A DNA stretch of 64,000 nt, from the NCBI GenBank assembly GCA_015709675.1, contig CP054182.1, forward strand, positions 1,157,448-1,221,447. The letters run 5' to 3'. The notes below the pieces were generated by a model. That model was given only the letters and a program-made list of their open reading frames with translations, had not been told where the DNA came from and did no database searches. Positions 1 to 64,000 of this stretch are shown piece after piece (position 1 is the first letter of the stretch; every line of letters starts with the position of its first letter). This stretch comes from Ignavibacteriales bacterium (GTDB lineage Bacteria; Bacteroidota; Ignavibacteria; Ignavibacteriales; Ignavibacteriaceae). Both the position numbers and the translations under genes were made by a program.

Positions 1-191
1 CGCTCGTATCAAAAGTTAAAGGTACCGTTGACCCTGCAACCAAAGCTCTCAAATTTGAAGATGTTGAGAGAGGTCCTGACGCTGGTCTTTATGAAGGAAC
101 ACTGAGCGAAGACGGAAAAACCTTTACCGGTAAGTTCTCACTGAACTCAGCTCCAAATAAGACCTTCGACGTAACCCTTAAAATGGACTAA
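1..191 (+). CDS. 3' end of an unidentified gene (partial)
   Basis: The reading frame is open from base 3 to the TAA at 189-191, so 62 codons of the C-terminus are visible and the start lies outside the window. The tail ends FDVTLKMD. Short beta-strand-like stretches alternate with Gly/Asp turns (GPDAG, EDGKTFTG), which fits a secreted or cell-surface beta-rich protein. No family can be named. It lies 29 bases upstream of the PEGA lipoprotein gene on the same strand without an obvious terminator between them, so the two may be co-transcribed. Confidence 0.7.
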   Translation, partial: LVSKVKGTVDPATKALKFEDVERGPDAGLYEGTLSEDGKTFTGKFSLNSAPNKTFDVTLKMD

Positions 192-220
192 AATTAATTA
201 TATATATCAGGAGATAATTC

Positions 221-967
221 ATGAAAAAACTTCTTTATTCCGTTATGGTCCTGTCGCTCGGATTTTTCCTTGCGTCATGCGACGAAACAACAACCGATCC
301 GGATCCGGTAGCCGGCACAGGCAATATCGTTCTTACTTCAACTCCTTCAGGAGCTCAGATTTTCCAGGGTACAACCAACTCTGGCAAAGTTACTCCTGAT
401 ACTCTGAAGAATGTAACTGCCGGTTCAGTAAGCATCACTCTGAAACTGAGTGACTACAAGGATACAACCTTCACTGTAACAGTCACCTCAGGTCAGACTA
501 CAACCAAAGCTGTTACTTTAACCCCGGTTCCGCTTTTAGTTGAAACCTTCAATGATATCCAGCTCTTTGAAAAAGCTGCAAGCGGTTTCTCAGGACTTGA
601 TCTCTCATCAGGCACCAGAGTTAATTCTACCTCAGCAGATGCTGATATCTTCTTTGATGTAACCGAAATAAAGAGCCAGCACCTCCGTCCTGGCACCACA
701 CTTCGTTACACTGATTTCTACAATGGCGTAACTGCTACCAATCTTGATGACGGCGCAGATGCTCCTGCTTATTCAAGCACCAGCGGTGAGTGGACCTATA
801 CTAAAGCAAGTACTTCAACTACGTATAGCTTCCTCTATACCAACGATCTGAATTTTGTAAAACTGAAAATCACCTCAACCGGCGGCGGCACAGGCCCATC
901 CGATCCGGATAAGTGGGTAAGAGTTTCTTACAAATACAATCAGACCGCAAGAGACAGAAGATTCTAA
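221..967 (+). CDS. PEGA-domain lipoprotein
   Basis: Predicted lipoprotein of 248 residues. The N-terminus MKKLLYSVMVLSLGFFLASC is a signal peptide ending in a lipobox (LASC), so Cys20 should be lipidated. Residues about 34-101 form one PEGA domain (GNIVLTSTPSGAQIF...TPDTLKNV...VTSGQTTTKAVTL), a small beta-sandwich found in surface proteins. The last ~140 residues form a domain shared with the next gene, with the near-invariant stretch KSQHLRPGTTLRYTDFYN and the ending SYKYNQTARDRRF. A good ribosome site (AGGAG at 209-213) sets the start. A strong terminator follows directly, so this gene can end its own transcript. The function of the shared C-terminal domain is unknown. Confidence 0.85.
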   Translation: MKKLLYSVMVLSLGFFLASCDETTTDPDPVAGTGNIVLTSTPSGAQIFQGTTNSGKVTPDTLKNVTAGSVSITLKLSDYKDTTFTVTVTSGQTTTKAVTLTPVPLLVETFNDIQLFEKAASGFSGLDLSSGTRVNSTSADADIFFDVTEIKSQHLRPGTTLRYTDFYNGVTATNLDDGADAPAYSSTSGEWTYTKASTSTTYSFLYTNDLNFVKLKITSTGGGTGPSDPDKWVRVSYKYNQTARDRRF

Positions 968-981
968 TCTCTTAATTCTTA

Positions 982-1013
982 GGCCGCCTTTCTAAAAAGG
1001 CGGCCTTTTTTTT
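982..1013 (+). terminator. Rho-independent terminator after the PEGA lipoprotein gene
   Basis: A perfect 10-bp stem (GGCCGCCTTT at 982-991 pairing with 996-1005) with a CTAA loop is followed by eight T residues (1006-1013). It starts 14 bases after the stop codon. Confidence 0.9.
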
Positions 1014-1034
1014 AACTTTATGTTAGGGGCTCAA

Positions 1035-2207
1035 ATGAACTTCAAAATCCTTCTCCTGCAGAGCATTATGGCAATGCTTCTGCTAAACTCATGTTCCGAT
1101 GAAAAACCAACTGAACCAAACGAACCAGTTTATGGCTATGTTTATATTGTCACCCAGCCGGATAGTGCCGAAATATTTGTAAACGATATAAGTACTTCCA
1201 AATTCTCACCTGATACAATTAAAGTGCCCGTTGGCAATCAAAAAATTTCAATTAAAAAAAGCGGTTATCGAGACACTACTTTAACAGTGACGGTAGTTAA
1301 AGAGGAATATATTTTGAGAACAATTCAGCTTTTACCTGGCGTCACTGGCAGCATCTACATTAATAGTAATCCCGCTAATGCGAAAATATACGTAAATGGT
1401 GTCAATACAAACAAAGCAACTCCAAATACAATTTCAGGTCTCCTGCCAAAGTCATATGAGTTTACCTTAAAAAAAGTAGGCTATTACGACGTGACCTTTT
1501 TTGTTAATATAATCTCAGGTGAAACTATCGTCAGAAACGTCGATTTGTTGGTGGCTCCACCAGGCTCTATAGTGATTGGCTCATTTCCATCTGGCGCCCA
1601 GATATATAATAATGGTATAAACACTGGCAAAACTACTCCAGACACGATAAACAATCTATATGGAGTTAATAATTTTACACTTAAACTAACTGAATTTTAC
1701 GATACAACTTTTTCTGTAGAAGCACTACCTGGAGAAGTAGTTACAAAGAATATAGTGCTGACACAAGAAATAATACCAATTCTGTCTTTTTCAAACATTA
1801 AACTATTTGAAAAGGCGAGTTCGAATTATTCGGGGTTGAATCTTGCTTCAGGGACATTGGTTAATTCAAATTCTTCAGATGCAGACATTTATCTTGATAT
1901 TGTTGACCTAAAAAGTCAGCATTTAAGGCCTGGTACAACACTTCGTTACACTGATTTTTATAATAATATTTTTTCAGTTAACATCGAAGATGGTATTGAT
2001 GCGCCATTTTACTCAAGCACCAGTGGTGATTGGACTTACTCAAAATCCGGAAATTCAATAACTTACAGTTTTCTTTATACTAATAGCCTCAACTATGTTA
2101 AGTTAATTATAAATTCAAAAGGGGGCGGTACCGGACCAACAGATCCGTTTAGATGGGTTATTGTTTCGTACAAGTATAATCAGACTCAAAGAGATACAAG
2201 ATTCTAA
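1035..2207 (+). CDS. Triple-PEGA lipoprotein, paralogue of the preceding gene
   Basis: Predicted lipoprotein with signal peptide and lipobox LNSC (MNFKILLLQSIMAMLLLNSC). The ATG at 1035 is preferred over the one at 1020 because AGGGG lies 6 bases upstream and the signal peptide begins there. Three PEGA domains follow in tandem (roughly residues 35-105, 107-173 and 175-245), each with the pattern GSI..-P..A.IY-NG..T.K.TP.TI. The C-terminal ~140 residues match those of the upstream lipoprotein closely, including KSQHLRPGTTLRYTDFYN and SYKYNQTQRD. Codon choice is clearly more AT-rich than in the upstream paralogue, which suggests a different history. A strong terminator follows. Confidence 0.83.
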   Translation: MNFKILLLQSIMAMLLLNSCSDEKPTEPNEPVYGYVYIVTQPDSAEIFVNDISTSKFSPDTIKVPVGNQKISIKKSGYRDTTLTVTVVKEEYILRTIQLLPGVTGSIYINSNPANAKIYVNGVNTNKATPNTISGLLPKSYEFTLKKVGYYDVTFFVNIISGETIVRNVDLLVAPPGSIVIGSFPSGAQIYNNGINTGKTTPDTINNLYGVNNFTLKLTEFYDTTFSVEALPGEVVTKNIVLTQEIIPILSFSNIKLFEKASSNYSGLNLASGTLVNSNSSDADIYLDIVDLKSQHLRPGTTLRYTDFYNNIFSVNIEDGIDAPFYSSTSGDWTYSKSGNSITYSFLYTNSLNYVKLIINSKGGGTGPTDPFRWVIVSYKYNQTQRDTRF

Positions 2208-2230
2208 TTTAGATCTCAGGTCTGAAACAA

Positions 2231-2263
2231 AAAGCCGCTCCGTGAAAACGGGGCGGCTTTTTT
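2231..2263 (+). terminator. Rho-independent terminator after the triple-PEGA gene
   Basis: A 13-bp stem with one G-T pair (AAAGCCGCTCCGT at 2231-2243 with 2248-2260), a GAAA tetraloop and a run of six T residues (2258-2263). Confidence 0.92.
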
Positions 2264-2300
2264 ATGGGTATATATCAATAGGGGGGAGCATGAAAATCTT

Positions 2301-2332
2301 CAGTAGAGACGATGCATGCATCGTCTCTACTG
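2301..2332. repeat. 32-bp perfect palindrome, GTAGAGAC family
   Basis: The 16-base arm CAGTAGAGACGATGCA is followed at once by its exact reverse complement. The same core recurs at 2512-2533 and 45893-45922, and palindromes with the same outer arms but other centres occur at 14214-14607, 27401-27535 and 29381-29461. Long open frames crossing this stretch are by-products of the palindromes, not genes. Confidence 0.9.
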
Positions 2333-2511
2333 AGAAAACCCAATCTAAGGTTTTCAGCGTCACGGGGAAGAAGGGAAAGCTGCACAAATGTATCAACCAA
2401 ATCAACCACACCATCGCGACAGCAAGACGACGCAATCGCACGAACTGGATGTGTATATACAATCCGAATAGCGATTGCATCGTCTTTACAAAGGACGAGG
2501 GGTTTTCCACG

Positions 2512-2533
2512 GAGACGATGCATGCATCGTCTC
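2512..2533. repeat. 22-bp palindrome, second copy of the GATGCATGCATC element
   Basis: GAGACGATGCA followed directly by its reverse complement; the core is identical to the one at 2301-2332. The ~180 bases between the two copies contain no supportable gene. Confidence 0.88.
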
Positions 2534-2580
2534 TACCGGAAAAATTCTGATAATTCTATAAATTAATCAGGCAACCCACC

Positions 2581-2615
2581 ATTCAAAATTCATACTTCAT
2601 AATTCACAATTCATA
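2581..2615. repeat. Heptad array (5 units) abutting the aldo/keto reductase stop codon
   Basis: Five consecutive 7-base units (ATTCAAA, ATTCATA, CTTCATA, ATTCACA, ATTCATA) end one base before the minus-strand stop codon at 2617-2619. Read in the sense of that gene they form TGAATT/TGAAGTA units, each carrying a TGA. Confidence 0.85.
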
Positions 2616-2616
2616 A

Positions 2617-3645
2617 TTATCTTCTGTGTTTCAGGATCTTTGATTCCATTCCGCCATAAACCAGTTCTCTGGCTGCAGCGCTTCTGATGAAATCATGAGG
2701 GAAACCGTACTCTATGGCGCTTACTTTTTCCAGGCGGGCAAGGTGGTCATCGGTCAGGGTAACTGAACTATAAGCAAGACTCTCTTTTAACTGCTCCGCA
2801 TTCTTAGCACCGATAACCGGTATAATCACCTGCGGACGCTGCATAACCCACTTCACGGCAACCGCGGCGGAAGGCACTCCGAGCTCCTGCGCGATGGTAT
2901 ATACTTCTTTCGCAATGGCAACAGACCGTTCATTCAGGCGTTTGCTTTCCGGTTTCAGCCGTTTCTTATCATTGTCATTGTTTAAGTACTTTCCCGTAAG
3001 CGCACCTCCTGCAAGAGGAGCCCAGGCAGTGACGGCCATATCGAATGAGTCTGCCATCGGCAGTAAATCTCGCTCTGCATCACGGGTTATCAGACTGTAT
3101 TCTGCCTGTACCGCCTGAAATCTGTTCCACCCGCGGAACTCAGCAATGGTATTTGCCTGTGAGACAATCCACGCAGGTGTGTCGGATATTCCGGCATACA
3201 GAATCTTACCGGAAGATATCAGATCATCAAACGCGCGGAGGATTTCATCTGCGCCGGTAAGACCATCCCATATATGCAGATAGTAGAGGTCTATATATTC
3301 GGTCTGCAGGCGTTTAAGACTTTTTTCAAGTGAGTAGATCATGTTTTTCCGGTTATTCCCCGCGGCGTTAATTTCCCCCTTTTCATTATAGAGGGAGTAT
3401 TTGGTTGCCAGAATAATTTTATCGCGAACCGGTTTTGCAAATTCACCCAGGAAAGATTCTGATGTTCCTTCTGTATATCTGTTAGCGGTATCAACAAAGT
3501 TGCCTCCGGCTTCCACGAACGTGTTAAATACCTTGCGGCTTATTTCCTTGTTGGCGCCGTAGCCCCACTCCTCACCAAAAGTCATTGTTCCAAGACAGAC
3601 CTCCGAAACTTTAAGTCCTGTTTTTCCGAGCAGTTTATAGTTCAC
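2617..3645 (-). CDS. Aldo/keto reductase
   Basis: NAD(P)H-dependent oxidoreductase of 342 residues, predicted to reduce an aldehyde or ketone in the cytoplasm; the substrate is not evident. The AKR catalytic tetrad is present as Asp52, Tyr57 (VDTANRY), Lys82 (ATKY) and His124 (YYLHIW). The N-terminal LGKTGLKVSEVCLGTMTFG and the C-terminal VIPVIGAKNAEQLKESL, which contacts the cofactor, are typical. Length is normal for the family. The gene is divergent from the FAD oxidase gene at 3738 and has no operon partner. A heptad repeat array starts directly after its stop codon. Confidence 0.92.
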   Translation of the reverse strand: MNYKLLGKTGLKVSEVCLGTMTFGEEWGYGANKEISRKVFNTFVEAGGNFVDTANRYTEGTSESFLGEFAKPVRDKIILATKYSLYNEKGEINAAGNNRKNMIYSLEKSLKRLQTEYIDLYYLHIWDGLTGADEILRAFDDLISSGKILYAGISDTPAWIVSQANTIAEFRGWNRFQAVQAEYSLITRDAERDLLPMADSFDMAVTAWAPLAGGALTGKYLNNDNDKKRLKPESKRLNERSVAIAKEVYTIAQELGVPSAAVAVKWVMQRPQVIIPVIGAKNAEQLKESLAYSSVTLTDDHLARLEKVSAIEYGFPHDFIRSAAARELVYGGMESKILKHRR

Positions 3646-3737
3646 GCATACCTCACATTAATAGTAAAAAAGTGTATATTTTTAGGAACGAAATTCTGAA
3701 TTGATAAAGAATTACACACGAAAGATGCCGCAAGATA

Positions 3738-5180
3738 ATGAAAGTTATCACAAATACAGATGAATTTCCTGATTACCTGAAAGACGCTTCAAACTTCAGA
3801 GGAAACTGTGATGCTCTGCTGATGCCGGTGCATGAAGAGGAAATTCAGGAAGCGGTGGAGTTCGCGGGGCGTGAGGGATTACCACTAACCATTGCCGGCA
3901 ACGGTACGGGACTGACCGGAGGACGGGTACCGCAGGGAGGCGCTGTGCTGTCTCTGGAAAAGATTCCTCACCGGATTTTATTTGATGAAGAAAAAAAATG
4001 TGTAACTGTTTCAGCCGGGCTTCCTTTAATCAGACTGCTTGAGGCGGTTGATGAGCGAGGCCTTTTTTTTCCGCCTGATCCTACCGAGAAACTCTGTGCC
4101 TGCGGCGGTATTGTTGCGACGAATGCTTCAGGAGCCAAGTCTTTTTCTTACGGGGCTGTCAGAAATTTTGTTGAATCACTTGATCTCATTCTCGCAGACG
4201 GAAGTTCTTTTACCGTTAAGCGGGGTGAGTTTATTGCATCCGGTAATACCTTTGGAACTCTGACGTTTCTCCGGGAAGGCAATCTTACTTTTTCTCCTCT
4301 CCCAATGCCGGAGGTGAAAAACGCTTCAGGTTATTTTCTCAAATCCGGAATGGACCTGATTGATCTTTTTATCGGTTCGGAGGGGACTCTGGCGCTCACA
4401 CGGAATATAACGTTCCGGCTGCTTCCCAAACCTGCCGGTATCCTCTCCTGCCTGGCTAATTTTGTTACAGAGGAGGGGGCGCTTGATTTTATTCAGGAAT
4501 TGCGTTTACTAAGCGGAGAACAGAAACCGCTTGCCATAGAATATTTTGACCAGGGAGCACTCCGGCTGCTTAAAGCGGATTACCATTTCACGGATGACCG
4601 GGCTGCGGCCGCGGTCTGGTTTGAGTTTGAAACAGCGGAAGAGATTCCAGAGCCATTACTGGATATCCTGACGGCACTATTCGCCGGCTGCGGGGGAAAA
4701 GGAGAGATTATGATGGCATCATCCCCGGGAGAAAGGAGGCAGCTTGAATTGATGCGTCATGCTGCCGCCTATAAGGTGAATGAATACATCGCTTCCAGGG
4801 GAGTGAGAAAGCTGGGGACGGATACAGCAGTACCGGCAGCCGCCTTCAGGGACTTCTATTTTGAAAGCAGAAATCTGGTAAAAAAATCCGGGCTGGATTA
4901 TGTGATCTATGGCCATTTCGGGAACAGTCATATCCACCTGAATATGCTGCCGGAAAATCAGACACAGTTTGAGGCGGGGAAGGAAATCTACGCGGAATTG
5001 TGCAAAAACGCAATCCTGCGCGGCGGGACGGTCTCAGCGGAGCACGGAATTGGTAAAATCAAGAAGGATTACCTGCGGATGATGTACGGAGAGGCTGGAA
5101 TAGGGGCAATGAAGGAGGTAAAACGTGTTTTTGACCCCGGTTTCAGGCTTGGGAGGGGGAATTTATTTGATCCGGACTGA
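3738..5180 (+). CDS. FAD-linked oxidase, GlcD / D-lactate dehydrogenase family
   Basis: Flavoprotein of 480 residues of the GlcD / D-lactate dehydrogenase type, which oxidises 2-hydroxy acids to 2-oxo acids. The FAD_binding_4 (PCMH-type) domain covers about residues 25-200, with the FAD loop AGNGTGLTGGRVPQGG at 53-68 and the DPTEKLCACGG segment after it. The FAD-oxidase C-terminal domain follows, with YGHFGNSHIHLN and the family ending VSAEHGIGKIKKDYL. No 4Fe-4S binding tail is present, so an electron-accepting partner must be encoded elsewhere. The true substrate (glycolate, D-lactate or another) cannot be decided. The gene stands alone on the plus strand. Confidence 0.88.
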   Translation: MKVITNTDEFPDYLKDASNFRGNCDALLMPVHEEEIQEAVEFAGREGLPLTIAGNGTGLTGGRVPQGGAVLSLEKIPHRILFDEEKKCVTVSAGLPLIRLLEAVDERGLFFPPDPTEKLCACGGIVATNASGAKSFSYGAVRNFVESLDLILADGSSFTVKRGEFIASGNTFGTLTFLREGNLTFSPLPMPEVKNASGYFLKSGMDLIDLFIGSEGTLALTRNITFRLLPKPAGILSCLANFVTEEGALDFIQELRLLSGEQKPLAIEYFDQGALRLLKADYHFTDDRAAAAVWFEFETAEEIPEPLLDILTALFAGCGGKGEIMMASSPGERRQLELMRHAAAYKVNEYIASRGVRKLGTDTAVPAAAFRDFYFESRNLVKKSGLDYVIYGHFGNSHIHLNMLPENQTQFEAGKEIYAELCKNAILRGGTVSAEHGIGKIKKDYLRMMYGEAGIGAMKEVKRVFDPGFRLGRGNLFDPD

Positions 5181-5258
5181 ACCCCGACCCCGGATGATTT
5201 GGTTTCAGAATTTATCCGGAAATAATTATATTTGGAATTATAACAAGGAAAAATATCC

Positions 5259-5423
5259 ATGGCAAAACAGCAATCGTTCGGCGATAAGAACAAAAACAAA
5301 AAGCAGCAGTCCGGTGTGAATGTAAAGGTCATCAAGGCAATGAAGACCACTAAGGGCTCTGTAAAATACAGCGAGCGCTTCGTTAAATTAGATACCGTAG
5401 ATAAGGTTACTGAAATAAAGTAA
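5259..5423 (+). CDS. Small basic protein, 54 residues
   Basis: A short gene in a plausible setting: ATG at 5259 with an AAGGAA ribosome site at 5245-5250, an intact frame to TAA at 5421-5423, and a terminator-like hairpin 24 bases later. The protein begins MAKQQSFGDKNKNKKQQSG and continues with a beta-like segment (VNVKVIKAMKTTKGSVKYS, ERFVKLDTVDKVTEIK). It is Lys-rich with no signal peptide. It resembles the small conserved cytoplasmic proteins of this phylum, but I cannot assign a family. A nucleic-acid or ribosome-related role would be a guess from charge alone. Confidence 0.72.
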   Translation: MAKQQSFGDKNKNKKQQSGVNVKVIKAMKTTKGSVKYSERFVKLDTVDKVTEIK

Positions 5424-5447
5424 TTTTACCGCTATCGGCAGAGTTTG

Positions 5448-5477
5448 AGGCCGTCCCCTAACCTGGATGGCCTTTTT
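5448..5477 (+). terminator. Probable terminator after the 54-residue protein gene
   Basis: A 9-bp stem with one G-T pair (AGGCCGTCC at 5448-5456 with 5465-5473) and an 8-base loop, followed by a short T run. Confidence 0.65.
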
Positions 5478-5499
5478 GCTTTTAAAGGAGGCTTGGTTT

Positions 5500-5576
5500 T
5501 TGGTTCGTAGTTCTTGGTTCTTGGTTCGTAGTTCTTGGTGCTTAGTTCTTGGTTCTTGGTGCTTAGTTCTTGGTTC
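5500..5576. repeat. Heptad array (11 units), TTGGTTC type
   Basis: Eleven uninterrupted 7-base units drawn from four related forms: TTGGTTC, GTAGTTC, TTGGTGC and TTAGTTC. The phase never slips across 77 bases. The following 34 bases separate it from a second heptad array of different sequence. Confidence 0.88.
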
Positions 5577-5610
5577 GAATATTCGAAGAATTAAAATTTC
5601 ACAGTTAACA

Positions 5611-5694
5611 ATTCATACTTCACAATTCATACTTCATACTTCACAATTCATACTTCATACTTCACAATTCATACTTCATACTTCATACTTCAAT
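5611..5694. repeat. Heptad array (12 units) next to the dctM stop codon
   Basis: Twelve uninterrupted 7-base units (ATTCATA, CTTCACA, CTTCATA) end two bases before the dctM stop codon on the minus strand. Read in the dctM sense the units are TGAAGTA/TGAATTG-like and carry TGA in each unit. The same units occur after the AKR gene (2581) and after the SARP-like gene (14123). Confidence 0.9.
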
Positions 5695-5696
5695 AC

Positions 5697-7013
5697 CTAT
5701 TTTAATGTCTTCAGAAGCCAGTTTGAAATCTCCGGGAAAAGTGCGACTGCAAGAAGGCATAAAAGCTGCATAATGACATAGGGCACTGCACCTTTATATA
5801 TCTGCATGGTTGAAACTCCTTCCGGAGCGACACCTTTGAGATAAAAAAGTGAAAACCCGAAAGGCGGAGTCAGAAACGAAGTCTGCAAATTAAGCGCGAT
5901 CAGGATGGCGATATATTTCATGTCAAATCCGTAATGCACGGCAATGGGCGCGATGACCGGCACCAGAATAAAAACAATCTCAATAAAATCAATAAAAAAT
6001 CCCGCGATAAAAATGAGCAGCATCATAAGAAAAAGAAAAAGATGCGGTCCAAGTTCCGAGGCGATAATCAGTTCCGTCAGATAGCGGTCTCCGTTGAGCC
6101 CTCTGAAAACCAGCGCGAATGCCGAAGCGCCTATGAGAATCATAAAAACCATTGAAGTAATGGTAACCGTTTTGGTTGAAACATACTTCAGGTTTTCAAA
6201 CGAGAGTTTTTTCTTGTAGAGGGTCAGAAGCGCTGCACCCATTGCTCCGACTGCAGCCGCTTCGGTGGGAGACGCAATGCCGGCAAAAATGGAACCAAGC
6301 ACGGCAATTACGAGCATTCCAGGGAGCAGAAGCGAGGTAACAATCCGCCGCAATTTTCCTTCATGCGAGAACCCGGCCAGTGCTTCAGCGGGCATGGCGG
6401 GGAATACTGCCGGTCGGAGCAGAGTAACCGACAATATATATACGAAGTAAAGCAGCACCAGAAAAATGCCCGGACCGGTTGCGGCAATAAAAAGATCACC
6501 TATGGGAAGATTCAAAACGCTTCCCAGCAGAATCAGAATAACACTCGGGGGAATAATCTGCCCCAGAGTTCCTGATGCCGCGATGATTCCCGCTGAGGCC
6601 TGTATATCACAATTGCGTTTAATCATAACGGGAAGACCGAGGACGCCAAGTGTTACAACGGTGGCCCCGACGATGCCGGTTGATGCACCAAGAATTGCTC
6701 CGACAAAAAGAACGGCAAAGGCAAGTCCCCCGCGCAGCTTCCCGAATATGAGGGCGAGTGTTTCAAGCAGCTCTTCGGCAATACCTGATTTCTCAAACAT
6801 CAGTCCCATAAAAATGAACATTGGAACGGAAATCAGTACATAGTTTGTCATAGTTCCCCAGATGCGCAGGGGGAGCAGATAAAAAAAGTCAAACCCGAAA
6901 ACCAGCATTCCAAATACTACTGAAACACCTCCGAGGGTAAAGGCAACGGGAAATCCGGAGAGAAGGAAAATAATAACTACTGCAAAGAAGAGCAGCGGCA
7001 GGACATCATTCAT
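5697..7013 (-). CDS. dctM: TRAP transporter large permease DctM
   Basis: Large membrane subunit (438 residues, about 12 hydrophobic segments) of a tripartite ATP-independent periplasmic transporter, which uses an ion gradient to import organic acids such as C4-dicarboxylates or sialic acid. Family features include the N-terminal LSGFPVAFTLGG, the re-entrant GASTGIVGATVVTLGVLGLPVM segment near residue 100, SGTLGQIIPPSVILI near 150, and ASPTEAAAVGAMGA in the middle. It overlaps dctQ by 8 bases and is the last gene of a five-gene overlapping operon. No DctP-type substrate-binding protein gene is present in the window. Confidence 0.93.
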   Translation of the reverse strand: MNDVLPLLFFAVVIIFLLSGFPVAFTLGGVSVVFGMLVFGFDFFYLLPLRIWGTMTNYVLISVPMFIFMGLMFEKSGIAEELLETLALIFGKLRGGLAFAVLFVGAILGASTGIVGATVVTLGVLGLPVMIKRNCDIQASAGIIAASGTLGQIIPPSVILILLGSVLNLPIGDLFIAATGPGIFLVLLYFVYILSVTLLRPAVFPAMPAEALAGFSHEGKLRRIVTSLLLPGMLVIAVLGSIFAGIASPTEAAAVGAMGAALLTLYKKKLSFENLKYVSTKTVTITSMVFMILIGASAFALVFRGLNGDRYLTELIIASELGPHLFLFLMMLLIFIAGFFIDFIEIVFILVPVIAPIAVHYGFDMKYIAILIALNLQTSFLTPPFGFSLFYLKGVAPEGVSTMQIYKGAVPYVIMQLLCLLAVALFPEISNWLLKTLK

Positions 7014-7548
7014 GTGTCAGGCCCTTCCCTTCCCCGCCGCGAAAGCGGATAAAGGTTTTAATAAACGTGCTTATCCCCGCAAGCATCAGAAGCAGGAAGG
7101 AAAGGGGAATCATGGCTTTCAGTATATATCTCCCCGGCAGCCCGCCGCCGTCAGGAGAGCGCTCAAGCACACGCCAGGAGCTGGTGACAAAGAACTCTGA
7201 GGAAACAATGCCAGTGATGCAAAAAGGAATCAGAAAAAGGATAATGCCTGCCATCTCAACAATCATCTGCTTCCGCGGATTCAGGCCGGAGTGGAAAACG
7301 TCAATGCGGACATGCTCATTGGTCAGGTACGTATATCCCGCTCCGAGGAGAAAGATAAGAGAATAAAGATGCCACTCAAGCTCCTGCAGGGCAACGCTGC
7401 TGCTGCTGAATATATACCGCGCGGCCACGTCATAACAGATGATCAGGAGGAGTAAAATGGTTACAGCCGCCGCTGCTCCGCCGGTTATTCTCTGAACCCG
7501 GTCAATAACTCCGGTGATTAATGATACTGCACCTTTACTCAAACGCAT
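7006..7548 (-). CDS. dctQ: TRAP transporter small permease DctQ
   Basis: Small membrane subunit of the TRAP transporter (180 residues, four hydrophobic segments). The family motif is recognisable in LQELEWHLYSLIFLLGAGYT and in the HVRIDVFHSGLNPRKQ stretch. It works in complex with DctM, whose gene overlaps its 3' end. The 5' end overlaps the upstream yraN-like gene by 14 bases, so translation is probably coupled along the operon. Confidence 0.9.
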   Translation of the reverse strand: MRLSKGAVSLITGVIDRVQRITGGAAAAVTILLLLIICYDVAARYIFSSSSVALQELEWHLYSLIFLLGAGYTYLTNEHVRIDVFHSGLNPRKQMIVEMAGIILFLIPFCITGIVSSEFFVTSSWRVLERSPDGGGLPGRYILKAMIPLSFLLLMLAGISTFIKTFIRFRGGEGKGLTHE

Positions 7549-7915
7549 TCTCCAGATGGGTTATTTTATATTCATCTTCAGCGGTTTTCAGGATTCCCAC
7601 CACGTCAAACCGGCATTCGGTACCGGTAATTTTCTTTTCATGAAGGTAGGCTTCCGCGGTTTTTCTGATCTGCAGGATTTTCCCTTTTGTTATTCCTTCT
7701 TCGGGAAGACCAAAATAAAGATTAAGCCGTGTTTTTACTTCAATAAAGACCAGCGTATTGCCATGCCAGGCAATCAGATCAATTTCCCCCTTGCCATAGC
7801 GGTATTGTTTTTCAATAATGGCAAAACCTTTCTGTTCAAGAAAATCCACAGCCATCTTTTCGCCGAAATCGCCCTTGTTTTTAGTTGAGCCGGAGTTCAT
7901 ACTGTCTTCCCTCAA
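7535..7915 (-). CDS. UPF0102 / YraN-family endonuclease-like protein
   Basis: Small cytoplasmic protein of the UPF0102 (YraN) family, which has a restriction-endonuclease-like fold. The PD-(D/E)XK core is visible as GEIDLIAWHGNTLVFIEVKTR, with Asp46, Glu59 and Lys61. The N-terminal KGDFGEKMAVDFLEQKGF is also typical. An internal ATG (residue 6, MNSGSTKN) is an alternative start. The gene overlaps rnhB upstream by 35 bases; rnhB-yraN pairing is common in bacteria, which supports both calls. The biological role of the family is unsettled. Confidence 0.9.
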   Translation of the reverse strand: MREDSMNSGSTKNKGDFGEKMAVDFLEQKGFAIIEKQYRYGKGEIDLIAWHGNTLVFIEVKTRLNLYFGLPEEGITKGKILQIRKTAEAYLHEKKITGTECRFDVVGILKTAEDEYKITHLENAFE

Positions 7916-8519
7916 GGATATTATTTAAAAAACTGCGGCGGTGATGCGGCGTGATGCCGTGCTGCCTTATAGCCTCAATATGATCACGGGTGGGATAACC
8001 CTTATTACTTTTCCAGTTATATACGGGGAATTCATCCGCGAGCCCGGTCATGATGCGGTCCCGGATTACTTTTGCAATAATGGATGCAGCGCCTATTGCC
8101 ATAGATTTACCGTCACCTTTAATCACCGGTAGGGCGGGTATATCAGAAGGGAAGGATTTATTGCCGTCAATCAGAATATATTCAGGCCGGCGGGTGAGTT
8201 TGCGGACTGATTCAGACATGGCGCGCAGCGATGCCTGCAGGATATTTATTTCATCAATTTTTTCCGGAGTGATAATGGTGAAGGAAAAAGAAAGCGCATG
8301 TCTCAGGATTTCAGGAAAAAGCTCTTCCCGTTTCCGGCTGCTCAGTTTTTTTGAGTCTCCGATACCCCGGATATATATATCCGGCGGAAAAAGCACTGCA
8401 GCGGCAACCACCGGTCCGGCAAGAGGCCCGCGTCCGGCTTCATCAGTGCCGGCAATCAGGGAGATATCCCCCGTGCGGAAGGAGTGGTCAAATTTATAAT
8501 TTTCCGGCAGCAATGGCAA
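7881..8519 (-). CDS. rnhB: Ribonuclease HII
   Basis: Removes ribonucleotides from RNA-DNA hybrids and single embedded ribonucleotides in DNA. The 212-residue protein shows the DEAGRG motif with Asp26 and Glu27, LIDG with Asp118, and the fourth acidic residue Asp154 in VIRDRIM. GDGKSMAIGAASIIAK and the NKGYPTRDH segment are also family hallmarks. Its start lies inside the end of the upstream UbiA-like gene (26-base overlap), and its end overlaps the YraN-like gene. Confidence 0.95.
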   Translation of the reverse strand: MPLLPENYKFDHSFRTGDISLIAGTDEAGRGPLAGPVVAAAVLFPPDIYIRGIGDSKKLSSRKREELFPEILRHALSFSFTIITPEKIDEINILQASLRAMSESVRKLTRRPEYILIDGNKSFPSDIPALPVIKGDGKSMAIGAASIIAKVIRDRIMTGLADEFPVYNWKSNKGYPTRDHIEAIRQHGITPHHRRSFLNNILEGRQYELRLN

Positions 8520-9321
8520 TCAGTCCGGTAATCATGGAAGCTTTCATATATATACTCGCCCTGCGGTATCCTTCATTCCCAAGGGAATTCCGCCAGGAGG
8601 AGCGCTCGGCAAGGGCCGCAAGAGGATTCACCACAATCATCACGATAATAAAAAACTCAATTTTATAAACCCCGAAAATAAAGGGAAGCAGTGTGGAAAG
8701 AAAGAGTGCGGCTGCCGTTATCCGCACAAAAACCTTCCCTCTTTTTTCGCCATAGAGGACGGGAAAAGTGCCGGCGCCGGTTGCTTTATCACCGCTGATA
8801 TCTTCCAGATCTTTCAGTACTTCACGCATCAGTGTGGTCAGAAATGCAAAGAGAAAGGGGAAATACCCCGCTGATATGTCGCCTGCCGCAAGGGCGCCAT
8901 AAGGAAAAACCAGTCCGGTGAACAGCGCCACAGAAAAATTACCGGCGAGTGCGGTTCGTTTAAGTTTATAAGCATACAACCAGAGCCCGGCGAATACGGC
9001 AAAGGCGATAGCAAAGGCAAGATAGCTAACCCTTACAGCCAGAATCAGCCCGGAGAGAGTGAGCAGAAGGTAATAATTAAAAGCTGCGTTCAGCCCAATG
9101 GCTCCGGAGGGAAGCGGTCGGCCGGGACGGTTTATCCGGTCGGTTTCGATATCATAGATATCATTGATGACATTGCCTCCTGCAGCGATCAGGGAGGCAG
9201 AGCATCCTGCCAGAAACATCACCCCGTAATCAGTTCCGCCGGCAAGCCAGTAGCCGGTTATGGCCGAAAGGAACGTGATGAGCAGGTTAAGCGGCCGGGT
9301 TATCAGAATGTAATTGTGCAT
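8494..9321 (-). CDS. UbiA-family prenyltransferase
   Basis: Integral membrane prenyltransferase of 275 residues that transfers a polyprenyl chain to an acceptor. The first Asp-rich motif is N53DIYDIETD61, followed by RINRPGRPLPSG; the second is DLEDISGDKATGAGTFPV near residues 170-187. About eight hydrophobic helices are visible. The sequence pattern resembles the geranylgeranylglycerol-phosphate and (bacterio)chlorophyll-type branches more than ubiA or menA, but the acceptor cannot be decided. It is the first gene of the minus-strand operon that runs into rnhB. Confidence 0.88.
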   Translation of the reverse strand: MHNYILITRPLNLLITFLSAITGYWLAGGTDYGVMFLAGCSASLIAAGGNVINDIYDIETDRINRPGRPLPSGAIGLNAAFNYYLLLTLSGLILAVRVSYLAFAIAFAVFAGLWLYAYKLKRTALAGNFSVALFTGLVFPYGALAAGDISAGYFPFLFAFLTTLMREVLKDLEDISGDKATGAGTFPVLYGEKRGKVFVRITAAALFLSTLLPFIFGVYKIEFFIIVMIVVNPLAALAERSSWRNSLGNEGYRRASIYMKASMITGLIAIAAGKL

Positions 9322-9376
9322 ACGTAAAATTACGAAATTACCTGATTGTGGTAACGATTTTTACTGACAGGATTAC

Positions 9377-9388
9377 GCTTAGCTAAGC
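9377..9388. promoter_or_regulatory. 12-bp perfect palindrome in a divergent intergenic region
   Basis: GCTTAGCTAAGC lies between the divergent UbiA-operon start (9321) and the gene at 9411, only 22 bases before the latter. Its position fits an operator, but nothing else supports this. Confidence 0.3.
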
Positions 9389-9410
9389 ATCTCTATGTTA
9401 TATTTACCGC

Positions 9411-9971
9411 ATGAAAAAATATCTCCTACTTCTGGTGCTGCTTTTACTGACGGGGGAACAGATGCCGCAGCCTGTTTCCAATCTTGAGAGGATGAATGAA
9501 CTGCTCGGCGGAATGCTTCAGACTCTGGGGCGGGACTGGCGTCAGACGGGGGTGAAGTCTCTCAGGATTAATCTGGAGGGGGATCTGAAATACTTTGAGG
9601 GAAGGATTCTTCAGGAAGAAAAATCACTCCTGACCGAAGCAGGGGAAGAGTATATACTCACCATCTCCGCGGTGAAGGTACACTACCGAGATCCTGAACG
9701 TGACGGTTTTTTCGGGGAGATGGCTTATACACGAGAGGTATATCTGAAACTGGAGTGGTATTCGGAATCATCCGGACTCAAAGAATTTGAATCTTCCATT
9801 ACAGATACGATTACCGAAAAAAATATCCCGGATGCCGAACAGCAGTATCTTCCTTTTACCGTGGGAACGAAAGAGCCGCCCGGTTTTTTTAGCGGCTACT
9901 TTGAGGAAATCACCGCAGCAGTGGTAACGGGCGTGGCAGCCTATCTGTTTTTTTCGGTGAGATCAAAGTAA
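9411..9971 (+). CDS. Hypothetical exported protein with C-terminal membrane anchor
   Basis: I do not recognise this 186-residue protein. It has an N-terminal signal peptide (MKKYLLLLVLLLLTG), a mixed alpha/beta middle with a strand-rich stretch (residues 45-120, including KSLRINLEGDLKYFEGRIL), and a C-terminal hydrophobic segment (AAVVTGVAAYLFFSVRSK) that would anchor it in the inner membrane with a short basic tail. It is alone on the plus strand and divergent from the UbiA operon. Confidence 0.7.
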   Translation: MKKYLLLLVLLLLTGEQMPQPVSNLERMNELLGGMLQTLGRDWRQTGVKSLRINLEGDLKYFEGRILQEEKSLLTEAGEEYILTISAVKVHYRDPERDGFFGEMAYTREVYLKLEWYSESSGLKEFESSITDTITEKNIPDAEQQYLPFTVGTKEPPGFFSGYFEEITAAVVTGVAAYLFFSVRSK

Positions 9972-10061
9972 CGGGAAATTCAGCCGCGAATTGTACGAAT
10001 AGGAAAGAATTAATGATATGGTAAAATCTATTATACCGTATAATTCAGTTTTGAATTATTA

Positions 10062-10096
10062 ATTCTGTATTCATCATTCTGGATTCTCTATTCCCC
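10062..10096. repeat. Degenerate heptad array (5 units, ATTCNNN)
   Basis: Five 7-base units beginning ATTC (ATTCTGT, ATTCATC, ATTCTGG, ATTCTCT, ATTCCCC) lie in the 429-base gap 9972-10400. The rest of that gap shows only a short direct repeat TGCATgaacgcgTGCAT near 10199-10214 and no gene. Confidence 0.6.
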
Positions 10097-10400
10097 CGAA
10101 ACTGTTTTTCTCCGGATTGTTTGAAATCTGTTGTTTTTCAAACGGACAGTATCTAATTTTCTGTTGTGCTTTAGGTTAATATCATACATCTGCACGGGTG
10201 CATGAACGCGTGCATCGGGTTATGAAGATATTTGCCGGTACTTGTAAAACCTGATATTCCTCTTTGTTATTCAAGGGGGGGAAACACGTTAAGCGGGGTT
10301 CACTTCCTGCCGGTTTTCCATACCGGAAATTTCTTTCAGAGACCTATACCTGAGGCCAGGTTGAACAATTTTTCGAGGGAATAAACTGGTTCCGAAATTT

Positions 10401-13010
10401 TTGCGGTTACTACTACCGCTTTTGTTTTTAAATAGCTCAGGGATTCTTAACAGCCAGAGCGTTGATCCGCTCCGGGGCGGCCTGGTATTTTCGTTCCAGC
10501 ATTACAACGTAACAAAGGGGCTGCATCTGCTGGAAAAAAATCCTCTCCTGCTTAATCATAAGATTACCGCTGAATTTGATCTGATGTTTGATGACGCCCG
10601 AAAATTCGGCGTAATCGCAAAATTTTACTGGGGGAGTGAAATCCTTCATGTGATTTATCAGCCCGCGGGAAAGCCGGACACCTCATATATACGCCTTGTG
10701 TATAACCGCGGGGAGTCTTCCGCGGAGATTGTAGTCTTAAAGAATGAACTTCCCCGTAACCGGTGGCGCAAGGCCAGTGTTGTATTTTCTCCTACCTCAT
10801 CAGAAGTCAGTTTTAGTTATATGGATAAAACCTGCCGGGTGCCGGTGCGCATTACCGGCGGCAACAGGATGGAAATTCATTTTGGCCATCATGCTAAAGT
10901 TTCCGGTGAGCTTAACGAATATGCATTCATCGGGCTGAGGGATGTCCGCGTGATGCAGAGCGGTGGAAGCGCATTGTATCACTGGCCGCTCAGGGAGGTG
11001 CGGGGCAGCACGGCCGCAGAAATAATCAGCGGTGAAAACGGCCGGGCGGTTGAGCCGGAGTGGATGATGAATAATCATTTTCTGCCAAAAGAGAATGCTC
11101 TTGCGGGTCCTTTTACGGCTCAGCTGGATATTAACAAACCGATGATTGCCTATAATAAGCTTGAAGGAAAGATCTATTTTGTACATTCCGAAGGGATGTA
11201 TATCTATGACACGCGCCGCAGGACAGGCAAAAGTATTGGCTATGCAGCTCCGGATAAGAAATATATGAATGACTGGCTTACCGTCGTATATCATCCGGCA
11301 AAAAGGAAAATTCTTGCTCTCTATGACGGCGGCGGAAAAGTGACTGAGTATAATGAAGCAGACAGTATATGGGTGAACCCCGACTTTTCGCAGCGGGCAA
11401 AAGGACACTATTATTTCTCCCGTATATTCTACCATGAAGCTGACAGCGGTCTCTATTCTCTGGGAGGATATGGATGGTACACAAGAAAAAACTATCTCAG
11501 GAAATATGATTTCAATAAAGAGGAGTGGGATACTATCCGGCTAAAAGGAAGTGAGGGATATCACTGGTATGAATACAGTATTGCCCATAAGTCAGGACCT
11601 GTTTACTATCTATATGCAAGAGCGGCACAGTTGACCGAACGGCAGGAGGACAGTTACCGGCTTATATATACCCTGTTTGAAATGAATATTGAAACCGCCA
11701 CGCTCAGGAAACTTGGCGTGATTAAAGAAGGGAGGAACAGAGATTTTCGTCCTGCGTGGGCAGGTCTGTATGACTCTCTGACTAAGCATATTTATTTCAC
11801 CGGATATGAAGAAGCTACCCGGAGCCAGGCGCTTTTGGCTATTGACCCGGATAGTCTTGAGATTAAGACGGTAAGCAGCCTTAAAACCTTTAAAGGCAGG
11901 GAGACAGCATTTATTCCAAATGTCTGGAATTCATTCGATTCCATGAACAGAGAATTTGCAATTATGGAATATGTATATTCGGGGGCAGACTCATTTTATG
12001 TTCGTATTTCAACTCTGCACTGGCCTCCTCTTACTGAGGCGGAGTACCGGTCACTGCTTGCCGGAGCGGCAGATATCTCCGGAGGCGCTCTGCGGTATAT
12101 ACTTCTCAGTTCTCTGATGGTCCTGCTCGGAAGCGCGGGAATCGTCTTTTATCTGCGCCGAGGAAACGGACGCGCGAAAGATGAGGGCGGTGAAACCTCA
12201 TCCGGCGGTGATAGACATTCTGACGGGAAGGAAACACTTCCTGAAACGAAAACAGAATCTCCGGCAGTTGCAGATGACCCCGTGCAGGATGCTCCCTCCG
12301 CGGCGGCCTTATATCTGTTCGGTGATTTCACCCTGCTGGATGACAACGGTATAAACATTACTCAGAACCTCTCACCCAAACTGAAGCAGCTCTTTTTGAT
12401 GCTCTTTGAACGCTCCTGCCTGGGGAGCAACGGCGGAATGAGAACGGAAGCAGTCACCGCCACGCTCTGGCCTGAGCTTTCCATTGCTGAAGCCAAAAAC
12501 AACCGGAATGTTTCATTACGCCGCCTGCGAACCGCGCTTGCGCCGGTAAGGGGTGCTGAAATTAAAACAGATAACAACCGGATTAAGCTGATTCTGCCGG
12601 AGAATTTTTACTGCGATCTGCTGGAGTTCCGGAAGTATGCCGGAAACGGAACTTACCGGTTTGCGGAAGTGGGGGATTTGCGCAGCATTGTTACCCGGGG
12701 AGAGCTTTTTGCTGATTGCGACTATGAGTGGTTTGATGCTGTCCGCCAGCAATACAGGGAGGAAACGGTTCACCGCCTCAGAGAGATTATTACCCTGAAC
12801 CGGCTGAGCAATCATGAGAAACTTGATGCCGCGGAATGTATCCTTTCACAGGACAGCGTCTGCGAGATCGGGATCAGGGCAAAAGTGCAGGCTCTTTCGG
12901 GTATGGGGGACCATTCATCAGCCAAAACCGCGTTTGAGGTCTTTAAAAGAGCGTATCACAGCGTATATGATACGGAGTGCAGAAAGAATATTGCAGATTT
13001 TTTGCAATAA
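10401..13010 (+). CDS. Membrane-spanning regulator: Kelch-like ectodomain, one TM helix, SARP/BTAD-type DNA-binding tail
   Basis: An 869-residue protein with three parts. The N-terminus is a signal or anchor helix (RLLLPLLFLNSSGIL), followed by a LamG-like beta-sandwich (residues ~25-200) and a Kelch/beta-propeller-like region (~240-550) with motifs such as LYSLGGYGWYTRKNYLRKYD. A hydrophobic helix at ~563-583 (YILLSSLMVLLGSAGIVFYL, followed by RR) crosses the membrane. The cytoplasmic C-terminus (~636-869) has a winged-helix start LFGDFTLLD, NNRNVSLRRLR and a BTAD-like helical tail. I infer a one-component transmembrane transcription regulator. The start is uncertain: TTG at 10401 has no good ribosome site nearby. 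Confidence 0.75.
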   Translation: MRLLLPLLFLNSSGILNSQSVDPLRGGLVFSFQHYNVTKGLHLLEKNPLLLNHKITAEFDLMFDDARKFGVIAKFYWGSEILHVIYQPAGKPDTSYIRLVYNRGESSAEIVVLKNELPRNRWRKASVVFSPTSSEVSFSYMDKTCRVPVRITGGNRMEIHFGHHAKVSGELNEYAFIGLRDVRVMQSGGSALYHWPLREVRGSTAAEIISGENGRAVEPEWMMNNHFLPKENALAGPFTAQLDINKPMIAYNKLEGKIYFVHSEGMYIYDTRRRTGKSIGYAAPDKKYMNDWLTVVYHPAKRKILALYDGGGKVTEYNEADSIWVNPDFSQRAKGHYYFSRIFYHEADSGLYSLGGYGWYTRKNYLRKYDFNKEEWDTIRLKGSEGYHWYEYSIAHKSGPVYYLYARAAQLTERQEDSYRLIYTLFEMNIETATLRKLGVIKEGRNRDFRPAWAGLYDSLTKHIYFTGYEEATRSQALLAIDPDSLEIKTVSSLKTFKGRETAFIPNVWNSFDSMNREFAIMEYVYSGADSFYVRISTLHWPPLTEAEYRSLLAGAADISGGALRYILLSSLMVLLGSAGIVFYLRRGNGRAKDEGGETSSGGDRHSDGKETLPETKTESPAVADDPVQDAPSAAALYLFGDFTLLDDNGINITQNLSPKLKQLFLMLFERSCLGSNGGMRTEAVTATLWPELSIAEAKNNRNVSLRRLRTALAPVRGAEIKTDNNRIKLILPENFYCDLLEFRKYAGNGTYRFAEVGDLRSIVTRGELFADCDYEWFDAVRQQYREETVHRLREIITLNRLSNHEKLDAAECILSQDSVCEIGIRAKVQALSGMGDHSSAKTAFEVFKRAYHSVYDTECRKNIADFLQ

Positions 13011-13029
13011 CCTGAAAATTAATCCATTC

Positions 13030-13061
13030 ATTAACCCTTTTATTAACCCTTTTATTAACCC
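13030..13061. repeat. 12-base tandem repeat after the regulator gene
   Basis: ATTAACCCTTTT occurs twice in full and once in part, starting 20 bases after the stop codon. The remaining gap up to 13345 shows no gene and no clear terminator. Confidence 0.75.
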
Positions 13062-13345
13062 CCTCCGGTTAGATTTACCCAGTTAGTCTGAGAATTTTAT
13101 TTATTCCGGTTCGCCCTGACCCAGTGAAAAAGGGTGAGAGGGTTGAGACTCAGCCGGAGCCACAGAAATTCAGGATGAGGGCGAGTAGTCCGGAGTGACT
13201 GTGGTTTCGATCTTGACGGGAGGGAACCGGCGGGAAAGGGGGAATGCCGCCGGTTTCTTTGAGTCTGTGCTGCTGCATTGGCAGTAAATAAGTTTTCACA
13301 ATCAGGTACGTGATTTTTTCATTACATAGGCGGAGTCCTGCAGTT

Positions 13346-14125
13346 ATGCGCGATCAGGAAAAAAATGGCGGGCGAAATCGGGAACCGAGAACAGCCAGAC
13401 ACGAAAACGGAAGACCAATAAACAGTGTCTATTTGTTCGGGGATTTTCAGATATTCAGCCGCACCGGTGAGGAGATGGTTCAGCGTCTGCCTCCTAAGGT
13501 TCAGGAATTGTTCCTGATGATGCTAACGTCATCATTCAAACCGTTCAGTTATATTACCAACAAGTCGATAAACAGCCACCTCTGGCCGGACCTTAGTCTG
13601 GAACAGGCCAAGAACAACAGAAGCGTTTCGGTTAACAAACTCAGGTCAGTTCTTGAAGATGTGGATGGCATAACAATCTGCTGCGATAAAGCCATGTGGT
13701 GGGTTGAACTTGACAGCAGGATATACTGTGATTATCAGCGGCTCCTTTCCATACTTTCATCCCGAAACCTGACACATGCGGCACTGAGCGAACTGAACAT
13801 GATACTCAGCCGGGGAGAATTCATGAAAGAGCATGACTATGACTGGTTCGAAACAGGAAGAATGCGCATTACCGATGCCGCGCTGCACAAACTGAAAGAG
13901 CATCTCTTAAAGCAGAAAGAAGACTCCCCCAACCGCGCGCTGATTGCCGAAAGCATATTACATCTCGATCCGCTGAGCGAATCAGCGCTCAAAGTAAAGA
14001 TACAGTTTCTGGTCCGAGACGGCGAACATACCCTGGCCCGGGCAACCTTTGAGCACTTCCGCAAAGAGTTCCAGCGCATCTACGGAACGGAACTAAAAAA
14101 AACCTTTAATGATATGCTTAAATGA
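13346..14125 (+). CDS. Soluble SARP/BTAD-type regulator, paralogue of the C-terminal part of the preceding gene
   Basis: A protein of about 259 residues matching the cytoplasmic tail of the upstream regulator: LFGDFQIFSRTGEE, PPKVQELFLMML, LWPDLSLEQAKNNRSVSVNKLR, DYDWFETGRM and a helical BTAD-like end (ARATFEHFRKEFQRIYGTEL). It has no signal peptide or membrane helix, so it should act in the cytoplasm as a DNA-binding regulator. The ATG at 13346 with GGAG ten bases upstream is preferred; a GTG at 13310 would add 12 residues. It probably arose by duplication of the tail, and the two could compete for sites or form mixed dimers. Confidence 0.78.
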   Translation: MRDQEKNGGRNREPRTARHENGRPINSVYLFGDFQIFSRTGEEMVQRLPPKVQELFLMMLTSSFKPFSYITNKSINSHLWPDLSLEQAKNNRSVSVNKLRSVLEDVDGITICCDKAMWWVELDSRIYCDYQRLLSILSSRNLTHAALSELNMILSRGEFMKEHDYDWFETGRMRITDAALHKLKEHLLKQKEDSPNRALIAESILHLDPLSESALKVKIQFLVRDGEHTLARATFEHFRKEFQRIYGTELKKTFNDMLK

Positions 14126-14185
14126 ATTATGAAGTATGAATTATGAAGTATGAATTATGAATTATGAAGTATGAAGTATGAATTG
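14123..14185. repeat. Heptad array (9 units) beginning at the stop codon of the SARP-like gene
   Basis: Units TGAATTA and TGAAGTA alternate without phase slip; the first TGA is the stop codon of the gene at 13346. It is the same repeat type, in the same orientation relative to the gene, as the arrays after the AKR and dctM genes. Confidence 0.92.
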
Positions 14186-14213
14186 CATGGGTAATATATA
14201 TCAAATGAATATG

Positions 14214-14663
14214 CGTAGGGACAGGTCGCGACCTGTCCTATCCTTAGTGGAGATTGATGTATGTATAGCAGATGGGGCTGTTTATATGTCGCCGCTACGC
14301 GGCTTTTGGTTGGTTTGGGAGATGTTTTTATTAATATTTCGCCGTTCTGCGGCTCATAGCAATGAACAATGAACAATGTACAGGTTTTGGTATTTGAGAA
14401 TTTCCGTAGGGACAGGTCGCGGCCTGTCCTTCCCTTATTGGGGTTGATGAATATATAACGGATCGTAATATATCGCCGCTACGCGGCTTTTGGTTGGTTT
14501 GGGAGATGTTTTTTATTAATATTTCGCCGCTCTGCGGCTCATAGCAATGAACAATGAACAGGTTTTGGTATTTGAGAATTTCCGTAGGGACAGGTCGCGA
14601 CCTGTCCTTGCCTTATTGGGGTTGATGAATATATAACGGATCGTAATATGTCGCCGCTACGCG
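14214..14663. repeat. Three tandem copies of a ~180-190-base unit carrying palindromes
   Basis: The unit begins CGTAGGGACAGG at 14214, 14405 and 14583 (spacings 191 and 178); the third copy breaks off at about 14663. Each full copy holds the palindrome GGACAGGTCGCGACCTGTCC or a one-base variant (14219-14238, 14410-14429, 14588-14607). It then carries two small hairpins, GCCGCTACGCGGC and GCCG-TCTGCGGC, separated by TTTTGGTTGGTTTGGGAGATG. No credible gene lies inside. Confidence 0.88.
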
Positions 14664-14677
14664 TCTGAATTCCGGCT

Positions 14678-14702
14678 CCCTTCTCCTTTTCAAGGAGAAG
14701 GG
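14678..14702. repeat. 11-bp stem hairpin CCCTTCTCCTT
   Basis: CCCTTCTCCTT, a TTC loop and its exact reverse complement, followed by GCAGGGGATGAGG. It looks like a dispersed intergenic hairpin repeat. There is no T run, so a terminator role is doubtful. Confidence 0.6.
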
Positions 14703-14812
14703 CAGGGGATGAGGTTTTTACTCCAAAAACACAGCTCCTATATATATTATATGGTAATGTGAAAAGTTCTGCATCAGACACTCCTTTCTTCAGGAAATCT
14801 CGTTTGTTGCTT

Positions 14813-16054
14813 TTATGGCAGGCTATAGATTTTGCTGACCCATTCTGTAAAGGGAAGAATGGTGATTTCCCTTTTTCTGCCGTACCACTCAAAACTCCTG
14901 ACAGATTTTTCATTTGTGGTTATAATGGTAAGCCGGTCACATTGTAAATCCTCCGATGCTGTAATAAGGGCGCGCATTTCCCTCTCCAGAGTCTTTGGAT
15001 TGCTTAAATCTGCTGATGCCTGAATTATTTCTGTAACTTTACCGCTCTGATGCAAAACAAAATCACATTCATAGTCTTTCTTCCAGTAGCTTAAACTCAT
15101 TCCGGTTTTATAGGAATTTTTATAAAGTTCTGAGGCAATTAAGTTTTCGAGTTTCTTCCCCTGATTAGCTGAGGGGTTAAATCCGATACTGCTGAGATAA
15201 CCGTTATCTATAAGATAAGTTTTTCCTGCGGAGATTTGCTGCTCTTTAATCTTAAAGGAAAAACGGGGAACACGGAAGAATATCATGGTGTTAAGGATAT
15301 ATAAGACGAATTTGGAGACAGTCCGCTGATTATACCCGGTTACCGCCGAAAGATTCCTGAGGGAGAGCGGTGAACCAGTTCCTGCAATCATCAGTTCAGC
15401 CAGCTTGCTGATCATCGCGGGATCACGGGGTTTATAGCGAGTAACAATATCTTTATATATGGTGTCCCGGAATAACATCTGCAAATAATCTCTTCCTGCT
15501 GCTTTCCCGGAGGCTACCTCCGGATACCCCCCTTTTTCCAAAAGATCAAGAAAGAGGGTTTTCGCATTTTCTGATTCACCGGTTCCTGAGGAGTTAAGCA
15601 GTTCATTAAAGGAAAAGGGAAAGATATACACGGGAAAGTTTCTGCCGGTCAGATGAGTGGCAAGTTCTCCGGAGAGCAGATTTGAGTTGCTTCCGGTGAT
15701 TACGATTTTTCTCCCCTGCCGATGAAGCCGGTTTACAAACAATTCCCATTTCTGCAGGTTTTGAATTTCATCAAAAAGCAGAATTTCAGGATTACCGTAA
15801 ACCCGGTCAATCGCGTCGGTTATTTCGTCATAGTTTTCGGTTGCAATGAGCCGTTCGTCATCAAAATTAGCATAAGCGAAACGGCTGCCATTAAGGGTGT
15901 GAACGGCAAAAAAGGACTTGCCCGCCCGCCTGGGTCCGATAATCACATTTATCAGTCCGGAATCCAGATTAAGTTTGGCATCCCGGGGTATAAAATGAGC
16001 TGAAAGAAGACGGTCGCGTTCATTTTTTTGCTGATTTATTACATCTTGTACCAT
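14813..16054 (-). CDS. AAA-family ATPase with DUF4143 domain
   Basis: P-loop ATPase of about 413 residues. The ATP-binding part has Walker A GPRRAGKS near residue 40, Walker B ILLFDEIQN, and sensor-like VITGSNSNLLSGELATHLTGR. The C-terminal part is a DUF4143 domain (winged helix SPLSLRNLSAVTGYNQRTVSKFV and a nuclease-like KDYECDFVLHQSGKVTEIIQ). The start at 16054 (MVQDVINQQKNER) is chosen because the longer frame adds a Cys/Phe-rich stretch unlike the family. These ATPases are common in environmental genomes and their role is unknown. The gene is isolated between repeats, consistent with mobility. Confidence 0.85.
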   Translation of the reverse strand: MVQDVINQQKNERDRLLSAHFIPRDAKLNLDSGLINVIIGPRRAGKSFFAVHTLNGSRFAYANFDDERLIATENYDEITDAIDRVYGNPEILLFDEIQNLQKWELFVNRLHRQGRKIVITGSNSNLLSGELATHLTGRNFPVYIFPFSFNELLNSSGTGESENAKTLFLDLLEKGGYPEVASGKAAGRDYLQMLFRDTIYKDIVTRYKPRDPAMISKLAELMIAGTGSPLSLRNLSAVTGYNQRTVSKFVLYILNTMIFFRVPRFSFKIKEQQISAGKTYLIDNGYLSSIGFNPSANQGKKLENLIASELYKNSYKTGMSLSYWKKDYECDFVLHQSGKVTEIIQASADLSNPKTLEREMRALITASEDLQCDRLTIITTNEKSVRSFEWYGRKREITILPFTEWVSKIYSLP

Positions 16055-16065
16055 AAAATACACCA

Positions 16066-16120
16066 AAAGTTGGCAAAAGTGCTGTATTACAGCGACAAAA
16101 GTACACAAAATTGGCAAAAA
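16066..16120 (-). promoter_or_regulatory. Direct repeats upstream of the DUF4143 ATPase gene
   Basis: On the minus strand TTTTGCCAA occurs twice about 40 bases apart, with further CTTTTG/TTTTGG copies between and after, all within 70 bases of the start codon. This fits an operator or autoregulatory site but is unproven. Confidence 0.3.
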
Positions 16121-16255
16121 CCACAAAAATGAAGAATGAAAAATGTCAGAGGACTATGTTGGCGGCTTATTAAGTCCCTCCGGAGTCCGCGCAAAGGCGC
16201 AACGCCGCAAAATAGGAACCATAAACACAGAGTTTGATTTCATTTTTCCCCTTTA

Positions 16256-16279
16256 CTAGTTACTAATTCCTAACTACTA
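16256..16279. repeat. Short heptad array overlapping the stop codon of the membrane protein gene
   Basis: CTAGTTA, CTAATTC and CTAACTA are followed by CTA, which is the reverse of the TAG stop codon at 16277-16279. In gene sense this reads TAG TAGTTAG GAATTAG TAACTAG. The upstream ~100 bases also carry a CGCAAAGGCGCAACGCCGCAAA interspersed repeat (16190-16211). Confidence 0.75.
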
Positions 16280-16795
16280 ATTATTTTTGATTCTTCGTAT
16301 TATATAGAACACTCCGACAATTATAGCCGCCCAGAGCAGGGGGGCAGAGAGGGTGTCTATGATATCCAGCAATGACGCGTACATAACAGCCGGAGAGAAT
16401 CCCTTGCTCAAAAGTATATATACAACAGGAACACCTGCCAGAAACAATGAGAGCCAGAGAAAAAACCGCTGACGCGCTTCTTCTATCCAAACCATCAGAA
16501 ACGAGCCGGAAAGGATAAACAGCAGCGACGGGAAGAAGATATCACTCCCCTCCATCAGAGGGAAGTTGTCGCTGATGAAGAGAAATATGCCTGATAAAAA
16601 CAGCAGTGAGGAAAAAAATACGGCCGGTTTCCTGCCGCTGCCTGAGAATTTGTAAAAGTATGCCCCTCCCGCGGTAATCATGGTAAACGCAACCACACTT
16701 GCCGCGGTATATACGATGATTCCCGTTTTAACGGCAAAGAGCCCCGCTGCCATGAGCAGAAGAGAGTAAAAAGCGATTTGTCTGGAATTAGTCAA
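16277..16795 (-). CDS. Hypothetical multi-pass membrane protein
   Basis: A 172-residue protein made almost entirely of hydrophobic helices (about six), e.g. IAFYSLLLMAAGLFAVKTGI, VFFSSLLFLSGIFLFI and LLWAAIIVGVFYIIRRIK at the C-terminus. No family motif is recognised. It starts 4 bases downstream of the arginase stop codon on the same strand, so the two genes are almost certainly co-transcribed. A functional link (for example transport of a substrate or product of arginase) is only an inference. Confidence 0.75.
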   Translation of the reverse strand: MTNSRQIAFYSLLLMAAGLFAVKTGIIVYTAASVVAFTMITAGGAYFYKFSGSGRKPAVFFSSLLFLSGIFLFISDNFPLMEGSDIFFPSLLFILSGSFLMVWIEEARQRFFLWLSLFLAGVPVVYILLSKGFSPAVMYASLLDIIDTLSAPLLWAAIIVGVFYIIRRIKNN

Positions 16796-16799
16796 TAGA

Positions 16800-17723
16800 T
16801 CAGAGTATTCTCATCCCCATGCTTGAGGCAACCAGCTCAACCATCACTTCCGCGCTCTGGTTCCGGGTATCAAGGATAGGATTAACTTCAGAAATCTCAA
16901 GCGATGACATACATCCGCAGTCGGCAATGCTTTCCATAAGCAGATGCGCTTCACGGTAGCTTAAACCGCCGGGCACCGGAGTACCCACGCCGGGAGCCAC
17001 GCTTGGGTCAAGGGAATCGCAGTCGAATGATACGTGTATATGATCAACATTTTTATCAAAAAGGTCAAGCACGCGGTTAATAACCCGGTGAATGCCCAGT
17101 TTATCCACATCAGTCATGGTATATACCTGAATGCCTGCTTTCCTGATGTTTTCACGCTCTTCAAAATCAATGCTTCTGGCCCCGATGACCACACAGTGTT
17201 CCGGTTTCAGTTTGGGTGAAAAGCCGTAGAACTCCGTGAGAGAGGGGTGCCCGATTCCCAGTGATGCTGCCAGCGGCATGCCATGGATATTTCCTGAAGG
17301 GGAGGTCTGGTCGGTATTCATATCGGTATGGGCATCAATCCAGATAACACCGAGTTTTTTATTTTTCTTGCGGCAGTGGGCTGAGATTCCCGCCACAGTG
17401 CCGAGACCCATGGAGTGGTCCCCTCCGATGATCAGAGGAAAATGGTCTTTATCCAGAATAGACTCAACCTCACGGGCGAGGATTTCGCAGGTTTTAAGGA
17501 TTTCAGCCAGATATTTCAGTTTCGGATTTTCCAGCGCCTGTTCTTCGATATTCAAAATATCTATATCGCCCAGGTCATTTACCGTATAGCCGAGGTTCTC
17601 CAGTTTTTCATCAAGCAGGGCATAGCGGAGCGCTGAGGGGCCCATATCCACTCCCCGTCTTCCGGCACCCAGATCCATCGGGAACCCGATCAGGTCAATA
17701 ATCTTGCTTTGCGGTCTTTTCAT
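16800..17723 (-). CDS. rocF: Arginase
   Basis: Hydrolyses L-arginine to L-ornithine and urea in the cytoplasm using two Mn ions. Metal ligands are visible: GGDHS with His103, DAHTD with Asp130, His132 and Asp134, and FDCDSLDPS. The GNIHGMPLAA segment and the substrate-binding GTPVPGGL are those of arginase rather than agmatinase. At 307 residues it has the normal length. It is the first gene of a two-gene minus-strand unit with the membrane protein at 16277. Confidence 0.93.
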   Translation of the reverse strand: MKRPQSKIIDLIGFPMDLGAGRRGVDMGPSALRYALLDEKLENLGYTVNDLGDIDILNIEEQALENPKLKYLAEILKTCEILAREVESILDKDHFPLIIGGDHSMGLGTVAGISAHCRKKNKKLGVIWIDAHTDMNTDQTSPSGNIHGMPLAASLGIGHPSLTEFYGFSPKLKPEHCVVIGARSIDFEERENIRKAGIQVYTMTDVDKLGIHRVINRVLDLFDKNVDHIHVSFDCDSLDPSVAPGVGTPVPGGLSYREAHLLMESIADCGCMSSLEISEVNPILDTRNQSAEVMVELVASSMGMRIL

Positions 17724-17901
17724 CAGGTTTTTTCACATATTAGCGTATAAACAACTCTTTTCAGGGGGAGAAATGTTTCCTATCACCCTGAAAATCTGTA
17801 ATTTTCTCACTCAATATAAGAATTACATGCCAATCGTTTCCGGCAGATTGATTGCCCCGGCCGGAAAGAGGAAGCAGCAGTTGAAGCAGTAAGGAATTGC
17901 A

Positions 17902-19242
17902 ATGCAGGAACCCGTTATAAGTGTAGGAATTATTTCATCACAAAAAATCCGTTTTGAACTCCATGGCGGCTATATCATCCAGGGAAGGAATGAATGGCTG
18001 AGGGGTGCATATACAGCAGAGATAAAAGGGGGCAAAATTCTCATCAGAGGGGAAAAATTCAGCTCACAGTTTGATGATGAGGTATTGTTTGAACCTGATA
18101 CCTATAAAGATGATTCTTTTAAGCTGAAGGATGTTATCATCGGGGTTCAGTTTCACTGGGAAAGAAAAGAGACTGAGGCATTTCGCGGTACGCTGCGCAT
18201 TATTAAGGAAGGAGATAAGATAACAGCCATTAATCTGATCCGTCTGGAAGATTATCTGGTAAGCGTTATTTCATCTGAGATGAGTGCCAAAAGCAGTCTG
18301 GCTCTGCTGAAAGCGCATGCAGTTATTTCGCGAAGCTGGCTGATTGCACAGATTGAAAGAAGCAGAGCGGTGAAGGAGGGGAGCGAGTCCGCGGTAAGTA
18401 CCATTACTTCTGATAATGAGTTCATCCGGTGGTATGACAGGGAAGACCATCAGCATTATGATGTCTGCGCGGACGACCACTGCCAAAGATATCAGGGCAT
18501 AACAAAAATTTTTACAGAAGCTGCTCAGCAGGCAGTGGCAGAAACCCGCGGTCTTGCGCTCATGTACGGCGATACGGTATGTGATGCCCGCTTTTCAAAA
18601 TCATGCGGCGGTATATCCGAGGCTTTTGAAAATGTCTGGGGTAATAACCCGACCCCCTATCTGATACCTGTGATAGACTATAAGTTTGAACCCGACAATT
18701 ATGATATACGCTTCACGAATGAGCGGAACGCTGAGAAGTGGATAAAGGGAAATCCCCCGGCGTTTTGCAACACAACCGACGCAAAGATTCTTGCCCAGGT
18801 TCTGCTTGACTATGACCAGGAAACGCGCGACTTCTACCGGTGGAAGGTTGTATATAAACAAAAAGAACTGAGCGAGCTGATTAAAGCCAAAACCGGACAT
18901 GACTTCGGGGATATACTCGATCTTATTCCTGTTGAACGGGGTGCATCAGCACGATTGATAAAGATGAAAATAACCGGTTCGAAAAAAGAACTAATAATCG
19001 GGAAAGAACTTGAAATAAGGCGCGCGCTTTCAAAAAGCCATCTCTACAGTTCTGCGTTTATCATTGAGAAGGGACCGGAAAAAGATGGTGTGCCTTCTTC
19101 ATTCACTCTTACCGGGGCCGGATGGGGACATGGCGTGGGGCTGTGCCAGATAGGTGCTGCGGTGATGGCTGAGAAAGGTTTCCTCTTTGATGAAATTCTG
19201 CTTCACTACTACCGCAACGCACGGCTTAAGACGGTTTACTAA
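17902..19242 (+). CDS. SpoIID/LytB-domain protein (putative peptidoglycan glycosylase or amidase enhancer)
   Basis: A 446-residue protein with the SpoIID domain. Family features are DYLVSVISSEMSAKSSLALLKAHAVISRSW (residues ~115-145), the middle SKSCGGISEAFENVWG segment, and the C-terminal GAGWGHGVGLCQIGAAVMAEKG followed by ILLHYYRNA. In spore formers SpoIID is a lytic transglycosylase; in Gram-negative bacteria the role is unproven, and the likely substrate is denuded peptidoglycan. No classical signal peptide is seen with the ATG at 17902. The gene is alone, divergent from arginase. Confidence 0.87.
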   Translation: MQEPVISVGIISSQKIRFELHGGYIIQGRNEWLRGAYTAEIKGGKILIRGEKFSSQFDDEVLFEPDTYKDDSFKLKDVIIGVQFHWERKETEAFRGTLRIIKEGDKITAINLIRLEDYLVSVISSEMSAKSSLALLKAHAVISRSWLIAQIERSRAVKEGSESAVSTITSDNEFIRWYDREDHQHYDVCADDHCQRYQGITKIFTEAAQQAVAETRGLALMYGDTVCDARFSKSCGGISEAFENVWGNNPTPYLIPVIDYKFEPDNYDIRFTNERNAEKWIKGNPPAFCNTTDAKILAQVLLDYDQETRDFYRWKVVYKQKELSELIKAKTGHDFGDILDLIPVERGASARLIKMKITGSKKELIIGKELEIRRALSKSHLYSSAFIIEKGPEKDGVPSSFTLTGAGWGHGVGLCQIGAAVMAEKGFLFDEILLHYYRNARLKTVY

Positions 19243-19367
19243 ATAAAATTATTTTCCGTTCATCATCTTCCTTAACCTTTTATCTGAATGATACGGATTT
19301 TAAGGGGAAGAACCGCCATTTTTCCGAAACAGAAAATGACTCTTAATTTCTTTTCCAGGAGAAACCG

Positions 19368-20504
19368 ATGAAATACGTATTACTTTTATTATTGCTTTTA
19401 CTCACGCCTGTAACAGCTCAGGAAAATAATAAGGAAGATGAAAAACCTGCGTGCTCACATGCCTCGTTTGGAATTCCCTCTTCACAGTGGGGTCTCTCAT
19501 TCGGAAACTCAGAAAACTTTGCGGGAATCCGATTTAACTGGAAGGATTGTGAAGTAAAATCGGTTGCAGGAGTAAACATAACATTCTGGAAAGGAAAATA
19601 TTTCAAGAATCAGAATGTTGCTGGCATCTCACTTGGAACCTTTCCAACAGTTGCAACTAATACCGGAATCATGTTTGGTCTTGGCGGTTTTGTTGCATCG
19701 GAAAACGCGCTTGGCTTTAACTACGGAACAGCCGCCGCGGTTTCTGAGGGAGATATGACCGGCGTAAATCTTTCTCTGCTTGCAACAGTGGCTGAAGGGA
19801 AATTAACAGGAATTAACTTTGGAGGACTGGGAACCGTAAGCCAGCATGGCATAACCGGAATTAACTTTGGCGGACTTGGTCTGGTTACTCAGGGTGAGAT
19901 GACCGGAATAAACATCGGCGGGCTCGGCACTGTGTCTGAAGGAAGAATGCTTGGATTAAATTTTGGCGGCCTTGCTGCAGTCTCTGAGGGGGGTATGACC
20001 GGGATGAATATTGGCGGACTTGCCGTGGTTTCAAAGGGTAATCTCCTGGGCATCAATTTTTCACCGGTTGCGGTTGTATCAGGAAGCAATATACTCGGCC
20101 TGAATCTCGGCGGCATTGCGCTTGTTGCGGAGGATAATATACTTGGTCTTAACTTTGGCGGCGCAGCATTAGTGAGTGACGGGCATGTAATCCTTGGATT
20201 GAATGCAACTCTCGGCCAGATAAAAGCCACGAACACCGTGCTTGGTGTTAACTTTGCCGGATATAAACTTGAAGCAGAACATGCCGTTGGAATCAATGCG
20301 GCGGTATATACAATCAGCTCTGATAATGTAACCGGTGCGGCAGTTTCCGCATACAACAATATTGATAAAAGAATGACGGGACTTTCAATCGGGCTGTTTA
20401 ACTATGCGGCCGAACTGAACGGTGTGCAGATTGGCATTCTTAATATTGCAGGCAATAATCCGGGATGGGCAAAAATACTGCCGTTCATTAACGCGCACTT
20501 TTGA
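19368..20504 (+). CDS. Secreted glycine/asparagine-rich repeat protein
   Basis: A 378-residue protein with a signal peptide (MKYVLLLLLLLLTPVTAQ). Most of it is built of about 13 imperfect repeats of ~18 residues with the pattern G(I/L)NFGGL-xx-VS-xGxMTG, running from residue ~90 to ~290. The regular spacing suggests a solenoid or a repeated beta-hairpin sheet on the cell surface or in the outer membrane. The ending SIGLFNYAAELNGVQIGILNIA is reminiscent of a repeat seen in secreted proteins of Bacteroidota and spirochaetes. It has no T9SS tail. The function is unknown. Confidence 0.78.
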   Translation: MKYVLLLLLLLLTPVTAQENNKEDEKPACSHASFGIPSSQWGLSFGNSENFAGIRFNWKDCEVKSVAGVNITFWKGKYFKNQNVAGISLGTFPTVATNTGIMFGLGGFVASENALGFNYGTAAAVSEGDMTGVNLSLLATVAEGKLTGINFGGLGTVSQHGITGINFGGLGLVTQGEMTGINIGGLGTVSEGRMLGLNFGGLAAVSEGGMTGMNIGGLAVVSKGNLLGINFSPVAVVSGSNILGLNLGGIALVAEDNILGLNFGGAALVSDGHVILGLNATLGQIKATNTVLGVNFAGYKLEAEHAVGINAAVYTISSDNVTGAAVSAYNNIDKRMTGLSIGLFNYAAELNGVQIGILNIAGNNPGWAKILPFINAHF

Positions 20505-20505
20505 T

Positions 20506-20540
20506 AATTAGTAATGAGGAATTAGTAATTAGTAATAAGG
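20506..20540. repeat. Heptad array (5 units) directly after the repeat-protein gene
   Basis: AATTAGT, AATGAGG, AATTAGT, AATTAGT and AATAAGG follow the TGA stop codon (20502-20504) after one base. Every unit contains TAG, TGA or TAA. Confidence 0.85.
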
Positions 20541-20586
20541 AAGAATTAATTTATAACTTATATGTTACATTGTGGGAATTCGTACA

Positions 20587-20604
20587 GACAGATAACAATC
20601 TGTC
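20587..20604. repeat. Palindrome GACAGAT-AACA-ATCTGTC
   Basis: A perfect inverted repeat with a 4-base loop, preceded by GAATTCGTACA. A near-identical copy with the same left flank lies at 34810-34829. Confidence 0.8.
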
Positions 20605-20741
20605 TCCAAGTGCAAGTAGATATTAACGCAGAGTAAACTGCAAAGTTATAAATGCAATGTCCTTTGTTTTCCCGGATGTCATTATTGTCATTGATGTCTT
20701 TTAAGTCCTGGACGCCAAAAAACTGCAAGCGCGAGAATTCT

Positions 20742-20788
20742 TTAACGCAAAGTAAACAGAGTAAGGCGCAAAGTACCGCAGAGTTTTA
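20742..20788. repeat. Interspersed CGCAAAG/CGCAGAG repeat
   Basis: A stretch of about 45 bases (TAACGCAAAGTAAACAGAG, then TAAGGCGCAAAGTACCGCAG) recurs with few changes at 24187-24232. Related fragments lie at 20628-20650, 21490-21525, 24285-24365, 24415-24450 and 27368-27392. The 20541-20940 gap holds only such repeats and the palindrome at 20587. Confidence 0.8.
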
Positions 20789-21000
20789 AAGCGGCTTTTA
20801 CGCGCTCTCTGCTGTCCTTGCTGTTCTTTATTTCCTTGAGCCAGCAAAGAAACTTTTTAACTCAAAGTATTGCTTGACTTCTTCGAGATAGCTTTTTAGT
20901 TTAAGTCATTGAAATTAAAGAAATTACCTGCAGGAAAATTATCATACTGAACCTGACCGACAAACAAATACTCGAAATTGCTGAAAATCTTGAATCAGGC

Positions 21001-21381
21001 ATGAGGGTTTATTATAACCTCAAAACTGGTGAAATAAAATCAATTATTAATTTTGATACATGGGTTGGTGGTGATGAAGAACTCTGGAAAGAGGAACTGA
21101 ATGAGATTAATGAACACAGCGATGATTATCTTGAATTTGAGGGCTTTTCTTCTAATCAGTCTTTTCAAATAATGGTTGATTTTGCGGAGAGTATAAATGA
21201 GCCGCATTTGATGAATAAATTATTTAAGGCATTGGATAGACCAAAGCCCTTTCAAAACTTCAAATGGGAAATTGATAATTCGGTTGAATACCGGCAGATG
21301 TGGTTCGATTTCAAAAGAATACGTTTTATTGAGCGGGTGAAAGAGCAGATAGAAATGTATAACCTGAGATTAGATGAATAG
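21001..21381 (+). CDS. UPF0158 family protein
   Basis: Small acidic cytoplasmic protein matching UPF0158: RVYYNLKTGEIKSIINFD near the start, EFEGFSSNQSFQIMVDFAES, and a C-terminal KWEIDNSVEYRQMWFDFKRIRFIERVKEQ. The ATG at 21001 cuts off the usual family N-terminus. The frame continues upstream and encodes LNLTDKQILEIAENLESG, which looks like the missing part. Upstream of it there is no ATG, GTG or TTG before the stop at 20902; the candidate starts are ATA (20944) or CTG (20947), 8-11 bases after AGGA (20932-20935). Function is unknown. Confidence 0.8.
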   Translation: MRVYYNLKTGEIKSIINFDTWVGGDEELWKEELNEINEHSDDYLEFEGFSSNQSFQIMVDFAESINEPHLMNKLFKALDRPKPFQNFKWEIDNSVEYRQMWFDFKRIRFIERVKEQIEMYNLRLDE

Positions 21382-21563
21382 TATTGTTATGGAAAAGAGA
21401 GTAAAACAACCAGAATAATTACTAATGAGTATTTGGTAATGTCATTGCAGATTGGTTTGCTTGTTGTCTTTGAAGTCCTTAAGCGATTTTAACCCTCGCG
21501 CTAAGACGCCAAGCCGCAAAGAAGAGTTCTAACGAAGAGATTGTTCCTTCTTCTCTTCCTTTA

Positions 21564-21619
21564 CTAATTCCTAACTACTAATTCCTAACTACTAATTCCT
21601 AACTACTAATTCCTAATTC
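21564..21619. repeat. Heptad array (8 units), CTAATTC/CTAACTA
   Basis: Eight in-phase 7-base units alternate CTAATTC and CTAACTA, ending 77 bases before the next gene. The preceding part of this 315-base gap contains CGCTAAGACGCCAAGCCGCAAAG-type repeat DNA near 21499-21521 and no gene. Confidence 0.9.
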
Positions 21620-21696
21620 TCCCCTGTACATTGATTCGTTTTGTTTTTTTCAGATTAAGTCGTATTTTTCCCCGGCACATCTGAAGGAATAACGCC

Positions 21697-24180
21697 ATGG
21701 TCGTTAGAATAGTTCTCCTTTTGGTTCTCTCGGGGGCATTCCTTTTTGCTCAGAACCCAGTACTCCTCAGAGATACCTACCGAATCGGCTCAGATCAGCA
21801 GGATGCCCCGCTGGTTCAGTCCGATCCGCGCCTTTTTCACAATGATTCCGATGATTTTTTAGTCGCCTGGGAAGACCTCCGATTTGGGAGGCAGGATTAT
21901 TTCTTCCGCAGGGTTTCCTCCGATGGCACATTCTTAAGCGACCCCAAACCAATCAATGGCAACCGTGACATCCTCTTTTTACCGGGAAATCAGTTTATCG
22001 CGTTTTCCGGGCGATGGTCTCCCTATATGTTTGATGATAGTTATTATTCAGTGGCTGCCCAGCGCTATGTGAATGGCGAGCCGGTTGGCAGTGAAGTGCC
22101 GGTCAGCGGATACCCGACAAGCTGGTGCGGTACCGGCTGGATGGGGTTCAGTTATTCAGCGGCAGCTCTTTCAGACGGTTTTGTTGCGCACGTAGCAAAC
22201 AATGGTTATATACTACGGAGTAAGTTTACTCTTGACGCGGTTCCGGTGTATGAACATGTTGAAACGGGAATAATGGATGCAATTTATGTAACCTCAGCAA
22301 CCGGAACAGGCGGAGCTCCTGCTATTTTCTGGGTGCGTCAGCCATTTGATATGATGGGCACCGACCCGGAGCACCGCATCTATGCCCGCTTTTATGATGC
22401 GCAGGATAGTGTTTTGGCCGACTCGGTTCTGCTTTTCACTTTTAGCGGCTTATTGTATAATCTCTACGGTGCGGAAATTTCGGCCCCCATGTATATAAAA
22501 CCCGTTAATAATAATGCTTACCGGGTGATGTATTATTACCACGGAAAAATATATACTACTGTAGTCAGCCATAATGGCACAATCATTTCCGGTCCCGACT
22601 CACTTGCGGTTCCGGATATTTCCGCCGATGGCGATGGCTTCAGAGGAATAAGCATTTCAAATACCCGCGAGGGTTCGTTTGATGTAATTGTGACTACAAA
22701 TCAGCTTCAGAACGGACAGTACGGCTACCATGTATATAAATTTTTTACTGATAACAGCCCTGTTCAGACAAGTTCTTTTTATAGCACGGTGCGCCATGAT
22801 CTTACCAGATATACCGCGGTTTACTCTTCCGGAGAAATGTTTACTCCTTACACTGAATCACATGATGTGTTTGTGCGTGAGCTTCAGGGTTTTATACAGA
22901 CCAATAGCGTAAAGCTCTGTGATGACCCGCCTCAGAGCAATGAATCAAATAAATTTTTAATACCTCTCGGGCAAAGCGGAAGTTTTATTGCCGGATATCT
23001 TAATGAAAAGGGGATGTATGCAACAAGAGTGAACCGGACAAGTTCAGCAGCAGATACCATAAGTAACCCCCTGACCGGACCGCATCTGGGTGTGTTTAAG
23101 GATGGAACTCTGTTTAGCATCCGCACCGCAGCTCAGGGTGAAAATGTTGCGACTCTTGTGGATATATATAACTCTGATTTTGTGGTAACAAGTACTGACA
23201 GTATAAGGAGGCAGGATGGCTCGGTATTCCTTTCTGCCCATCCGGTCACCTTCAGAGAAAACAACAGCGGAGAGCTTGTTTATGCGGCAAATGATAACGG
23301 AACTCTGCGCGCGGGAAAAATGAGCCGCGGCTTTGTTATGCAAAGCAGCAGAACCATTGCAGATTCAGTGCCGCAGTGGAATCAGATTTCGCTGAACCAG
23401 GAACATGATGACTCATGGCTTATCCGTTGGGGTAATACGGGTGTGTTTACGGACAGCACTATGGCGGTTCGTGAAGGCCCGTTTACCAATGCCCAGGGTG
23501 TATACATGGGGCGCGATGTGGTTGTGTATATCTATCAGGCGTGGGGGTCTCCTGTGAATATGGCTAAAATGAAGGTTTCACTCCTCAGGACAGGTGCGGT
23601 CACTGATGTGCAGGTTGGCTATCCGGGACAAAACTTTCAGGTAGAAAAAGGAGACGGCTCATATTATCTGTTATACTATCGTGATACCGGCAATAATGTT
23701 GTTTGCCGTGCTTACAAAATGGACGGCACTCCGCTGAAAAATCCTGTGGTTTTAGCAAGTAATATAAATGAATTGCGGAACTTCCTTGTAACAGTCTCGG
23801 GAACATCACTCGGACTCACCTGGGCAGACCACTCAGGCATCACCTATGACATCTACGGCAGGATATTCCAGCTTTCAAGTATAACCAGAACTGATGAAAC
23901 TTCAGGAAATATTCCGGCTGAATATGTATTACATCAGAACTATCCCAACCCCTTTAATCCGGAGACGAAGATTACTTATTCTCTGGCTCATTCAGGAATG
24001 GTTGAGTTAAAAGTTTATGATGCACTTGGCCGGCTGGCAGGAGTAATTGAGTCGGGTGAAAAGCCGGCGGGAACTTATACGGTTACGTTTGACGGCAGTA
24101 AACTTGCAAGCGGTATATACTTTTGTGAAATGAAAGCGGGGGATTACAGAAGTGTGGTTAAAATGATACTTTTACGGTAG
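21697..24180 (+). CDS. Secreted T9SS cargo protein of unknown function
   Basis: An 827-residue exported protein: signal peptide (MVVRIVLLLVLSGAFLFAQ), a long beta-rich middle, and a type A T9SS sorting domain at about residues 745-827 (YVLHQNYPNPFNPETKITYS ... LASGIYFCEMKAGD). The middle has repeated short beta-blade-like stretches such as DDFLVAWEDLRFGRQDYFF, near the start, and LGLTWADHSGITYDIYGRIF, near the end, which resemble the blades of sequence-logged beta-propellers. No catalytic motif is recognised. It should be exported by Sec, passed through the outer membrane by the T9SS, and released or anchored. Confidence 0.82.
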   Translation: MVVRIVLLLVLSGAFLFAQNPVLLRDTYRIGSDQQDAPLVQSDPRLFHNDSDDFLVAWEDLRFGRQDYFFRRVSSDGTFLSDPKPINGNRDILFLPGNQFIAFSGRWSPYMFDDSYYSVAAQRYVNGEPVGSEVPVSGYPTSWCGTGWMGFSYSAAALSDGFVAHVANNGYILRSKFTLDAVPVYEHVETGIMDAIYVTSATGTGGAPAIFWVRQPFDMMGTDPEHRIYARFYDAQDSVLADSVLLFTFSGLLYNLYGAEISAPMYIKPVNNNAYRVMYYYHGKIYTTVVSHNGTIISGPDSLAVPDISADGDGFRGISISNTREGSFDVIVTTNQLQNGQYGYHVYKFFTDNSPVQTSSFYSTVRHDLTRYTAVYSSGEMFTPYTESHDVFVRELQGFIQTNSVKLCDDPPQSNESNKFLIPLGQSGSFIAGYLNEKGMYATRVNRTSSAADTISNPLTGPHLGVFKDGTLFSIRTAAQGENVATLVDIYNSDFVVTSTDSIRRQDGSVFLSAHPVTFRENNSGELVYAANDNGTLRAGKMSRGFVMQSSRTIADSVPQWNQISLNQEHDDSWLIRWGNTGVFTDSTMAVREGPFTNAQGVYMGRDVVVYIYQAWGSPVNMAKMKVSLLRTGAVTDVQVGYPGQNFQVEKGDGSYYLLYYRDTGNNVVCRAYKMDGTPLKNPVVLASNINELRNFLVTVSGTSLGLTWADHSGITYDIYGRIFQLSSITRTDETSGNIPAEYVLHQNYPNPFNPETKITYSLAHSGMVELKVYDALGRLAGVIESGEKPAGTYTVTFDGSKLASGIYFCEMKAGDYRSVVKMILLR

Positions 24181-24186
24181 TTTTTT

Positions 24187-24450
24187 AAACGCAGAGTAAG
24201 CAGAGTAAGACGCAAAGTACCGCAGAGTTTTTGAGTTAGCTTGGCTGTCTTTATTGTCTTTCAAGTCCTTGAGCGACCCGAACCTCGCGCAAAGGTGCTA
24301 AGACGCAAAGAAGATTCTTAACGCAGAGTTAGCAAAGTTGAGTGCAGAGTTACGCGGAGTAATCCACCGGCATCTCTGCTGTCGTTATTTTCCTTGGTGT
24401 CCTTTAAGTCCTTGAAAACCTCGCGCAGAGGCGCTAAGCTGCAAAGAATT
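24187..24450. repeat. Cluster of interspersed CGCAGAG / GCGCAAAGG repeats
   Basis: Three related blocks (24187-24232, 24285-24365, 24415-24450) are built from CGCAGAGTAAG, GACGCAAAGTACCGCAGAG and CCTCGCGCAAAGGTGCTAAGACG-like pieces, separated by TTTCAAGTCCTTGAG-type spacers. They fill most of the 405-base gap; I see no gene. Confidence 0.8.
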
Positions 24451-24585
24451 TTCTAAAACAGTACTAATTACTGCTTTTTGGTTACTGATTATTTCTCCCG
24501 TCCATCAAAAATTCACCCCAGTCTGAGTGAACATTTCTGTAAATTTAGATGTTGAAACATATAAATTCTGCTTCTTAAGGGCTTA

Positions 24586-26340
24586 ATGCAAAATCTTGCA
24601 ACTCTGAAAAAATACTTCCTCCGGTACCGGACCAAACTGGCTCTGGGGCTGATTTTCATCCTGATCTCAAATATGGGTACGGTTTACATCCCCATGATGA
24701 TAAAGGATGCAATAAATGAGCTGCAAAATGCCCCCGCTTATGATAATCTCTCCCGCTATGCCTGGATGATTGTCCTGTTTTCCCTAGGGGCAGGAATTTT
24801 CCGGTTTCTGATCAGGCAGACTATTATAGTGGTTTCGCGTGAAATTGAATATGACCTGCGGGGGGATTTCTGGGCCCACATCCAGAAACTGCCTCTCCGC
24901 TACTTCCAGAATAACTCCACCGGTAATCTGATGGCGCATGCCACCAGCGATATTAATGCAGTGCGGATGTTCATCGGTCCCGCGGTGATGTATTCAATAG
25001 ATACCTTTGTCCGGCTGGTGATTACCGTTATCCTCATGTTCAAGATAAGCGCCGCAATTACCCTTTACGCACTCATCCCCCTGCCGCTGCTTTCGGTGGT
25101 TGTGTATCTGGTGGGTAAGAAGATTCACCGCCGGTTCACCCTGATACAGGAAAAATTTTCTGAACTCACCACACGGGCACAGGAGAATTTCTCAGGGATT
25201 CGGGTGATTAAATCCTACGTCCGTGAAGAAAATGAAATCAAGGAATTTGACCGGCTCAGTCAGGAGTATCTCGAAAAGAATATGAGTCTGGTACGGGTTC
25301 AGGCGCTCTTTCAGCCGGTGCTTTTTTTGATAACAGGTGTATCTATTATAATAGTCATCTGGGCAGGCGGTACCATGGTGATTGATAAACAGCTCATGCT
25401 GGGGGATATTACCGCGCTGGTGATATATCTTGGTATTCTTATCTGGCCGATGATTGCTGTGGGATGGGTTATCAACATCATTCAGCAGGCCGAGGCAAGC
25501 ATGAAACGCCTGAATAAAATATTCGCAGAGCCTTACGAAATTGATGACTCTGATAAAACAGACAGCAGCATTACTGATATTAAGGGAGAGATTGAATTCC
25601 GCAATGTTTCATTCAGATATGCGGAATATCTGCCGGAGGTGCTGAGCAATATAAATATAAAAATTAAGCAGGGGCAGACTATTGCAATCATGGGGGGTAC
25701 AGGATCAGGCAAGACGACCATGATTCACCTTATATCACGGATGTATGATACCACATCAGGAGAGGTACTGATTGACGGCAGACCGGTGACTCAGATTCCG
25801 CTGGCGGTGCTGAGAAAGAATATGGGCATTGTTCCTCAGGAGACGTTCTTGTTTTCTGATTCAATCAGGAATAATCTGACTTACGGCCGTGATGAAGTGA
25901 GCGAAGAGAAAATGATGGCGGCAGCGCATATATCACGGTTTGATAAAGACGCGGAAGACTTCCCCGGCAGATATAATACTATGGTGGGAGAACGGGGTAT
26001 TACACTTTCCGGCGGGCAAAAGCAGCGGGCGGCATTAACACGTGCGCTGATTACCGACCCCTCAATACTTGTTCTGGATGATTCATTCTCAGCGGTTGAC
26101 ACAAACACCGAGGAAGAAATTTTAACCCGTCTGAAAACTTTTATGAAGGGAAGAACAAGTATTATCATCAGCCACCGCGTATCAACGGTAAAGGATGCAG
26201 ATATGATATTTGTTCTTGCTGCCGGAAAAATAGCCGAACAGGGCACGCACGATGAACTTATGACTATGAATGGAATTTATGCAGATATCTATTACAAGCA
26301 ATTGTTAGAAAAAGAAATAGAAGAATATAATGAGGAATAA
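24586..26340 (+). CDS. ABC exporter half-transporter with a degenerate ATP site
   Basis: A 584-residue type IV (B-family) ABC exporter subunit: six-helix membrane domain (residues ~18-300) and a nucleotide-binding domain (~335-575). Walker A is GGTGSGKTT and the signature is LSGGQKQR. The Walker B region reads ILVLDDSFSAVD, with Asp in place of the catalytic Glu. That change marks the degenerate site of heterodimeric exporters such as TM287/288 and BmrCD, so its partner is most likely the half-transporter at 27575. Substrate unknown; multidrug or lipid export is typical. The next gene starts 3 bases after its stop codon. Confidence 0.9.
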   Translation: MQNLATLKKYFLRYRTKLALGLIFILISNMGTVYIPMMIKDAINELQNAPAYDNLSRYAWMIVLFSLGAGIFRFLIRQTIIVVSREIEYDLRGDFWAHIQKLPLRYFQNNSTGNLMAHATSDINAVRMFIGPAVMYSIDTFVRLVITVILMFKISAAITLYALIPLPLLSVVVYLVGKKIHRRFTLIQEKFSELTTRAQENFSGIRVIKSYVREENEIKEFDRLSQEYLEKNMSLVRVQALFQPVLFLITGVSIIIVIWAGGTMVIDKQLMLGDITALVIYLGILIWPMIAVGWVINIIQQAEASMKRLNKIFAEPYEIDDSDKTDSSITDIKGEIEFRNVSFRYAEYLPEVLSNINIKIKQGQTIAIMGGTGSGKTTMIHLISRMYDTTSGEVLIDGRPVTQIPLAVLRKNMGIVPQETFLFSDSIRNNLTYGRDEVSEEKMMAAAHISRFDKDAEDFPGRYNTMVGERGITLSGGQKQRAALTRALITDPSILVLDDSFSAVDTNTEEEILTRLKTFMKGRTSIIISHRVSTVKDADMIFVLAAGKIAEQGTHDELMTMNGIYADIYYKQLLEKEIEEYNEE

Positions 26341-26343
26341 GCC

Positions 26344-27354
26344 ATGGCAAAACTGAAAATCGGATTCTTTGAAATCACCGCTTCTGAAAAGAAGTACATA
26401 AAAAAATATTTCGGTAAAAATGAGGAGCTCTTCTTTTATACCGAACCGCTGGGCTCACAGAATGCAGACCTGCTCAAAGGGCTTGATGTGGTTTCAGTAT
26501 TTATCTATTCAAAGGTAACCGAGGATATCCTCAAAAAAGCCAATAACCTCAAACTGATTACCACCCGGAGCACCGGATTTAACCATATCAATCTGAAAGC
26601 GGCACAGAAACGGAAAATCTCCGTCTGCAATGTTCCCTATTACGGAGAGAATACCGTAGCGGAGCATACCTTTGCTCTGATACTGGCTCTTTCACGCAAT
26701 CTGCACAAGGCATATATACGCACAACCCAGGGGAATTTTTCGCTTGAGGGACTGCGCGGCTTTGACCTGAAAGACAAAGTGCTCGGCGTGGTTGGAGCAG
26801 GCAATATTGGCGTTCATGTAATGAAAATAGCGCGCGGTTTCGGGATGAAAGTAATCGCCCATGACATGAAGAAAAACCACATGATTCAGGAAGTGCTGGA
26901 AGTTGAATATGTATCGCTTGAAACACTTCTGTCAACATCGGATATTATATCGCTCCACTGTCCGTATAATGAATCAACCCGCTATATGATTAATATGAGC
27001 AATATCGGCCAGGTCAAAAAGGGAGCATTATTCATAAACACTGCCCGTTCCGGTCTGATTGAACCCAGTGCGTTGTATCATGCAATTGATACCGGTATCT
27101 TCGGCGGAGCAGGACTGGATGTGTTTGAAGGCGAAGAACTGGCGCTTGAGGAAAACCAAATGCTTTCAAAGAATGTATCAGTTGAACATCTTGAAGCGGC
27201 AATGAGGCGTAACATCCTGCTCAGAAGAGAGAATGTTATTATCACTCCACACATGGCATTTGATTCAGTTGAAGCGATAGAGAGAATTTTAGATACAACC
27301 GCCAATAATATCAGAGGATTTTTCGGCGGAACACAGTATTATAAAATTGTGTAG
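26344..27354 (+). CDS. D-isomer-specific 2-hydroxyacid dehydrogenase
   Basis: NAD-dependent dehydrogenase of 336 residues, interconverting a 2-oxo acid and its D-2-hydroxy acid. The NAD-binding motif is GVVGAGNIG (Gly151, Gly153, Gly156), the substrate-binding Arg is in NTARSGLIE, and the catalytic His is in TPHMAFDS. The N-terminal TRSTGFNHINL is also typical. It resembles D-lactate dehydrogenases. It starts 3 bases after the first ABC half-transporter and lies upstream of the second, so it is translated in the same unit. Confidence 0.9.
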   Translation: MAKLKIGFFEITASEKKYIKKYFGKNEELFFYTEPLGSQNADLLKGLDVVSVFIYSKVTEDILKKANNLKLITTRSTGFNHINLKAAQKRKISVCNVPYYGENTVAEHTFALILALSRNLHKAYIRTTQGNFSLEGLRGFDLKDKVLGVVGAGNIGVHVMKIARGFGMKVIAHDMKKNHMIQEVLEVEYVSLETLLSTSDIISLHCPYNESTRYMINMSNIGQVKKGALFINTARSGLIEPSALYHAIDTGIFGGAGLDVFEGEELALEENQMLSKNVSVEHLEAAMRRNILLRRENVIITPHMAFDSVEAIERILDTTANNIRGFFGGTQYYKIV

Positions 27355-27400
27355 CGTTTTTATATCGCGTAAAGACGCGAAGTAACGCAGAAATGATTTG

Positions 27401-27535
27401 TAGGGACAGGTCGTGACCTGTCCTAACGAGTAACCTGTGAAGGACAACCACAGGAAAATAAATTTGACGATAGGACAACTCGCGAGTTGTCCCTACAAAC
27501 GAAGAGTATTTGTAGGGACAGGTCGTGACCTGTCC
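27401..27535. repeat. Three palindromes of the GTAGGGAC family
   Basis: GGACAGGTCGTGACCTGTCC at 27404-27423 and 27516-27535, and GGACAACTCGCGAGTTGTCC at 27473-27492, each flanked by TA(G)...(C)TA. They lie in the 220-base gap before the second ABC gene. They may act as hairpins in the transcript. Confidence 0.9.
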
Positions 27536-27574
27536 ATCATGAAGAGTTAATGAAGAATAAGAATATATAAAGAT

Positions 27575-29362
27575 ATGAGCACAGATCCCAGACAGGATGA
27601 TGAAATATTAGGAAAAGCATACGACGCACGGCTGATGCGGCGGCTTCTGGGATATATAAAGCCCTATAAGAAATATGTGTTCGCGGCAATTCTGCTGAAC
27701 TTAGTGGTTGCGGCTCTTGGACCCCTGCGCCCCTATCTGACTAAACTCGCGGTGGATGATTATATAGCGTCCGCGAATTATCAGGGGCTGATGTGGGTTA
27801 CTCTCGCGCTGGTTGCATCACTGGTCATGCAGGCGTTTATCCAGTATTTTCTTACGTACTATACGCAGCTGCTCGGGCAGAAGACGATTCTGGATCTGCG
27901 AAAAAGTCTTTTCAGGCACACACAGCGGCTTGCGGCAAAGTATTTCGATAAAACCCCCATCGGCAGAATAGTAACCCGTGTCACGAATGATGTTGAATCC
28001 CTGAATGAAATGTTTTCATCGGGTATTGTTATGGTGTTCAGCGACCTTTTCATTATCGCCTGGATACTTGGGTTCATGTTCTTTCTTGACTGGCAGTTGT
28101 CTTTTGTTACGCTTTCTGTGCTGCCGTTTCTTATATATGGTACTTTCCTGTTCAGAAGAAAAGTAAGGGAAAATTACCGCGATGTGCGCCTGCATCTTGC
28201 GCGGCTGAACTCCTATATGCAGGAGCATATAACCGGGATTTCAATTGTTCAGTTATTTAACCGTCAGGAAAAGGAGTTTAATAATTTTTCCAAAATCAAT
28301 GCTGATCACAGGAAAGCAAATATCGAATCCATATTCTATTATGCTATCTTCTTTCCGGCGGTGGAATTGCTCAGCTCTATAGCCATCGGTCTGATAATCT
28401 GGTATGGCGGCGGTCAGGTGGTTCAGAATACCATTACGCTTGGCGTTCTTTTTGCGTTTATTCAATATACTGAAATGTTCTTCCGGCCGATCAGAGACTT
28501 ATCTGAAAAATACAATATTCTTCAGACGGCAATGGCATCCTCTGAGAGGATTTTCAAACTGCTGGATGATGATACCATTATTAAGGAGCAGCCCAATCCG
28601 GTTCACTTTCCTGAGACAAAAGGGAAGATTGAGTTTAAGAATGTCTGGTTCGCTTACAACGGAGATGAACATGTCCTTAAGGATATATCATTCACCATAG
28701 AACCCGGGCAGACTGTGGCGATTGTCGGCGCGACCGGAGCGGGGAAGACCAGTATCATTAATATCCTCACCCGGTTTTATGATATTAATAAGGGGGAAAT
28801 AAGGGTTGACGGCATTGATATCAGGACGGTTTCAAAGCGTGAGCTGAGAAGAAACATTTCAACGGTGCTTCAGGATGTTTACCTGTTTTCAGGTACTGTT
28901 GCCTCAAATATCAGTATGAATAATCCGGATATTAATGAGGAGCAGGTGAAACGGGCGGCGGAGCTTGTGGGAGCGCATCAGTTTATTTCTGAACTGCCGC
29001 TGCAGTATCAGGAACCGGTTAAAGAGCGTGGTGCAACATTGAGCGTGGGGCAGAAGCAGCTAATATCCTTCGCCCGGGCTCTGGCATTTGATCCGCGTAT
29101 TCTTATTCTGGATGAAGCTACCTCAAGTGTTGATACGGAAACGGAGCTGATTATCCGCCACGCGATTGAAAAACTGCTTGAGGGAAGGACGGCTATTGTA
29201 ATTGCGCACCGGCTTTCAACCATTCAGAATGCTGATAAGATCATCGTGATGCACAAGGGGGAAATCCGCGAGATGGGCACGCATCAGGAACTTCTTGCAA
29301 AGCGTGGTATATATTATAAGCTGTATCAATTGCAGTATAAAGAGCAGGAAATTACAGCATAA
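27575..29362 (+). CDS. ABC exporter half-transporter with canonical Walker B
   Basis: A 595-residue B-family ABC exporter subunit: six-helix membrane domain (residues ~30-320) and NBD (~350-590). Walker A is GATGAGKTS, Walker B ILILDEATSSVD has the catalytic Glu, and the signature is altered to LSVGQKQL. Together with the degenerate Walker B of the 24586 gene product, this fits a heterodimer with one active ATP site. The start ATG at 27575 follows AAAGAT and no strong ribosome site. The long gap with palindromes before it may lower expression relative to the upstream half. Confidence 0.92.
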   Translation: MSTDPRQDDEILGKAYDARLMRRLLGYIKPYKKYVFAAILLNLVVAALGPLRPYLTKLAVDDYIASANYQGLMWVTLALVASLVMQAFIQYFLTYYTQLLGQKTILDLRKSLFRHTQRLAAKYFDKTPIGRIVTRVTNDVESLNEMFSSGIVMVFSDLFIIAWILGFMFFLDWQLSFVTLSVLPFLIYGTFLFRRKVRENYRDVRLHLARLNSYMQEHITGISIVQLFNRQEKEFNNFSKINADHRKANIESIFYYAIFFPAVELLSSIAIGLIIWYGGGQVVQNTITLGVLFAFIQYTEMFFRPIRDLSEKYNILQTAMASSERIFKLLDDDTIIKEQPNPVHFPETKGKIEFKNVWFAYNGDEHVLKDISFTIEPGQTVAIVGATGAGKTSIINILTRFYDINKGEIRVDGIDIRTVSKRELRRNISTVLQDVYLFSGTVASNISMNNPDINEEQVKRAAELVGAHQFISELPLQYQEPVKERGATLSVGQKQLISFARALAFDPRILILDEATSSVDTETELIIRHAIEKLLEGRTAIVIAHRLSTIQNADKIIVMHKGEIREMGTHQELLAKRGIYYKLYQLQYKEQEITA

Positions 29363-29380
29363 TTTTGTGACTTAGGTTTT

Positions 29381-29408
29381 GTAGAGACACGCCGCGGCGT
29401 GTCTCTAC
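29381..29408. repeat. 28-bp perfect palindrome GTAGAGACACGCCG
   Basis: The arm GTAGAGACACGCCG and its exact reverse complement lie 18 bases after the ABC gene stop codon. No T run follows. Confidence 0.9.
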
Positions 29409-29436
29409 GCGAACCGGTACAGATCATGTTTTGGGG

Positions 29437-29461
29437 TAGGACAACTCACGAGTTGTCCCTA
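29437..29461. repeat. Palindrome with GGACAACTCACGAGTTGTCC core
   Basis: The core has one central mismatch and is flanked by TA...CTA. It lies between convergent genes and has the same family frame as 27473-27492. Confidence 0.85.
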
Positions 29462-29483
29462 CAGTGTAACTACACCAAAACTG

Positions 29484-31274
29484 TCATTTCATTTTTTTAA
29501 GAATCACTCCCTGTTTTGGATGTAAAGTTATTTCGCCGGTGAATTCCTGGCCGGAAAGTAGATTCCTATATGTTCCTTTAAGTGTCAGAACAGCAGGTTT
29601 GTTGCTGTTATTCAGATATACATCCGTTACATTGTTATTCTGAGTTCTTCTGAAACCATACACATCCTGCACATCATCTGTTACGAGTGTTTCAATCGAG
29701 CCGGTCTGCAGTTCAGGATGGGTATTTCTGATTGCTATCAGTTTCTTATAATGCTCAAGTAAATCTTTGTTAACCGTTACTTTATCAGGTGAACGAAGTG
29801 TCTGATCAGGCATAAACCTTTCATCATCATACGGTATATCATCCCACACCATCGGTTTGCGGCAGTCAGGGTCATTGGCTCCCCACATACCTGCTTCATC
29901 ACCGTAGTATAGCATCGGGGCACCAACGTAGGTCATCTGGAAGAGCGCAAAAAGTTTCTGTATTGCATATTCCTCTTCGTTAGGTTTACGCGGATTGTAG
30001 TTTTTGTTTTCCCCCTTTGAAAGCCCGAAATACTCTCCCCAGTTACGGTATGATCCGAGATCCGCATTTACAATGTGAGAGCCTATACGGTTCGCGTCAT
30101 GACTGCCAAAAAGATTCTGCTGAACATAACTCACGCATTCAGGGAAAGCACTTCTGAGTCCTTTCAGTGTTTTATCAAACTGTGATGCGGTGAGTTTATT
30201 CTTCTTCTGAATAAAAAATTCAGCCGAAGTAAATGCAAAGTTATAATTCATCACAGCATCAAACTCATCTCCGGTCAGATAGGGCTGCACTTCCGGAATC
30301 GTATCAATCACTTCAGCGGTTAAATATGCTTCCGGATTAATGCTTTTCACATGAACCCGCCAGTCTTTCCAGAACTGATGTTTCACACAGAAAGCCACAT
30401 CAAGGCGCCAGCCGTCAATGCCGTCTGCTGTGCTGCCGTCACCATCAGGGTCCATCCATCTGCGGGTGATGTTAAATATATATGACTTCGGCGAAGCGGT
30501 AATGCAGTTTTCATCCTGATTCAGCTCCGGCAGTTCTTTCACACCCCACCAGCCGCTGTAAGAAAATTTTGTGCCGGCTTCAGGGTCATCCCACGAAAGA
30601 ATTTTAAACCAGTCCGCGTATTTTGAATTTTTCTGATTCTTTACCACATCCCGGAAGGCAAGACTATTGATGCCCATGTGATTAAACACACCGTCAAAAA
30701 TTATTTTCATACCGTTTTTGTGCACTTCTTTTATGAGTTGAAGCATAAGCAAATCTGCTTTTGTCCACACCCAGGTTTTCGGATCATTCCAGTCCTCGTT
30801 CTCAATCAATTTCCGGTCTCCTTCAGGGTCAGGTCCGAAGTTCGGGTCAACATGATGATAGGTTGCGCCGTCATATTTGTGATGCGAAGGAGCTTCAAAA
30901 ACAGGATTGAGATAGAGAGCCGTAATGCCAAGTTCTTTCAGGTAAGGGAGCTTGTCAAGAATCCCCTGCAGATCGCCGCCGTATCTTCTTCTTTGTATAT
31001 TGAACCAGATATTATTTCCGTTCAGTTTTTCATAGGGCTGAAGCTGGTACCAGTCAGAGCCCCAGGGATGTATCTGCCATGGGGACTCAGCATCGTGCGG
31101 GTAAGAACCGCGGATATTTTCGACTTTCGGGTCATTGGAGGTGTCGCCGTTTCTGAAACGTTCGGGGAATATCTGATACCAGACTGCTTTCTTAGCCCAT
31201 CCGGGCACAAAATCATTTTGTTGTGACATGAGACCTGCCTGAAAAAATATGAGTGAGAGGAAAAGAATTTTCAT
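29484..31274 (-). CDS. Secreted alpha-amylase family (GH13) glycosidase
   Basis: An exported 596-residue glycoside hydrolase, predicted to cut alpha-1,4 (or alpha-1,6) glucosidic bonds in starch-like glucans or cyclodextrins. A signal peptide (MKILFLSLIFFQAGLMSQ) precedes the TIM barrel. GH13 conserved regions are visible: DGVFNH (residues ~194-199), GWRLDVAF with nucleophile Asp292, TAEV with acid/base Glu321, and GSHDANR with Asp393. The N-terminal AVWYQIFPERFRNGD is typical of neopullulanase/cyclomaltodextrinase-like members. No T9SS tail is present, so it probably stays in the periplasm or outer membrane. Confidence 0.92.
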   Translation of the reverse strand: MKILFLSLIFFQAGLMSQQNDFVPGWAKKAVWYQIFPERFRNGDTSNDPKVENIRGSYPHDAESPWQIHPWGSDWYQLQPYEKLNGNNIWFNIQRRRYGGDLQGILDKLPYLKELGITALYLNPVFEAPSHHKYDGATYHHVDPNFGPDPEGDRKLIENEDWNDPKTWVWTKADLLMLQLIKEVHKNGMKIIFDGVFNHMGINSLAFRDVVKNQKNSKYADWFKILSWDDPEAGTKFSYSGWWGVKELPELNQDENCITASPKSYIFNITRRWMDPDGDGSTADGIDGWRLDVAFCVKHQFWKDWRVHVKSINPEAYLTAEVIDTIPEVQPYLTGDEFDAVMNYNFAFTSAEFFIQKKNKLTASQFDKTLKGLRSAFPECVSYVQQNLFGSHDANRIGSHIVNADLGSYRNWGEYFGLSKGENKNYNPRKPNEEEYAIQKLFALFQMTYVGAPMLYYGDEAGMWGANDPDCRKPMVWDDIPYDDERFMPDQTLRSPDKVTVNKDLLEHYKKLIAIRNTHPELQTGSIETLVTDDVQDVYGFRRTQNNNVTDVYLNNSNKPAVLTLKGTYRNLLSGQEFTGEITLHPKQGVILKKMK

Positions 31275-31288
31275 GATTTATATACCTG

Positions 31289-31906
31289 TTACGAGGGGAG
31301 TTGTGACTCCGGCTGATGAAGCCGGAAAGTAATGGCGGCAAGACGGACTGCAAAGACAAACGCCGAACCAATAACTCCGGCAAGCACTCCGTCAACCCCT
31401 GCTGCTTTCAGGATCAGATATACAGCAGCTCCGGAGAGAGCGGCGGTCGCGTATATATCCTTTTTGAGCATCATGGGAATTTCATTGCAAAGGATATCCC
31501 GCGTCAATCCTCCTGCTGTTCCGGTTATTGCTGCCATGATAACAACTATCAGCGGGGAAAGATTTTGTGCTTCTGCAATCTGGGCCCCGCTTATGGCAAA
31601 CAAACCTAATCCGAACGCATCCGCTATCAGCAGGGCGCGTCTGGGAGGGTGGTGAAATCTTGTATATATAATGGTTCCGATGGCTGCTGTAATAATCACG
31701 ATGAGAAGCACAGGGTCCTCAAACCAAAAAATCGGGTGACGGTCAAGAAGAAGATCGCGAAGCGTGCCCCCGCCTATTGCTGTAACCACTGAAATTACCA
31801 CCACGCCATACAGATCCAATTTCTTTTCCGATGCAGTAAGCGCGCCGCTGATGGCAAATACCGCCACTCCGAAAAGGTCAAGATAGTAGAGCAGCGGCAG
31901 ATTCAT
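31289..31906 (-). CDS. UPF0126 / TRIC-like membrane protein
   Basis: A 205-residue membrane protein made of two copies of the ~80-residue UPF0126 unit, each with three helices. The hallmark GVAVFAISGAL and GGGTLRDLLL of the first unit are echoed by LGLFAISGAQIAE and GGLTRDILCNEIP of the second. The family has the fold of trimeric intracellular cation channels, and in some bacteria it is annotated as a glycine transporter; the ion or substrate here is unknown. It lies 14 bases upstream of the amylase gene on the same strand, so the two may share a transcript. Confidence 0.87.
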   Translation of the reverse strand: MNLPLLYYLDLFGVAVFAISGALTASEKKLDLYGVVVISVVTAIGGGTLRDLLLDRHPIFWFEDPVLLIVIITAAIGTIIYTRFHHPPRRALLIADAFGLGLFAISGAQIAEAQNLSPLIVVIMAAITGTAGGLTRDILCNEIPMMLKKDIYATAALSGAAVYLILKAAGVDGVLAGVIGSAFVFAVRLAAITFRLHQPESQLPS

Positions 31907-31927
31907 AAATAAATATTTCCTGTATTG

Positions 31928-32548
31928 TTATTTCGTTCCGGTATCAGCGGGAAAATAATGATTATATACTTCTGCCGGCAAAACCTTTTTTAACAGCGAG
32001 GCAGTTTCAGGTTTTTTTTCAATGAGTGTCAGTTTTTTAACTTTTGGGTCATTTACAACAATAACTTCATTTGTATTCAGCGCTTTAAGTTTGCACTCAT
32101 TTTTTACCATAACAATATTTTGTTCACCGTATTGCTTCTGATAAGCCCCGAAAATCATGGTGAGCATACCCTGATCACACTTTCCATCCGGCGTCTTTCT
32201 CAATGAGTTAATACTAAGGGCAGTTTTAAACGTTACCAGAAAATAGGTGACCTTATTGTGCTTAAAGGGTTTGCCTATGGTTTCCGTCCAGAGTGAATCG
32301 TGCCGGGTTACACTCATTTCATTTTCAGGTCGTGGTTTCGAAAGCTCTGCTTTGAGCGACTCCTTTGTGTAAACTTCAAAAACTTTTGGATAGAGGAACT
32401 CCACCAAATCAGGCCATGACTCCCTTATGTGGACATCGTAATAGCTTTTCATCAGTTTGTTAATAGCGGTTGTTTCCTTCTTCGTCTGGGCCTCCTTAAC
32501 TGGAGCAGCGATCAGGAAAAAGAGCAAAAATAAAACAAAAGATTTCAT
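31928..32548 (-). CDS. Hypothetical secreted protein
   Basis: I do not recognise this protein of about 206 residues. The ATG at 32548 is preferred to the longer frame from 32653 because it opens a signal peptide (MKSFVLFLLFFLIAAP) and follows AAGG. The mature part is mixed alpha/beta and Lys-rich, with NKLMKSYYDVHIRESWPDL near its start and a strand-rich C-terminal half. A periplasmic location is likely. It lies upstream of the UPF0126 gene on the same strand. Confidence 0.72.
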   Translation of the reverse strand: MKSFVLFLLFFLIAAPVKEAQTKKETTAINKLMKSYYDVHIRESWPDLVEFLYPKVFEVYTKESLKAELSKPRPENEMSVTRHDSLWTETIGKPFKHNKVTYFLVTFKTALSINSLRKTPDGKCDQGMLTMIFGAYQKQYGEQNIVMVKNECKLKALNTNEVIVVNDPKVKKLTLIEKKPETASLLKKVLPAEVYNHYFPADTGTK

Positions 32549-32755
32549 AACCTTGCGCGAAAATTTTAAAAGTACGGGACAAAGATAGCGAAAAGAGCCC
32601 TTTTTTGAGAGGGGAAAGGAGGGTGTAAAAATGTTGAACCTGCACTCCTCCACCGGAACAGAACACTTGTTTTTGACCCATTTGCGGTTACGGTTTTAAC
32701 TTTCCCTCATTTACCGTATTTTTGATTTTCAGAGAATAAGTAAAATTATTGAAAT

Positions 32756-34744
32756 ATGAGATTTCTACAGGCAGCATTACTCTTTTCGATTTTTGTAACC
32801 TCCGTTTTCCCGCAGGAACTTCCGAAAGGGCTGACCCAAGCCGAGCGTGAAATGATGCGGAGTTACACTGCTCCGGTCTCCCTGTTCGGATTCACCCAGC
32901 CCCCTGCAGTGCCGGTGCGGACCATGGCTGAGTGGGAAGAACTGCAGGGTATTATCATCACCTGGACCTCCCAGACCACAATCCTGCGCCAGATAGTTGA
33001 CTATGCTCAGGATGAGGGGAAAGTATATATCGTCTGTTCGGACTCAAACTCAGTAAAAAGCAGTCTCACCAGCGGAGGTGTGCCTCTGACCAATGTTGAG
33101 TTTCTTATTGCTTCATTTAACTCCATCTGGGTGCGTGACTACGGCCCCTGGGCTGTTTACACAAATGATGCAGACAGTCTCTATCTTGTTGACTGGATAT
33201 ATAACCGCCCCCGTCCGCTGGATGACAGAGTTCCTGAAACCTTTGCTTCCAGATATAACATTCCGCTGTATCAGACAACGGTATCACCTTATGACTTTGT
33301 TGCTACCGGAGGCAACTTCATGACCGACGGTCACGGAACCGGATTTTCCTCACGGCTGATTGTAACTGAGAATCCGAATAAGACTGAAGCGCAGATTGAC
33401 ACCATTGTAAAGCGCTTTATGGGAATTGACCGGTATATAAAGATGACGGTGCTACCATACGATGGTATTCATCATATTGATATGCACATGAAGCTGCTTG
33501 ATGACGAAACATTAATGGTGGGGCAGTATCCGGCCGGAGTATCAGACGGTCCGCAGATTGAAGCAAACCTGCAGTATGTTCTCAGTAACTTTAAAACCGC
33601 CTTCGGGAGGGACTTTAAAGTTGTGAGAATTCCCATGCCGCCGGATGGCAGTGGAAGATACCCCAGCAGCGGAGGGCAGTACCGGACCTATACGAATTCT
33701 GTCATTGTCAACAAAACAGTCATCGTTCCCACCTACGAACTGAAATATGACACAACTGCGCTGCGTATCTACCGTGAAGCAATGCCGGGGTACCGTGTTG
33801 TGGGTATTAATTGTAACTCCATTATCGGGCAGTCAGGAGCAATTCACTGCATAACCAAGGAAATAGGGGTTGATGAGCCCGTATATATTAAACTCTATCC
33901 GCTGGCGCAGACAAGCGGCACCGGATTCGAGGCAAAAGCAGTGCTTAAGACCAGAACAGGTATTTCAAACGCTGCATTGTATTACAGCAGTTCGCAGGCG
34001 GGGCCCTATATTCCGGCTTCATTCAGCGGAATGGTTCAGGATACGTTTTATACCACTTTCAGTGTATCCCCCGGCACTGATACTGTTTATTATTATGCAG
34101 AAGCGGCTACTGTTTCGGGCCGTTCGGTAAAAAAACCGCTTGTTGCACCTGAAGGAGTGCTGAAGCATGCTGTAGATCCGTTGCTGCCGGTTGAACTCGT
34201 GAGCTTCACTGCCAGGGAATCAGAGGGCTCTGTCCTGCTTTCCTGGGTTACCGCAACAGAATTGAACAACAAAGGGTTTGAGATAGAGCGCAGGGCTGAC
34301 TCCGGCATCTGGCAGGTAATCGGATATATCTCAGGGTCCGGAAACAGCAGTGAACGGAGGGAATACACCTTCTCTGATAACACTCCGCTCACCGGCAAAT
34401 CGTATTACCGCCTGAAACAGACAGATTTTAGCGGTGCACACTCTTATTCAACAGTAGCGGAAGTGCTACTGACTGGCGAGATGCAATTTTCCCTTGAGCA
34501 GAATTACCCGAATCCTTTTAATCCTTCAACGGTGATACAATTTCAGATTCCTGAAGCCGGAAATGTATCATTAAAAGTCTATGATGTCACCGGAAGGGAA
34601 CTAAGGACACTGATAAATGAATATATGCAGTCCGGAACCTGGCAGGCATCATTTGACGGAACTGGTCTTGCAAGCGGAGTGTACTTTTATGAAATTAAAG
34701 TTAATAGCTTCATTCAAAACAGAAAGATGATTCTGTTGAAATAA
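32756..34744 (+). CDS. Secreted PAD/agmatine-deiminase-family enzyme with T9SS sorting domain
   Basis: A 662-residue protein: signal peptide (MRFLQAALLFSIFVTSVFPQ), a guanidine-group deiminase domain (residues ~40-390), a beta-sandwich region, a second ~80-residue sandwich starting LPVELVSFTARESEGSVLLS, and a type A T9SS tail (EQNYPNPFNPSTVIQFQI ... GLASGVYFYEI). Catalytic residues are all present: Asp128 (WVRDYGPW), His240 and Asp242 (HHIDMH) and Cys365 (GAIHCI). The order and spacing match the Porphyromonas peptidylarginine deiminase, which is also T9SS cargo. It may convert arginine in peptides, or free agmatine, to citrulline or carbamoyl forms outside the cell; the substrate is not proven. 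Confidence 0.88.
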   Translation: MRFLQAALLFSIFVTSVFPQELPKGLTQAEREMMRSYTAPVSLFGFTQPPAVPVRTMAEWEELQGIIITWTSQTTILRQIVDYAQDEGKVYIVCSDSNSVKSSLTSGGVPLTNVEFLIASFNSIWVRDYGPWAVYTNDADSLYLVDWIYNRPRPLDDRVPETFASRYNIPLYQTTVSPYDFVATGGNFMTDGHGTGFSSRLIVTENPNKTEAQIDTIVKRFMGIDRYIKMTVLPYDGIHHIDMHMKLLDDETLMVGQYPAGVSDGPQIEANLQYVLSNFKTAFGRDFKVVRIPMPPDGSGRYPSSGGQYRTYTNSVIVNKTVIVPTYELKYDTTALRIYREAMPGYRVVGINCNSIIGQSGAIHCITKEIGVDEPVYIKLYPLAQTSGTGFEAKAVLKTRTGISNAALYYSSSQAGPYIPASFSGMVQDTFYTTFSVSPGTDTVYYYAEAATVSGRSVKKPLVAPEGVLKHAVDPLLPVELVSFTARESEGSVLLSWVTATELNNKGFEIERRADSGIWQVIGYISGSGNSSERREYTFSDNTPLTGKSYYRLKQTDFSGAHSYSTVAEVLLTGEMQFSLEQNYPNPFNPSTVIQFQIPEAGNVSLKVYDVTGRELRTLINEYMQSGTWQASFDGTGLASGVYFYEIKVNSFIQNRKMILLK

Positions 34745-34751
34745 TTATAAA

Positions 34752-34786
34752 TGAATTATGATCCGCCGCAGGCGGAATGAAGTATG
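34752..34786. repeat. Heptad remnant interrupted by a TCCGCC-GCA-GGCGGA hairpin
   Basis: TGAATTA (34752-34758) and TGAAGTATGAATT (34778-34790) flank a perfect 15-base palindrome at 34762-34776. It lies just after the deiminase stop codon and looks like a heptad array into which a small hairpin was inserted. A GACAGAT-type palindrome follows at 34812-34827. Confidence 0.65.
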
Positions 34787-34904
34787 AATTCTTCCTCTCA
34801 AATTCGTACAAACAGATAACAATCTGTCTCAATCCACAGGTATGAAATCTGAAGTATGAATTGCTCAGGGGTGCGTAGTTCAAATGAATGCTGAGAAATA
34901 TTTA

Positions 34905-34931
34905 AAGCCCCGGTAACAGCCGGGGTTTTTT
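34905..34931 (+). terminator. Rho-independent terminator
   Basis: Stem AAGCCCCGG (34905-34913) with CCGGGGTTT (34920-34928, one G-T pair), loop TAACAG, then a run of T. It lies 160 bases after the deiminase gene and could end its transcript. Confidence 0.75.
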
Positions 34932-35011
34932 ATTTATGCGTGTTGTTATAATAAAAACGGCTTAAGGAGCCGATTATTGAATTGCTTAAAAATCCAACAT
35001 TCCGAAAATCC

Positions 35012-35042
35012 TTGACATTAATTCCGTTTTGTTCTATTTTTG
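35012..35042 (+). promoter_or_regulatory. Candidate promoter for the beta-helix gene
   Basis: TTGACA (35012-35017), 17 bases, then TATTTTTG (35035-35042). This fits both a classical -35/-10 pair and the Bacteroidota -7 element TAnnTTTG. The 5' leader would be about 140 bases. Confidence 0.4.
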
Positions 35043-35185
35043 ACCCATCAATAAATTCAAAGCGGAACTTCTATGGGTCCCATTGTTTCTCGTTTCATTA
35101 TTATTAACTGGTCTCCGGTTCATTCAGAACTGTGCGTAAAGCATTATTTGTAAAGTAGATTATCTGTGAAAAAAGGAAAAAGAGA

Positions 35186-36907
35186 ATGATACAGATAATT
35201 TTATTTTTTGTACTTCTGCTTGCATCCAACCTGATGCAGGCAGAGGTTCGTTATGTAAGCAAGACAGGCAGCAGTACGCCGCCTTACACATCACCTGAAA
35301 CCGCAAGTGATTCAATTAAGAAATGTATTGATATCTCTAATCCGGGTGATACAATATTTATAAAGAATGGTATATATAGCGAAGAACTGAGAATCACGAA
35401 AAAACTATATTTTATTGGTGAGGGTGCTGACAGTACAATCATAGCACGATCATCGAATCCGACCGTTCTTAGGTTTGAAAGAGGTGGCCTAATGGATGGT
35501 ATTTCAATAATCAATCAAACTACAGACCTCGGGACACATGCTGTTTATCCAATTATCCCACTGAGTGATACACTCATAATTATCAATTGTAAACTTTATG
35601 CTAAATCCGGGTGTATTGCTATGTCTAATGGTCACCTAATTGTTGAGAACTGTTATTTAAAGGGCGGCGCATTTATTGGTACTTTGGGCTTGTCACCAGA
35701 GTCATCTATTTTCCTAAAAAACAATATTTCATTTCAAGAGAAATATTTAGCTACCTTTAGCACTCATGCAACAATCCTGAATAATCTATTTTACTCAAAA
35801 GAGAGCATTATATATCTTCAAAACAATGCTCCTCACTTAGTGGCTAATAATATTTGTATCAGCGAAAACAACACTGTAGGCACAGGTATTAAAGGTCTGG
35901 GTGTTACTTTTCTTAACAACTTGGTTAGTGGTTATTTTGAGTGGGGTGGTATCGGGCTTCATTTGCATGGCGTTATTAAAAATAACATTGTTATAAATTC
36001 ACATACCGGGGTGACGGGCGCTCATCCAGACGGCTATCCGACTGATTATGTGGTAAAATACAATAATTTCTATAGACCTATTAACACTTATAGGAATATG
36101 CTCCCCGACAACACCAACATTGATGTTTTCCCCATGTTTAACAGTGAGCAGGAGGGGGATTTTCGTTTGCAAAAGTATTCCCCCTTGATTGATGCCGGTG
36201 ACCCCGCAATACTTGACCTTGACGGCACACGCAGTGACATAGGCCCCTACGGCGGACCCTACGGTATGGTGTATGAATATGAAGACCGGCCGCCTCTGCC
36301 ACCAGTAATGGTTTCCTTTAACAGAACAAGAACATCGGTTATGCTTTTCTGGAGGAAAAATCAGGAACGGGATTTGACTGATTACCGGATTTATGCAGAT
36401 ACTACCTCGGCTGGTTTTAGCATGGCTGATAGTTTACTAGTAGGGCAGACTCAGGATACAACCTTTACCCTCCCGCTACCGGACTCAGGGCGAGTGTACT
36501 ATTACAGAATAAGCGCAAGGGACAGTATTGGCAATGAGTCTGCATTGAGCAATACCTTAACGCTTGTAATGACATCAATTGAAGAACAAACTGAGCGAAT
36601 AACTCCTGGACAGAGCGGCCTGGCTGGGAATTATCCGAATCCATTTAACCCGACCACAACCATAGTCTATCGCCTTGCGGAGCGGAGTTATGTAAAACTG
36701 TATATATACACGCTTAAAGGGGAGCTCTATGACCTGCGGGTGAACGAGGAGCAGCAGCCGGGAGAGTACCGGTATTTATTTAACCCGAAAGAAAAAGGAA
36801 CCATGAGTGACCTTGCCAGCGGCGCTTATTTTTACATGCTTGAAACCAAAGGCAGCGAAACCGGTAAAATCATGAGAGATACGGGTAAGATGCTGTTGAT
36901 GAAATAG
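35186..36907 (+). CDS. Secreted right-handed beta-helix protein with FN3 and T9SS tail
   Basis: A 573-residue exported protein. After a signal peptide (MIQIILFFVLLLASNLMQA) comes a parallel beta-helix (residues ~35-330) with pectate-lyase/DUF1565-like features: ADSIKKCIDISNPGDTIFIKNGIY and repeated NN-turns such as LNNLFYS and KNNIVIN. A fibronectin III-like domain (~370-465) and a T9SS tail follow (NYPNPFNPTTTIVYRL ... LASGAYFYML). The beta-helix part is distinctly AT-rich, and the composition switches near 36170. A carbohydrate-binding or carbohydrate-cleaving role is plausible, but no catalytic set is identified. Confidence 0.83.
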   Translation: MIQIILFFVLLLASNLMQAEVRYVSKTGSSTPPYTSPETASDSIKKCIDISNPGDTIFIKNGIYSEELRITKKLYFIGEGADSTIIARSSNPTVLRFERGGLMDGISIINQTTDLGTHAVYPIIPLSDTLIIINCKLYAKSGCIAMSNGHLIVENCYLKGGAFIGTLGLSPESSIFLKNNISFQEKYLATFSTHATILNNLFYSKESIIYLQNNAPHLVANNICISENNTVGTGIKGLGVTFLNNLVSGYFEWGGIGLHLHGVIKNNIVINSHTGVTGAHPDGYPTDYVVKYNNFYRPINTYRNMLPDNTNIDVFPMFNSEQEGDFRLQKYSPLIDAGDPAILDLDGTRSDIGPYGGPYGMVYEYEDRPPLPPVMVSFNRTRTSVMLFWRKNQERDLTDYRIYADTTSAGFSMADSLLVGQTQDTTFTLPLPDSGRVYYYRISARDSIGNESALSNTLTLVMTSIEEQTERITPGQSGLAGNYPNPFNPTTTIVYRLAERSYVKLYIYTLKGELYDLRVNEEQQPGEYRYLFNPKEKGTMSDLASGAYFYMLETKGSETGKIMRDTGKMLLMK

Positions 36908-36932
36908 TGAGAAAATTATCCTAAAATTTATT

Positions 36933-39575
36933 TTGTTAGTGTTCATAGCGGCCGCTGTAATTCATCCGCAAAAGCAGCCCATATATCAGAATAGTTCCTA
37001 TTCGATATATCCGGAGTCAGTGGTTCAGGGGGAATACTCTGCTCAGGTAAAATCGGAGGGATCAATAGTATCCAATTATTTGCCGGCTTTCAGCGGAGGG
37101 CTTGACCGTAATCTGATTTTTAAGTTCAGTATTAACGGCTTTGATAATGAGCGTCCCCCGGGGCTCGATCACCGGGTGTTTCTGAATCCGAACGGGGGGC
37201 GTTTTGTAACTCCGGTTTATACCTTCGGGCGATCTACCGAAGCAGACACGGTTCTTGAAGACGGACCTGAGTATCCCATCGCTCCGAATGAAAAATTTCA
37301 GGTTGTATTCCGGGTGAATATGAATGAGGTTCTTGCTTCATTACAAACTGAGGGTTCGTTTACCTGCTATAACGGTCAGGTAATTATAAAAAAGGATTTT
37401 ACGGGGGTATATATCATGGGAAGTTCGGCTCCGTTAAACTGGGACTTCCCAGGTCCTGCAAAGGAAAAACAGTTTCAGCTCACTGATCCCGACAATGATG
37501 GCATCTATGAGGTTGCTCTTGAATTTGTAAACGGTTTCAGAAGAGCGCCTTCTGAGGAGGTCGGCTTTCTCTGGAAGCAGTCGCTGGATCTAAAAGGATT
37601 TCCGGAATACACTTCCCCCTATCCGCTTCTGAATGCAATATATAGAATGTCATTGGAGGAGATGAAAGAGAACATTCGCAAGGATGGTGCTTTAATGGCG
37701 GGGGAAAAATGGACTGGTGTCTGGACCCGCGATATCAGTTACAGCATACTTCTTTCACTGGCAATCGTGAATCCCGATGCCTGCAAAACCAGTTTGATGG
37801 CTAAGGTGAAAGACGGCATCATCATACAGGATACCGGCACCGGCGGCTCCTGGCCGGTTTCTACTGACCGGATGACCTGGGCACTGGCGGCGTATGAAGT
37901 ATATCTTTCCACTCGCGACAAGAAGTGGCTCAGAACTGCGTTTGATATCATCAGCAAAAGCGTTAAAGCAGATCAGAAAAATGTATTTGACCCTGCAACC
38001 GGGCTTGTCCGGGGTGAAACCAGTTTTCTGGACTGGCGTGAGCAGACTTATCCCCGCTGGATGCAGCCGGCTGATATATATTCTTCTCCCGCACTCGGCA
38101 CGGGTGCGGTGCATGCAAGGACGTATCAGATCCTTGCTTTGATGGTAGATGAACTGAAGGAAGATGCCGCTTTTTACCGGATGCAGCACTCCGAACTGAT
38201 CTGGGCGCTTAATCAGCAGTTTTGGAATGAACGTGAGGGGTATTACAATAGTTATATATACGGAAGGATTTTTCCGGTTCGTTCATCCAGAACCGAGGCA
38301 CTTGGTAACGCTCTTATGGTATTATTTAATCTCTCAGAGGGAAAGGATGAGCAGATTGTAAAAAGCTATCCTGTTTCAGATTACGGAACACCCGTTGTCT
38401 GGCCCCAGGAGCCGGGCATTCCCCCGTATCATAATAACGGAATATGGCCGTTTGTTGAAGCATTCAGAATGTGGTCAGCAAAGAAGGTATATAATGAATC
38501 GGCAGTTATGCACTCTTTTGCTTCTTTGTTAAGGAGTTCCGCACTCTTCCTTACGAACAAGGAAAATCTGGTGGCCGAAACAGGGAGCAGCGCGGGAACG
38601 GAGATAAACTCCGACAGGCAGTTATGGTCGGTGGCTGGCAGTCTTGCCTGGGTTTACCGCATTCTTTTTGGCGTTGAGATGAATGAACAGGGAGTTTCGT
38701 TTCAGCCGTATATACCCGGCGGCCTGAAGGGGAAACATGAGCTGAAAAACCTCAAGCTGGGGAATACACTGTTTCATATAACAGTAGAAGGGGAAGGATC
38801 CGTAATTGCATCATATAAGGTAAACGGGAAAACTACAGAAAAACGCGTCTTTAATCATTCAGAAAAGGGAACATATAAGATTGAAATTGTGCTTCGGAAA
38901 GAGGAAAGTTCTTCTGATATAATGCTGAAAGGTGTCAGTTTTGCTCCCCTGATGCCGGTGCCCCGTTTTGACGGCGAGACCATCTCATGGGATGAGGTGC
39001 CGGGCGCTGAACTGTATAATATATACCGTAACGGGGAACTGCTGACCTGGGTGCATGTTCCGAATTACACCCCCGATGAGGATGATTTTATTTGCGAATA
39101 CCAGATTTCCGCAGAAAACAGTGACGGGCTGGAATCGTTTCTTTCAGAACCGCTGAGAACCGGAATTACCGAATTTCATTTCAGCATATCCTCGCTTCTG
39201 AATTCCGGTGATGAGTATATAACACTTCTTGCTGATGAAAACCAGATTCTGGATCTGACCGTCAACATACCTGAGGACGGCACCTACAGCATTGATTTTC
39301 TTTATGCAAACGGCAGCGGGCCGGTGAATACTGACAACAAGTGCGCAGTGAGGACTCTTCAGATTAATGGTGGAACAGGAAGCACCGTTGTGTTTCCACA
39401 GAGAGGAACCGGGGAGTGGGAGTCGTACGGTTACTCGAATGTTGTTTCAGCAAACCTGATGGAAGGAACTAATACCTTCCGGCTCTCGTATCATCCACTT
39501 GACAGGAATATGGACGGACAGATGAACACCGCTCGTATTATGGTCATGCGTATCTCCCGTATATACGGTTCATGA
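36933..39575 (+). CDS. Secreted (alpha/alpha)6-barrel glycosidase with CBM20-like and CBM6/35-like domains
   Basis: A protein of 880 or more residues. A CBM20-like starch-binding domain (~125-190, VYIMGSSAPLNWDFPGPA) leads into a six-hairpin catalytic domain (~215-610) with GVWTRDISYSILLSLA, GGSWPVSTDRMTWALAAYEV and WPQEPGIPPYHNNGIWPFVE, as in glucoamylase/debranching/GH63-like enzymes. A carbohydrate-binding beta-sandwich ends the protein. Alpha-glucan degradation alongside the GH13 enzyme is inferred. TTG at 36933 is the only standard start, but it truncates the signal peptide. One extra A in the A-run at 36912-36915 would open a GTG start at 36907 giving MRKIILKFILLVFIAAA, overlapping the upstream stop codon. 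Confidence 0.82.
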   Translation: MLVFIAAAVIHPQKQPIYQNSSYSIYPESVVQGEYSAQVKSEGSIVSNYLPAFSGGLDRNLIFKFSINGFDNERPPGLDHRVFLNPNGGRFVTPVYTFGRSTEADTVLEDGPEYPIAPNEKFQVVFRVNMNEVLASLQTEGSFTCYNGQVIIKKDFTGVYIMGSSAPLNWDFPGPAKEKQFQLTDPDNDGIYEVALEFVNGFRRAPSEEVGFLWKQSLDLKGFPEYTSPYPLLNAIYRMSLEEMKENIRKDGALMAGEKWTGVWTRDISYSILLSLAIVNPDACKTSLMAKVKDGIIIQDTGTGGSWPVSTDRMTWALAAYEVYLSTRDKKWLRTAFDIISKSVKADQKNVFDPATGLVRGETSFLDWREQTYPRWMQPADIYSSPALGTGAVHARTYQILALMVDELKEDAAFYRMQHSELIWALNQQFWNEREGYYNSYIYGRIFPVRSSRTEALGNALMVLFNLSEGKDEQIVKSYPVSDYGTPVVWPQEPGIPPYHNNGIWPFVEAFRMWSAKKVYNESAVMHSFASLLRSSALFLTNKENLVAETGSSAGTEINSDRQLWSVAGSLAWVYRILFGVEMNEQGVSFQPYIPGGLKGKHELKNLKLGNTLFHITVEGEGSVIASYKVNGKTTEKRVFNHSEKGTYKIEIVLRKEESSSDIMLKGVSFAPLMPVPRFDGETISWDEVPGAELYNIYRNGELLTWVHVPNYTPDEDDFICEYQISAENSDGLESFLSEPLRTGITEFHFSISSLLNSGDEYITLLADENQILDLTVNIPEDGTYSIDFLYANGSGPVNTDNKCAVRTLQINGGTGSTVVFPQRGTGEWESYGYSNVVSANLMEGTNTFRLSYHPLDRNMDGQMNTARIMVMRISRIYGS

Positions 39576-40154
39576 GGAGAGGGTCAGGATAAGTCCCTCT
39601 TTCGGATTACCGGCAAAACGGTGTTTGTTCTTCAGGTAAGCCGCCCCTCCGGTCCAGCAGGCAAGCGCATCAAGCTGATGGTTGTTGGCGGGAGTGTCAG
39701 CCGGCGGCAGTTTGATATATTGTGAGAAAAGAGAATACGATTCTTCTAATGGAGTATCTTTTGCTATACCGCAGATTTTTTTGATATCTGCCGGATAGGT
39801 TTCGAATACCTGAATGCCAAGAGATTCAAGATGGTCTTTCAGTTCAATGCCCCGTGCAGTGAAGCCGCCAAGGAACATAGGTGACATTGCATCAAGCTCC
39901 CTGTCTGACTGGCGGTACATATAATCGGTGCATGCTTTTAGTCCGCGATAAACCCCGGGCAGAGACAGGGGAACATCTATAAAGACCATTCCGGGCTGGT
40001 ATTCATTAACAAAGTCTTTAATCATTTCCGAGGCATCGGTTTTTTTTGTGCTTTGTAAAAAAGTAAGCCGCCGGTTTTTCAGATAACAGATAACGGTGGT
40101 CCCATTCAATTTTCCGCCGAAATCTATGCCGATATGAGTAAGTTTCTTGTTCAT
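39570..40154 (-). CDS. DUF429 family protein (RNase H-like fold)
   Basis: A 194-residue cytoplasmic protein resembling DUF429, a predicted RNase H-fold nuclease family. The first strand GIDFGGKLNGTTV carries the leading Asp, GMVFIDVPLSLPGVYRG the second acidic position, and HQLDALACWTGG the C-terminal Asp. Its 3' end overlaps the convergent glycosidase gene by 6 bases, and its start is 13 bases from the divergent exonuclease gene, a compact arrangement. The natural substrate is unknown. Confidence 0.68.
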   Translation of the reverse strand: MNKKLTHIGIDFGGKLNGTTVICYLKNRRLTFLQSTKKTDASEMIKDFVNEYQPGMVFIDVPLSLPGVYRGLKACTDYMYRQSDRELDAMSPMFLGGFTARGIELKDHLESLGIQVFETYPADIKKICGIAKDTPLEESYSLFSQYIKLPPADTPANNHQLDALACWTGGAAYLKNKHRFAGNPKEGLILTLSS

Positions 40155-40167
40155 GTTATAATACTTT

Positions 40168-41163
40168 ATGTACCTGAAAAATACATTATTAACGGTAAAT
40201 AAAAACGGACTCTACTGTGCCGCCGGTGATTTTTATATAGACCCCTGGCGGGGAGTTGACCGCGCTGTGGTCACTCACGGCCATAGCGATCATGCTCGTC
40301 CCGGGTCCCGCTTATATCTTTCCTGCAAAAAGTCGGAACTGATACTGAAAGAACGCCTTGGCAACAGGATATCTCTTCAGACGGCTGATTATAATTCTCC
40401 GGTTGTGATAAATGGCGTTACAGTATCATTTCATCCGGCCGGGCATATACCAGGTTCAGCTCAGGTTCGTGTTGAGCACCGGGGGGAAATATGGGTGGTA
40501 TCGGGGGACTATAAACTGGAAGATGACGGACTTTCGGATCCTTTTGAGCCGGTGAAGTGTCACGCCTTTATTACCGAATCAACATTCGGAGCACCCGTTT
40601 ATCACTGGGAGCCGCAGGAAAAAGTATATGAGGCGGTAAACGGCTGGTGGAGCCGGAACTGCATGCAGGGAAAAACATCAGTAATATATGCGTATTCGCT
40701 GGGCAAGTCGCAGCGGCTGATTAACGGACTTGACCACGCCATCGGAAGGATATACTGCCATCCGGCAGTTGCTTCTATGAACGAGCGGGTGAGGCAGTCC
40801 GGTTTTACGCTGAAAGAGTGCACTCCGTTGAGTCTTAAAGAGGAGCAGGATTACCGCGGGGCGATGGTTATCATTCCCCAGTCCTCAGGAATCAGCGAAT
40901 ATATGAGAAGATTTACTGCCCCAGAGGATGCATATATCTCCGGCTGGATGCAGATAAAAAAGATGAGAAAATCTTCAGGACGCCCGGCTGCCTTTACGCT
41001 TTCTGATCATGCGGACTGGCCGGGGCTGCTTAAGGCAATTAAAGCAACGGGGGCTCACAGGATATATGCAACACACGGATATACTGAACTGCTCACCCGC
41101 TGGCTTCTTGATAGCGGATATGACGCTTCTGTTCTCCCTTCCCCCTATACCGGAAGGGAATAA
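40168..41163 (+). CDS. Metallo-beta-lactamase-fold DNA exonuclease (ligase-associated type)
   Basis: A 331-residue MBL-fold nuclease of the beta-CASP/SNM1-like group. Metal ligands are clear in THGHSDH (His37, His39, Asp41, His42); further ligands lie in AGHIPGSAQ, SGDYK and the C-terminal LSDHADW. The length and the motif STFGAP fit the ligase-associated DNA exonuclease family, which usually sits next to an ATP-dependent DNA ligase and a DEXH helicase. Neither is in this window. It may resect DNA ends in repair. The DUF429 gene is divergent from it. Confidence 0.85.
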   Translation: MYLKNTLLTVNKNGLYCAAGDFYIDPWRGVDRAVVTHGHSDHARPGSRLYLSCKKSELILKERLGNRISLQTADYNSPVVINGVTVSFHPAGHIPGSAQVRVEHRGEIWVVSGDYKLEDDGLSDPFEPVKCHAFITESTFGAPVYHWEPQEKVYEAVNGWWSRNCMQGKTSVIYAYSLGKSQRLINGLDHAIGRIYCHPAVASMNERVRQSGFTLKECTPLSLKEEQDYRGAMVIIPQSSGISEYMRRFTAPEDAYISGWMQIKKMRKSSGRPAAFTLSDHADWPGLLKAIKATGAHRIYATHGYTELLTRWLLDSGYDASVLPSPYTGRE

Positions 41164-41580
41164 AGCTCTCTTTTTACCCCTCTTTGTAATCGCTGGTCTT
41201 ACCAAAAAATCCGCCATTCTGCAAGAAAAATCTGACTTTTCGATGAAAATTTATTTTCCGGTTTGGTGAAAATTAACTTGCAGAACTTCCTCTCTTTGAG
41301 ATATTTTTGAAAGCAGTTACACGGAAAGAGCCGTGTTAATAAAATGTGGATAACTTTCTTCTGTGAAATTATGTTTCACAATGGTTTCTTAACAATTATT
41401 TAACTTTGGGCCTTTTAGCTGTTAAGTTACTTGAAACTGAACCTTTAAGTTATTGAAATATAAAGAGTTAGAGAGTTTTTGGGTTTGTGGATAAGTTGTT
41501 GATAAATATCTAACTAAACGTATAAGAGATTAAAAATTGAACAAATTTGAGGCAGATTCGGGCATTGGTAATGTGGATAA
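41164..41580. other. Probable chromosomal replication origin region (oriC) upstream of dnaA
   Basis: The 373-base gap before dnaA is AT-rich and carries exact DnaA boxes (TGTGGATAA, the reverse of TTATCCACA) at 41345-41353 and 41486-41494. A third lies just inside dnaA at 41572-41580. Near-matches TGTTAATAA (41334-41342) and TGTTGATAA (41497-41505) add to the cluster. All point the same way. No gene is seen in the gap. dnaN does not follow dnaA here, so the position as origin rests on the boxes and AT content. Confidence 0.65.
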
Positions 41581-42985
41581 CCCCGAAAAAGCATTTAATG
41601 ATAACAATGGTTTTTCTGCATCGGAAGCAAAAAAACTATGGAGTGAGTGCCTCCATGTTATTAAAAAGCGGGTAAACGAAAGAACCTATTCTACCTGGTT
41701 TCTTCCGGTTCAGCCCCTTTCTCTTTCGGGAAAAGTGCTGACCCTTGAGTTTCCGAACCTGTTTTTCCATGAATGGGTTGATACTCATTACGGAGAGGTA
41801 ATTAGTGACACGGTAAGGGGCATTATTGGCGGAGAGGCAAGAATAGAATATGCGGTTTCAGAGAAGCAGGCGGTTTTTGAGGATGACCTTCCGCCGGTAG
41901 TTATAAAAAAGCCGCTTATTCCCCCGCCGGCTCCCAAAAAGCAGCCGGAGTTTACCACCAACCTGAACCCAAAGTATGTGTTTGATAACTTCATCCGTGG
42001 GGAGCATAATCAGCTTGCGCGGGCTGCCGCCATGGCAATCAGCAATAATCCCGGCAAAACTTCCTTTAATCCCTTTTTTGTGTATGGCGGGGTCGGGCTG
42101 GGCAAAACCCATCTGATACAGGCAATCGGAAATGCGGTACTGCAGAACTCCCCCGAAAAGCGGGTTATCTATGTGACATCTGATAAATTCACCACCGATT
42201 TTGTGGACGCCATCCTGGGTGAAAAAACCAATGAGTTTTCCAGTTTTTACCGCAGTATGGATATCCTGATTCTTGATGATATTCAGTTTCTGACCGGAAA
42301 GGAAAAAACGCAGGATTTATTCTTTCACGTTTTTAACGCCCTGCATCAGATGAACAAGCAGATTGTCCTTTCCAGTGACCGGGCTCCTAAAGATCTGAAG
42401 GGAATGGATGACCGGCTTATCTCCCGTTTTAACTGGGGACTTACGGCGGATATTCAGGCGCCTGATCTCGAAACCCGCATAGCTATCCTGATGCGCAAGG
42501 CCGAGGAGATGCAGCTTGAAATATCACCCGAAACCCTTGAGCATATAGCTACCCATATCACTTCCAACATCCGTGAACTTGAAGGAACACTGGTAAAGCT
42601 CCTTGCTAATGCCATGCTCAGTTCAAGCCCTATTACCATTGATCTGGTGCGGAAAACTGTACGGGAAATTTCCACAACCAAAAAAACCAATCTCAGCATT
42701 GATCTTATCACCAGATATGTATGCGAGTATCTGCATATTGACGAGAAAAAAATCCGTGATAAAACACGGAAGCAGGAAATAGTGAATGCACGCCAGATCG
42801 CAATGTATCTTTCAAAAGAACTCACAAAATCCGATCTGAAAACCATTGGCCTGCATTTTGGCGGGAGGGACCACTCAACGGTTATTCATTCTATTAATAC
42901 CGTCCGTGAAGATATGACCAAAGATACCCTGCTTGCTGACACCGTGCAGTCTATCCGTCAGAAGATTGAAACTGCCGCGTTCTGA
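41537..42985 (+). CDS. dnaA: Chromosomal replication initiator DnaA
   Basis: Replication initiator ATPase, 482 residues. Domain I (~30-95) contains AKKLWSECLHVIKKRVNERT; a Pro-rich linker follows (KKPLIPPPAPKKQ). The AAA+ domain III has Walker A GGVGLGKTH (Gly184-Thr191) and Walker B LILDDIQF. The DNA-binding domain IV ends with GLHFGGRDHSTVIHS. The start is TTG at 41537 with AAGAGA about 10 bases upstream; a TTG start fits tight control of DnaA amount. One DnaA box lies within the first codons, so autoregulation is likely. Confidence 0.96.
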   Translation: MNKFEADSGIGNVDNPEKAFNDNNGFSASEAKKLWSECLHVIKKRVNERTYSTWFLPVQPLSLSGKVLTLEFPNLFFHEWVDTHYGEVISDTVRGIIGGEARIEYAVSEKQAVFEDDLPPVVIKKPLIPPPAPKKQPEFTTNLNPKYVFDNFIRGEHNQLARAAAMAISNNPGKTSFNPFFVYGGVGLGKTHLIQAIGNAVLQNSPEKRVIYVTSDKFTTDFVDAILGEKTNEFSSFYRSMDILILDDIQFLTGKEKTQDLFFHVFNALHQMNKQIVLSSDRAPKDLKGMDDRLISRFNWGLTADIQAPDLETRIAILMRKAEEMQLEISPETLEHIATHITSNIRELEGTLVKLLANAMLSSSPITIDLVRKTVREISTTKKTNLSIDLITRYVCEYLHIDEKKIRDKTRKQEIVNARQIAMYLSKELTKSDLKTIGLHFGGRDHSTVIHSINTVREDMTKDTLLADTVQSIRQKIETAAF

Positions 42986-42993
42986 GAAAATAC

Positions 42994-43015
42994 GCCGGTA
43001 AGTATCTCTACCGGC
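42994..43015 (+). terminator. Hairpin after dnaA, possible terminator
   Basis: A 7-bp perfect stem (GCCGGTA with TACCGGC) and an 8-base loop, 8 bases after the stop codon. There is no T run, so termination is uncertain. Confidence 0.35.
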
Positions 43016-43140
43016 AGGAAGTGATGCCGGTTATTCTGCTGATTCGCTTCTAAAAGGAGATCCGCAATGGGAATGAAATCATTTCAGAATTGAGTAAATT
43101 TGGTCTGCATATTTTAAACTAATAGTGATTGTACCTCCCG

Positions 43141-45495
43141 ATGATACGGTTCCTGCCCAGGATTATATTCAGTGTTCTGCTGACGGCTTCATTTCTTGCT
43201 GCCCAGCCCCTCACTCCGGTCGAAAAACTTTATGATGACACACATGTTGCGCGTATTGATATAACCATCAATCCCGCGTTTCTTGCGTATATGTACGCAA
43301 ACCCGCTGAGCGATTCGATGCATCAGGCGACTTTCAAATTTCAGAATAATCATATTAATGAAACGGTTGAATCTATAGGATTCAGACTGAGGGGCAACAC
43401 TTCGCGCTGGTCAAAGAAGAAATCCTTCAAGGTTTCATTCAATGATTTTGTTCCCGGCCGCGAGTTCTACGGGGTTGACAAACTGAACCTGAACGGAGAG
43501 CATAATGATCCCTCCATCATCCGCAGCAAACTCAGTTTCGACCTTTTCAGAAAAGCCGGCATTATTGCCAGCCGCGCAAGCCACGCAGCCGTATATATCA
43601 ACGGACAGTATTACGGGCTGTATGTATCCGTCGAACATATTGATGATGAGTTCCTGAAAAAGAATTTTGCCGATGACAGCGGCAACTTGTGGAAATGCTT
43701 ATACGGCGCCGATCTCCAGTATCTGGGGAGCAGTCAGCAGCCGTATAAAGATCTGAATAACAACGGCACTCCCTCTTATGAGCTGACACAGAATGAAGAG
43801 ACGGGGGATTATTCACAGCTGGTGCGGCTGATTACCCTCCTGAACAATACGCCGTCGGGGGTATGGCAGGATTCTCTGGAGAATTTTCTGGATGTAAAAA
43901 CCGTGCTGCAGTATCTTGCGCTTAATCTTCTGCTCGGCGGGTGGGATGATTACTGGTCGCTGATGAATAATTATTACCTTTATCATAATCCAACGGAAGA
44001 TAAATTCACGCTTATTCCGTATGATTATGATAATACGTTCGGGGTTGACTGGTCCGGCCATAACTGGACAACGGCAAATCCTTATAACCGGCCCAAAGTG
44101 GTCGGAGGACCGCGTCCGCTGGCGGAAAAGCTGATGGCAAATCCGCAATACCGGAATTTATATACCCGGTTTCTGCAGTTCTACCGTGACAATCTGGTGA
44201 TCATGCCTCACTGGGATGCACGCCTTGATTCTCTGCGCGCCAGTATAACATCAGCGGCATTGGCAGATTCATTCCGCACGCTTGACTACGGCTTTACCAG
44301 CGGTGATTTTTTTAATTCCTATAACGCCACACCCTATTCAAATCAGCATGTAAAATACGGCATCCGTCAGTTTGTGAACACGCGCACCAGCACGCTTCCG
44401 GCACAATTGAGTTATCAGTCTGCCGGGCCGATTGTTTATGATATATCCATAAGTCCGGAAAATCCCGGACCGGGTGATTCCGTATATATATACGCTTCCG
44501 GATTTACCGCCGTGGGAATCGCGGAAATGTCCGTTCACTTTCTCCGGCAGGGTGCTTCTTCAGCCGAAGTTTATCCTATGCAGTTCCGGCCGGTTCCCGG
44601 CTCTTTCGCGGTTGAAGATGCAGACCGCTATGCCGCAGTCCTTCCTCCGCTCGGGGCAAACGGAGCGGGTACGTTCAAGGTGTATATACGGGACGCAGCG
44701 GGAAACAATAAAATGTATCCACGTGTGAGGCCTGTTGCAATTTCCGCGGGGAGCATCACCGGAACCGGTGTGGGGATAAATGAGTTTATGGCTGATAACG
44801 CCGGAAGCGTTCCGGACCCGGCCGGACAGGCAGACGACTGGCTTGAGCTCTATAACCCGACCAATGCTCCGGTGCTTCTTACCGGCAAGTATCTGACCGA
44901 TAATCCCGGCAACCGTACCAAGTGGCGCATCGGTTATGACTCACTGTATATACAGCCGGGGCAGTATCTGATTGTATGGTGCGATGAGGATCTGAACCAG
45001 CCCGGCGTTCACGCGAATTTTAAACTGAGCAAATCAGGGGAGTATCTGGCCCTGGTTGATTCTGACGGACAGACAATAATAGACTCGGTCACTTTTGGTC
45101 CGCAGCGGACTGATACCTCTGCATCCAGAACTCCCGATGCCGGAAGTGTCTGGTCATTTACTCTGCCGACACCCGGAGCGCCGAACAATCCTTCCTCAGC
45201 GGGTGAAGTTATCACGCTGCCTATGGAATATACTCTGACCGCGTATCCGAATCCGTTTAATCCGGAGACGGTAATCGGAATTACCGTTCCGGCCGGAGCC
45301 GAGGCCCGTCTGATGATTTATGACATAATGGGAAGAGAGATAAGGCAGTTCAGCAATGAGGAATCCGCGTCCGGTTCTGTTGTGTGGAACGGAAAAGATG
45401 ACCGGGGCATTGCAGTTGCCGCGGGAATATATATTGCCATGCTCCGCTCGGAAGGAAGGAACATGGTTCCTCTTAAACTGATGCTTTTAAAATGA
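43141..45495 (+). CDS. CotH-kinase-domain surface protein with lamin-tail domain and T9SS tail
   Basis: A protein of about 784 residues: signal peptide (MIRFLPRIIFSVLLTASFLAA), CotH kinase-like domain (~20-360), a beta-sandwich region, a lamin-tail (LTD) domain (~545-650, INEFMADNAGSVPDPAG, DDWLELYNP), and a T9SS tail (AYPNPFNPETVIGITV ... AAGIYIAML). CotH features include IGFRLRGNTSRWSKKKSFKVS, LNLNGEHNDPSIIRSKL and YDYDNTFGVDW. CotH of Bacillus is an atypical protein kinase; activity here is untested. The ATG at 43141 is preferred over TTG at 43129. The next gene follows after 13 bases. Confidence 0.87.
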   Translation: MIRFLPRIIFSVLLTASFLAAQPLTPVEKLYDDTHVARIDITINPAFLAYMYANPLSDSMHQATFKFQNNHINETVESIGFRLRGNTSRWSKKKSFKVSFNDFVPGREFYGVDKLNLNGEHNDPSIIRSKLSFDLFRKAGIIASRASHAAVYINGQYYGLYVSVEHIDDEFLKKNFADDSGNLWKCLYGADLQYLGSSQQPYKDLNNNGTPSYELTQNEETGDYSQLVRLITLLNNTPSGVWQDSLENFLDVKTVLQYLALNLLLGGWDDYWSLMNNYYLYHNPTEDKFTLIPYDYDNTFGVDWSGHNWTTANPYNRPKVVGGPRPLAEKLMANPQYRNLYTRFLQFYRDNLVIMPHWDARLDSLRASITSAALADSFRTLDYGFTSGDFFNSYNATPYSNQHVKYGIRQFVNTRTSTLPAQLSYQSAGPIVYDISISPENPGPGDSVYIYASGFTAVGIAEMSVHFLRQGASSAEVYPMQFRPVPGSFAVEDADRYAAVLPPLGANGAGTFKVYIRDAAGNNKMYPRVRPVAISAGSITGTGVGINEFMADNAGSVPDPAGQADDWLELYNPTNAPVLLTGKYLTDNPGNRTKWRIGYDSLYIQPGQYLIVWCDEDLNQPGVHANFKLSKSGEYLALVDSDGQTIIDSVTFGPQRTDTSASRTPDAGSVWSFTLPTPGAPNNPSSAGEVITLPMEYTLTAYPNPFNPETVIGITVPAGAEARLMIYDIMGREIRQFSNEESASGSVVWNGKDDRGIAVAAGIYIAMLRSEGRNMVPLKLMLLK

Positions 45496-45508
45496 CAAGG
45501 TGCTGCTT

Positions 45509-45877
45509 ATGGCGGGCGTGAATAAATTTCTTTATTCCATATTATATTTTCTCCGGCAGGAAATTGGTAGTGACTTTCCGGTTAATCCTGATTTAACGAT
45601 ACGGGAGATACTCTCGGAAGAATCATTCGATGAGCTTGATTTTATCATAGCGCTTATTCATTTTGAGATGAATCACGCGATTGATATACCGGACGGATGG
45701 CTGGAGCAGAAGGATATCACGCTCAGGGAATTTGCGCGGAGAGCGTCAGAACTTCCGGAAATTGAAGAATCGTATATCCCGGAATTTCATCAGATAAAAA
45801 CGGGACTTATCAGTTATCTGATAACCACGGTAAAGAATGCACAGTGGCATCAGTCAAATAATGAAATACCGAATTAA
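45509..45877 (+). CDS. Small protein with an acyl-carrier-like segment
   Basis: A cytoplasmic protein of about 122 residues without signal peptide. Residues ~36-75 resemble the core of acyl carrier proteins: ESFDELDFIIAL lines up with DSLDTVELVMAL, and AIDIPDGWLEQKDITLREFA with the conserved IPD-x(6,8)-T segment after it. Ser39 would be the phosphopantetheine site, but the insertion before IPD is three residues longer than usual and the upstream residue is Glu instead of Asp. This may be a divergent carrier or only the fold. ATG at 45509 has ACAAGG 8 bases upstream. It closely follows the CotH gene. Confidence 0.65.
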   Translation: MAGVNKFLYSILYFLRQEIGSDFPVNPDLTIREILSEESFDELDFIIALIHFEMNHAIDIPDGWLEQKDITLREFARRASELPEIEESYIPEFHQIKTGLISYLITTVKNAQWHQSNNEIPN

Positions 45878-45892
45878 ACCCCGTGTTAATGT

Positions 45893-45922
45893 TGCAGAGA
45901 CGATGCATGCATCGTCTCTGCA
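45893..45922. repeat. 30-bp palindrome between convergent genes, GATGCATGCATC core
   Basis: TGCAGAGACGATGCA and its exact reverse complement. It has the same core as 2301-2332 but with different outermost bases on both arms, so the pairing is kept. It sits 16 bases from each flanking stop codon and could serve as a two-way terminator stem. Confidence 0.88.
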
Positions 45923-45937
45923 GAACATATATAATAA

Positions 45938-46582
45938 CTACCCCTTCAGGTAATATTTATTTTTGATGACGCCGTTTTCGAATTCATACACCAGCGGGTT
46001 TCCTGTTGGTATATTCAGTTCGAGAACCTGCTCGCGGGTCAGTCCGTCAAGAAACATAACCAGTGAACGGAGACTGTTACCGTGTGCAGTAACCCAGACG
46101 TTTTTTCCTTCCTTTACCAGCGGTTCAATTTTTTCCTGATAATAAGGAATGGTTCTTGCGGCAGTATCCTTTAGACTTTCGGTAAAGCCGTCCGGATTCA
46201 GTTCAGTTTTGTCTGATGGCGGGGGAACATCATAACTTCTGCGCCAGATATGCACCTGTTCATCGCCGTATTTATCTGCAGTTTCCTTTTTATTTAAACC
46301 CTGCAGCGCGCCGTAATGACGCTCATTGAGGGCCATGTGGCGCTCTGTTGGAATCGGCCCGAATCCGGCCTCTGCTGATGCCATTTCTGCTGTGCGGATA
46401 GCGCGTTTAAGCACTGACGTAAAAAGATAATCAAACTGAAAACCCTTTTCTTTCAGAATGGTGCCGGCTTCGGTTGCTTCCTTTTCACCTTTTGCTGAAA
46501 GGTCAACATCTACCCAGCCGGTAAAACGGTTTTCAAGATTCCATTGTGATTCACCGTGACGTAATAAAACCAGATAATTCAT
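45938..46582 (-). CDS. gpmA: 2,3-bisphosphoglycerate-dependent phosphoglycerate mutase
   Basis: Glycolytic enzyme interconverting 3- and 2-phosphoglycerate, 214 residues. The phosphohistidine motif [10 protein letters not shown] (His9), the [12 protein letters not shown] loop, [11 protein letters not shown] with the catalytic Glu, and VTAHGNSLR with the second His are all present. Its length is slightly shorter than the E. coli enzyme but normal for the family. The gene stands alone, convergent with the preceding gene. Confidence 0.95.
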
Positions 46583-46739
46583 TCATCGCTCAAATTTTGT
46601 GAAAATACAGTGGTAAAACTACAAAATCGGACGGGCTTATCATAGATTACCGGTAGAAATTGCATCTGTGAATAAACTCACAACCTTAATTTTAACTTCA
46701 TATGGTATGGTATTTTCCTTTATTTTTATGAGGCTTCTA

Positions 46740-46783
46740 CCGTAAAATTTCTTTGCTGTCAGGCAGGTGATAATATTTTACGG
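46740..46783 (+). promoter_or_regulatory. Candidate activator site upstream of the giant surface protein
   Basis: CCGTAAAAT (46740-46748) and its inverse ATTTTACGG (46775-46783) lie about 115-160 bases before the sigma-54-type promoter, where enhancer-binding proteins usually bind. A further TTACCGGTA lies at 46648-46656. The rest of the gap 46583-46898 holds no gene. Confidence 0.35.
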
Positions 46784-46898
46784 CGGGAGCAATTTGTAAA
46801 GCTGTATCAAATTAAAACAAATTTTTGAAATTCTCAATCTGATACAGTCTCTCTCAGCAGCTGTGTTTGTTTTGTGTCTTTTTTGCAATTGTCTGTTC

Positions 46899-46914
46899 TG
46901 GCACAATTTGTGCA
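46899..46914 (+). promoter_or_regulatory. Sigma-54-type promoter of the giant surface protein
   Basis: TGGCACAATTTGTGCA matches the consensus TGGCACG-N4-TTGCA, with GG and GC exactly 10 bases apart. The start codon lies 33 bases after it, with GAGG at 46937-46940 as the ribosome site. Confidence 0.65.
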
Positions 46915-46946
46915 TGAATAGGCCTATATTTAACTCGAGGTGTTCA

Positions 46947-49900
46947 ATGAAAAATTTAACGACGTTGTTTCTTCTGCTGTTCAGCGTGGCAGTTTTCGGA
47001 TCTTCCGACTCTTCCAGCTCGAACAAGGTACAGCTTCCGGAATCCTATTTTGCCGGCGCTGGTCTTGAAGGCAACAGCAGTGTAAGAGTGTTAAGTACCG
47101 GCAGCGGCCGTAACACTACTTTTACCAATCCCTACACAAATGCTTCTATGACGGTTTTTGCCGGTGCACTGAATGCTACTCTTGATGGCAATTCAGTTAA
47201 GCTCTTCTGCATTGACCTGAGAAAAAATCTCGCTTTTTATACCGTTAATCAGCCTCATACTTACACCGATGACGGCGTCACTATTTCTCAGATCACTTAT
47301 ATTCTCAACAACTATTATCCTTACGTAAATCACCCATACCCTGGTTCACTCAGCGATATAAATCGTGAAGCAGCCGCAGTTCAGCTGGCGGTTTGGTATT
47401 TCAGTGACGGCGTAAGTGCAAGTACCGTTACGGACGCAACCACTAAAAACCGTGCGCTTGCAATCATTGCAGATGCAAATGCAAATGCCGGAAGCGTGCT
47501 TCCTGTTAACACACTGATAATTACACCAGCAACACAGAATGTTGCCGCTGGTCAGGGAGTAACCTTTACCGTAGCAGCTTACGATGCAGCAGGGCTTCCT
47601 CTCGCGGGAAGAACCATTCAGCTTTCATCAACTTCCGGTACTCTTAGTTCAGTTTCTGTGGTTACCGGTGCCAACGGTGTATCGCCTGTTGTTTCACTTT
47701 CACAGGGCGCCGGAAATTCGGCCACCATCACTGCGACAGCAAACGTATTTATTCCGCAGGGCACACGGTATGTTCATACCATCAGCCCGAATGATTATCA
47801 GAAATTAGTTCTTGCCACACCAGGAGCCGCAGAAAGAACCACTACTTCAGAAATTACCTGGTATAATTCACAGCCGGGTGTCTGCGATCTTAATGGTTAT
47901 CAGACCTTTACCCAGGGCGGCTGGAGCAGCCCCAATAACAGCGGCCCGGGAACTATCCGCCAGGCGCACTTCAGTTCTGTATTCCCGAACGGTTTCACCA
48001 TCGGCGGAGGTTCTAATAAAGCAACATTTACCTCAGCAACCGCAGTCAGAGATTTTCTCCCGGCCGGCGGTACTGCAGGCCAGCTGACTGGCACAACCGT
48101 TAACCCGAGTTCAAATAATCCGCTTATTAAAAGTGCGGGCGTTCTGGCAGGACAGGTTATAGCAGCTACCATGAACGTGTATTATAGTGAGGCCGGATAT
48201 CTGGGAACAAACCCGAATCCTCTCGGGAATTTAGTATTTACCAGCGGTCCGTTCACCGGAATGAGCATATATGATTTCCTCACACTTGCTAATCAGGCGC
48301 TCAGCGGTGCAAATACCGGATTTACCTATTCACAGATTAATGATGCAGCCACATCAATAAATGAAAATTTTAACAGCGGTTCAGGTCATGAAGGTAACTT
48401 TACCTGCGCACCGACCGTTCTTCCGGCAAGTCTTGGTGATAAAGTATGGTTTGATACCGATAAAGACGGTATCCAGGATGCCGGTGAAAATGGCGTTTCC
48501 GGAGTTACCGTACGTCTTTTTGACTGCTCAAACAACCAGATTGCAGTTACAACAACCAATGCTTCAGGAAATTATCTTTTCAGCAATCTGACACCGGGCA
48601 GCTACTATGTTCAGTTTGAACTCCCCTCAGGTCATGTATTTACTCTGAAAGATCAGAGCGCTGATGATAATGCTGATTCAGATGCAGATGTTCTTACCGG
48701 AAAAACCGTTTGTACAGATCTGGTAAGCGGAGAGAATGATTTAAGCTGGGATGCAGGTATTCATCTTGCACCTGATGTTTGCATCACCTCATGGACCGGT
48801 TCACTTGACAATGCTTCAACTCTCTGCGAACATAACCCCACAACGGTTAGTGTTAACGGAAGCGTGAATATTACTCCTTCAAACGGAATAGGCAAACTTC
48901 GCACCTCGTGGGAAATAATTGCTCCTGCAGATCTGGTTACCAGTCCTGTTTACGGGACAACCGATCTTACCGGAAACCTGAATTTCAGCATTACCGGAAA
49001 CTGGCCTGGCGTGCGCTCAACAGATACTGAAGTGAGAATCAGATTCTCCGCAGTAGTGCTTGACTGTAATGACCATGTACTTGGTTCACCTGTTACAACT
49101 GATATATACTGGACGCCGGCTGTCTGCCCGCCTCCGCCTCCGCAGTCTGCAGATATTCAGGTGGTTAAAACCTCCAATATATCCAGCGTGGTTAACGGAG
49201 AAAATATCATCTTCACCGTAACCGTAACCAATCTTGGCGCCAGCAATGCTTCCAACGTGGTTGTTGAAGACCTGCTGCCTGCCGGCATGAACTATGTAAG
49301 CCACACTGCAACCGCAGGCACCTACAGCGAAACCAGCGGTCTCTGGACCATCCCTGCTCTTGCAAACGGTGCATCTGCAGCGCTTACGCTTACTGCTGAA
49401 GCAGATCTGCTTGCTAACGGCGGTCTTATTAATCTTGGACCGGCAGCTGATTTCAACCTGTTTGTTCTGAATGACCTGAATCAGCCGTCATCAGATACTG
49501 AAGGAAAAGCAGCAATCGGAAGAAATGCTTCACTGGCAGGTTACAGCGTTGGTGATAAGCTCCCGATGGCTCCGTTCGGCGCGCAGGATGTTCTGGTTGT
49601 CGGCGGAAACCTCACCTTCACATCAGGTGCGGTATATAACGGAAATATTGTATATGGTGTATCCTCCAATCTTCCGATCTATCCGGTTAGCACAACCGGC
49701 GGAACGGTATATCAGGGTACTCCTATTGATTTTAATGCTGCAAGCGCTCATCTGAACACCTTAAGCGCCCAGCTTGCTTTCTATCCTCCGAACGGTTCAG
49801 TCACACTGCAGTTCGGCGGAATGTTCCTCCAGGGTGATGATCCGCAGCTGAACGTGTTCAGCGTAAACTCTGCCGATATGGCAACCATTAACGATCTGCA

Positions 49901-51512
49901 GATTCATGTTCCTAACGGATCTGTGGTTCTGGTTAACGTTACCGGCGGCAGCACAAGCTGGTCGGGCGGTTTTGAACTTTTTGGTACCGCACGGAATAAT
50001 GTTCTCTTTAACTTCTACAATGTACCGCAGCTTACCATTTCAGGTATTGATGTTACTGCATCAATCCTTGCTCCTACAACAAGTGTAAACTTTATTGCAG
50101 GTGTGCAGAATGGCCAGATGATCTGCTATAACATGACCGGACAGGGACAGTTTAACAATGCTCCGTTCCAGGGTGTTGTGCCTCTTAATGAGCAGTTAGT
50201 GAATATAGCTTCATTAGTAAGCTCATTTCCTGCAGACCTTAACGCAGCAAATAACAGCTCATCGGTTCAGTTTACCGTAACCAATGTTCAGCAGACCGGC
50301 GGGACTCCGGGCGGCGGACAGTGGCAGCTTGTTTCAAGCATCGCTGTTCAGCAGACCGTTCTTACGCTTGCGAATACCTCATCAGGCGCGATCCTGGCAG
50401 GTACTGAAGGCGGAAAGATATATATGTCAACCGATAATGGCGGAAGCTGGAGCATCATCAATCCTGATATGACGGTCGGATATATCTGGTCGTTAAAGGT
50501 TAACTCTGCCGGAGCTATATTCGCCGCAACGGATGACGGTATCTACCGCTCAACCAATAACGGCACCACCTGGGCTCTTACCGAACTCGGCGGAAAAGAT
50601 GTACGCGCTCTTGATATCCTTGCAAACGGCGATATGCTTGCCGGAACATGGGGATTCGGAGTATATATATCAACAGATAACGGTTCAACCTGGAATCCTT
50701 CTAACGGCGGTCTCACTGCACCTGCAGTACATGCTCTTACTCATACTGCAACAGCAGTATTTGCCGGAACCTTCCAGGGCGGCATCTTCAGAAGTCTTGA
50801 TGGCGGAAACAGCTGGTCACCGCTGGTAATTGAATATGAACACATCTGGTCAATGGGTGTTACCTCAACCGGTGTGCTCTTTGCAGGAACCTACGGCCGC
50901 GGCCTCTTCTACTCCGTGAATAACGGAGATACCTGGCTGCCGGCAGTCGGCATCCCGAGTTCATTCATCTATGCAATCAGTGTAGATGTTAATGATAATG
51001 TTTACGTAAGTACCTGGGCAGGCGGCGTATATGCGGCACAGGGCGGTTCATTTAACGATGCTCCGGGCCTTGGCAGCAGTCCTCTCAGTACATTTGACTG
51101 GACACCGATCGGTATGCAGGGCTACGGCGTAAGCTCACTGCTTGCAAACCTTCAGACCGGTGCTCTTTATCTCGGAACCAGAGAAGGTCAGTTCTACCTG
51201 AACGACAGCCCGCTCGCGGTTAAGGAATCGAAGGAAGACTATATACCGTCTGATTTCGCTCTCGAGCAGAATTATCCGAATCCGTTTAACCCGGAAACCA
51301 GAATCAGATTTGCTCTGCCGGTTAAGCAGAATGTAACACTGACGGTATATAACATACTTGGTCAGAAAGTGCGCACCCTTCTTGCACAGGAACTTGAAGC
51401 CGGAGTTTACAGTGTAAGCTTCCAGGCACAGGAACTCGCAAGCGGTGTGTATATCTACAGACTGCAGACAGATAAAGCTACTCTTACGAAGAAAATGGTT
51501 CTTCAGAAGTAA
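46947..51512 (+). CDS. Giant multidomain surface protein: thioester-like, SdrD_B, DUF11, choice-of-anchor A, beta-propeller, T9SS tail
   Basis: About 1521 residues. The ATG at 46947 is chosen for its ribosome site and signal peptide (MKNLTTLFLLLFSVAVFGSS). Residues ~40-180 resemble thioester adhesin (TQXA) domains: LFCIDL with Cys88 and AVQLAVWYFSDG with Gln146. An Ig-like domain, a unique region and an SdrD_B-like domain (GDKVWFDTDKDGIQDAGENG, ~500) follow. A DUF11 domain (ADIQVVKTSNISS) is interrupted by a choice-of-anchor A domain (AADFNLFVLND ... GQMICYNMTG). A beta-propeller of GTTW/GSTW-type blades and the T9SS tail EQNYPNPFNPETRIRFAL end the protein. It is a likely covalent or tight-binding surface adhesin, expressed from a sigma-54-type promoter. 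Confidence 0.85.
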   Translation: MKNLTTLFLLLFSVAVFGSSDSSSSNKVQLPESYFAGAGLEGNSSVRVLSTGSGRNTTFTNPYTNASMTVFAGALNATLDGNSVKLFCIDLRKNLAFYTVNQPHTYTDDGVTISQITYILNNYYPYVNHPYPGSLSDINREAAAVQLAVWYFSDGVSASTVTDATTKNRALAIIADANANAGSVLPVNTLIITPATQNVAAGQGVTFTVAAYDAAGLPLAGRTIQLSSTSGTLSSVSVVTGANGVSPVVSLSQGAGNSATITATANVFIPQGTRYVHTISPNDYQKLVLATPGAAERTTTSEITWYNSQPGVCDLNGYQTFTQGGWSSPNNSGPGTIRQAHFSSVFPNGFTIGGGSNKATFTSATAVRDFLPAGGTAGQLTGTTVNPSSNNPLIKSAGVLAGQVIAATMNVYYSEAGYLGTNPNPLGNLVFTSGPFTGMSIYDFLTLANQALSGANTGFTYSQINDAATSINENFNSGSGHEGNFTCAPTVLPASLGDKVWFDTDKDGIQDAGENGVSGVTVRLFDCSNNQIAVTTTNASGNYLFSNLTPGSYYVQFELPSGHVFTLKDQSADDNADSDADVLTGKTVCTDLVSGENDLSWDAGIHLAPDVCITSWTGSLDNASTLCEHNPTTVSVNGSVNITPSNGIGKLRTSWEIIAPADLVTSPVYGTTDLTGNLNFSITGNWPGVRSTDTEVRIRFSAVVLDCNDHVLGSPVTTDIYWTPAVCPPPPPQSADIQVVKTSNISSVVNGENIIFTVTVTNLGASNASNVVVEDLLPAGMNYVSHTATAGTYSETSGLWTIPALANGASAALTLTAEADLLANGGLINLGPAADFNLFVLNDLNQPSSDTEGKAAIGRNASLAGYSVGDKLPMAPFGAQDVLVVGGNLTFTSGAVYNGNIVYGVSSNLPIYPVSTTGGTVYQGTPIDFNAASAHLNTLSAQLAFYPPNGSVTLQFGGMFLQGDDPQLNVFSVNSADMATINDLQIHVPNGSVVLVNVTGGSTSWSGGFELFGTARNNVLFNFYNVPQLTISGIDVTASILAPTTSVNFIAGVQNGQMICYNMTGQGQFNNAPFQGVVPLNEQLVNIASLVSSFPADLNAANNSSSVQFTVTNVQQTGGTPGGGQWQLVSSIAVQQTVLTLANTSSGAILAGTEGGKIYMSTDNGGSWSIINPDMTVGYIWSLKVNSAGAIFAATDDGIYRSTNNGTTWALTELGGKDVRALDILANGDMLAGTWGFGVYISTDNGSTWNPSNGGLTAPAVHALTHTATAVFAGTFQGGIFRSLDGGNSWSPLVIEYEHIWSMGVTSTGVLFAGTYGRGLFYSVNNGDTWLPAVGIPSSFIYAISVDVNDNVYVSTWAGGVYAAQGGSFNDAPGLGSSPLSTFDWTPIGMQGYGVSSLLANLQTGALYLGTREGQFYLNDSPLAVKESKEDYIPSDFALEQNYPNPFNPETRIRFALPVKQNVTLTVYNILGQKVRTLLAQELEAGVYSVSFQAQELASGVYIYRLQTDKATLTKKMVLQK

Positions 51513-51532
51513 GCTGACATAAGTTCCCCTTT

Positions 51533-51569
51533 AAGGGCTGCCTGAAAAAATTCGGGCAGCCCTTTTTTT
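51533..51569 (+). terminator. Rho-independent terminator after the giant surface protein gene
   Basis: A 10-bp stem AAGGGCTGCC (51533-51542) with GGCAGCCCTT (51555-51564), loop of 12, then seven T residues. Confidence 0.92.
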
Positions 51570-51624
51570 ATTTATTCAGGCTTCATTATATATATTACTT
51601 TATAAGTCTTTCCGGTCTGGCCGC

Positions 51625-51933
51625 TTTGCGCGAAGCTTTGACAAAGAATCAGGTGAATCAGAAAAGTTTCCCGCAGATCACGCGGATTAACGCAGAAAAG
51701 ATCAGATAATCTTTGGGTCTTGGTGTCTTTGCGCGATACTTTGACGAAGAATTAGGTGAATCAGAAAAGTTTCCCGCAGATCACGCGGATTAACGCAGAA
51801 AAGATCAGATAATCTTTGGGTCTTGGTGTTTTTGCGCGATACTTTGACGAAGAATTAGGTGAATCAGAAAAGTTTCCCGCAGATCACGCAGATTAACGCA
51901 GATTGATTAAATATTCTTTCGGTCTTAGTGTCT
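51625..51933. repeat. Three tandem copies of a 103-base unit
   Basis: The unit starts TTTGCGCGA at 51625, 51728 and 51831 and the pattern ends at TTTACGCGA (51933). Each copy contains TTTGACGAAGAATTAGGTG, AAGTTTCCCGCAGATCACGC and GGGTCTTGGTGT. The near-identity of copies points to recent amplification. No gene lies in 51570-52056. Confidence 0.9.
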
Positions 51934-52014
51934 TTACGCGAACCTATTCTGAAATATGTTAAACTGAGTCAGGCTATGTTGGTAAAAGTTCAATTGAAAA
52001 CGCGTAATATGTAA

Positions 52015-52056
52015 TTTTCAACTTTCAACTTTCAACTTTTAACTTTTAACTTTTAA
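52015..52056. repeat. Heptad array (6 units) abutting a stop codon
   Basis: TTTTCAA, CTTTCAA (twice) and CTTTTAA (three times) run directly into the minus-strand stop codon at 52057-52059. In gene sense each unit contains TAA or TGA. Confidence 0.9.
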
Positions 52057-52899
52057 CTAGAACCTCACTCCGTACCAAACCACTCCGGGATATATCTTTA
52101 CTGCCGGTGATGGCAGACGGTAAAAGCCGATGATTTTTTGTACTGCACGGAGGTATTCATTTTGAATCTGAAACGCATCCAGATTCCAGTCTAACGCCAG
52201 GAAGAACTCATGATGTCCCCCTTCCGGTGCATCCAGCCGCTTCACACTGTGGCCGAGGGCAATGTTAAGATATGGTGACCAGTAGGGTTTTGCTTTCTGC
52301 GGCAGCAAATTATATATATCAATGCTTATCCAGTCGTAGGTGCTTTCATAGTCGTCAAATATTACCGAGTGGGAGTTATTGCGGAACCGCTCAGAAGGGG
52401 AGAAGCTCATCTTAAAGCGGAAGTTTTTAAGCGGCGGGTATTCTTCCTCTAGAAGCGGATAAACAGCGCCGAGAGTATTTGCTGCAAAATCTCCCCAGCT
52501 GAATCCCCATTGTTTTGAAAACCCGTCTTTGATTTCAATATAGGTCTGATATGAGAACGCCAATGATGACCCAAGCCAGAGCGAGGTATTGCGTGAGAAG
52601 CCGGACCACTGAAATAATCCCGAATATACCTGAGAAGCCATATAGGGAAAGAAGAAATGGCCGAATTTATCAGAACCAAGTGCGTAAGTCCAGTCTTCCT
52701 GCCAGTTGAAGTGGAAACCGGATTTCTCCCCCTTCCACCAGAGATTCGTGTTAAGGGCGTGGCCGTAAACAAATCCTCCGGCGGTGAGCAGCCCGATTCC
52801 TCCCGCCCTGTACCAGTGGACAGCTGAGGTGTCCTGTCCATTGCTTTGCGGCGTCATGAAACTCAGGATGATAAAAAGGCGGAATAGTGAACGGTTCAT
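52057..52899 (-). CDS. DUF2279 (YfiM-like) exported protein
   Basis: About 280 residues, exported. The signal peptide is MNRSLFRLFIILSFMTPQSNG if translation starts at 52899; an ATG at 52911 adds four residues. The DUF2279 motif DKFGHFFFPYMASQVYSGLF and the later IEIKDGFSKQWGFSWGDFAAN are clear. The C-terminal part alternates hydrophobic strands and ends VWYGVRF, an aromatic C-terminus seen in outer membrane proteins. Function is unknown. A heptad array starts at its stop codon. Confidence 0.83.
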   Translation of the reverse strand: MNRSLFRLFIILSFMTPQSNGQDTSAVHWYRAGGIGLLTAGGFVYGHALNTNLWWKGEKSGFHFNWQEDWTYALGSDKFGHFFFPYMASQVYSGLFQWSGFSRNTSLWLGSSLAFSYQTYIEIKDGFSKQWGFSWGDFAANTLGAVYPLLEEEYPPLKNFRFKMSFSPSERFRNNSHSVIFDDYESTYDWISIDIYNLLPQKAKPYWSPYLNIALGHSVKRLDAPEGGHHEFFLALDWNLDAFQIQNEYLRAVQKIIGFYRLPSPAVKIYPGVVWYGVRF

Positions 52900-53091
52900 C
52901 GTATCTGGCAAATAAGTATATTTTTGACTGATCTCAAATTAAGAATGAAAGCGAAGAAAGAAAAAGAAATGTGTTATCGCCACGGTTGGGTCAATAGCCA
53001 GGTAGTGTAAAAGAGATTGTGTAAATGAACCCCCCTATTCATACTTCATAATTCATTTGAACTCTATTCCCCCCGGATTTGTTATTTTTTT

Positions 53092-55518
53092 ATGCGAATT
53101 GTGAATAAGTTATTGTTACTCCTGCTGTTTCTTGTTCTGCGGCTTCTGCCTGCTGAAGCTGCTTCAGGACTGGTTAAAGGCCGCGTGGCTGATGCCGAAA
53201 CCGGCGAGCTGCTCCCCTATGTGAATGTGTTCATTCAAGGAACCAATAAAGGGACGGTAACTGACCCTGACGGCAATTACTATCTGAAGATTCCCTATGG
53301 TTCTTACACGCTCACCTATTCCATGGTTGGTTACAAAACCGAGACCCGGCAGGCGGAAATCGGTACTGAACCGCTTACCATAGATGTGTTTTTTCAGAGA
53401 GCAGAATACGCAATTCCGGAAGTGGTGGTAACCGGAGAAGATCCTGGGGTGCTGATTATGCGCAACGCCATCAAACGGAAACTTGAGCAGAAAGATAAGC
53501 TTAATACCTACACCTATAATCTTTACACAAAGTTTGTAGTCAGTTCAGATACGCTGACCGCGGGACGCTCCTCACAACGCGGCGATACTACCATATTTTC
53601 CATTTTTGAATCTTATTCAGCCGGATATTTCCAGAAACCGGATAACTACTTTAACCGGATCACCCACCGCCGCCAGAGCGTAAACGTGCCTCCGCAAGCC
53701 AATTTTGTCGCGTTCGGAACCAATATCAATATATACGATGACCAGGTGCTGCTGCTTGACGAGTTAATATATAGCCCGTTTCATCCGGACGCGCCTGAGT
53801 ATTATCATTTCACTCTTGAAAAATGGATTAAGCCGGACAGCGTTACCATGATCGCCCGGATCAGGGTTGAACCCGCTTCATCACAGCGGAAGCTTTTCAG
53901 CGGTTATGTGGATATCAACGGAGCTACCGGCCGGGTGCTTGAGGCCTCTCTTAAGCCCAATAAAGCCGTGCAGCTTCCTTTCAGCGCTGATCTGAGCTAC
54001 TGGCAGTCTTTCGGCGAGTTTGATGGATACATTGTGCCGACCGGGCTTCATATAAAAGCGATTGTGCCGGTGGATATCTACTGGGTCTTTGACGCGCGGG
54101 TTGATATCTCGATATATACCGTTGCGTACGATTATACGTTTAATAAGAAACTTGACGCGGAGCTTTTTACCCTCAGGCGGGTTGAGATTGACAAGGGAGC
54201 GGATGAACTAAACGCTGACTACTGGGATGATAACGGCGTGCTGCCCCTGCGTGAGGAAGAAAAATATGCTTATGAGGAAATACGGCAGCTCAGAGAAAAT
54301 CCTGACTCCGTTCTTACAAGCACGTTCTTTGACCGGTATATAGGGCCCCTTACCAGAGAGATCGCAAAACTTGACCGCGAACCCTTTTCCGGCTTTGATG
54401 ATTTCTTCCACTTTAACCGCGTTGGCGCAGTATATACAGGCGCTGGCTTCCGTTACCGGCCCTTTGACCGGCTCAATACCGTCATCAAAGCCGGGTATTC
54501 GTTCGCTGATCAAAAACCCCATGGTGATTTTCTGGCTGAGTACTCATTTGATGAGCCGGGCCGCCTGCAGCTTGCGGGTAATATATACAGCCGCCTTAAC
54601 AGGAGAGATGATCCTTATACGCTGCGCGAACGGGCTATTACGCTGCTTTCCCTTCTCTTTAAGAATGATTATGGTGATTATTTTTATGCATCTGGGTATT
54701 CCTTTGAACTGAAGTATGGAATCGGTCAGCTCAGGTTTATCCGGCGAGAAACTTTTGAGCGCCCGACAGTCTTCAAGCTCGGCTTCAGGGATGAAACCCA
54801 GCTTCCGGCCGGTGTTAATACTGATTTTGCATTCTTCGGGAGAAAGAGTAGTTACCGGGGCAACCCTGCCGCGCAGCCGGGCCGCCTGCGCTCAATCTAC
54901 GGTGAGGTGATGTTAAACTATTCACCCGTGCGGAGAATAGGGAATTCTGGTCTGTTTTTATCTTTTGAAACGGCTGATAAAAAACGGCTTACAGGTGATT
55001 TTACCTTTTCCAATATCCGGTCTGCATTTTATCTCAGAACGCCCACACTGCCGCTCTGGATGCTTGATTTACGGGTTACGGGGGGCTATAGCATAGGAAC
55101 GCTGCCCGTGCAGAGATATTATAGCTTTGAGTCTTCAAGTGCCGCCATTGCGCTCCCTGGCGCGCTGAGAGGCATAAAAGAGAAGGAGTTCTATGGCGAC
55201 CGGTATGCTTCAGTTTTTATAGAGCATAATTTCGGGGAACTGATACCCGGGGTATTACGCATTCCTAATGTGGCTGCTTACGGAATCGAAGTGATCGTGA
55301 ACGGGTCAGCGGCCTGGAGTGATGTTAAAAACCGGAGTCAGGTTCAAATAACCAATCCGCTTCTCAAAACAACCGCGGAGACAGCCGACAGGTATTACTA
55401 CGAAGCCGGAATTGGTCTTAACCGCCTGCTCATCTTCTTCCGGTTTGATCTATCAGCACGGCTCTCACAGGTTAGCGGACCCTCATACCGGATTACTTTT
55501 TCAACCGCGACGAATTAG
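53092..55518 (+). CDS. DUF5686 family outer membrane protein with carboxypeptidase-regulatory-like domain
   Basis: An 808-residue protein: signal peptide (VNKLLLLLLFLVLRLLPAEA), a carboxypeptidase-D regulatory-like beta-sandwich (~27-105: KGRVADAETGELLPYVNVFI, GTNKGTVTDPDGNYYL), the DUF5686 region (~120-420), and a C-terminal half of long amphipathic strands typical of an outer membrane beta-barrel, ending FSTATN. The plug-like N-terminus recalls SusC/TonB-dependent receptors, but no TonB receptor barrel motif is evident. Transport or envelope maintenance is possible. A three-unit heptad stretch lies just upstream (53037-53057). Confidence 0.85.
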   Translation: MRIVNKLLLLLLFLVLRLLPAEAASGLVKGRVADAETGELLPYVNVFIQGTNKGTVTDPDGNYYLKIPYGSYTLTYSMVGYKTETRQAEIGTEPLTIDVFFQRAEYAIPEVVVTGEDPGVLIMRNAIKRKLEQKDKLNTYTYNLYTKFVVSSDTLTAGRSSQRGDTTIFSIFESYSAGYFQKPDNYFNRITHRRQSVNVPPQANFVAFGTNINIYDDQVLLLDELIYSPFHPDAPEYYHFTLEKWIKPDSVTMIARIRVEPASSQRKLFSGYVDINGATGRVLEASLKPNKAVQLPFSADLSYWQSFGEFDGYIVPTGLHIKAIVPVDIYWVFDARVDISIYTVAYDYTFNKKLDAELFTLRRVEIDKGADELNADYWDDNGVLPLREEEKYAYEEIRQLRENPDSVLTSTFFDRYIGPLTREIAKLDREPFSGFDDFFHFNRVGAVYTGAGFRYRPFDRLNTVIKAGYSFADQKPHGDFLAEYSFDEPGRLQLAGNIYSRLNRRDDPYTLRERAITLLSLLFKNDYGDYFYASGYSFELKYGIGQLRFIRRETFERPTVFKLGFRDETQLPAGVNTDFAFFGRKSSYRGNPAAQPGRLRSIYGEVMLNYSPVRRIGNSGLFLSFETADKKRLTGDFTFSNIRSAFYLRTPTLPLWMLDLRVTGGYSIGTLPVQRYYSFESSSAAIALPGALRGIKEKEFYGDRYASVFIEHNFGELIPGVLRIPNVAAYGIEVIVNGSAAWSDVKNRSQVQITNPLLKTTAETADRYYYEAGIGLNRLLIFFRFDLSARLSQVSGPSYRITFSTATN

Positions 55519-55687
55519 AGTTCTGTGCTAACCACCTATTTTTTCCTAATTTCGGGATGCTGCAGGGTGTGAAGAATGCACCGGTAAAAATTACCCCGGA
55601 GGTTTTTAAGAAGAAAAGCATTCTCAAAACGGTGCTTGTTTTCTGATAAAAAAGGTCATATTTTATTGCTCTGTCAGTTTCTTTTTG

Positions 55688-55703
55688 TGGCACGCTTTTT
55701 TCT
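55688..55703 (+). promoter_or_regulatory. Sigma-54-type promoter of the first pilin-like gene
   Basis: TGGCACGCTTTTTTCT has a perfect -24 half (TGGCACG) and a weak -12 half (TTTC instead of TTGC). The start codon lies 52 bases after its last base, exactly as for the second pilin-like gene. GGTAAAAATTACC, an inverted repeat, lies 105 bases upstream (55583-55595). Confidence 0.5.
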
Positions 55704-55754
55704 ATATAAAGAGAAATTCATCAAACTAAATTTTTTCAAAACACAAAATAAACA

Positions 55755-56138
55755 TTGGGTCAGCAGCAGCTTCTTCTTATTGGAATTACCGTTATACTTA
55801 CTGGCACAGCTTTGCTTGTGGGTATCAGTATGTACCGCAGTTATGTGACCCAGATTAACAGAGAACAGATATTAAGTGACCTCAATATTATTGGTGCTGA
55901 CGCACAGGGTTACTACCGGCGTGCCATTCAACAGGGGGGCGGTCAAACCTCATTTCTGAATTATAAAATCCCCTTCGGTTTTCAGGAAAATCCAAGCGGG
56001 GTTTATACCATAAAAAGCGTGAGTAAAGATGAAATCGTAATTAACGGGCTGGAGATAGAAGCAGGGGATGACGGTAACCCGATTTCTTATGACGTGACTG
56101 TTACCGCGGGGAAGCTAACTTTTACCAAAAACAATTAA
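55755..56138 (+). CDS. Pilin-like protein 1
   Basis: A 127-residue protein starting MGQQQLLLIGITVILTGTAL, with one N-terminal hydrophobic helix continuing into an amphipathic helix (REQILSDLNIIGADAQGYYRR) and a short beta-rich head. This is the architecture of a mature type IV pilin, but there is no basic prepilin leader beyond 'MG' and no Glu at position 5. The start is TTG without a good ribosome site, and its promoter match is weaker, so it is probably a minor component. It is 38-45% alike by eye to the next gene product and stands directly upstream of it and the pil assembly genes. Confidence 0.78.
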   Translation: MGQQQLLLIGITVILTGTALLVGISMYRSYVTQINREQILSDLNIIGADAQGYYRRAIQQGGGQTSFLNYKIPFGFQENPSGVYTIKSVSKDEIVINGLEIEAGDDGNPISYDVTVTAGKLTFTKNN

Positions 56139-56260
56139 AATTCTTGAAAAAACCGGTACTTTTTGGAAAAGGACAGGTAAAAATTACTTGTAACAGTTAC
56201 CGTTTTTGCTCGCCACGGATATCCATCACCGTTTTTTAGCTTAATTCAAACATCCGGAAC

Positions 56261-56276
56261 TGGCACGATTTTTACA
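56261..56276 (+). promoter_or_regulatory. Sigma-54-type promoter of the second pilin-like gene
   Basis: TGGCACGATTTTTACA matches TGGCACG-N4-TTGCA except for A in place of G at the -12 GC. It ends 52 bases before the ATG. Possible activator sites GGTAAAAATTAC (56176-56187) and GTAACAGTTACC lie 65-85 bases upstream. Confidence 0.6.
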
Positions 56277-56327
56277 TTACTTAACTATAAAATTATTCTC
56301 AATCAATAATCTAAAGGAAAAACCACC

Positions 56328-56720
56328 ATGGGTCAGCAGCAATTGCTCCTTATCGTTCTCGGCGTAATTATCGTCGGTATTTCAGTAGTAGTAGGTATTA
56401 ACCTCTTCCAGACCAGTGCAGTTCAGGCAAACAGAGATGCAGTTATTGCAGACTTAAATGCTTTAGCAGCATCAGCTATGCAGTATTACAAAAAGCCAAC
56501 CAATCTCGGTGGCGGCGGAAATTCATTCGTTGGTTATGCAATCCCAACCGGAATGGGTTCAAATGCTAATGGTACCTATACAATCTCAGTTGCCGGTAAC
56601 GCAACAAGCATCACATTCCGGGGTGTAGGAACTGAAAAAGGTGATAACGGTACAGCAGGTGTAACCCACACAGCTGCAGTTACATCAACAGGCGGCATAA
56701 CCATCGCTAAAACCAACTAA
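56328..56720 (+). CDS. Pilin-like protein 2 (probable major subunit)
   Basis: A 130-residue protein beginning MGQQQLLLIVLGVIIVGISV. The N-terminal helix (residues 4-27) continues into an amphipathic part (NRDAVIADLNALAASAMQYY), where it resembles the end of the type IV pilin helix; a GlyGlyGlyGly turn and a beta-rich, Thr/Gly-rich head follow. If processed after Gly2, the mature protein starts QQQLLL and lacks Glu5. A good ribosome site (AAAGGA) precedes ATG, codons are strongly biased, and a strong terminator follows, all suggesting high expression. A type IV filament subunit is the best explanation from context. Confidence 0.82.
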   Translation: MGQQQLLLIVLGVIIVGISVVVGINLFQTSAVQANRDAVIADLNALAASAMQYYKKPTNLGGGGNSFVGYAIPTGMGSNANGTYTISVAGNATSITFRGVGTEKGDNGTAGVTHTAAVTSTGGITIAKTN

Positions 56721-56754
56721 TTTTTAGAGATAATACTCTAATTTTTTAGAACAG

Positions 56755-56788
56755 AGCGGCACACGTTTTTAATGTGTGCCGCTTTTTT
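56755..56788 (+). terminator. Rho-independent terminator after the pilin-like genes
   Basis: A perfect 10-bp stem AGCGGCACAC (56755-56764) with GTGTGCCGCT (56774-56783), a 9-base loop and a T run. It separates the pilin genes from the pilC operon. The gap up to 57046 holds a loose GGGCTA...TAGCCC inverted repeat (56937-56972) and no gene. Confidence 0.93.
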
Positions 56789-57046
56789 ATTTTACCATAG
56801 GGGGTGAGAGACGTAACCACGGATTCAGTTTCCGGGAGAAACCTGGCTTTTTCCGGTGACCAGCCACCTAAAAAAAGCAGATAGATTCCTGAAATAAGTG
56901 ACTGAATACTGTGATAAACCTCAGGTTGTGAGCAGGGCTAAGTTATTGAAAAATAAGCAGAAAATAGCCCTGAACTCAACAAATGCTTCAATCTTAGCCA
57001 ATAATTAATTATATTTCAGGGTTAATGAAAAACAGAAGTTTTATCC

Positions 57047-58426
57047 ATGGTTGAATGCCGTTTCGTCGCTGAAAATCCGTCAGGCAAAGTGCTTTCCGGC
57101 AGTCTGGTTGCTGAAAACTTATCCGAAGCAAAGAAGAAAATCAATGCTATGGCGGAGAAAAATCAGCTTAAGATTAAGTCCATTGATAAAAAGGCAGCAT
57201 GGATTTATACGGCTAAAAAAGGGAACGAAAAGCCGATTAAGGGGGAACAGAAAGCGTTTAACAAGCAGGAAGTAATTGACGCGTTAACCCGGCTTGGGTA
57301 TGACAAAATCAATGTCAATAAGAAGCTGCTTGATATTAACCCTCCTCCTCCGGTTCAGGATGTGGTCACCTTTGTAAAAATCAGTTCCGAGCTGATGGAT
57401 CAAAAACTTCCATTCGGCGAAGTGATGAACCTGCTGATTAACGATACCCAGAATAAAACCCTCCGCGATACGCTTAAGGACATCAATAACGAATTAAAAA
57501 AAGGGGCGGACAGCCAGGTGGTTTTCAGCCGGTATCAGAGTGTATTCGGGAAATTCACCTCATATATGCTGGGTCTGGCCTCCAAGTCTGGTAATATGGC
57601 TGAGATCTACCGTGCCACGGCAAAGTTCCTTGAGCGGCAGATGGAATTTAAGAAGAGTTTAAAGAGCGCGCTGATCAGTCCGTTTGTTACCGTATTTGTA
57701 TTGATGCTGGCAGTGCTTTATTATATCGGATATATATTCCCGGAAACAGCGCTTATGTTCGCCAAGTTCGGCATTGACCTTCCTCCGATGACTGCCGCAA
57801 CGCTTGAGCTCAGTGATTTTCTTAAAGCTAATATTTTTCTGATTCTTGGTTCAATTATTGTCCCGATCGTGGTTCTTGGAAGGTTCTTTGCTACACCCAA
57901 GGGCAGGATCATGAAAGATAAATATATGCTTAAGATGCCGGTGATGGGCAATCTTATCCATAAAACGGTAATTGAAGTATTCTGCCGGGTGTTTTATACG
58001 TTGTATTCAGGTTCAGCAGAAAGCATTGAACCGATCAGAATAGCTGCCGAAGCATCTGATAATGCCTATTTTGAAAGCCAGATTAAAAATGTGGCAATAC
58101 CTCTGATGGTGAAAAAAGGTATCGGAATAACCGAAGCATTTGCTGCCGCGAATGTATTCACGGAAACCGCGCTTAACCGTTTTCACAGCGGAGAAGAAAC
58201 CGGCACGCTTAAGAACACAGCCCTGCAGCTTGCCAATTATTATGAAAGTGAAACGGTATTCCGTCTTAAGAGCATCATTGAGCTGATACAGGTTATTATC
58301 TCGATGATTATTATGGTTGTCATGATAGGCCTTACGCTGGTTTCAGCAGAAACAGCCACTATTTCACCAGACCCGAACAAAATGAAATCAGTTCTCGAAT
58401 TTGTAAGAGAGTATCCGGTATGTTAG
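57047..58426 (+). CDS. pilC: Type IV pilus inner membrane platform protein PilC/GspF
   Basis: Polytopic platform protein (459 residues) on which the motor ATPases act. Two GspF domains are visible: the first around residues 105-230 (FVKISSELMDQKLPFGEVMNLL ... YMLGLASKSGNM), the second around 310-440 (FCRVFYTLYSGSAESIEPIR ... FHSGEETGTLKNTALQLANY). Hydrophobic segments lie near 208-232, 260-280 and 425-445. An N-terminal extension of ~100 residues (MVECRFVAENPSGKVL ...) precedes the usual start. It opens the assembly operon and overlaps pilB by 7 bases. Confidence 0.92.
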   Translation: MVECRFVAENPSGKVLSGSLVAENLSEAKKKINAMAEKNQLKIKSIDKKAAWIYTAKKGNEKPIKGEQKAFNKQEVIDALTRLGYDKINVNKKLLDINPPPPVQDVVTFVKISSELMDQKLPFGEVMNLLINDTQNKTLRDTLKDINNELKKGADSQVVFSRYQSVFGKFTSYMLGLASKSGNMAEIYRATAKFLERQMEFKKSLKSALISPFVTVFVLMLAVLYYIGYIFPETALMFAKFGIDLPPMTAATLELSDFLKANIFLILGSIIVPIVVLGRFFATPKGRIMKDKYMLKMPVMGNLIHKTVIEVFCRVFYTLYSGSAESIEPIRIAAEASDNAYFESQIKNVAIPLMVKKGIGITEAFAAANVFTETALNRFHSGEETGTLKNTALQLANYYESETVFRLKSIIELIQVIISMIIMVVMIGLTLVSAETATISPDPNKMKSVLEFVREYPVC

Positions 58427-60210
58427 AAACGAATCTGGAATTCACTGATAAAATCGGTTATCTCCTTTTTAAGAAAGGGATTATCAACAGCGAGGTGCTT
58501 GAAAAGGCGCTCCGGTTAAAGAACGAAGACAAATCAAAACAGAAGAGGAATCTCGCGCAGATTCTTGTTCAGGATTTTGGTTATGAGCATGATGCCATTT
58601 TTAATGAAGTGGCCAGTCTGTATGCATTCCGCGAAATGGATGTAACCGCCGAAACCATAACGCCTGAAGTAGCCGACCGTATTAAAAAATTTGTAAACGG
58701 CGGTGGAGAATCATTAAAGAAAATGATTTTTGAGGTAAAAGTCATCCCCTATAAATATGATGACAGACAGAGGGATAAACTTTTAATAGCGGCCACTGAC
58801 CCCACTGACCGTAATATCCCGAAAATTGCGTTTGGTCTTAATGCCCGCAAATATGAAGTTATCTATGTCCGCAATAAGGAATATACAAAGCTGGTGGAAA
58901 AGCTCTTTCCGCCGGAAAATGAATACCTGAAGCAGCTTGAGGCAAACCCGACCGAGTTTAACGTTGAGATTGAGCAGGAGAAAGACCTCAGCGAGGATGA
59001 ACTTGAGAATGAAATCAACAAAAGCGCGCTTGTTAATCTGGTGGAAGCAGCGCTTGTTGAGGGAACCCGGAAAGGTATAAGCGATATACACTTTGTTCCC
59101 CGTTCAGCAAAACGGACGGATATCATGTTCCGTGTTGATGGTCTTCTGCAGTTATGGCACTCACAGGAGAATACTTCTCCGGAGGCGCTGATCGCGGTGG
59201 TCAAAGACAGGTCAAGAGGCATGGACCGTTTTGAGCGCGAGCGTTCACAGGACGGATTTATACAGCGCGAAATTGACGGTACCATTATCCGTTTCCGTGT
59301 ATCTGATATGCCGATGGTGGGAACGGAACTGAAAAATAAATTTGAATCCATCGTTATAAGAATACTTGATGACAGAAAAGTTATTAAGGATCTGAGCAAA
59401 CTCGGACTGATGGGTTACGCTAAAGATGCATTTGAAAAAGCAATCAATCAGCCGCAGGGAATGGTTATCCTGACCGGTCCTACGGGATCAGGTAAAAGTA
59501 CCACGCTTATCGCCGCGTTATATCAGGTGATAGACCCGACGGTAAACGTACTTACCGTAGAAGATCCTGTGGAGTATGTTATTGAGGGAGCCCGGCAGTT
59601 AAAGATCGGGCATAAGATGAATTTTGAACAGGCCATACGCGGTATTCTGCGGCATGACCCTGATATTGTGCTTGTGGGTGAGATGAGAGATAAAGAGACA
59701 GCCGAAGTTGCCATTAAACTGGCAAACACCGGTCACCTTACCTTCTCCACGCTACACACAAACGACGCACCGAGCGCGGTTTCCCGTTTATATAAAATGG
59801 GAATTGAACCCTTCCTTATTGCTTACGCAATTAATATCATTGTGGCACAGCGGCTTATCAGAAAGCTTTGCGTCTGCAAAAAGAAAGTGGATCAGATTGA
59901 TGATGACTATCTGAAGTCACTCGGTATTAATCCGGAGGAGTTCCGGGGTCTGGACATATATGAGGCAGTCGGGTGCGACAAATGCAGCAAGACGGGATAT
60001 AAAGGGCGTCTTGCAATTCATGAAGCGCTCTATTTTACCAAAGATCTCAGACAGATTATTATTAAGTCAGGTGAAGAGGTTGATGAGGAAAAGATCCGTA
60101 TGCAGGCAAAAAAAGACGGAACATTGAATCTGAGAGAATCCGGCCTGGAAAAAGTGAAGCAGGGGCTCACCTCGTTTGAAGAAGTTATCTCCTCGACGAT
60201 GGAAGATTAA
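58420..60210 (+). CDS. pilB: Type IV pilus extension ATPase PilB/GspE
   Basis: Hexameric assembly ATPase, 596 residues, cytoplasmic at the inner membrane. The N-terminal MshEN/GspE_N-like domain (~1-170) precedes the N2 region and the ATPase core. Walker A GPTGSGKST starts at residue 353 (Lys359). The Asp box is VEDPVEYVIEG, Walker B is IVLVGEMRD, and the His box is STLHTNDA. A zinc-binding segment CVCKKK ... CDKCSKTGYKGR marks it as PilB/GspE rather than PilT. It starts inside the end of pilC, so translation is coupled. Confidence 0.94.
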   Translation: MLETNLEFTDKIGYLLFKKGIINSEVLEKALRLKNEDKSKQKRNLAQILVQDFGYEHDAIFNEVASLYAFREMDVTAETITPEVADRIKKFVNGGGESLKKMIFEVKVIPYKYDDRQRDKLLIAATDPTDRNIPKIAFGLNARKYEVIYVRNKEYTKLVEKLFPPENEYLKQLEANPTEFNVEIEQEKDLSEDELENEINKSALVNLVEAALVEGTRKGISDIHFVPRSAKRTDIMFRVDGLLQLWHSQENTSPEALIAVVKDRSRGMDRFERERSQDGFIQREIDGTIIRFRVSDMPMVGTELKNKFESIVIRILDDRKVIKDLSKLGLMGYAKDAFEKAINQPQGMVILTGPTGSGKSTTLIAALYQVIDPTVNVLTVEDPVEYVIEGARQLKIGHKMNFEQAIRGILRHDPDIVLVGEMRDKETAEVAIKLANTGHLTFSTLHTNDAPSAVSRLYKMGIEPFLIAYAINIIVAQRLIRKLCVCKKKVDQIDDDYLKSLGINPEEFRGLDIYEAVGCDKCSKTGYKGRLAIHEALYFTKDLRQIIIKSGEEVDEEKIRMQAKKDGTLNLRESGLEKVKQGLTSFEEVISSTMED

Positions 60211-60260
60211 CACCGGCGTACGAAATTATCATCCAGTAAGAGAACAAGCAAAGAATATCA

Positions 60261-61487
60261 GTGATAGAAGAAACCAAAGCAGCGATAAAAAAAATTACCG
60301 ATGCCATTCCCCTGACCGTAATGGGGCAGGACCGTATCAATTATATCATCGAGCAGTTTAAAAAATTCACTGATGAGGAACGGCTTCTTTTTCTGAAGGT
60401 AATAAACCGGATCCTCACCAATATGATTGAACGTGAAGCCTCCGATATTGAGATAGGCGGCTACGGAAACGACGGATTTATCTGGATGCGCATCTTCGGA
60501 AAGAAAGAACGGGTTAAAGACCTTCCGCAGTTTACCCTGGATGAATTTGTTGTTCTGATTCTTAATATCCTCAACGAAAATCAGCGCCGTTATCTTATTG
60601 TAACCAGAAGCATAGATATGAGTTATACTTTTATCTATGAAAGGAAAAACGTACCGGTACGTTTCAGAGCAACGGTCTATTTTGATCTTGACAGCATCGC
60701 GTTAAATATGCGTGCTATTTCATCGGCAGTCCGCTCTATTGAATCAATGGAATTCCATCCCAACGTGCTGAAGGTAATGAGCCATATGCATGTGAAGTTC
60801 GGGCTTACGCTGATAACCGGTATTACAGGTTCAGGAAAGTCTTCGACTCTTGATGCAATCATTGATTTTCACAATAAGCTTGATACTGCTCACATAGTTA
60901 TCATCGCGTCCCCCCTTGAGTTTGTACACAAGTCAAACCGGGCAATCGTGCGGCACAGGGAAGTGGGAAGGGATGTGCTGACCTTTAAGGATGGCGTTAT
61001 CCAGTCATTGCGCCAGGATCCTGATATTATCGTTATCGGTGAAATGAGAGATCCGGATACCATTATGGCGGCTCTTGAGGTAACTGATACCGGCCACAAA
61101 GTTTTTTCGACACTCCATACATCTTCCGCGGTTGAGTCCATTGACCGCATCATCGCTGAAGTGCATCCAAATGAGCAGGACAGAGTGCGCAACAGACTGG
61201 CAGATGTGCTCACCTGCGTGGTCTCGCAGAAACTGGTTCCGACCATTAACGGTAGAGTTGCGCTTGCCAAGGAAGTACTGCTTGTGAACTCGAGCGTCAA
61301 AGCAGCCATCAAGAACAATAACACCAGTGAAATATATATGATGATCAATCAGGGAGGGCAGGTTGGCATGCAGACCATGGAGCAGGATCTGAAGCGGCTC
61401 TATATGCAGAAGAAGATTTCTCTTGAAACCGCGATGAGTTTTTCGAATAATAAAGTACGTATGCAGCAACTCTTAACGGCGGTCTGA
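60261..61487 (+). CDS. pilT: PilT-like retraction ATPase with altered Asp box
   Basis: A 408-residue ATPase of the PilT/PilU type without the zinc segment of PilB. Walker A is GITGSGKSS (Gly187-Ser195), Walker B IIVIGEMRD, His box TGHKVFSTLHT. The Asp box, normally IEDPIEF, reads IASPLEFVH: Ala216-Ser217 replace the acidic pair, which may change nucleotide hydrolysis. The segment near the retraction motif reads SSVKAAIKNNNT in place of AIRNLIRE. It starts at GTG without a strong ribosome site, 50 bases after pilB. Its stop overlaps the next ATG by one base. Pilus retraction or motor modulation is likely. Confidence 0.88.
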   Translation: MIEETKAAIKKITDAIPLTVMGQDRINYIIEQFKKFTDEERLLFLKVINRILTNMIEREASDIEIGGYGNDGFIWMRIFGKKERVKDLPQFTLDEFVVLILNILNENQRRYLIVTRSIDMSYTFIYERKNVPVRFRATVYFDLDSIALNMRAISSAVRSIESMEFHPNVLKVMSHMHVKFGLTLITGITGSGKSSTLDAIIDFHNKLDTAHIVIIASPLEFVHKSNRAIVRHREVGRDVLTFKDGVIQSLRQDPDIIVIGEMRDPDTIMAALEVTDTGHKVFSTLHTSSAVESIDRIIAEVHPNEQDRVRNRLADVLTCVVSQKLVPTINGRVALAKEVLLVNSSVKAAIKNNNTSEIYMMINQGGQVGMQTMEQDLKRLYMQKKISLETAMSFSNNKVRMQQLLTAV

Positions 61488-63040
61488 TGGAGCAGTTCGT
61501 CTGCATCTATTGCGAGGGAAATGATTCTAAATTTGCGGTCTTTGAACGGGACAAGGGAAAACTGCGCCTGATAAAAACCGCATCTATAGATTTGTTTAAA
61601 CCCTCCTCAGGCGCGCAGTCTGAGATGCCGGTATTTGATGCAGGTGAAGGTGAACTTACCCTTGAGTCGCTGGCAGGCGATATGCTTTCCCAGAACATGA
61701 ATGACTCTGTCGGGGGAGGCGGCCAGCTTATCGAAGGAGTGGTTAACGCGGAGCTCGCGGGAATAAAACTGCATCAGTGCAAGTTTGTGCCTATCCTTAC
61801 CGAACCGGCGCTGTTTTACCAGACTTCAAATAAAAAAGGGACAACCGGAGCCATACCTAAGTTTACCCAGGAAGTAACATCAGAAGCCGAGGGAAAACTT
61901 AAATCAAAAAAGAAAACCACCAAATCTGATGAGTCTGTCGGCCAGGTTGAGATAGCAGAGGGAGCAACGCTGCGTGTCCGCTTACGTTCAGATACCAGCT
62001 GTATTCAGCTTGTTAACAAGCTTGCCCGTTTTAATAACCGGCGTTTTTATAAAATCAGCTCTGTTAAGAGTGCTGAAATATCCCTTGCCACCTATGTTGC
62101 CAAACGGAAGAAATTCTTTCCGGATGACTATTCCCTTGTTGTATATATCGGTAAGGAATACAGCAAGCTGATTTTTCTCTATGGAAGAAAAATCAAGCAT
62201 ATCGGCTCAACGCTTGATATCGGAACAACAAATCTGCATACCTACGATGTGTATTTTTCCAAGATACTGCTCGAAATGGAAAACGGCGCGGTGCCGAATC
62301 TTGATAATATCATCGTCTGCGGTGAGGATGTTTCTGAGAACCTGGTGCTCTCCTTTTACGGTACCTTCCCTGAAATCAATGTCAGCCGGCTTGAATTTGA
62401 TGATGTTGATATATCAGGCCTTTCAGAAACAGACATAGAAAAAGTTTCCTCATTCAGCGTACCCATAGCGGCGATGAGTGAAATACATGAAGAACTGATA
62501 AAGAAAACCCCGGGAATCAATCTGATTCCGAACTGGGTAGTGGAAGAACAAAAACTGTTGCAGTTTGCCTGGCATGGGTATCTGATGCTTCCTCTGCTGG
62601 TTCTGGTTCCCATTTTTATAACGCTGCAGATACTCACAGGGAGCACGGAGCTTAAGGGGATTGAGAATGAAATCAGGGTGAAAGAGCAGTTAAAGCAGCA
62701 GAATCTTGAGATTGTTGCGCAGATAGAAGCTCTGGATGGCAGAATAAACAGTTTTGATCAGACACAGACCATCCTGGACTCAGTGAGCGTGGGGTCTGAG
62801 GTCTGGGGCAGAACCCTGAACCGTTTCTCCTCACTCGGAATTGAGCGGAGAGGATTCTGGCTGAGCAAGATATCCATTGATGAAAAGAAGTTTATACAGG
62901 CAGACGGATATTCGCTTAATACCGATATCCTGCCGCAGGTCACTGCACGCCTGGACTCCGCGACGCTGAAAAGTGTTTATTATGAACCGATACGGGAAAG
63001 CGATGCATACCGTTTTCAGATAACGCTCAGGGAACAATAG
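61487..63040 (+). CDS. Fused PilM-PilN (GspL-like) alignment protein
   Basis: A 517-residue protein that joins two pilus alignment subunits. Residues 1-~340 form an actin-like PilM part (FVCIYCEGNDSKFAVFE at the start, LVVYIGKEYSKLIFLYGRK, IGSTLDIGTTNLHTYD, IIVCGEDVSENL). The PilN signature GINLIPNW follows at ~342, then a membrane helix (~363-383), a coiled coil (~390-425) and a ferredoxin-like periplasmic domain. In classical T4P systems PilM and PilN are separate and PilM grips the N-terminus of PilN; the fusion makes this bond permanent, as in GspL of type II secretion. A low-complexity Lys-rich loop (~128-148) interrupts the PilM part. Confidence 0.85.
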   Translation: MEQFVCIYCEGNDSKFAVFERDKGKLRLIKTASIDLFKPSSGAQSEMPVFDAGEGELTLESLAGDMLSQNMNDSVGGGGQLIEGVVNAELAGIKLHQCKFVPILTEPALFYQTSNKKGTTGAIPKFTQEVTSEAEGKLKSKKKTTKSDESVGQVEIAEGATLRVRLRSDTSCIQLVNKLARFNNRRFYKISSVKSAEISLATYVAKRKKFFPDDYSLVVYIGKEYSKLIFLYGRKIKHIGSTLDIGTTNLHTYDVYFSKILLEMENGAVPNLDNIIVCGEDVSENLVLSFYGTFPEINVSRLEFDDVDISGLSETDIEKVSSFSVPIAAMSEIHEELIKKTPGINLIPNWVVEEQKLLQFAWHGYLMLPLLVLVPIFITLQILTGSTELKGIENEIRVKEQLKQQNLEIVAQIEALDGRINSFDQTQTILDSVSVGSEVWGRTLNRFSSLGIERRGFWLSKISIDEKKFIQADGYSLNTDILPQVTARLDSATLKSVYYEPIRESDAYRFQITLREQ

Positions 63041-63048
63041 GCAGAGCG

Positions 63049-63930
63049 ATGGACAGAAAACTTAAAAATACACTCGCGCTTGCCGGTCTGGTAATACTGC
63101 TGGCAGCACTCGGCTTCGGATATATATATCTGTTTCAGCGTCCGGAAATAAAGGAGCGGACGGAAGTACTGAACCAGCTTAAAGCGCAGGAGTTTGATAC
63201 GGAATCGCTAAACCTGCAGCTTGCCGAAAGAACCGAACGCGCCCGCACGCTGGACTCAATACTTGCCGCAAGGAAGTTTAATATTCCCGTAAATATTACC
63301 ACGCTGCAGTTTTATGAATTCATGAATATGGCAACCAAGCTGATATCGCGTGATGCACGTGTTAATATCGAATATATTGAAACAATGCCTGAACGGGAAT
63401 TCTTCTTTCATAGATACAAAGTTGACGGCGTTGCATCGTATGCGGATCTTTATCAGCTCATCTATGCAATTGAACAGAGCAAAGAGCTGAAAAAGATACT
63501 TGAACCGGAATTTACCAACTATGTAGATCCGAATGTTGAAAGCACGCCCCGTTTTCTTGTGAATTTTTCCTTTTCCGTGAAGGTGTATTTTTCTGATAAT
63601 GACCGGTTTACTACTGTCGGTTACTCAGAAAATATGCTTAGAACCAGCATGCGGTATGATATATTCTCCCCTCTGATTGCAACCAGTGTGCCGCTTAATT
63701 CTGAAGGGCTGCTTGATGTGCAGGGAGCAAAACTGCTTGCTGTGGTTCCGGAGGGGATTTTTGTGGCGGATTCAAAAGGAGAAACCTATCTGCTGGCTGA
63801 AGGGGATAAAGTGTATCTGGGTTATCTGACAAAAATTAATTACGAACAAAACACCGCGAAGTTTATTCTGAATAAAGGGGGAATTGTTGAAAATCTGGTG
63901 CTTGTCCTTGAAAAAGAGAAACGGAAATAG
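63049..63930 (+). CDS. Fused PilO-PilP-like alignment protein
   Basis: A 293-residue protein. One membrane helix (LALAGLVILLAALGFGYIYL, residues 10-29) is followed by a coiled coil (~35-72) and a PilO/GspM-type ferredoxin-like domain (~80-190). The C-terminal ~90 residues resemble the PilP/GspC homology domain: YDIFSPLI, then AKLLAVVPEGIFVADSKGE, YLLAEGDKVYLGYLTKI and a final strand VENLVLVLE. In other systems PilO and PilP are separate, and PilP is a lipoprotein; here no lipobox is needed. It should link the PilMN protein to the secretin. It starts 8 bases after the PilMN gene. Confidence 0.78.
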   Translation: MDRKLKNTLALAGLVILLAALGFGYIYLFQRPEIKERTEVLNQLKAQEFDTESLNLQLAERTERARTLDSILAARKFNIPVNITTLQFYEFMNMATKLISRDARVNIEYIETMPEREFFFHRYKVDGVASYADLYQLIYAIEQSKELKKILEPEFTNYVDPNVESTPRFLVNFSFSVKVYFSDNDRFTTVGYSENMLRTSMRYDIFSPLIATSVPLNSEGLLDVQGAKLLAVVPEGIFVADSKGETYLLAEGDKVYLGYLTKINYEQNTAKFILNKGGIVENLVLVLEKEKRK

Positions 63931-63943
63931 AGTGAGCTGCCTT

Positions 63944-64000
63944 ATGAAAACCATACAGAGTTTCCTCATCCTGCTTTTACTGCTGCATATACCCGCAATG
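63944..64000 (+). CDS. Start of an exported protein, probably the pilus secretin (partial)
   Basis: ATG at 63944 opens 19 codons up to the window edge, encoding MKTIQSFLILLLLLHIPAM, a signal peptide. It begins 13 bases after the PilOP gene. In type IV pilus operons pilQ follows pilP, so a secretin is the best guess, from position only. Confidence 0.55.
   Translation, partial: MKTIQSFLILLLLLHIPAM

Follow-up and report, generated by a model that had tools for sequence, protein, structure and literature searches.

Predicted sigma-54 promoters, putative GTAA-N3-TTAC enhancers and a pilus-linked NtrC-type regulator at a pilin-like locus of an Ignavibacteriales bacterium

Two adjacent pilin-like genes of an Ignavibacteriales bacterium are each preceded by a sigma-54-type promoter element. 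Control of pilA by PilS/PilR and RpoN (sigma-54) is known in Pseudomonas, Myxococcus and Geobacter. This locus raises the question of whether pilin genes of a quite different lineage are under the same kind of control and, if so, which activator would act on them. We analysed a 64,000-nt stretch of contig CP054182.1 (assembly GCA_015709675.1; hereafter the window), the genome from which it comes, and related loci within and outside the order.

As originally predicted, two 16-mers with a perfect TGGCACG −24 half lie on the forward strand, TGGCACGCTTTTTTCT at 55688 to 55703 and TGGCACGATTTTTACA at 56261 to 56276, from which transcription would be expected to start near 55714 and 56287, respectively. 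Their −12 halves are TTTCT and TTACA. Each site has one mismatch to TGGCACG-N4-TTGCW, and in both it is the G of the −12 GC pair that is missing, with the TT and the C kept. The first −12 half, which had been described as the weaker, is thus not clearly weaker than the second; both are equally off consensus. The 52-base spacing common to the two sites does hold in the window, where the end of each site plus 52 gives the start codon (51 bases between), but it is not conserved in relatives. Among 145 of the relatives' upstream regions, 34 have a site with at most two mismatches (window genes included), at distances of 33 to 144 from the start. The common distance of the two window promoters is incidental. 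The first gene (55755 to 56138, forward strand) has a TTG start and encodes 127 amino acids (xGQQQLLLIGIT...), apparently without a leader peptide and probably a minor subunit. The second (56328 to 56720, forward strand) has an ATG start and encodes 130 amino acids (beginning MGQQQLLLIVLG), also leaderless, with a type IV pilin-like fold; it is the probable major pilin. A TTG start had been taken as consistent with a minor subunit, and it fits a lower-expressed first gene without being proof of lower expression. The first gene has a TTG or GTG start in 33 of 69 clusters, and the last gene has ATG in all 69.

Relatives of the second gene's protein occur in 87 of 96 genomes of the order. The named relatives are the best 78 of at least 431 confirmed candidates and come mostly from Ignavibacteria, but also from MAGs labelled KSB1, Calditrichaeota, Kryptonia and others. 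Upstream regions of up to 300 nt were taken from the relatives' loci, duplicates were removed, and the remainder was compared with dinucleotide shuffles. For the order, one pilin locus each was read in 84 of the 87 pilin-bearing genomes (G071, G092 and G095 were left out, two of which have no regulator of the kind described below); 82 genomes gave 162 pilin genes, and G053 and G054 gave none.

A motif search without prior sigma-54 information returned the palindrome GTAA-N3-TTAC. In its first form this motif combined true palindromes with a coding segment conserved in the preceding pilin gene, and upstream open reading frames of at least 90 codons were therefore trimmed before counting. The 122 non-coding upstream regions contain 74 copies of the palindrome, spread over 50 regions (0.9 in shuffles), whereas other spacers from 0 to 12 gave 0 to 4 copies. 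The converse form, TTAC-N2-GTAA, has 42 copies in 39 regions (1.2 in shuffles), and the two interlock as arrays such as TTAC-N2-GTAA-N3-TTAC. The 350-nt stretches upstream of pilin genes contain 145 palindromes in 79,694 nt (1.82 per kb), whereas the remainder of these loci has 60 in 865,984 nt (0.069 per kb), with redundant loci kept in both counts. The position is also preferred. In 21 pairs, drawn from 14 genera, the distance from the palindrome centre to the −24 half downstream of it is 64 to 72 nt, compared with 6 and 7 pairs in the adjoining 9-nt bins, and a second copy sometimes lies 13 nt further upstream. With one mismatch allowed, a palindrome stands 55 to 90 nt upstream of the −24 half in 36 of the 162 genes; spacers of 1, 2, 4 and 5 in the same test gave 4, 1, 7 and 2. 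This position, some 90 to 125 nt before the expected transcription start, is a common geometry for enhancers of sigma-54 activators, and by sequence and placement GTAA-N3-TTAC looks like such an enhancer.

The window has three of these putative enhancers, to which no strand is assigned. For the first gene, GTAAAAATTAC at 55584 to 55594 (inside GGTAAAAATTACC) is centred 99 nt upstream of the −24 half. For the second, another copy of GTAAAAATTAC at 56177 to 56187 and GTAACAGTTAC at 56190 to 56200 are centred 79 and 66 nt upstream. A promoter for each gene, as first proposed, is supported in the window, but in relatives it is mostly the first gene alone that has its own palindrome. Among 69 clusters with at least two genes, 40 have the exact palindrome before the first gene alone, 8 before each of the first two and 5 before the second alone, whereas 16 have it before neither; separate control of the two genes, as in the window, is thus found in a minority of clusters. 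None of nine sister-lineage genomes with a readable pilin upstream region (of ten with relatives of the regulator) has the exact palindrome, which makes it a feature of this order, at least in its exact form.

The original prediction looked to a PilR/NtrC-type activator, and the genome encodes 13 strong sigma-54 activator domains among 18 matches, one of them in the pilus cluster. This is an NtrC-type response regulator with a receiver domain (PF00072), a sigma-54 activator AAA+ domain (PF00158) and a Fis-type HTH (PF02954), encoded on the reverse strand at G000:C1:1228088-1229458 (L170:6641-8011). Its gene closes the pilus cluster some 14 kb beyond the pilin genes, after a secretin and other two-component genes, and adjoins that of a hybrid histidine kinase. 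Orthologues are present in 86 of the 96 genomes (at least 392 bits, against at most 365 for paralogues). In 55 of 75 genomes with both places at hand, the regulator and a pilin gene share one contig within 25 kb (for G006, G047 and G092, with pilin matches on several contigs, the match on the regulator's contig was taken). The two also co-occur, with both in 82 genomes, the regulator only in 4, the pilin only in 5 and neither in 5 (Fisher test, P = 0.0004, uncorrected for kinship). An exact palindrome is present in 60 of the 79 regulator-bearing genomes and in none of three that lack the regulator (P = 0.017; two of the three belong to one genus, and G057 offered 50 nt only). Since the genome has 12 other strong activators, the assignment of this regulator rests on synteny and co-occurrence, from which it seems likely that it controls the pilin genes via GTAA-N3-TTAC.

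The alternative that survives best accepts the RpoN promoters as real and has the palindrome bound by some other regulator, either another of the 13 activators or a repressor, leaving the pilus-linked NtrC-type protein to control something else. Such a division of roles would fit the abundance of activator domains in the genome and the fact that 19 of the 79 regulator-bearing genomes show no exact palindrome in the pilin loci that were read; regulators of other families, too, recognise short GTAA/TTAC dyads. We nevertheless consider it unlikely, given the synteny and co-occurrence just described, the lack of a palindrome in both genomes read of the regulator-less genus, and a position typical of sigma-54 activator sites. 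Control of the palindromes by the pilus-linked regulator is the reading we prefer.

The loop of this regulator is unusual. It reads GAFTDA in 29 and GSFTDA in 1 of 30 loci from the order, none of which has the canonical GAFTGA. Ten sister-lineage genomes have relatives of the regulator at 47 to 51% identity, and the 13 sister-lineage loci above 410 bits read GAFTDA (8), GAFTNA (4) or GSFTDA (1). The glycine is kept in 14 of 15 weaker matches outside the order (the exception, L271, has GAFTDA) and in 11 of 12 paralogues from the same genome (the exception, L010, has GAFTNA). Asp or Asn at this position is thus not unique to the regulator's clade. The GAFTDA/GAFTNA proteins are a clade of NtrC-type activators that in the order are mostly encoded in pilus clusters. 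A connection of the GAFTGA loop with the −12 region has been published. Strict co-evolution of the GAFTDA loop with a relaxed −12 half is not supported here, because several sister lineages with GAFTDA or GAFTNA keep the −12 G (for example TTGTA, TTGAA, TTGCA).

Control by sigma-54 also presupposes the sigma factor itself. The genome has a single copy of rpoN (414.7 bits against a curated cut-off of 277.35), whose product carries ARRTIAKYRE, which we take to be an RpoN-box-like motif. The gene is present in 95 of the 96 genomes, in 93 of them over the cut-off; it was not found in G054, an assembly of 180 contigs. Furthermore, the promoter type and its internal spacing are conserved in relatives. 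TGGCACG-N4-TTGCW with at most two mismatches occurs in 37 of 139 non-redundant upstream regions, compared with 1.6 in shuffles, and alternative spacers of 2, 3, 5, 6 and 7 gave 4, 6, 5, 1 and 7 regions, so that enrichment is confined to the sigma-54 spacing. When sites were picked by TGGYAY alone (59 sites, 34 genera), the consensus T, T, G and C at the −12 positions were present in 44, 44, 24 and 15 of them. The rise of T, T and G at positions that had not been selected points to a strict −24 half and a relaxed −12 half at sigma-54 spacing. Near-canonical sites, TGGCACGGGCATTGCG and TGGCACGGCTGTTGCC, precede a gene of the same family in two MAGs filed outside Ignavibacteria (L140 and L151). 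Predicted as they are from sequence, sigma-54 promoters before the pilin genes are well supported, in agreement with the sigma-54-type control first suggested for both genes.

It is because the −12 half is poor that one may ask whether a sigma factor other than RpoN, or some other DNA-binding protein, recognises the TGGCA element, with the true promoters elsewhere. The −12 G is missing in both window sites, the −12 C in relatives is barely above background (15 of 59 against about 9 expected), and halves such as TTTCT and TTTAT are common there. A different reader of TGGCA would have to account for enrichment at the sigma-54 spacing only, for the unselected rise of T, T and G, for the near-canonical sites in the two outlying MAGs, and for a sigma-54 activator linked to the pilus cluster; we regard it as improbable, more so than a different regulator at the palindrome, and retain RpoN as the probable reader. 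As a separate observation, TTGGCAC followed by a T-tract and TATA recurs about 150 to 260 nt upstream of pilin-like genes in L054, L083, L085, L086 and L061. This element lies farther upstream than the main site, has no −12 GC and is possibly a second promoter type.

The original prediction proposed a genome-wide scan with the promoter matrix, and this gave no enrichment. With at most one mismatch, TGGCACG-N4-TTGCW has 24 matches on both strands of the 4.21-Mb genome and its reversed control has 22; a simple test places 15 of the 24 within open reading frames. The matrix alone is therefore weak evidence, and conservation in relatives decides. Two such sites directly upstream of adjacent paralogues are very unlikely to arise by chance (about 3 × 10−6 per strand-position). 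That both are random TGGCACG words in AT-rich intergenic DNA would suit the genome count and the window count at two mismatches (8 against 8.2 expected), but it is scarcely credible in view of conservation over many genera, the fixed internal spacing and the preferred distance to a second element.

Scans for a wider regulon were likewise at control level. A palindrome followed by TGGCA 30 to 90 nt on was found 18 times in the genome and 18 times in the control, so that signal and noise were not separated. A tighter compound pattern gave 51 matches in 36 of the 96 genomes, against 41 for the reversed control; 12 of the 51 precede pilin-like genes, and the remaining 39 do not exceed the control, so that the scan of the 96 genomes revealed no wider regulon of this pattern. 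Two window candidates were dropped: TGGCACAATTTGTGCA at 46899 as a promoter, being at chance level at two mismatches, and a riboswitch, with no Rfam family over threshold in the window. Elsewhere in the genome, TGGTACGTTTATTGCA (G000:C1:276907-276922, L023) has a full −12 half and ends 53 positions upstream of a 482-amino acid open reading frame with a signal-like N terminus. It is a possible further RpoN target.

Taken as a whole, the circuit would work as follows. The products of the two adjacent genes would be the pilins of a type IV pilus-like machine, for the assembly of which the genes immediately downstream encode relatives of PilC, PilB and PilT, with a secretin just beyond the window. 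Each pilin gene would be transcribed from its own RpoN promoter. The NtrC-type regulator at the cluster's end, answering to the neighbouring hybrid histidine kinase, would most likely bind GTAA-N3-TTAC at 66 to 99 nt upstream of the −24 elements. Its AAA+ domain, with GAFTDA for GAFTGA, would then open the RpoN-polymerase complex at promoters with a strict −24 and a relaxed −12 half. We put the probability of this circuit, comprising pilin genes, RpoN promoters and a pilus-linked regulator acting on the palindromes, at a little over three-quarters.

Downstream of the pilin genes on the forward strand are genes for a PilC/GspF-family platform protein (57047 to 58426; PF00482, below the NCBIfam equivalog cut-offs), a PilB/GspE-family ATPase (58420 to 60210; PF00437, with PilB as best NCBIfam model, under its cut-off) and a PilT-family ATPase (60261 to 61487; 309.3 bits, narrowly below the NCBIfam cut-off of 319.1), and a secretin gene lies just beyond the window. 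A hairpin, GCGGCACACG/TGTGTGCCGC, followed by a T-run at 56756 to 56789 (forward strand; read by eye) is a probable intrinsic terminator at the boundary between the pilin and assembly genes. The genes at 61487 to 63040 and 63049 to 63930 occupy the usual place of pilM, pilN and pilO and have no significant Pfam or NCBIfam match. Their products are probably diverged inner-membrane pilus proteins.

The pilin-like proteins themselves have no significant match in Pfam or NCBIfam. A phmmer search against the PDB gave a single weak pilin match (1oqw, E = 0.24), and Foldseek gave none with E < 0.001. The model of the second protein (pLDDT 86.4, pTM 0.70) has a helix from residue 2 to 55 and a four-stranded sheet, so that the predicted structure has the N-terminal hydrophobic helix and C-terminal sheet of a pilin fold. 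VIA-align places type IV or type IV-like pilins in all of its first 21 rows (best Z 9.8; caution is advised below Z 13 with long helices). Residue 1 of full-length 6xxd, 5vxx, 1oqw and 3sok aligns to model residues 2 to 4, and 8tum and 9laa align from their own residues 10 and 6.

GQQQLLLI at positions 2 to 9 is invariant in 44 aligned relatives, an invariance that is partly built in, because the named relatives were found with peptide patterns including MGQQQLLL and the genome census required a GQ start motif. In a whole-protein search, the matches listed all begin at query residue 1. For 150 of the 162 genes, reading upstream in frame from the start leads to a stop codon, at a median distance of 5 codons, before any other start codon is reached, which leaves no space for a leader. 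An open reading frame in L298 (G088) beginning MGFSTLLDIIGSMIIGGILL is perhaps another leaderless pilin-like protein.

An A24 prepilin peptidase (PF01478) was not found in this genome. The family is over its cut-off in 5 of the 96 genomes of the order, all five of which also have the pilin; one more has a match below it, and 91 have none over it. The search covered the A24 family, and the same model matched in 12 of 14 control genomes. From the gene starts, the fold and the absence of the peptidase comes our boldest reading, a pilus built without a leader or prepilin peptidase. If the start methionine alone were removed, leaving Gly-Gln-Gln-Gln, a prepilin peptidase would be unneeded, and the absence of pilD would be accounted for by leaderless pilins. 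Since prepilin peptidase cleavage is usually held to be a defining step of type IV pili, an exception throughout most of an order would be notable. A 2014 review reports prepilin peptidases from every phylum that it lists as having type IV prepilins, Nanoarchaeota excepted (PMC4471445). Canonical e-pilins have been reported from an Ignavibacteriales bin (PMC7399161), and the group may therefore have ordinary pilins as well. Literature text within our coverage, which left out most subscription papers, held nothing relevant on the N-terminal motif or on leaderless or peptidase-independent pilins. A broader proposal is that Ignavibacteria and their relatives make type IV pili from leaderless pilins expressed via a dedicated RpoN circuit, with an Asp/Asn-loop activator clade, GTAA-N3-TTAC enhancers and a relaxed −12 half; we advance it tentatively, at slightly less than even odds.

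These findings would extend RpoN/NtrC-type control of pilins to Ignavibacteriota, with concrete candidates for enhancer and activator, and they make the two genes good candidates for pilA, which has been reported as absent from Melioribacter. Flagella and pili are recurrent subjects of sigma-54 control (PMC3162934), and the main text of a 2025 sigma-54 survey does not contain 'ignavibacter' (PMC12316311). Compared with the PilS/PilR-RpoN systems of pilA, the common ground is an RpoN promoter (predicted here), an NtrC-type regulator and kinase encoded in the pilus cluster, and upstream binding sites, which are putative here. The present system differs in phylum, in its GTAA-N3-TTAC enhancer, its GAFTDA loop and its relaxed −12 halves, as well as in a hybrid kinase with its own receiver domain and in pilins without a leader. 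The loop substitution is itself known. GAFTDA has been listed with the variants that should retain activity and is carried by DVU2106 of Desulfovibrio (PMC4641369), and Asp or Asn at the loop glycine of NorR (G266D/N) makes it fully constitutive (PMC2941729). Here, in contrast, a mostly pilus-linked clade of orthologues is fixed for Asp or Asn (30 of 30 loci in the order, 13 of 13 above 410 bits in sister lineages); if the broader proposal is true, the substitution that frees NorR from its signal would be the natural state. With PilA4 of Thermus (6xxd) and the PAK pilin (1oqw), the modelled protein shares a long N-terminal helix and a four-stranded sheet, its residues 2 and 4 aligning to chain residue 1 of the two structures (Z 9.1 and 7.9, respectively). 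Unlike these type IV pilins, it has no leader and no Glu at mature position 5, and most genomes of its order have no A24 peptidase.
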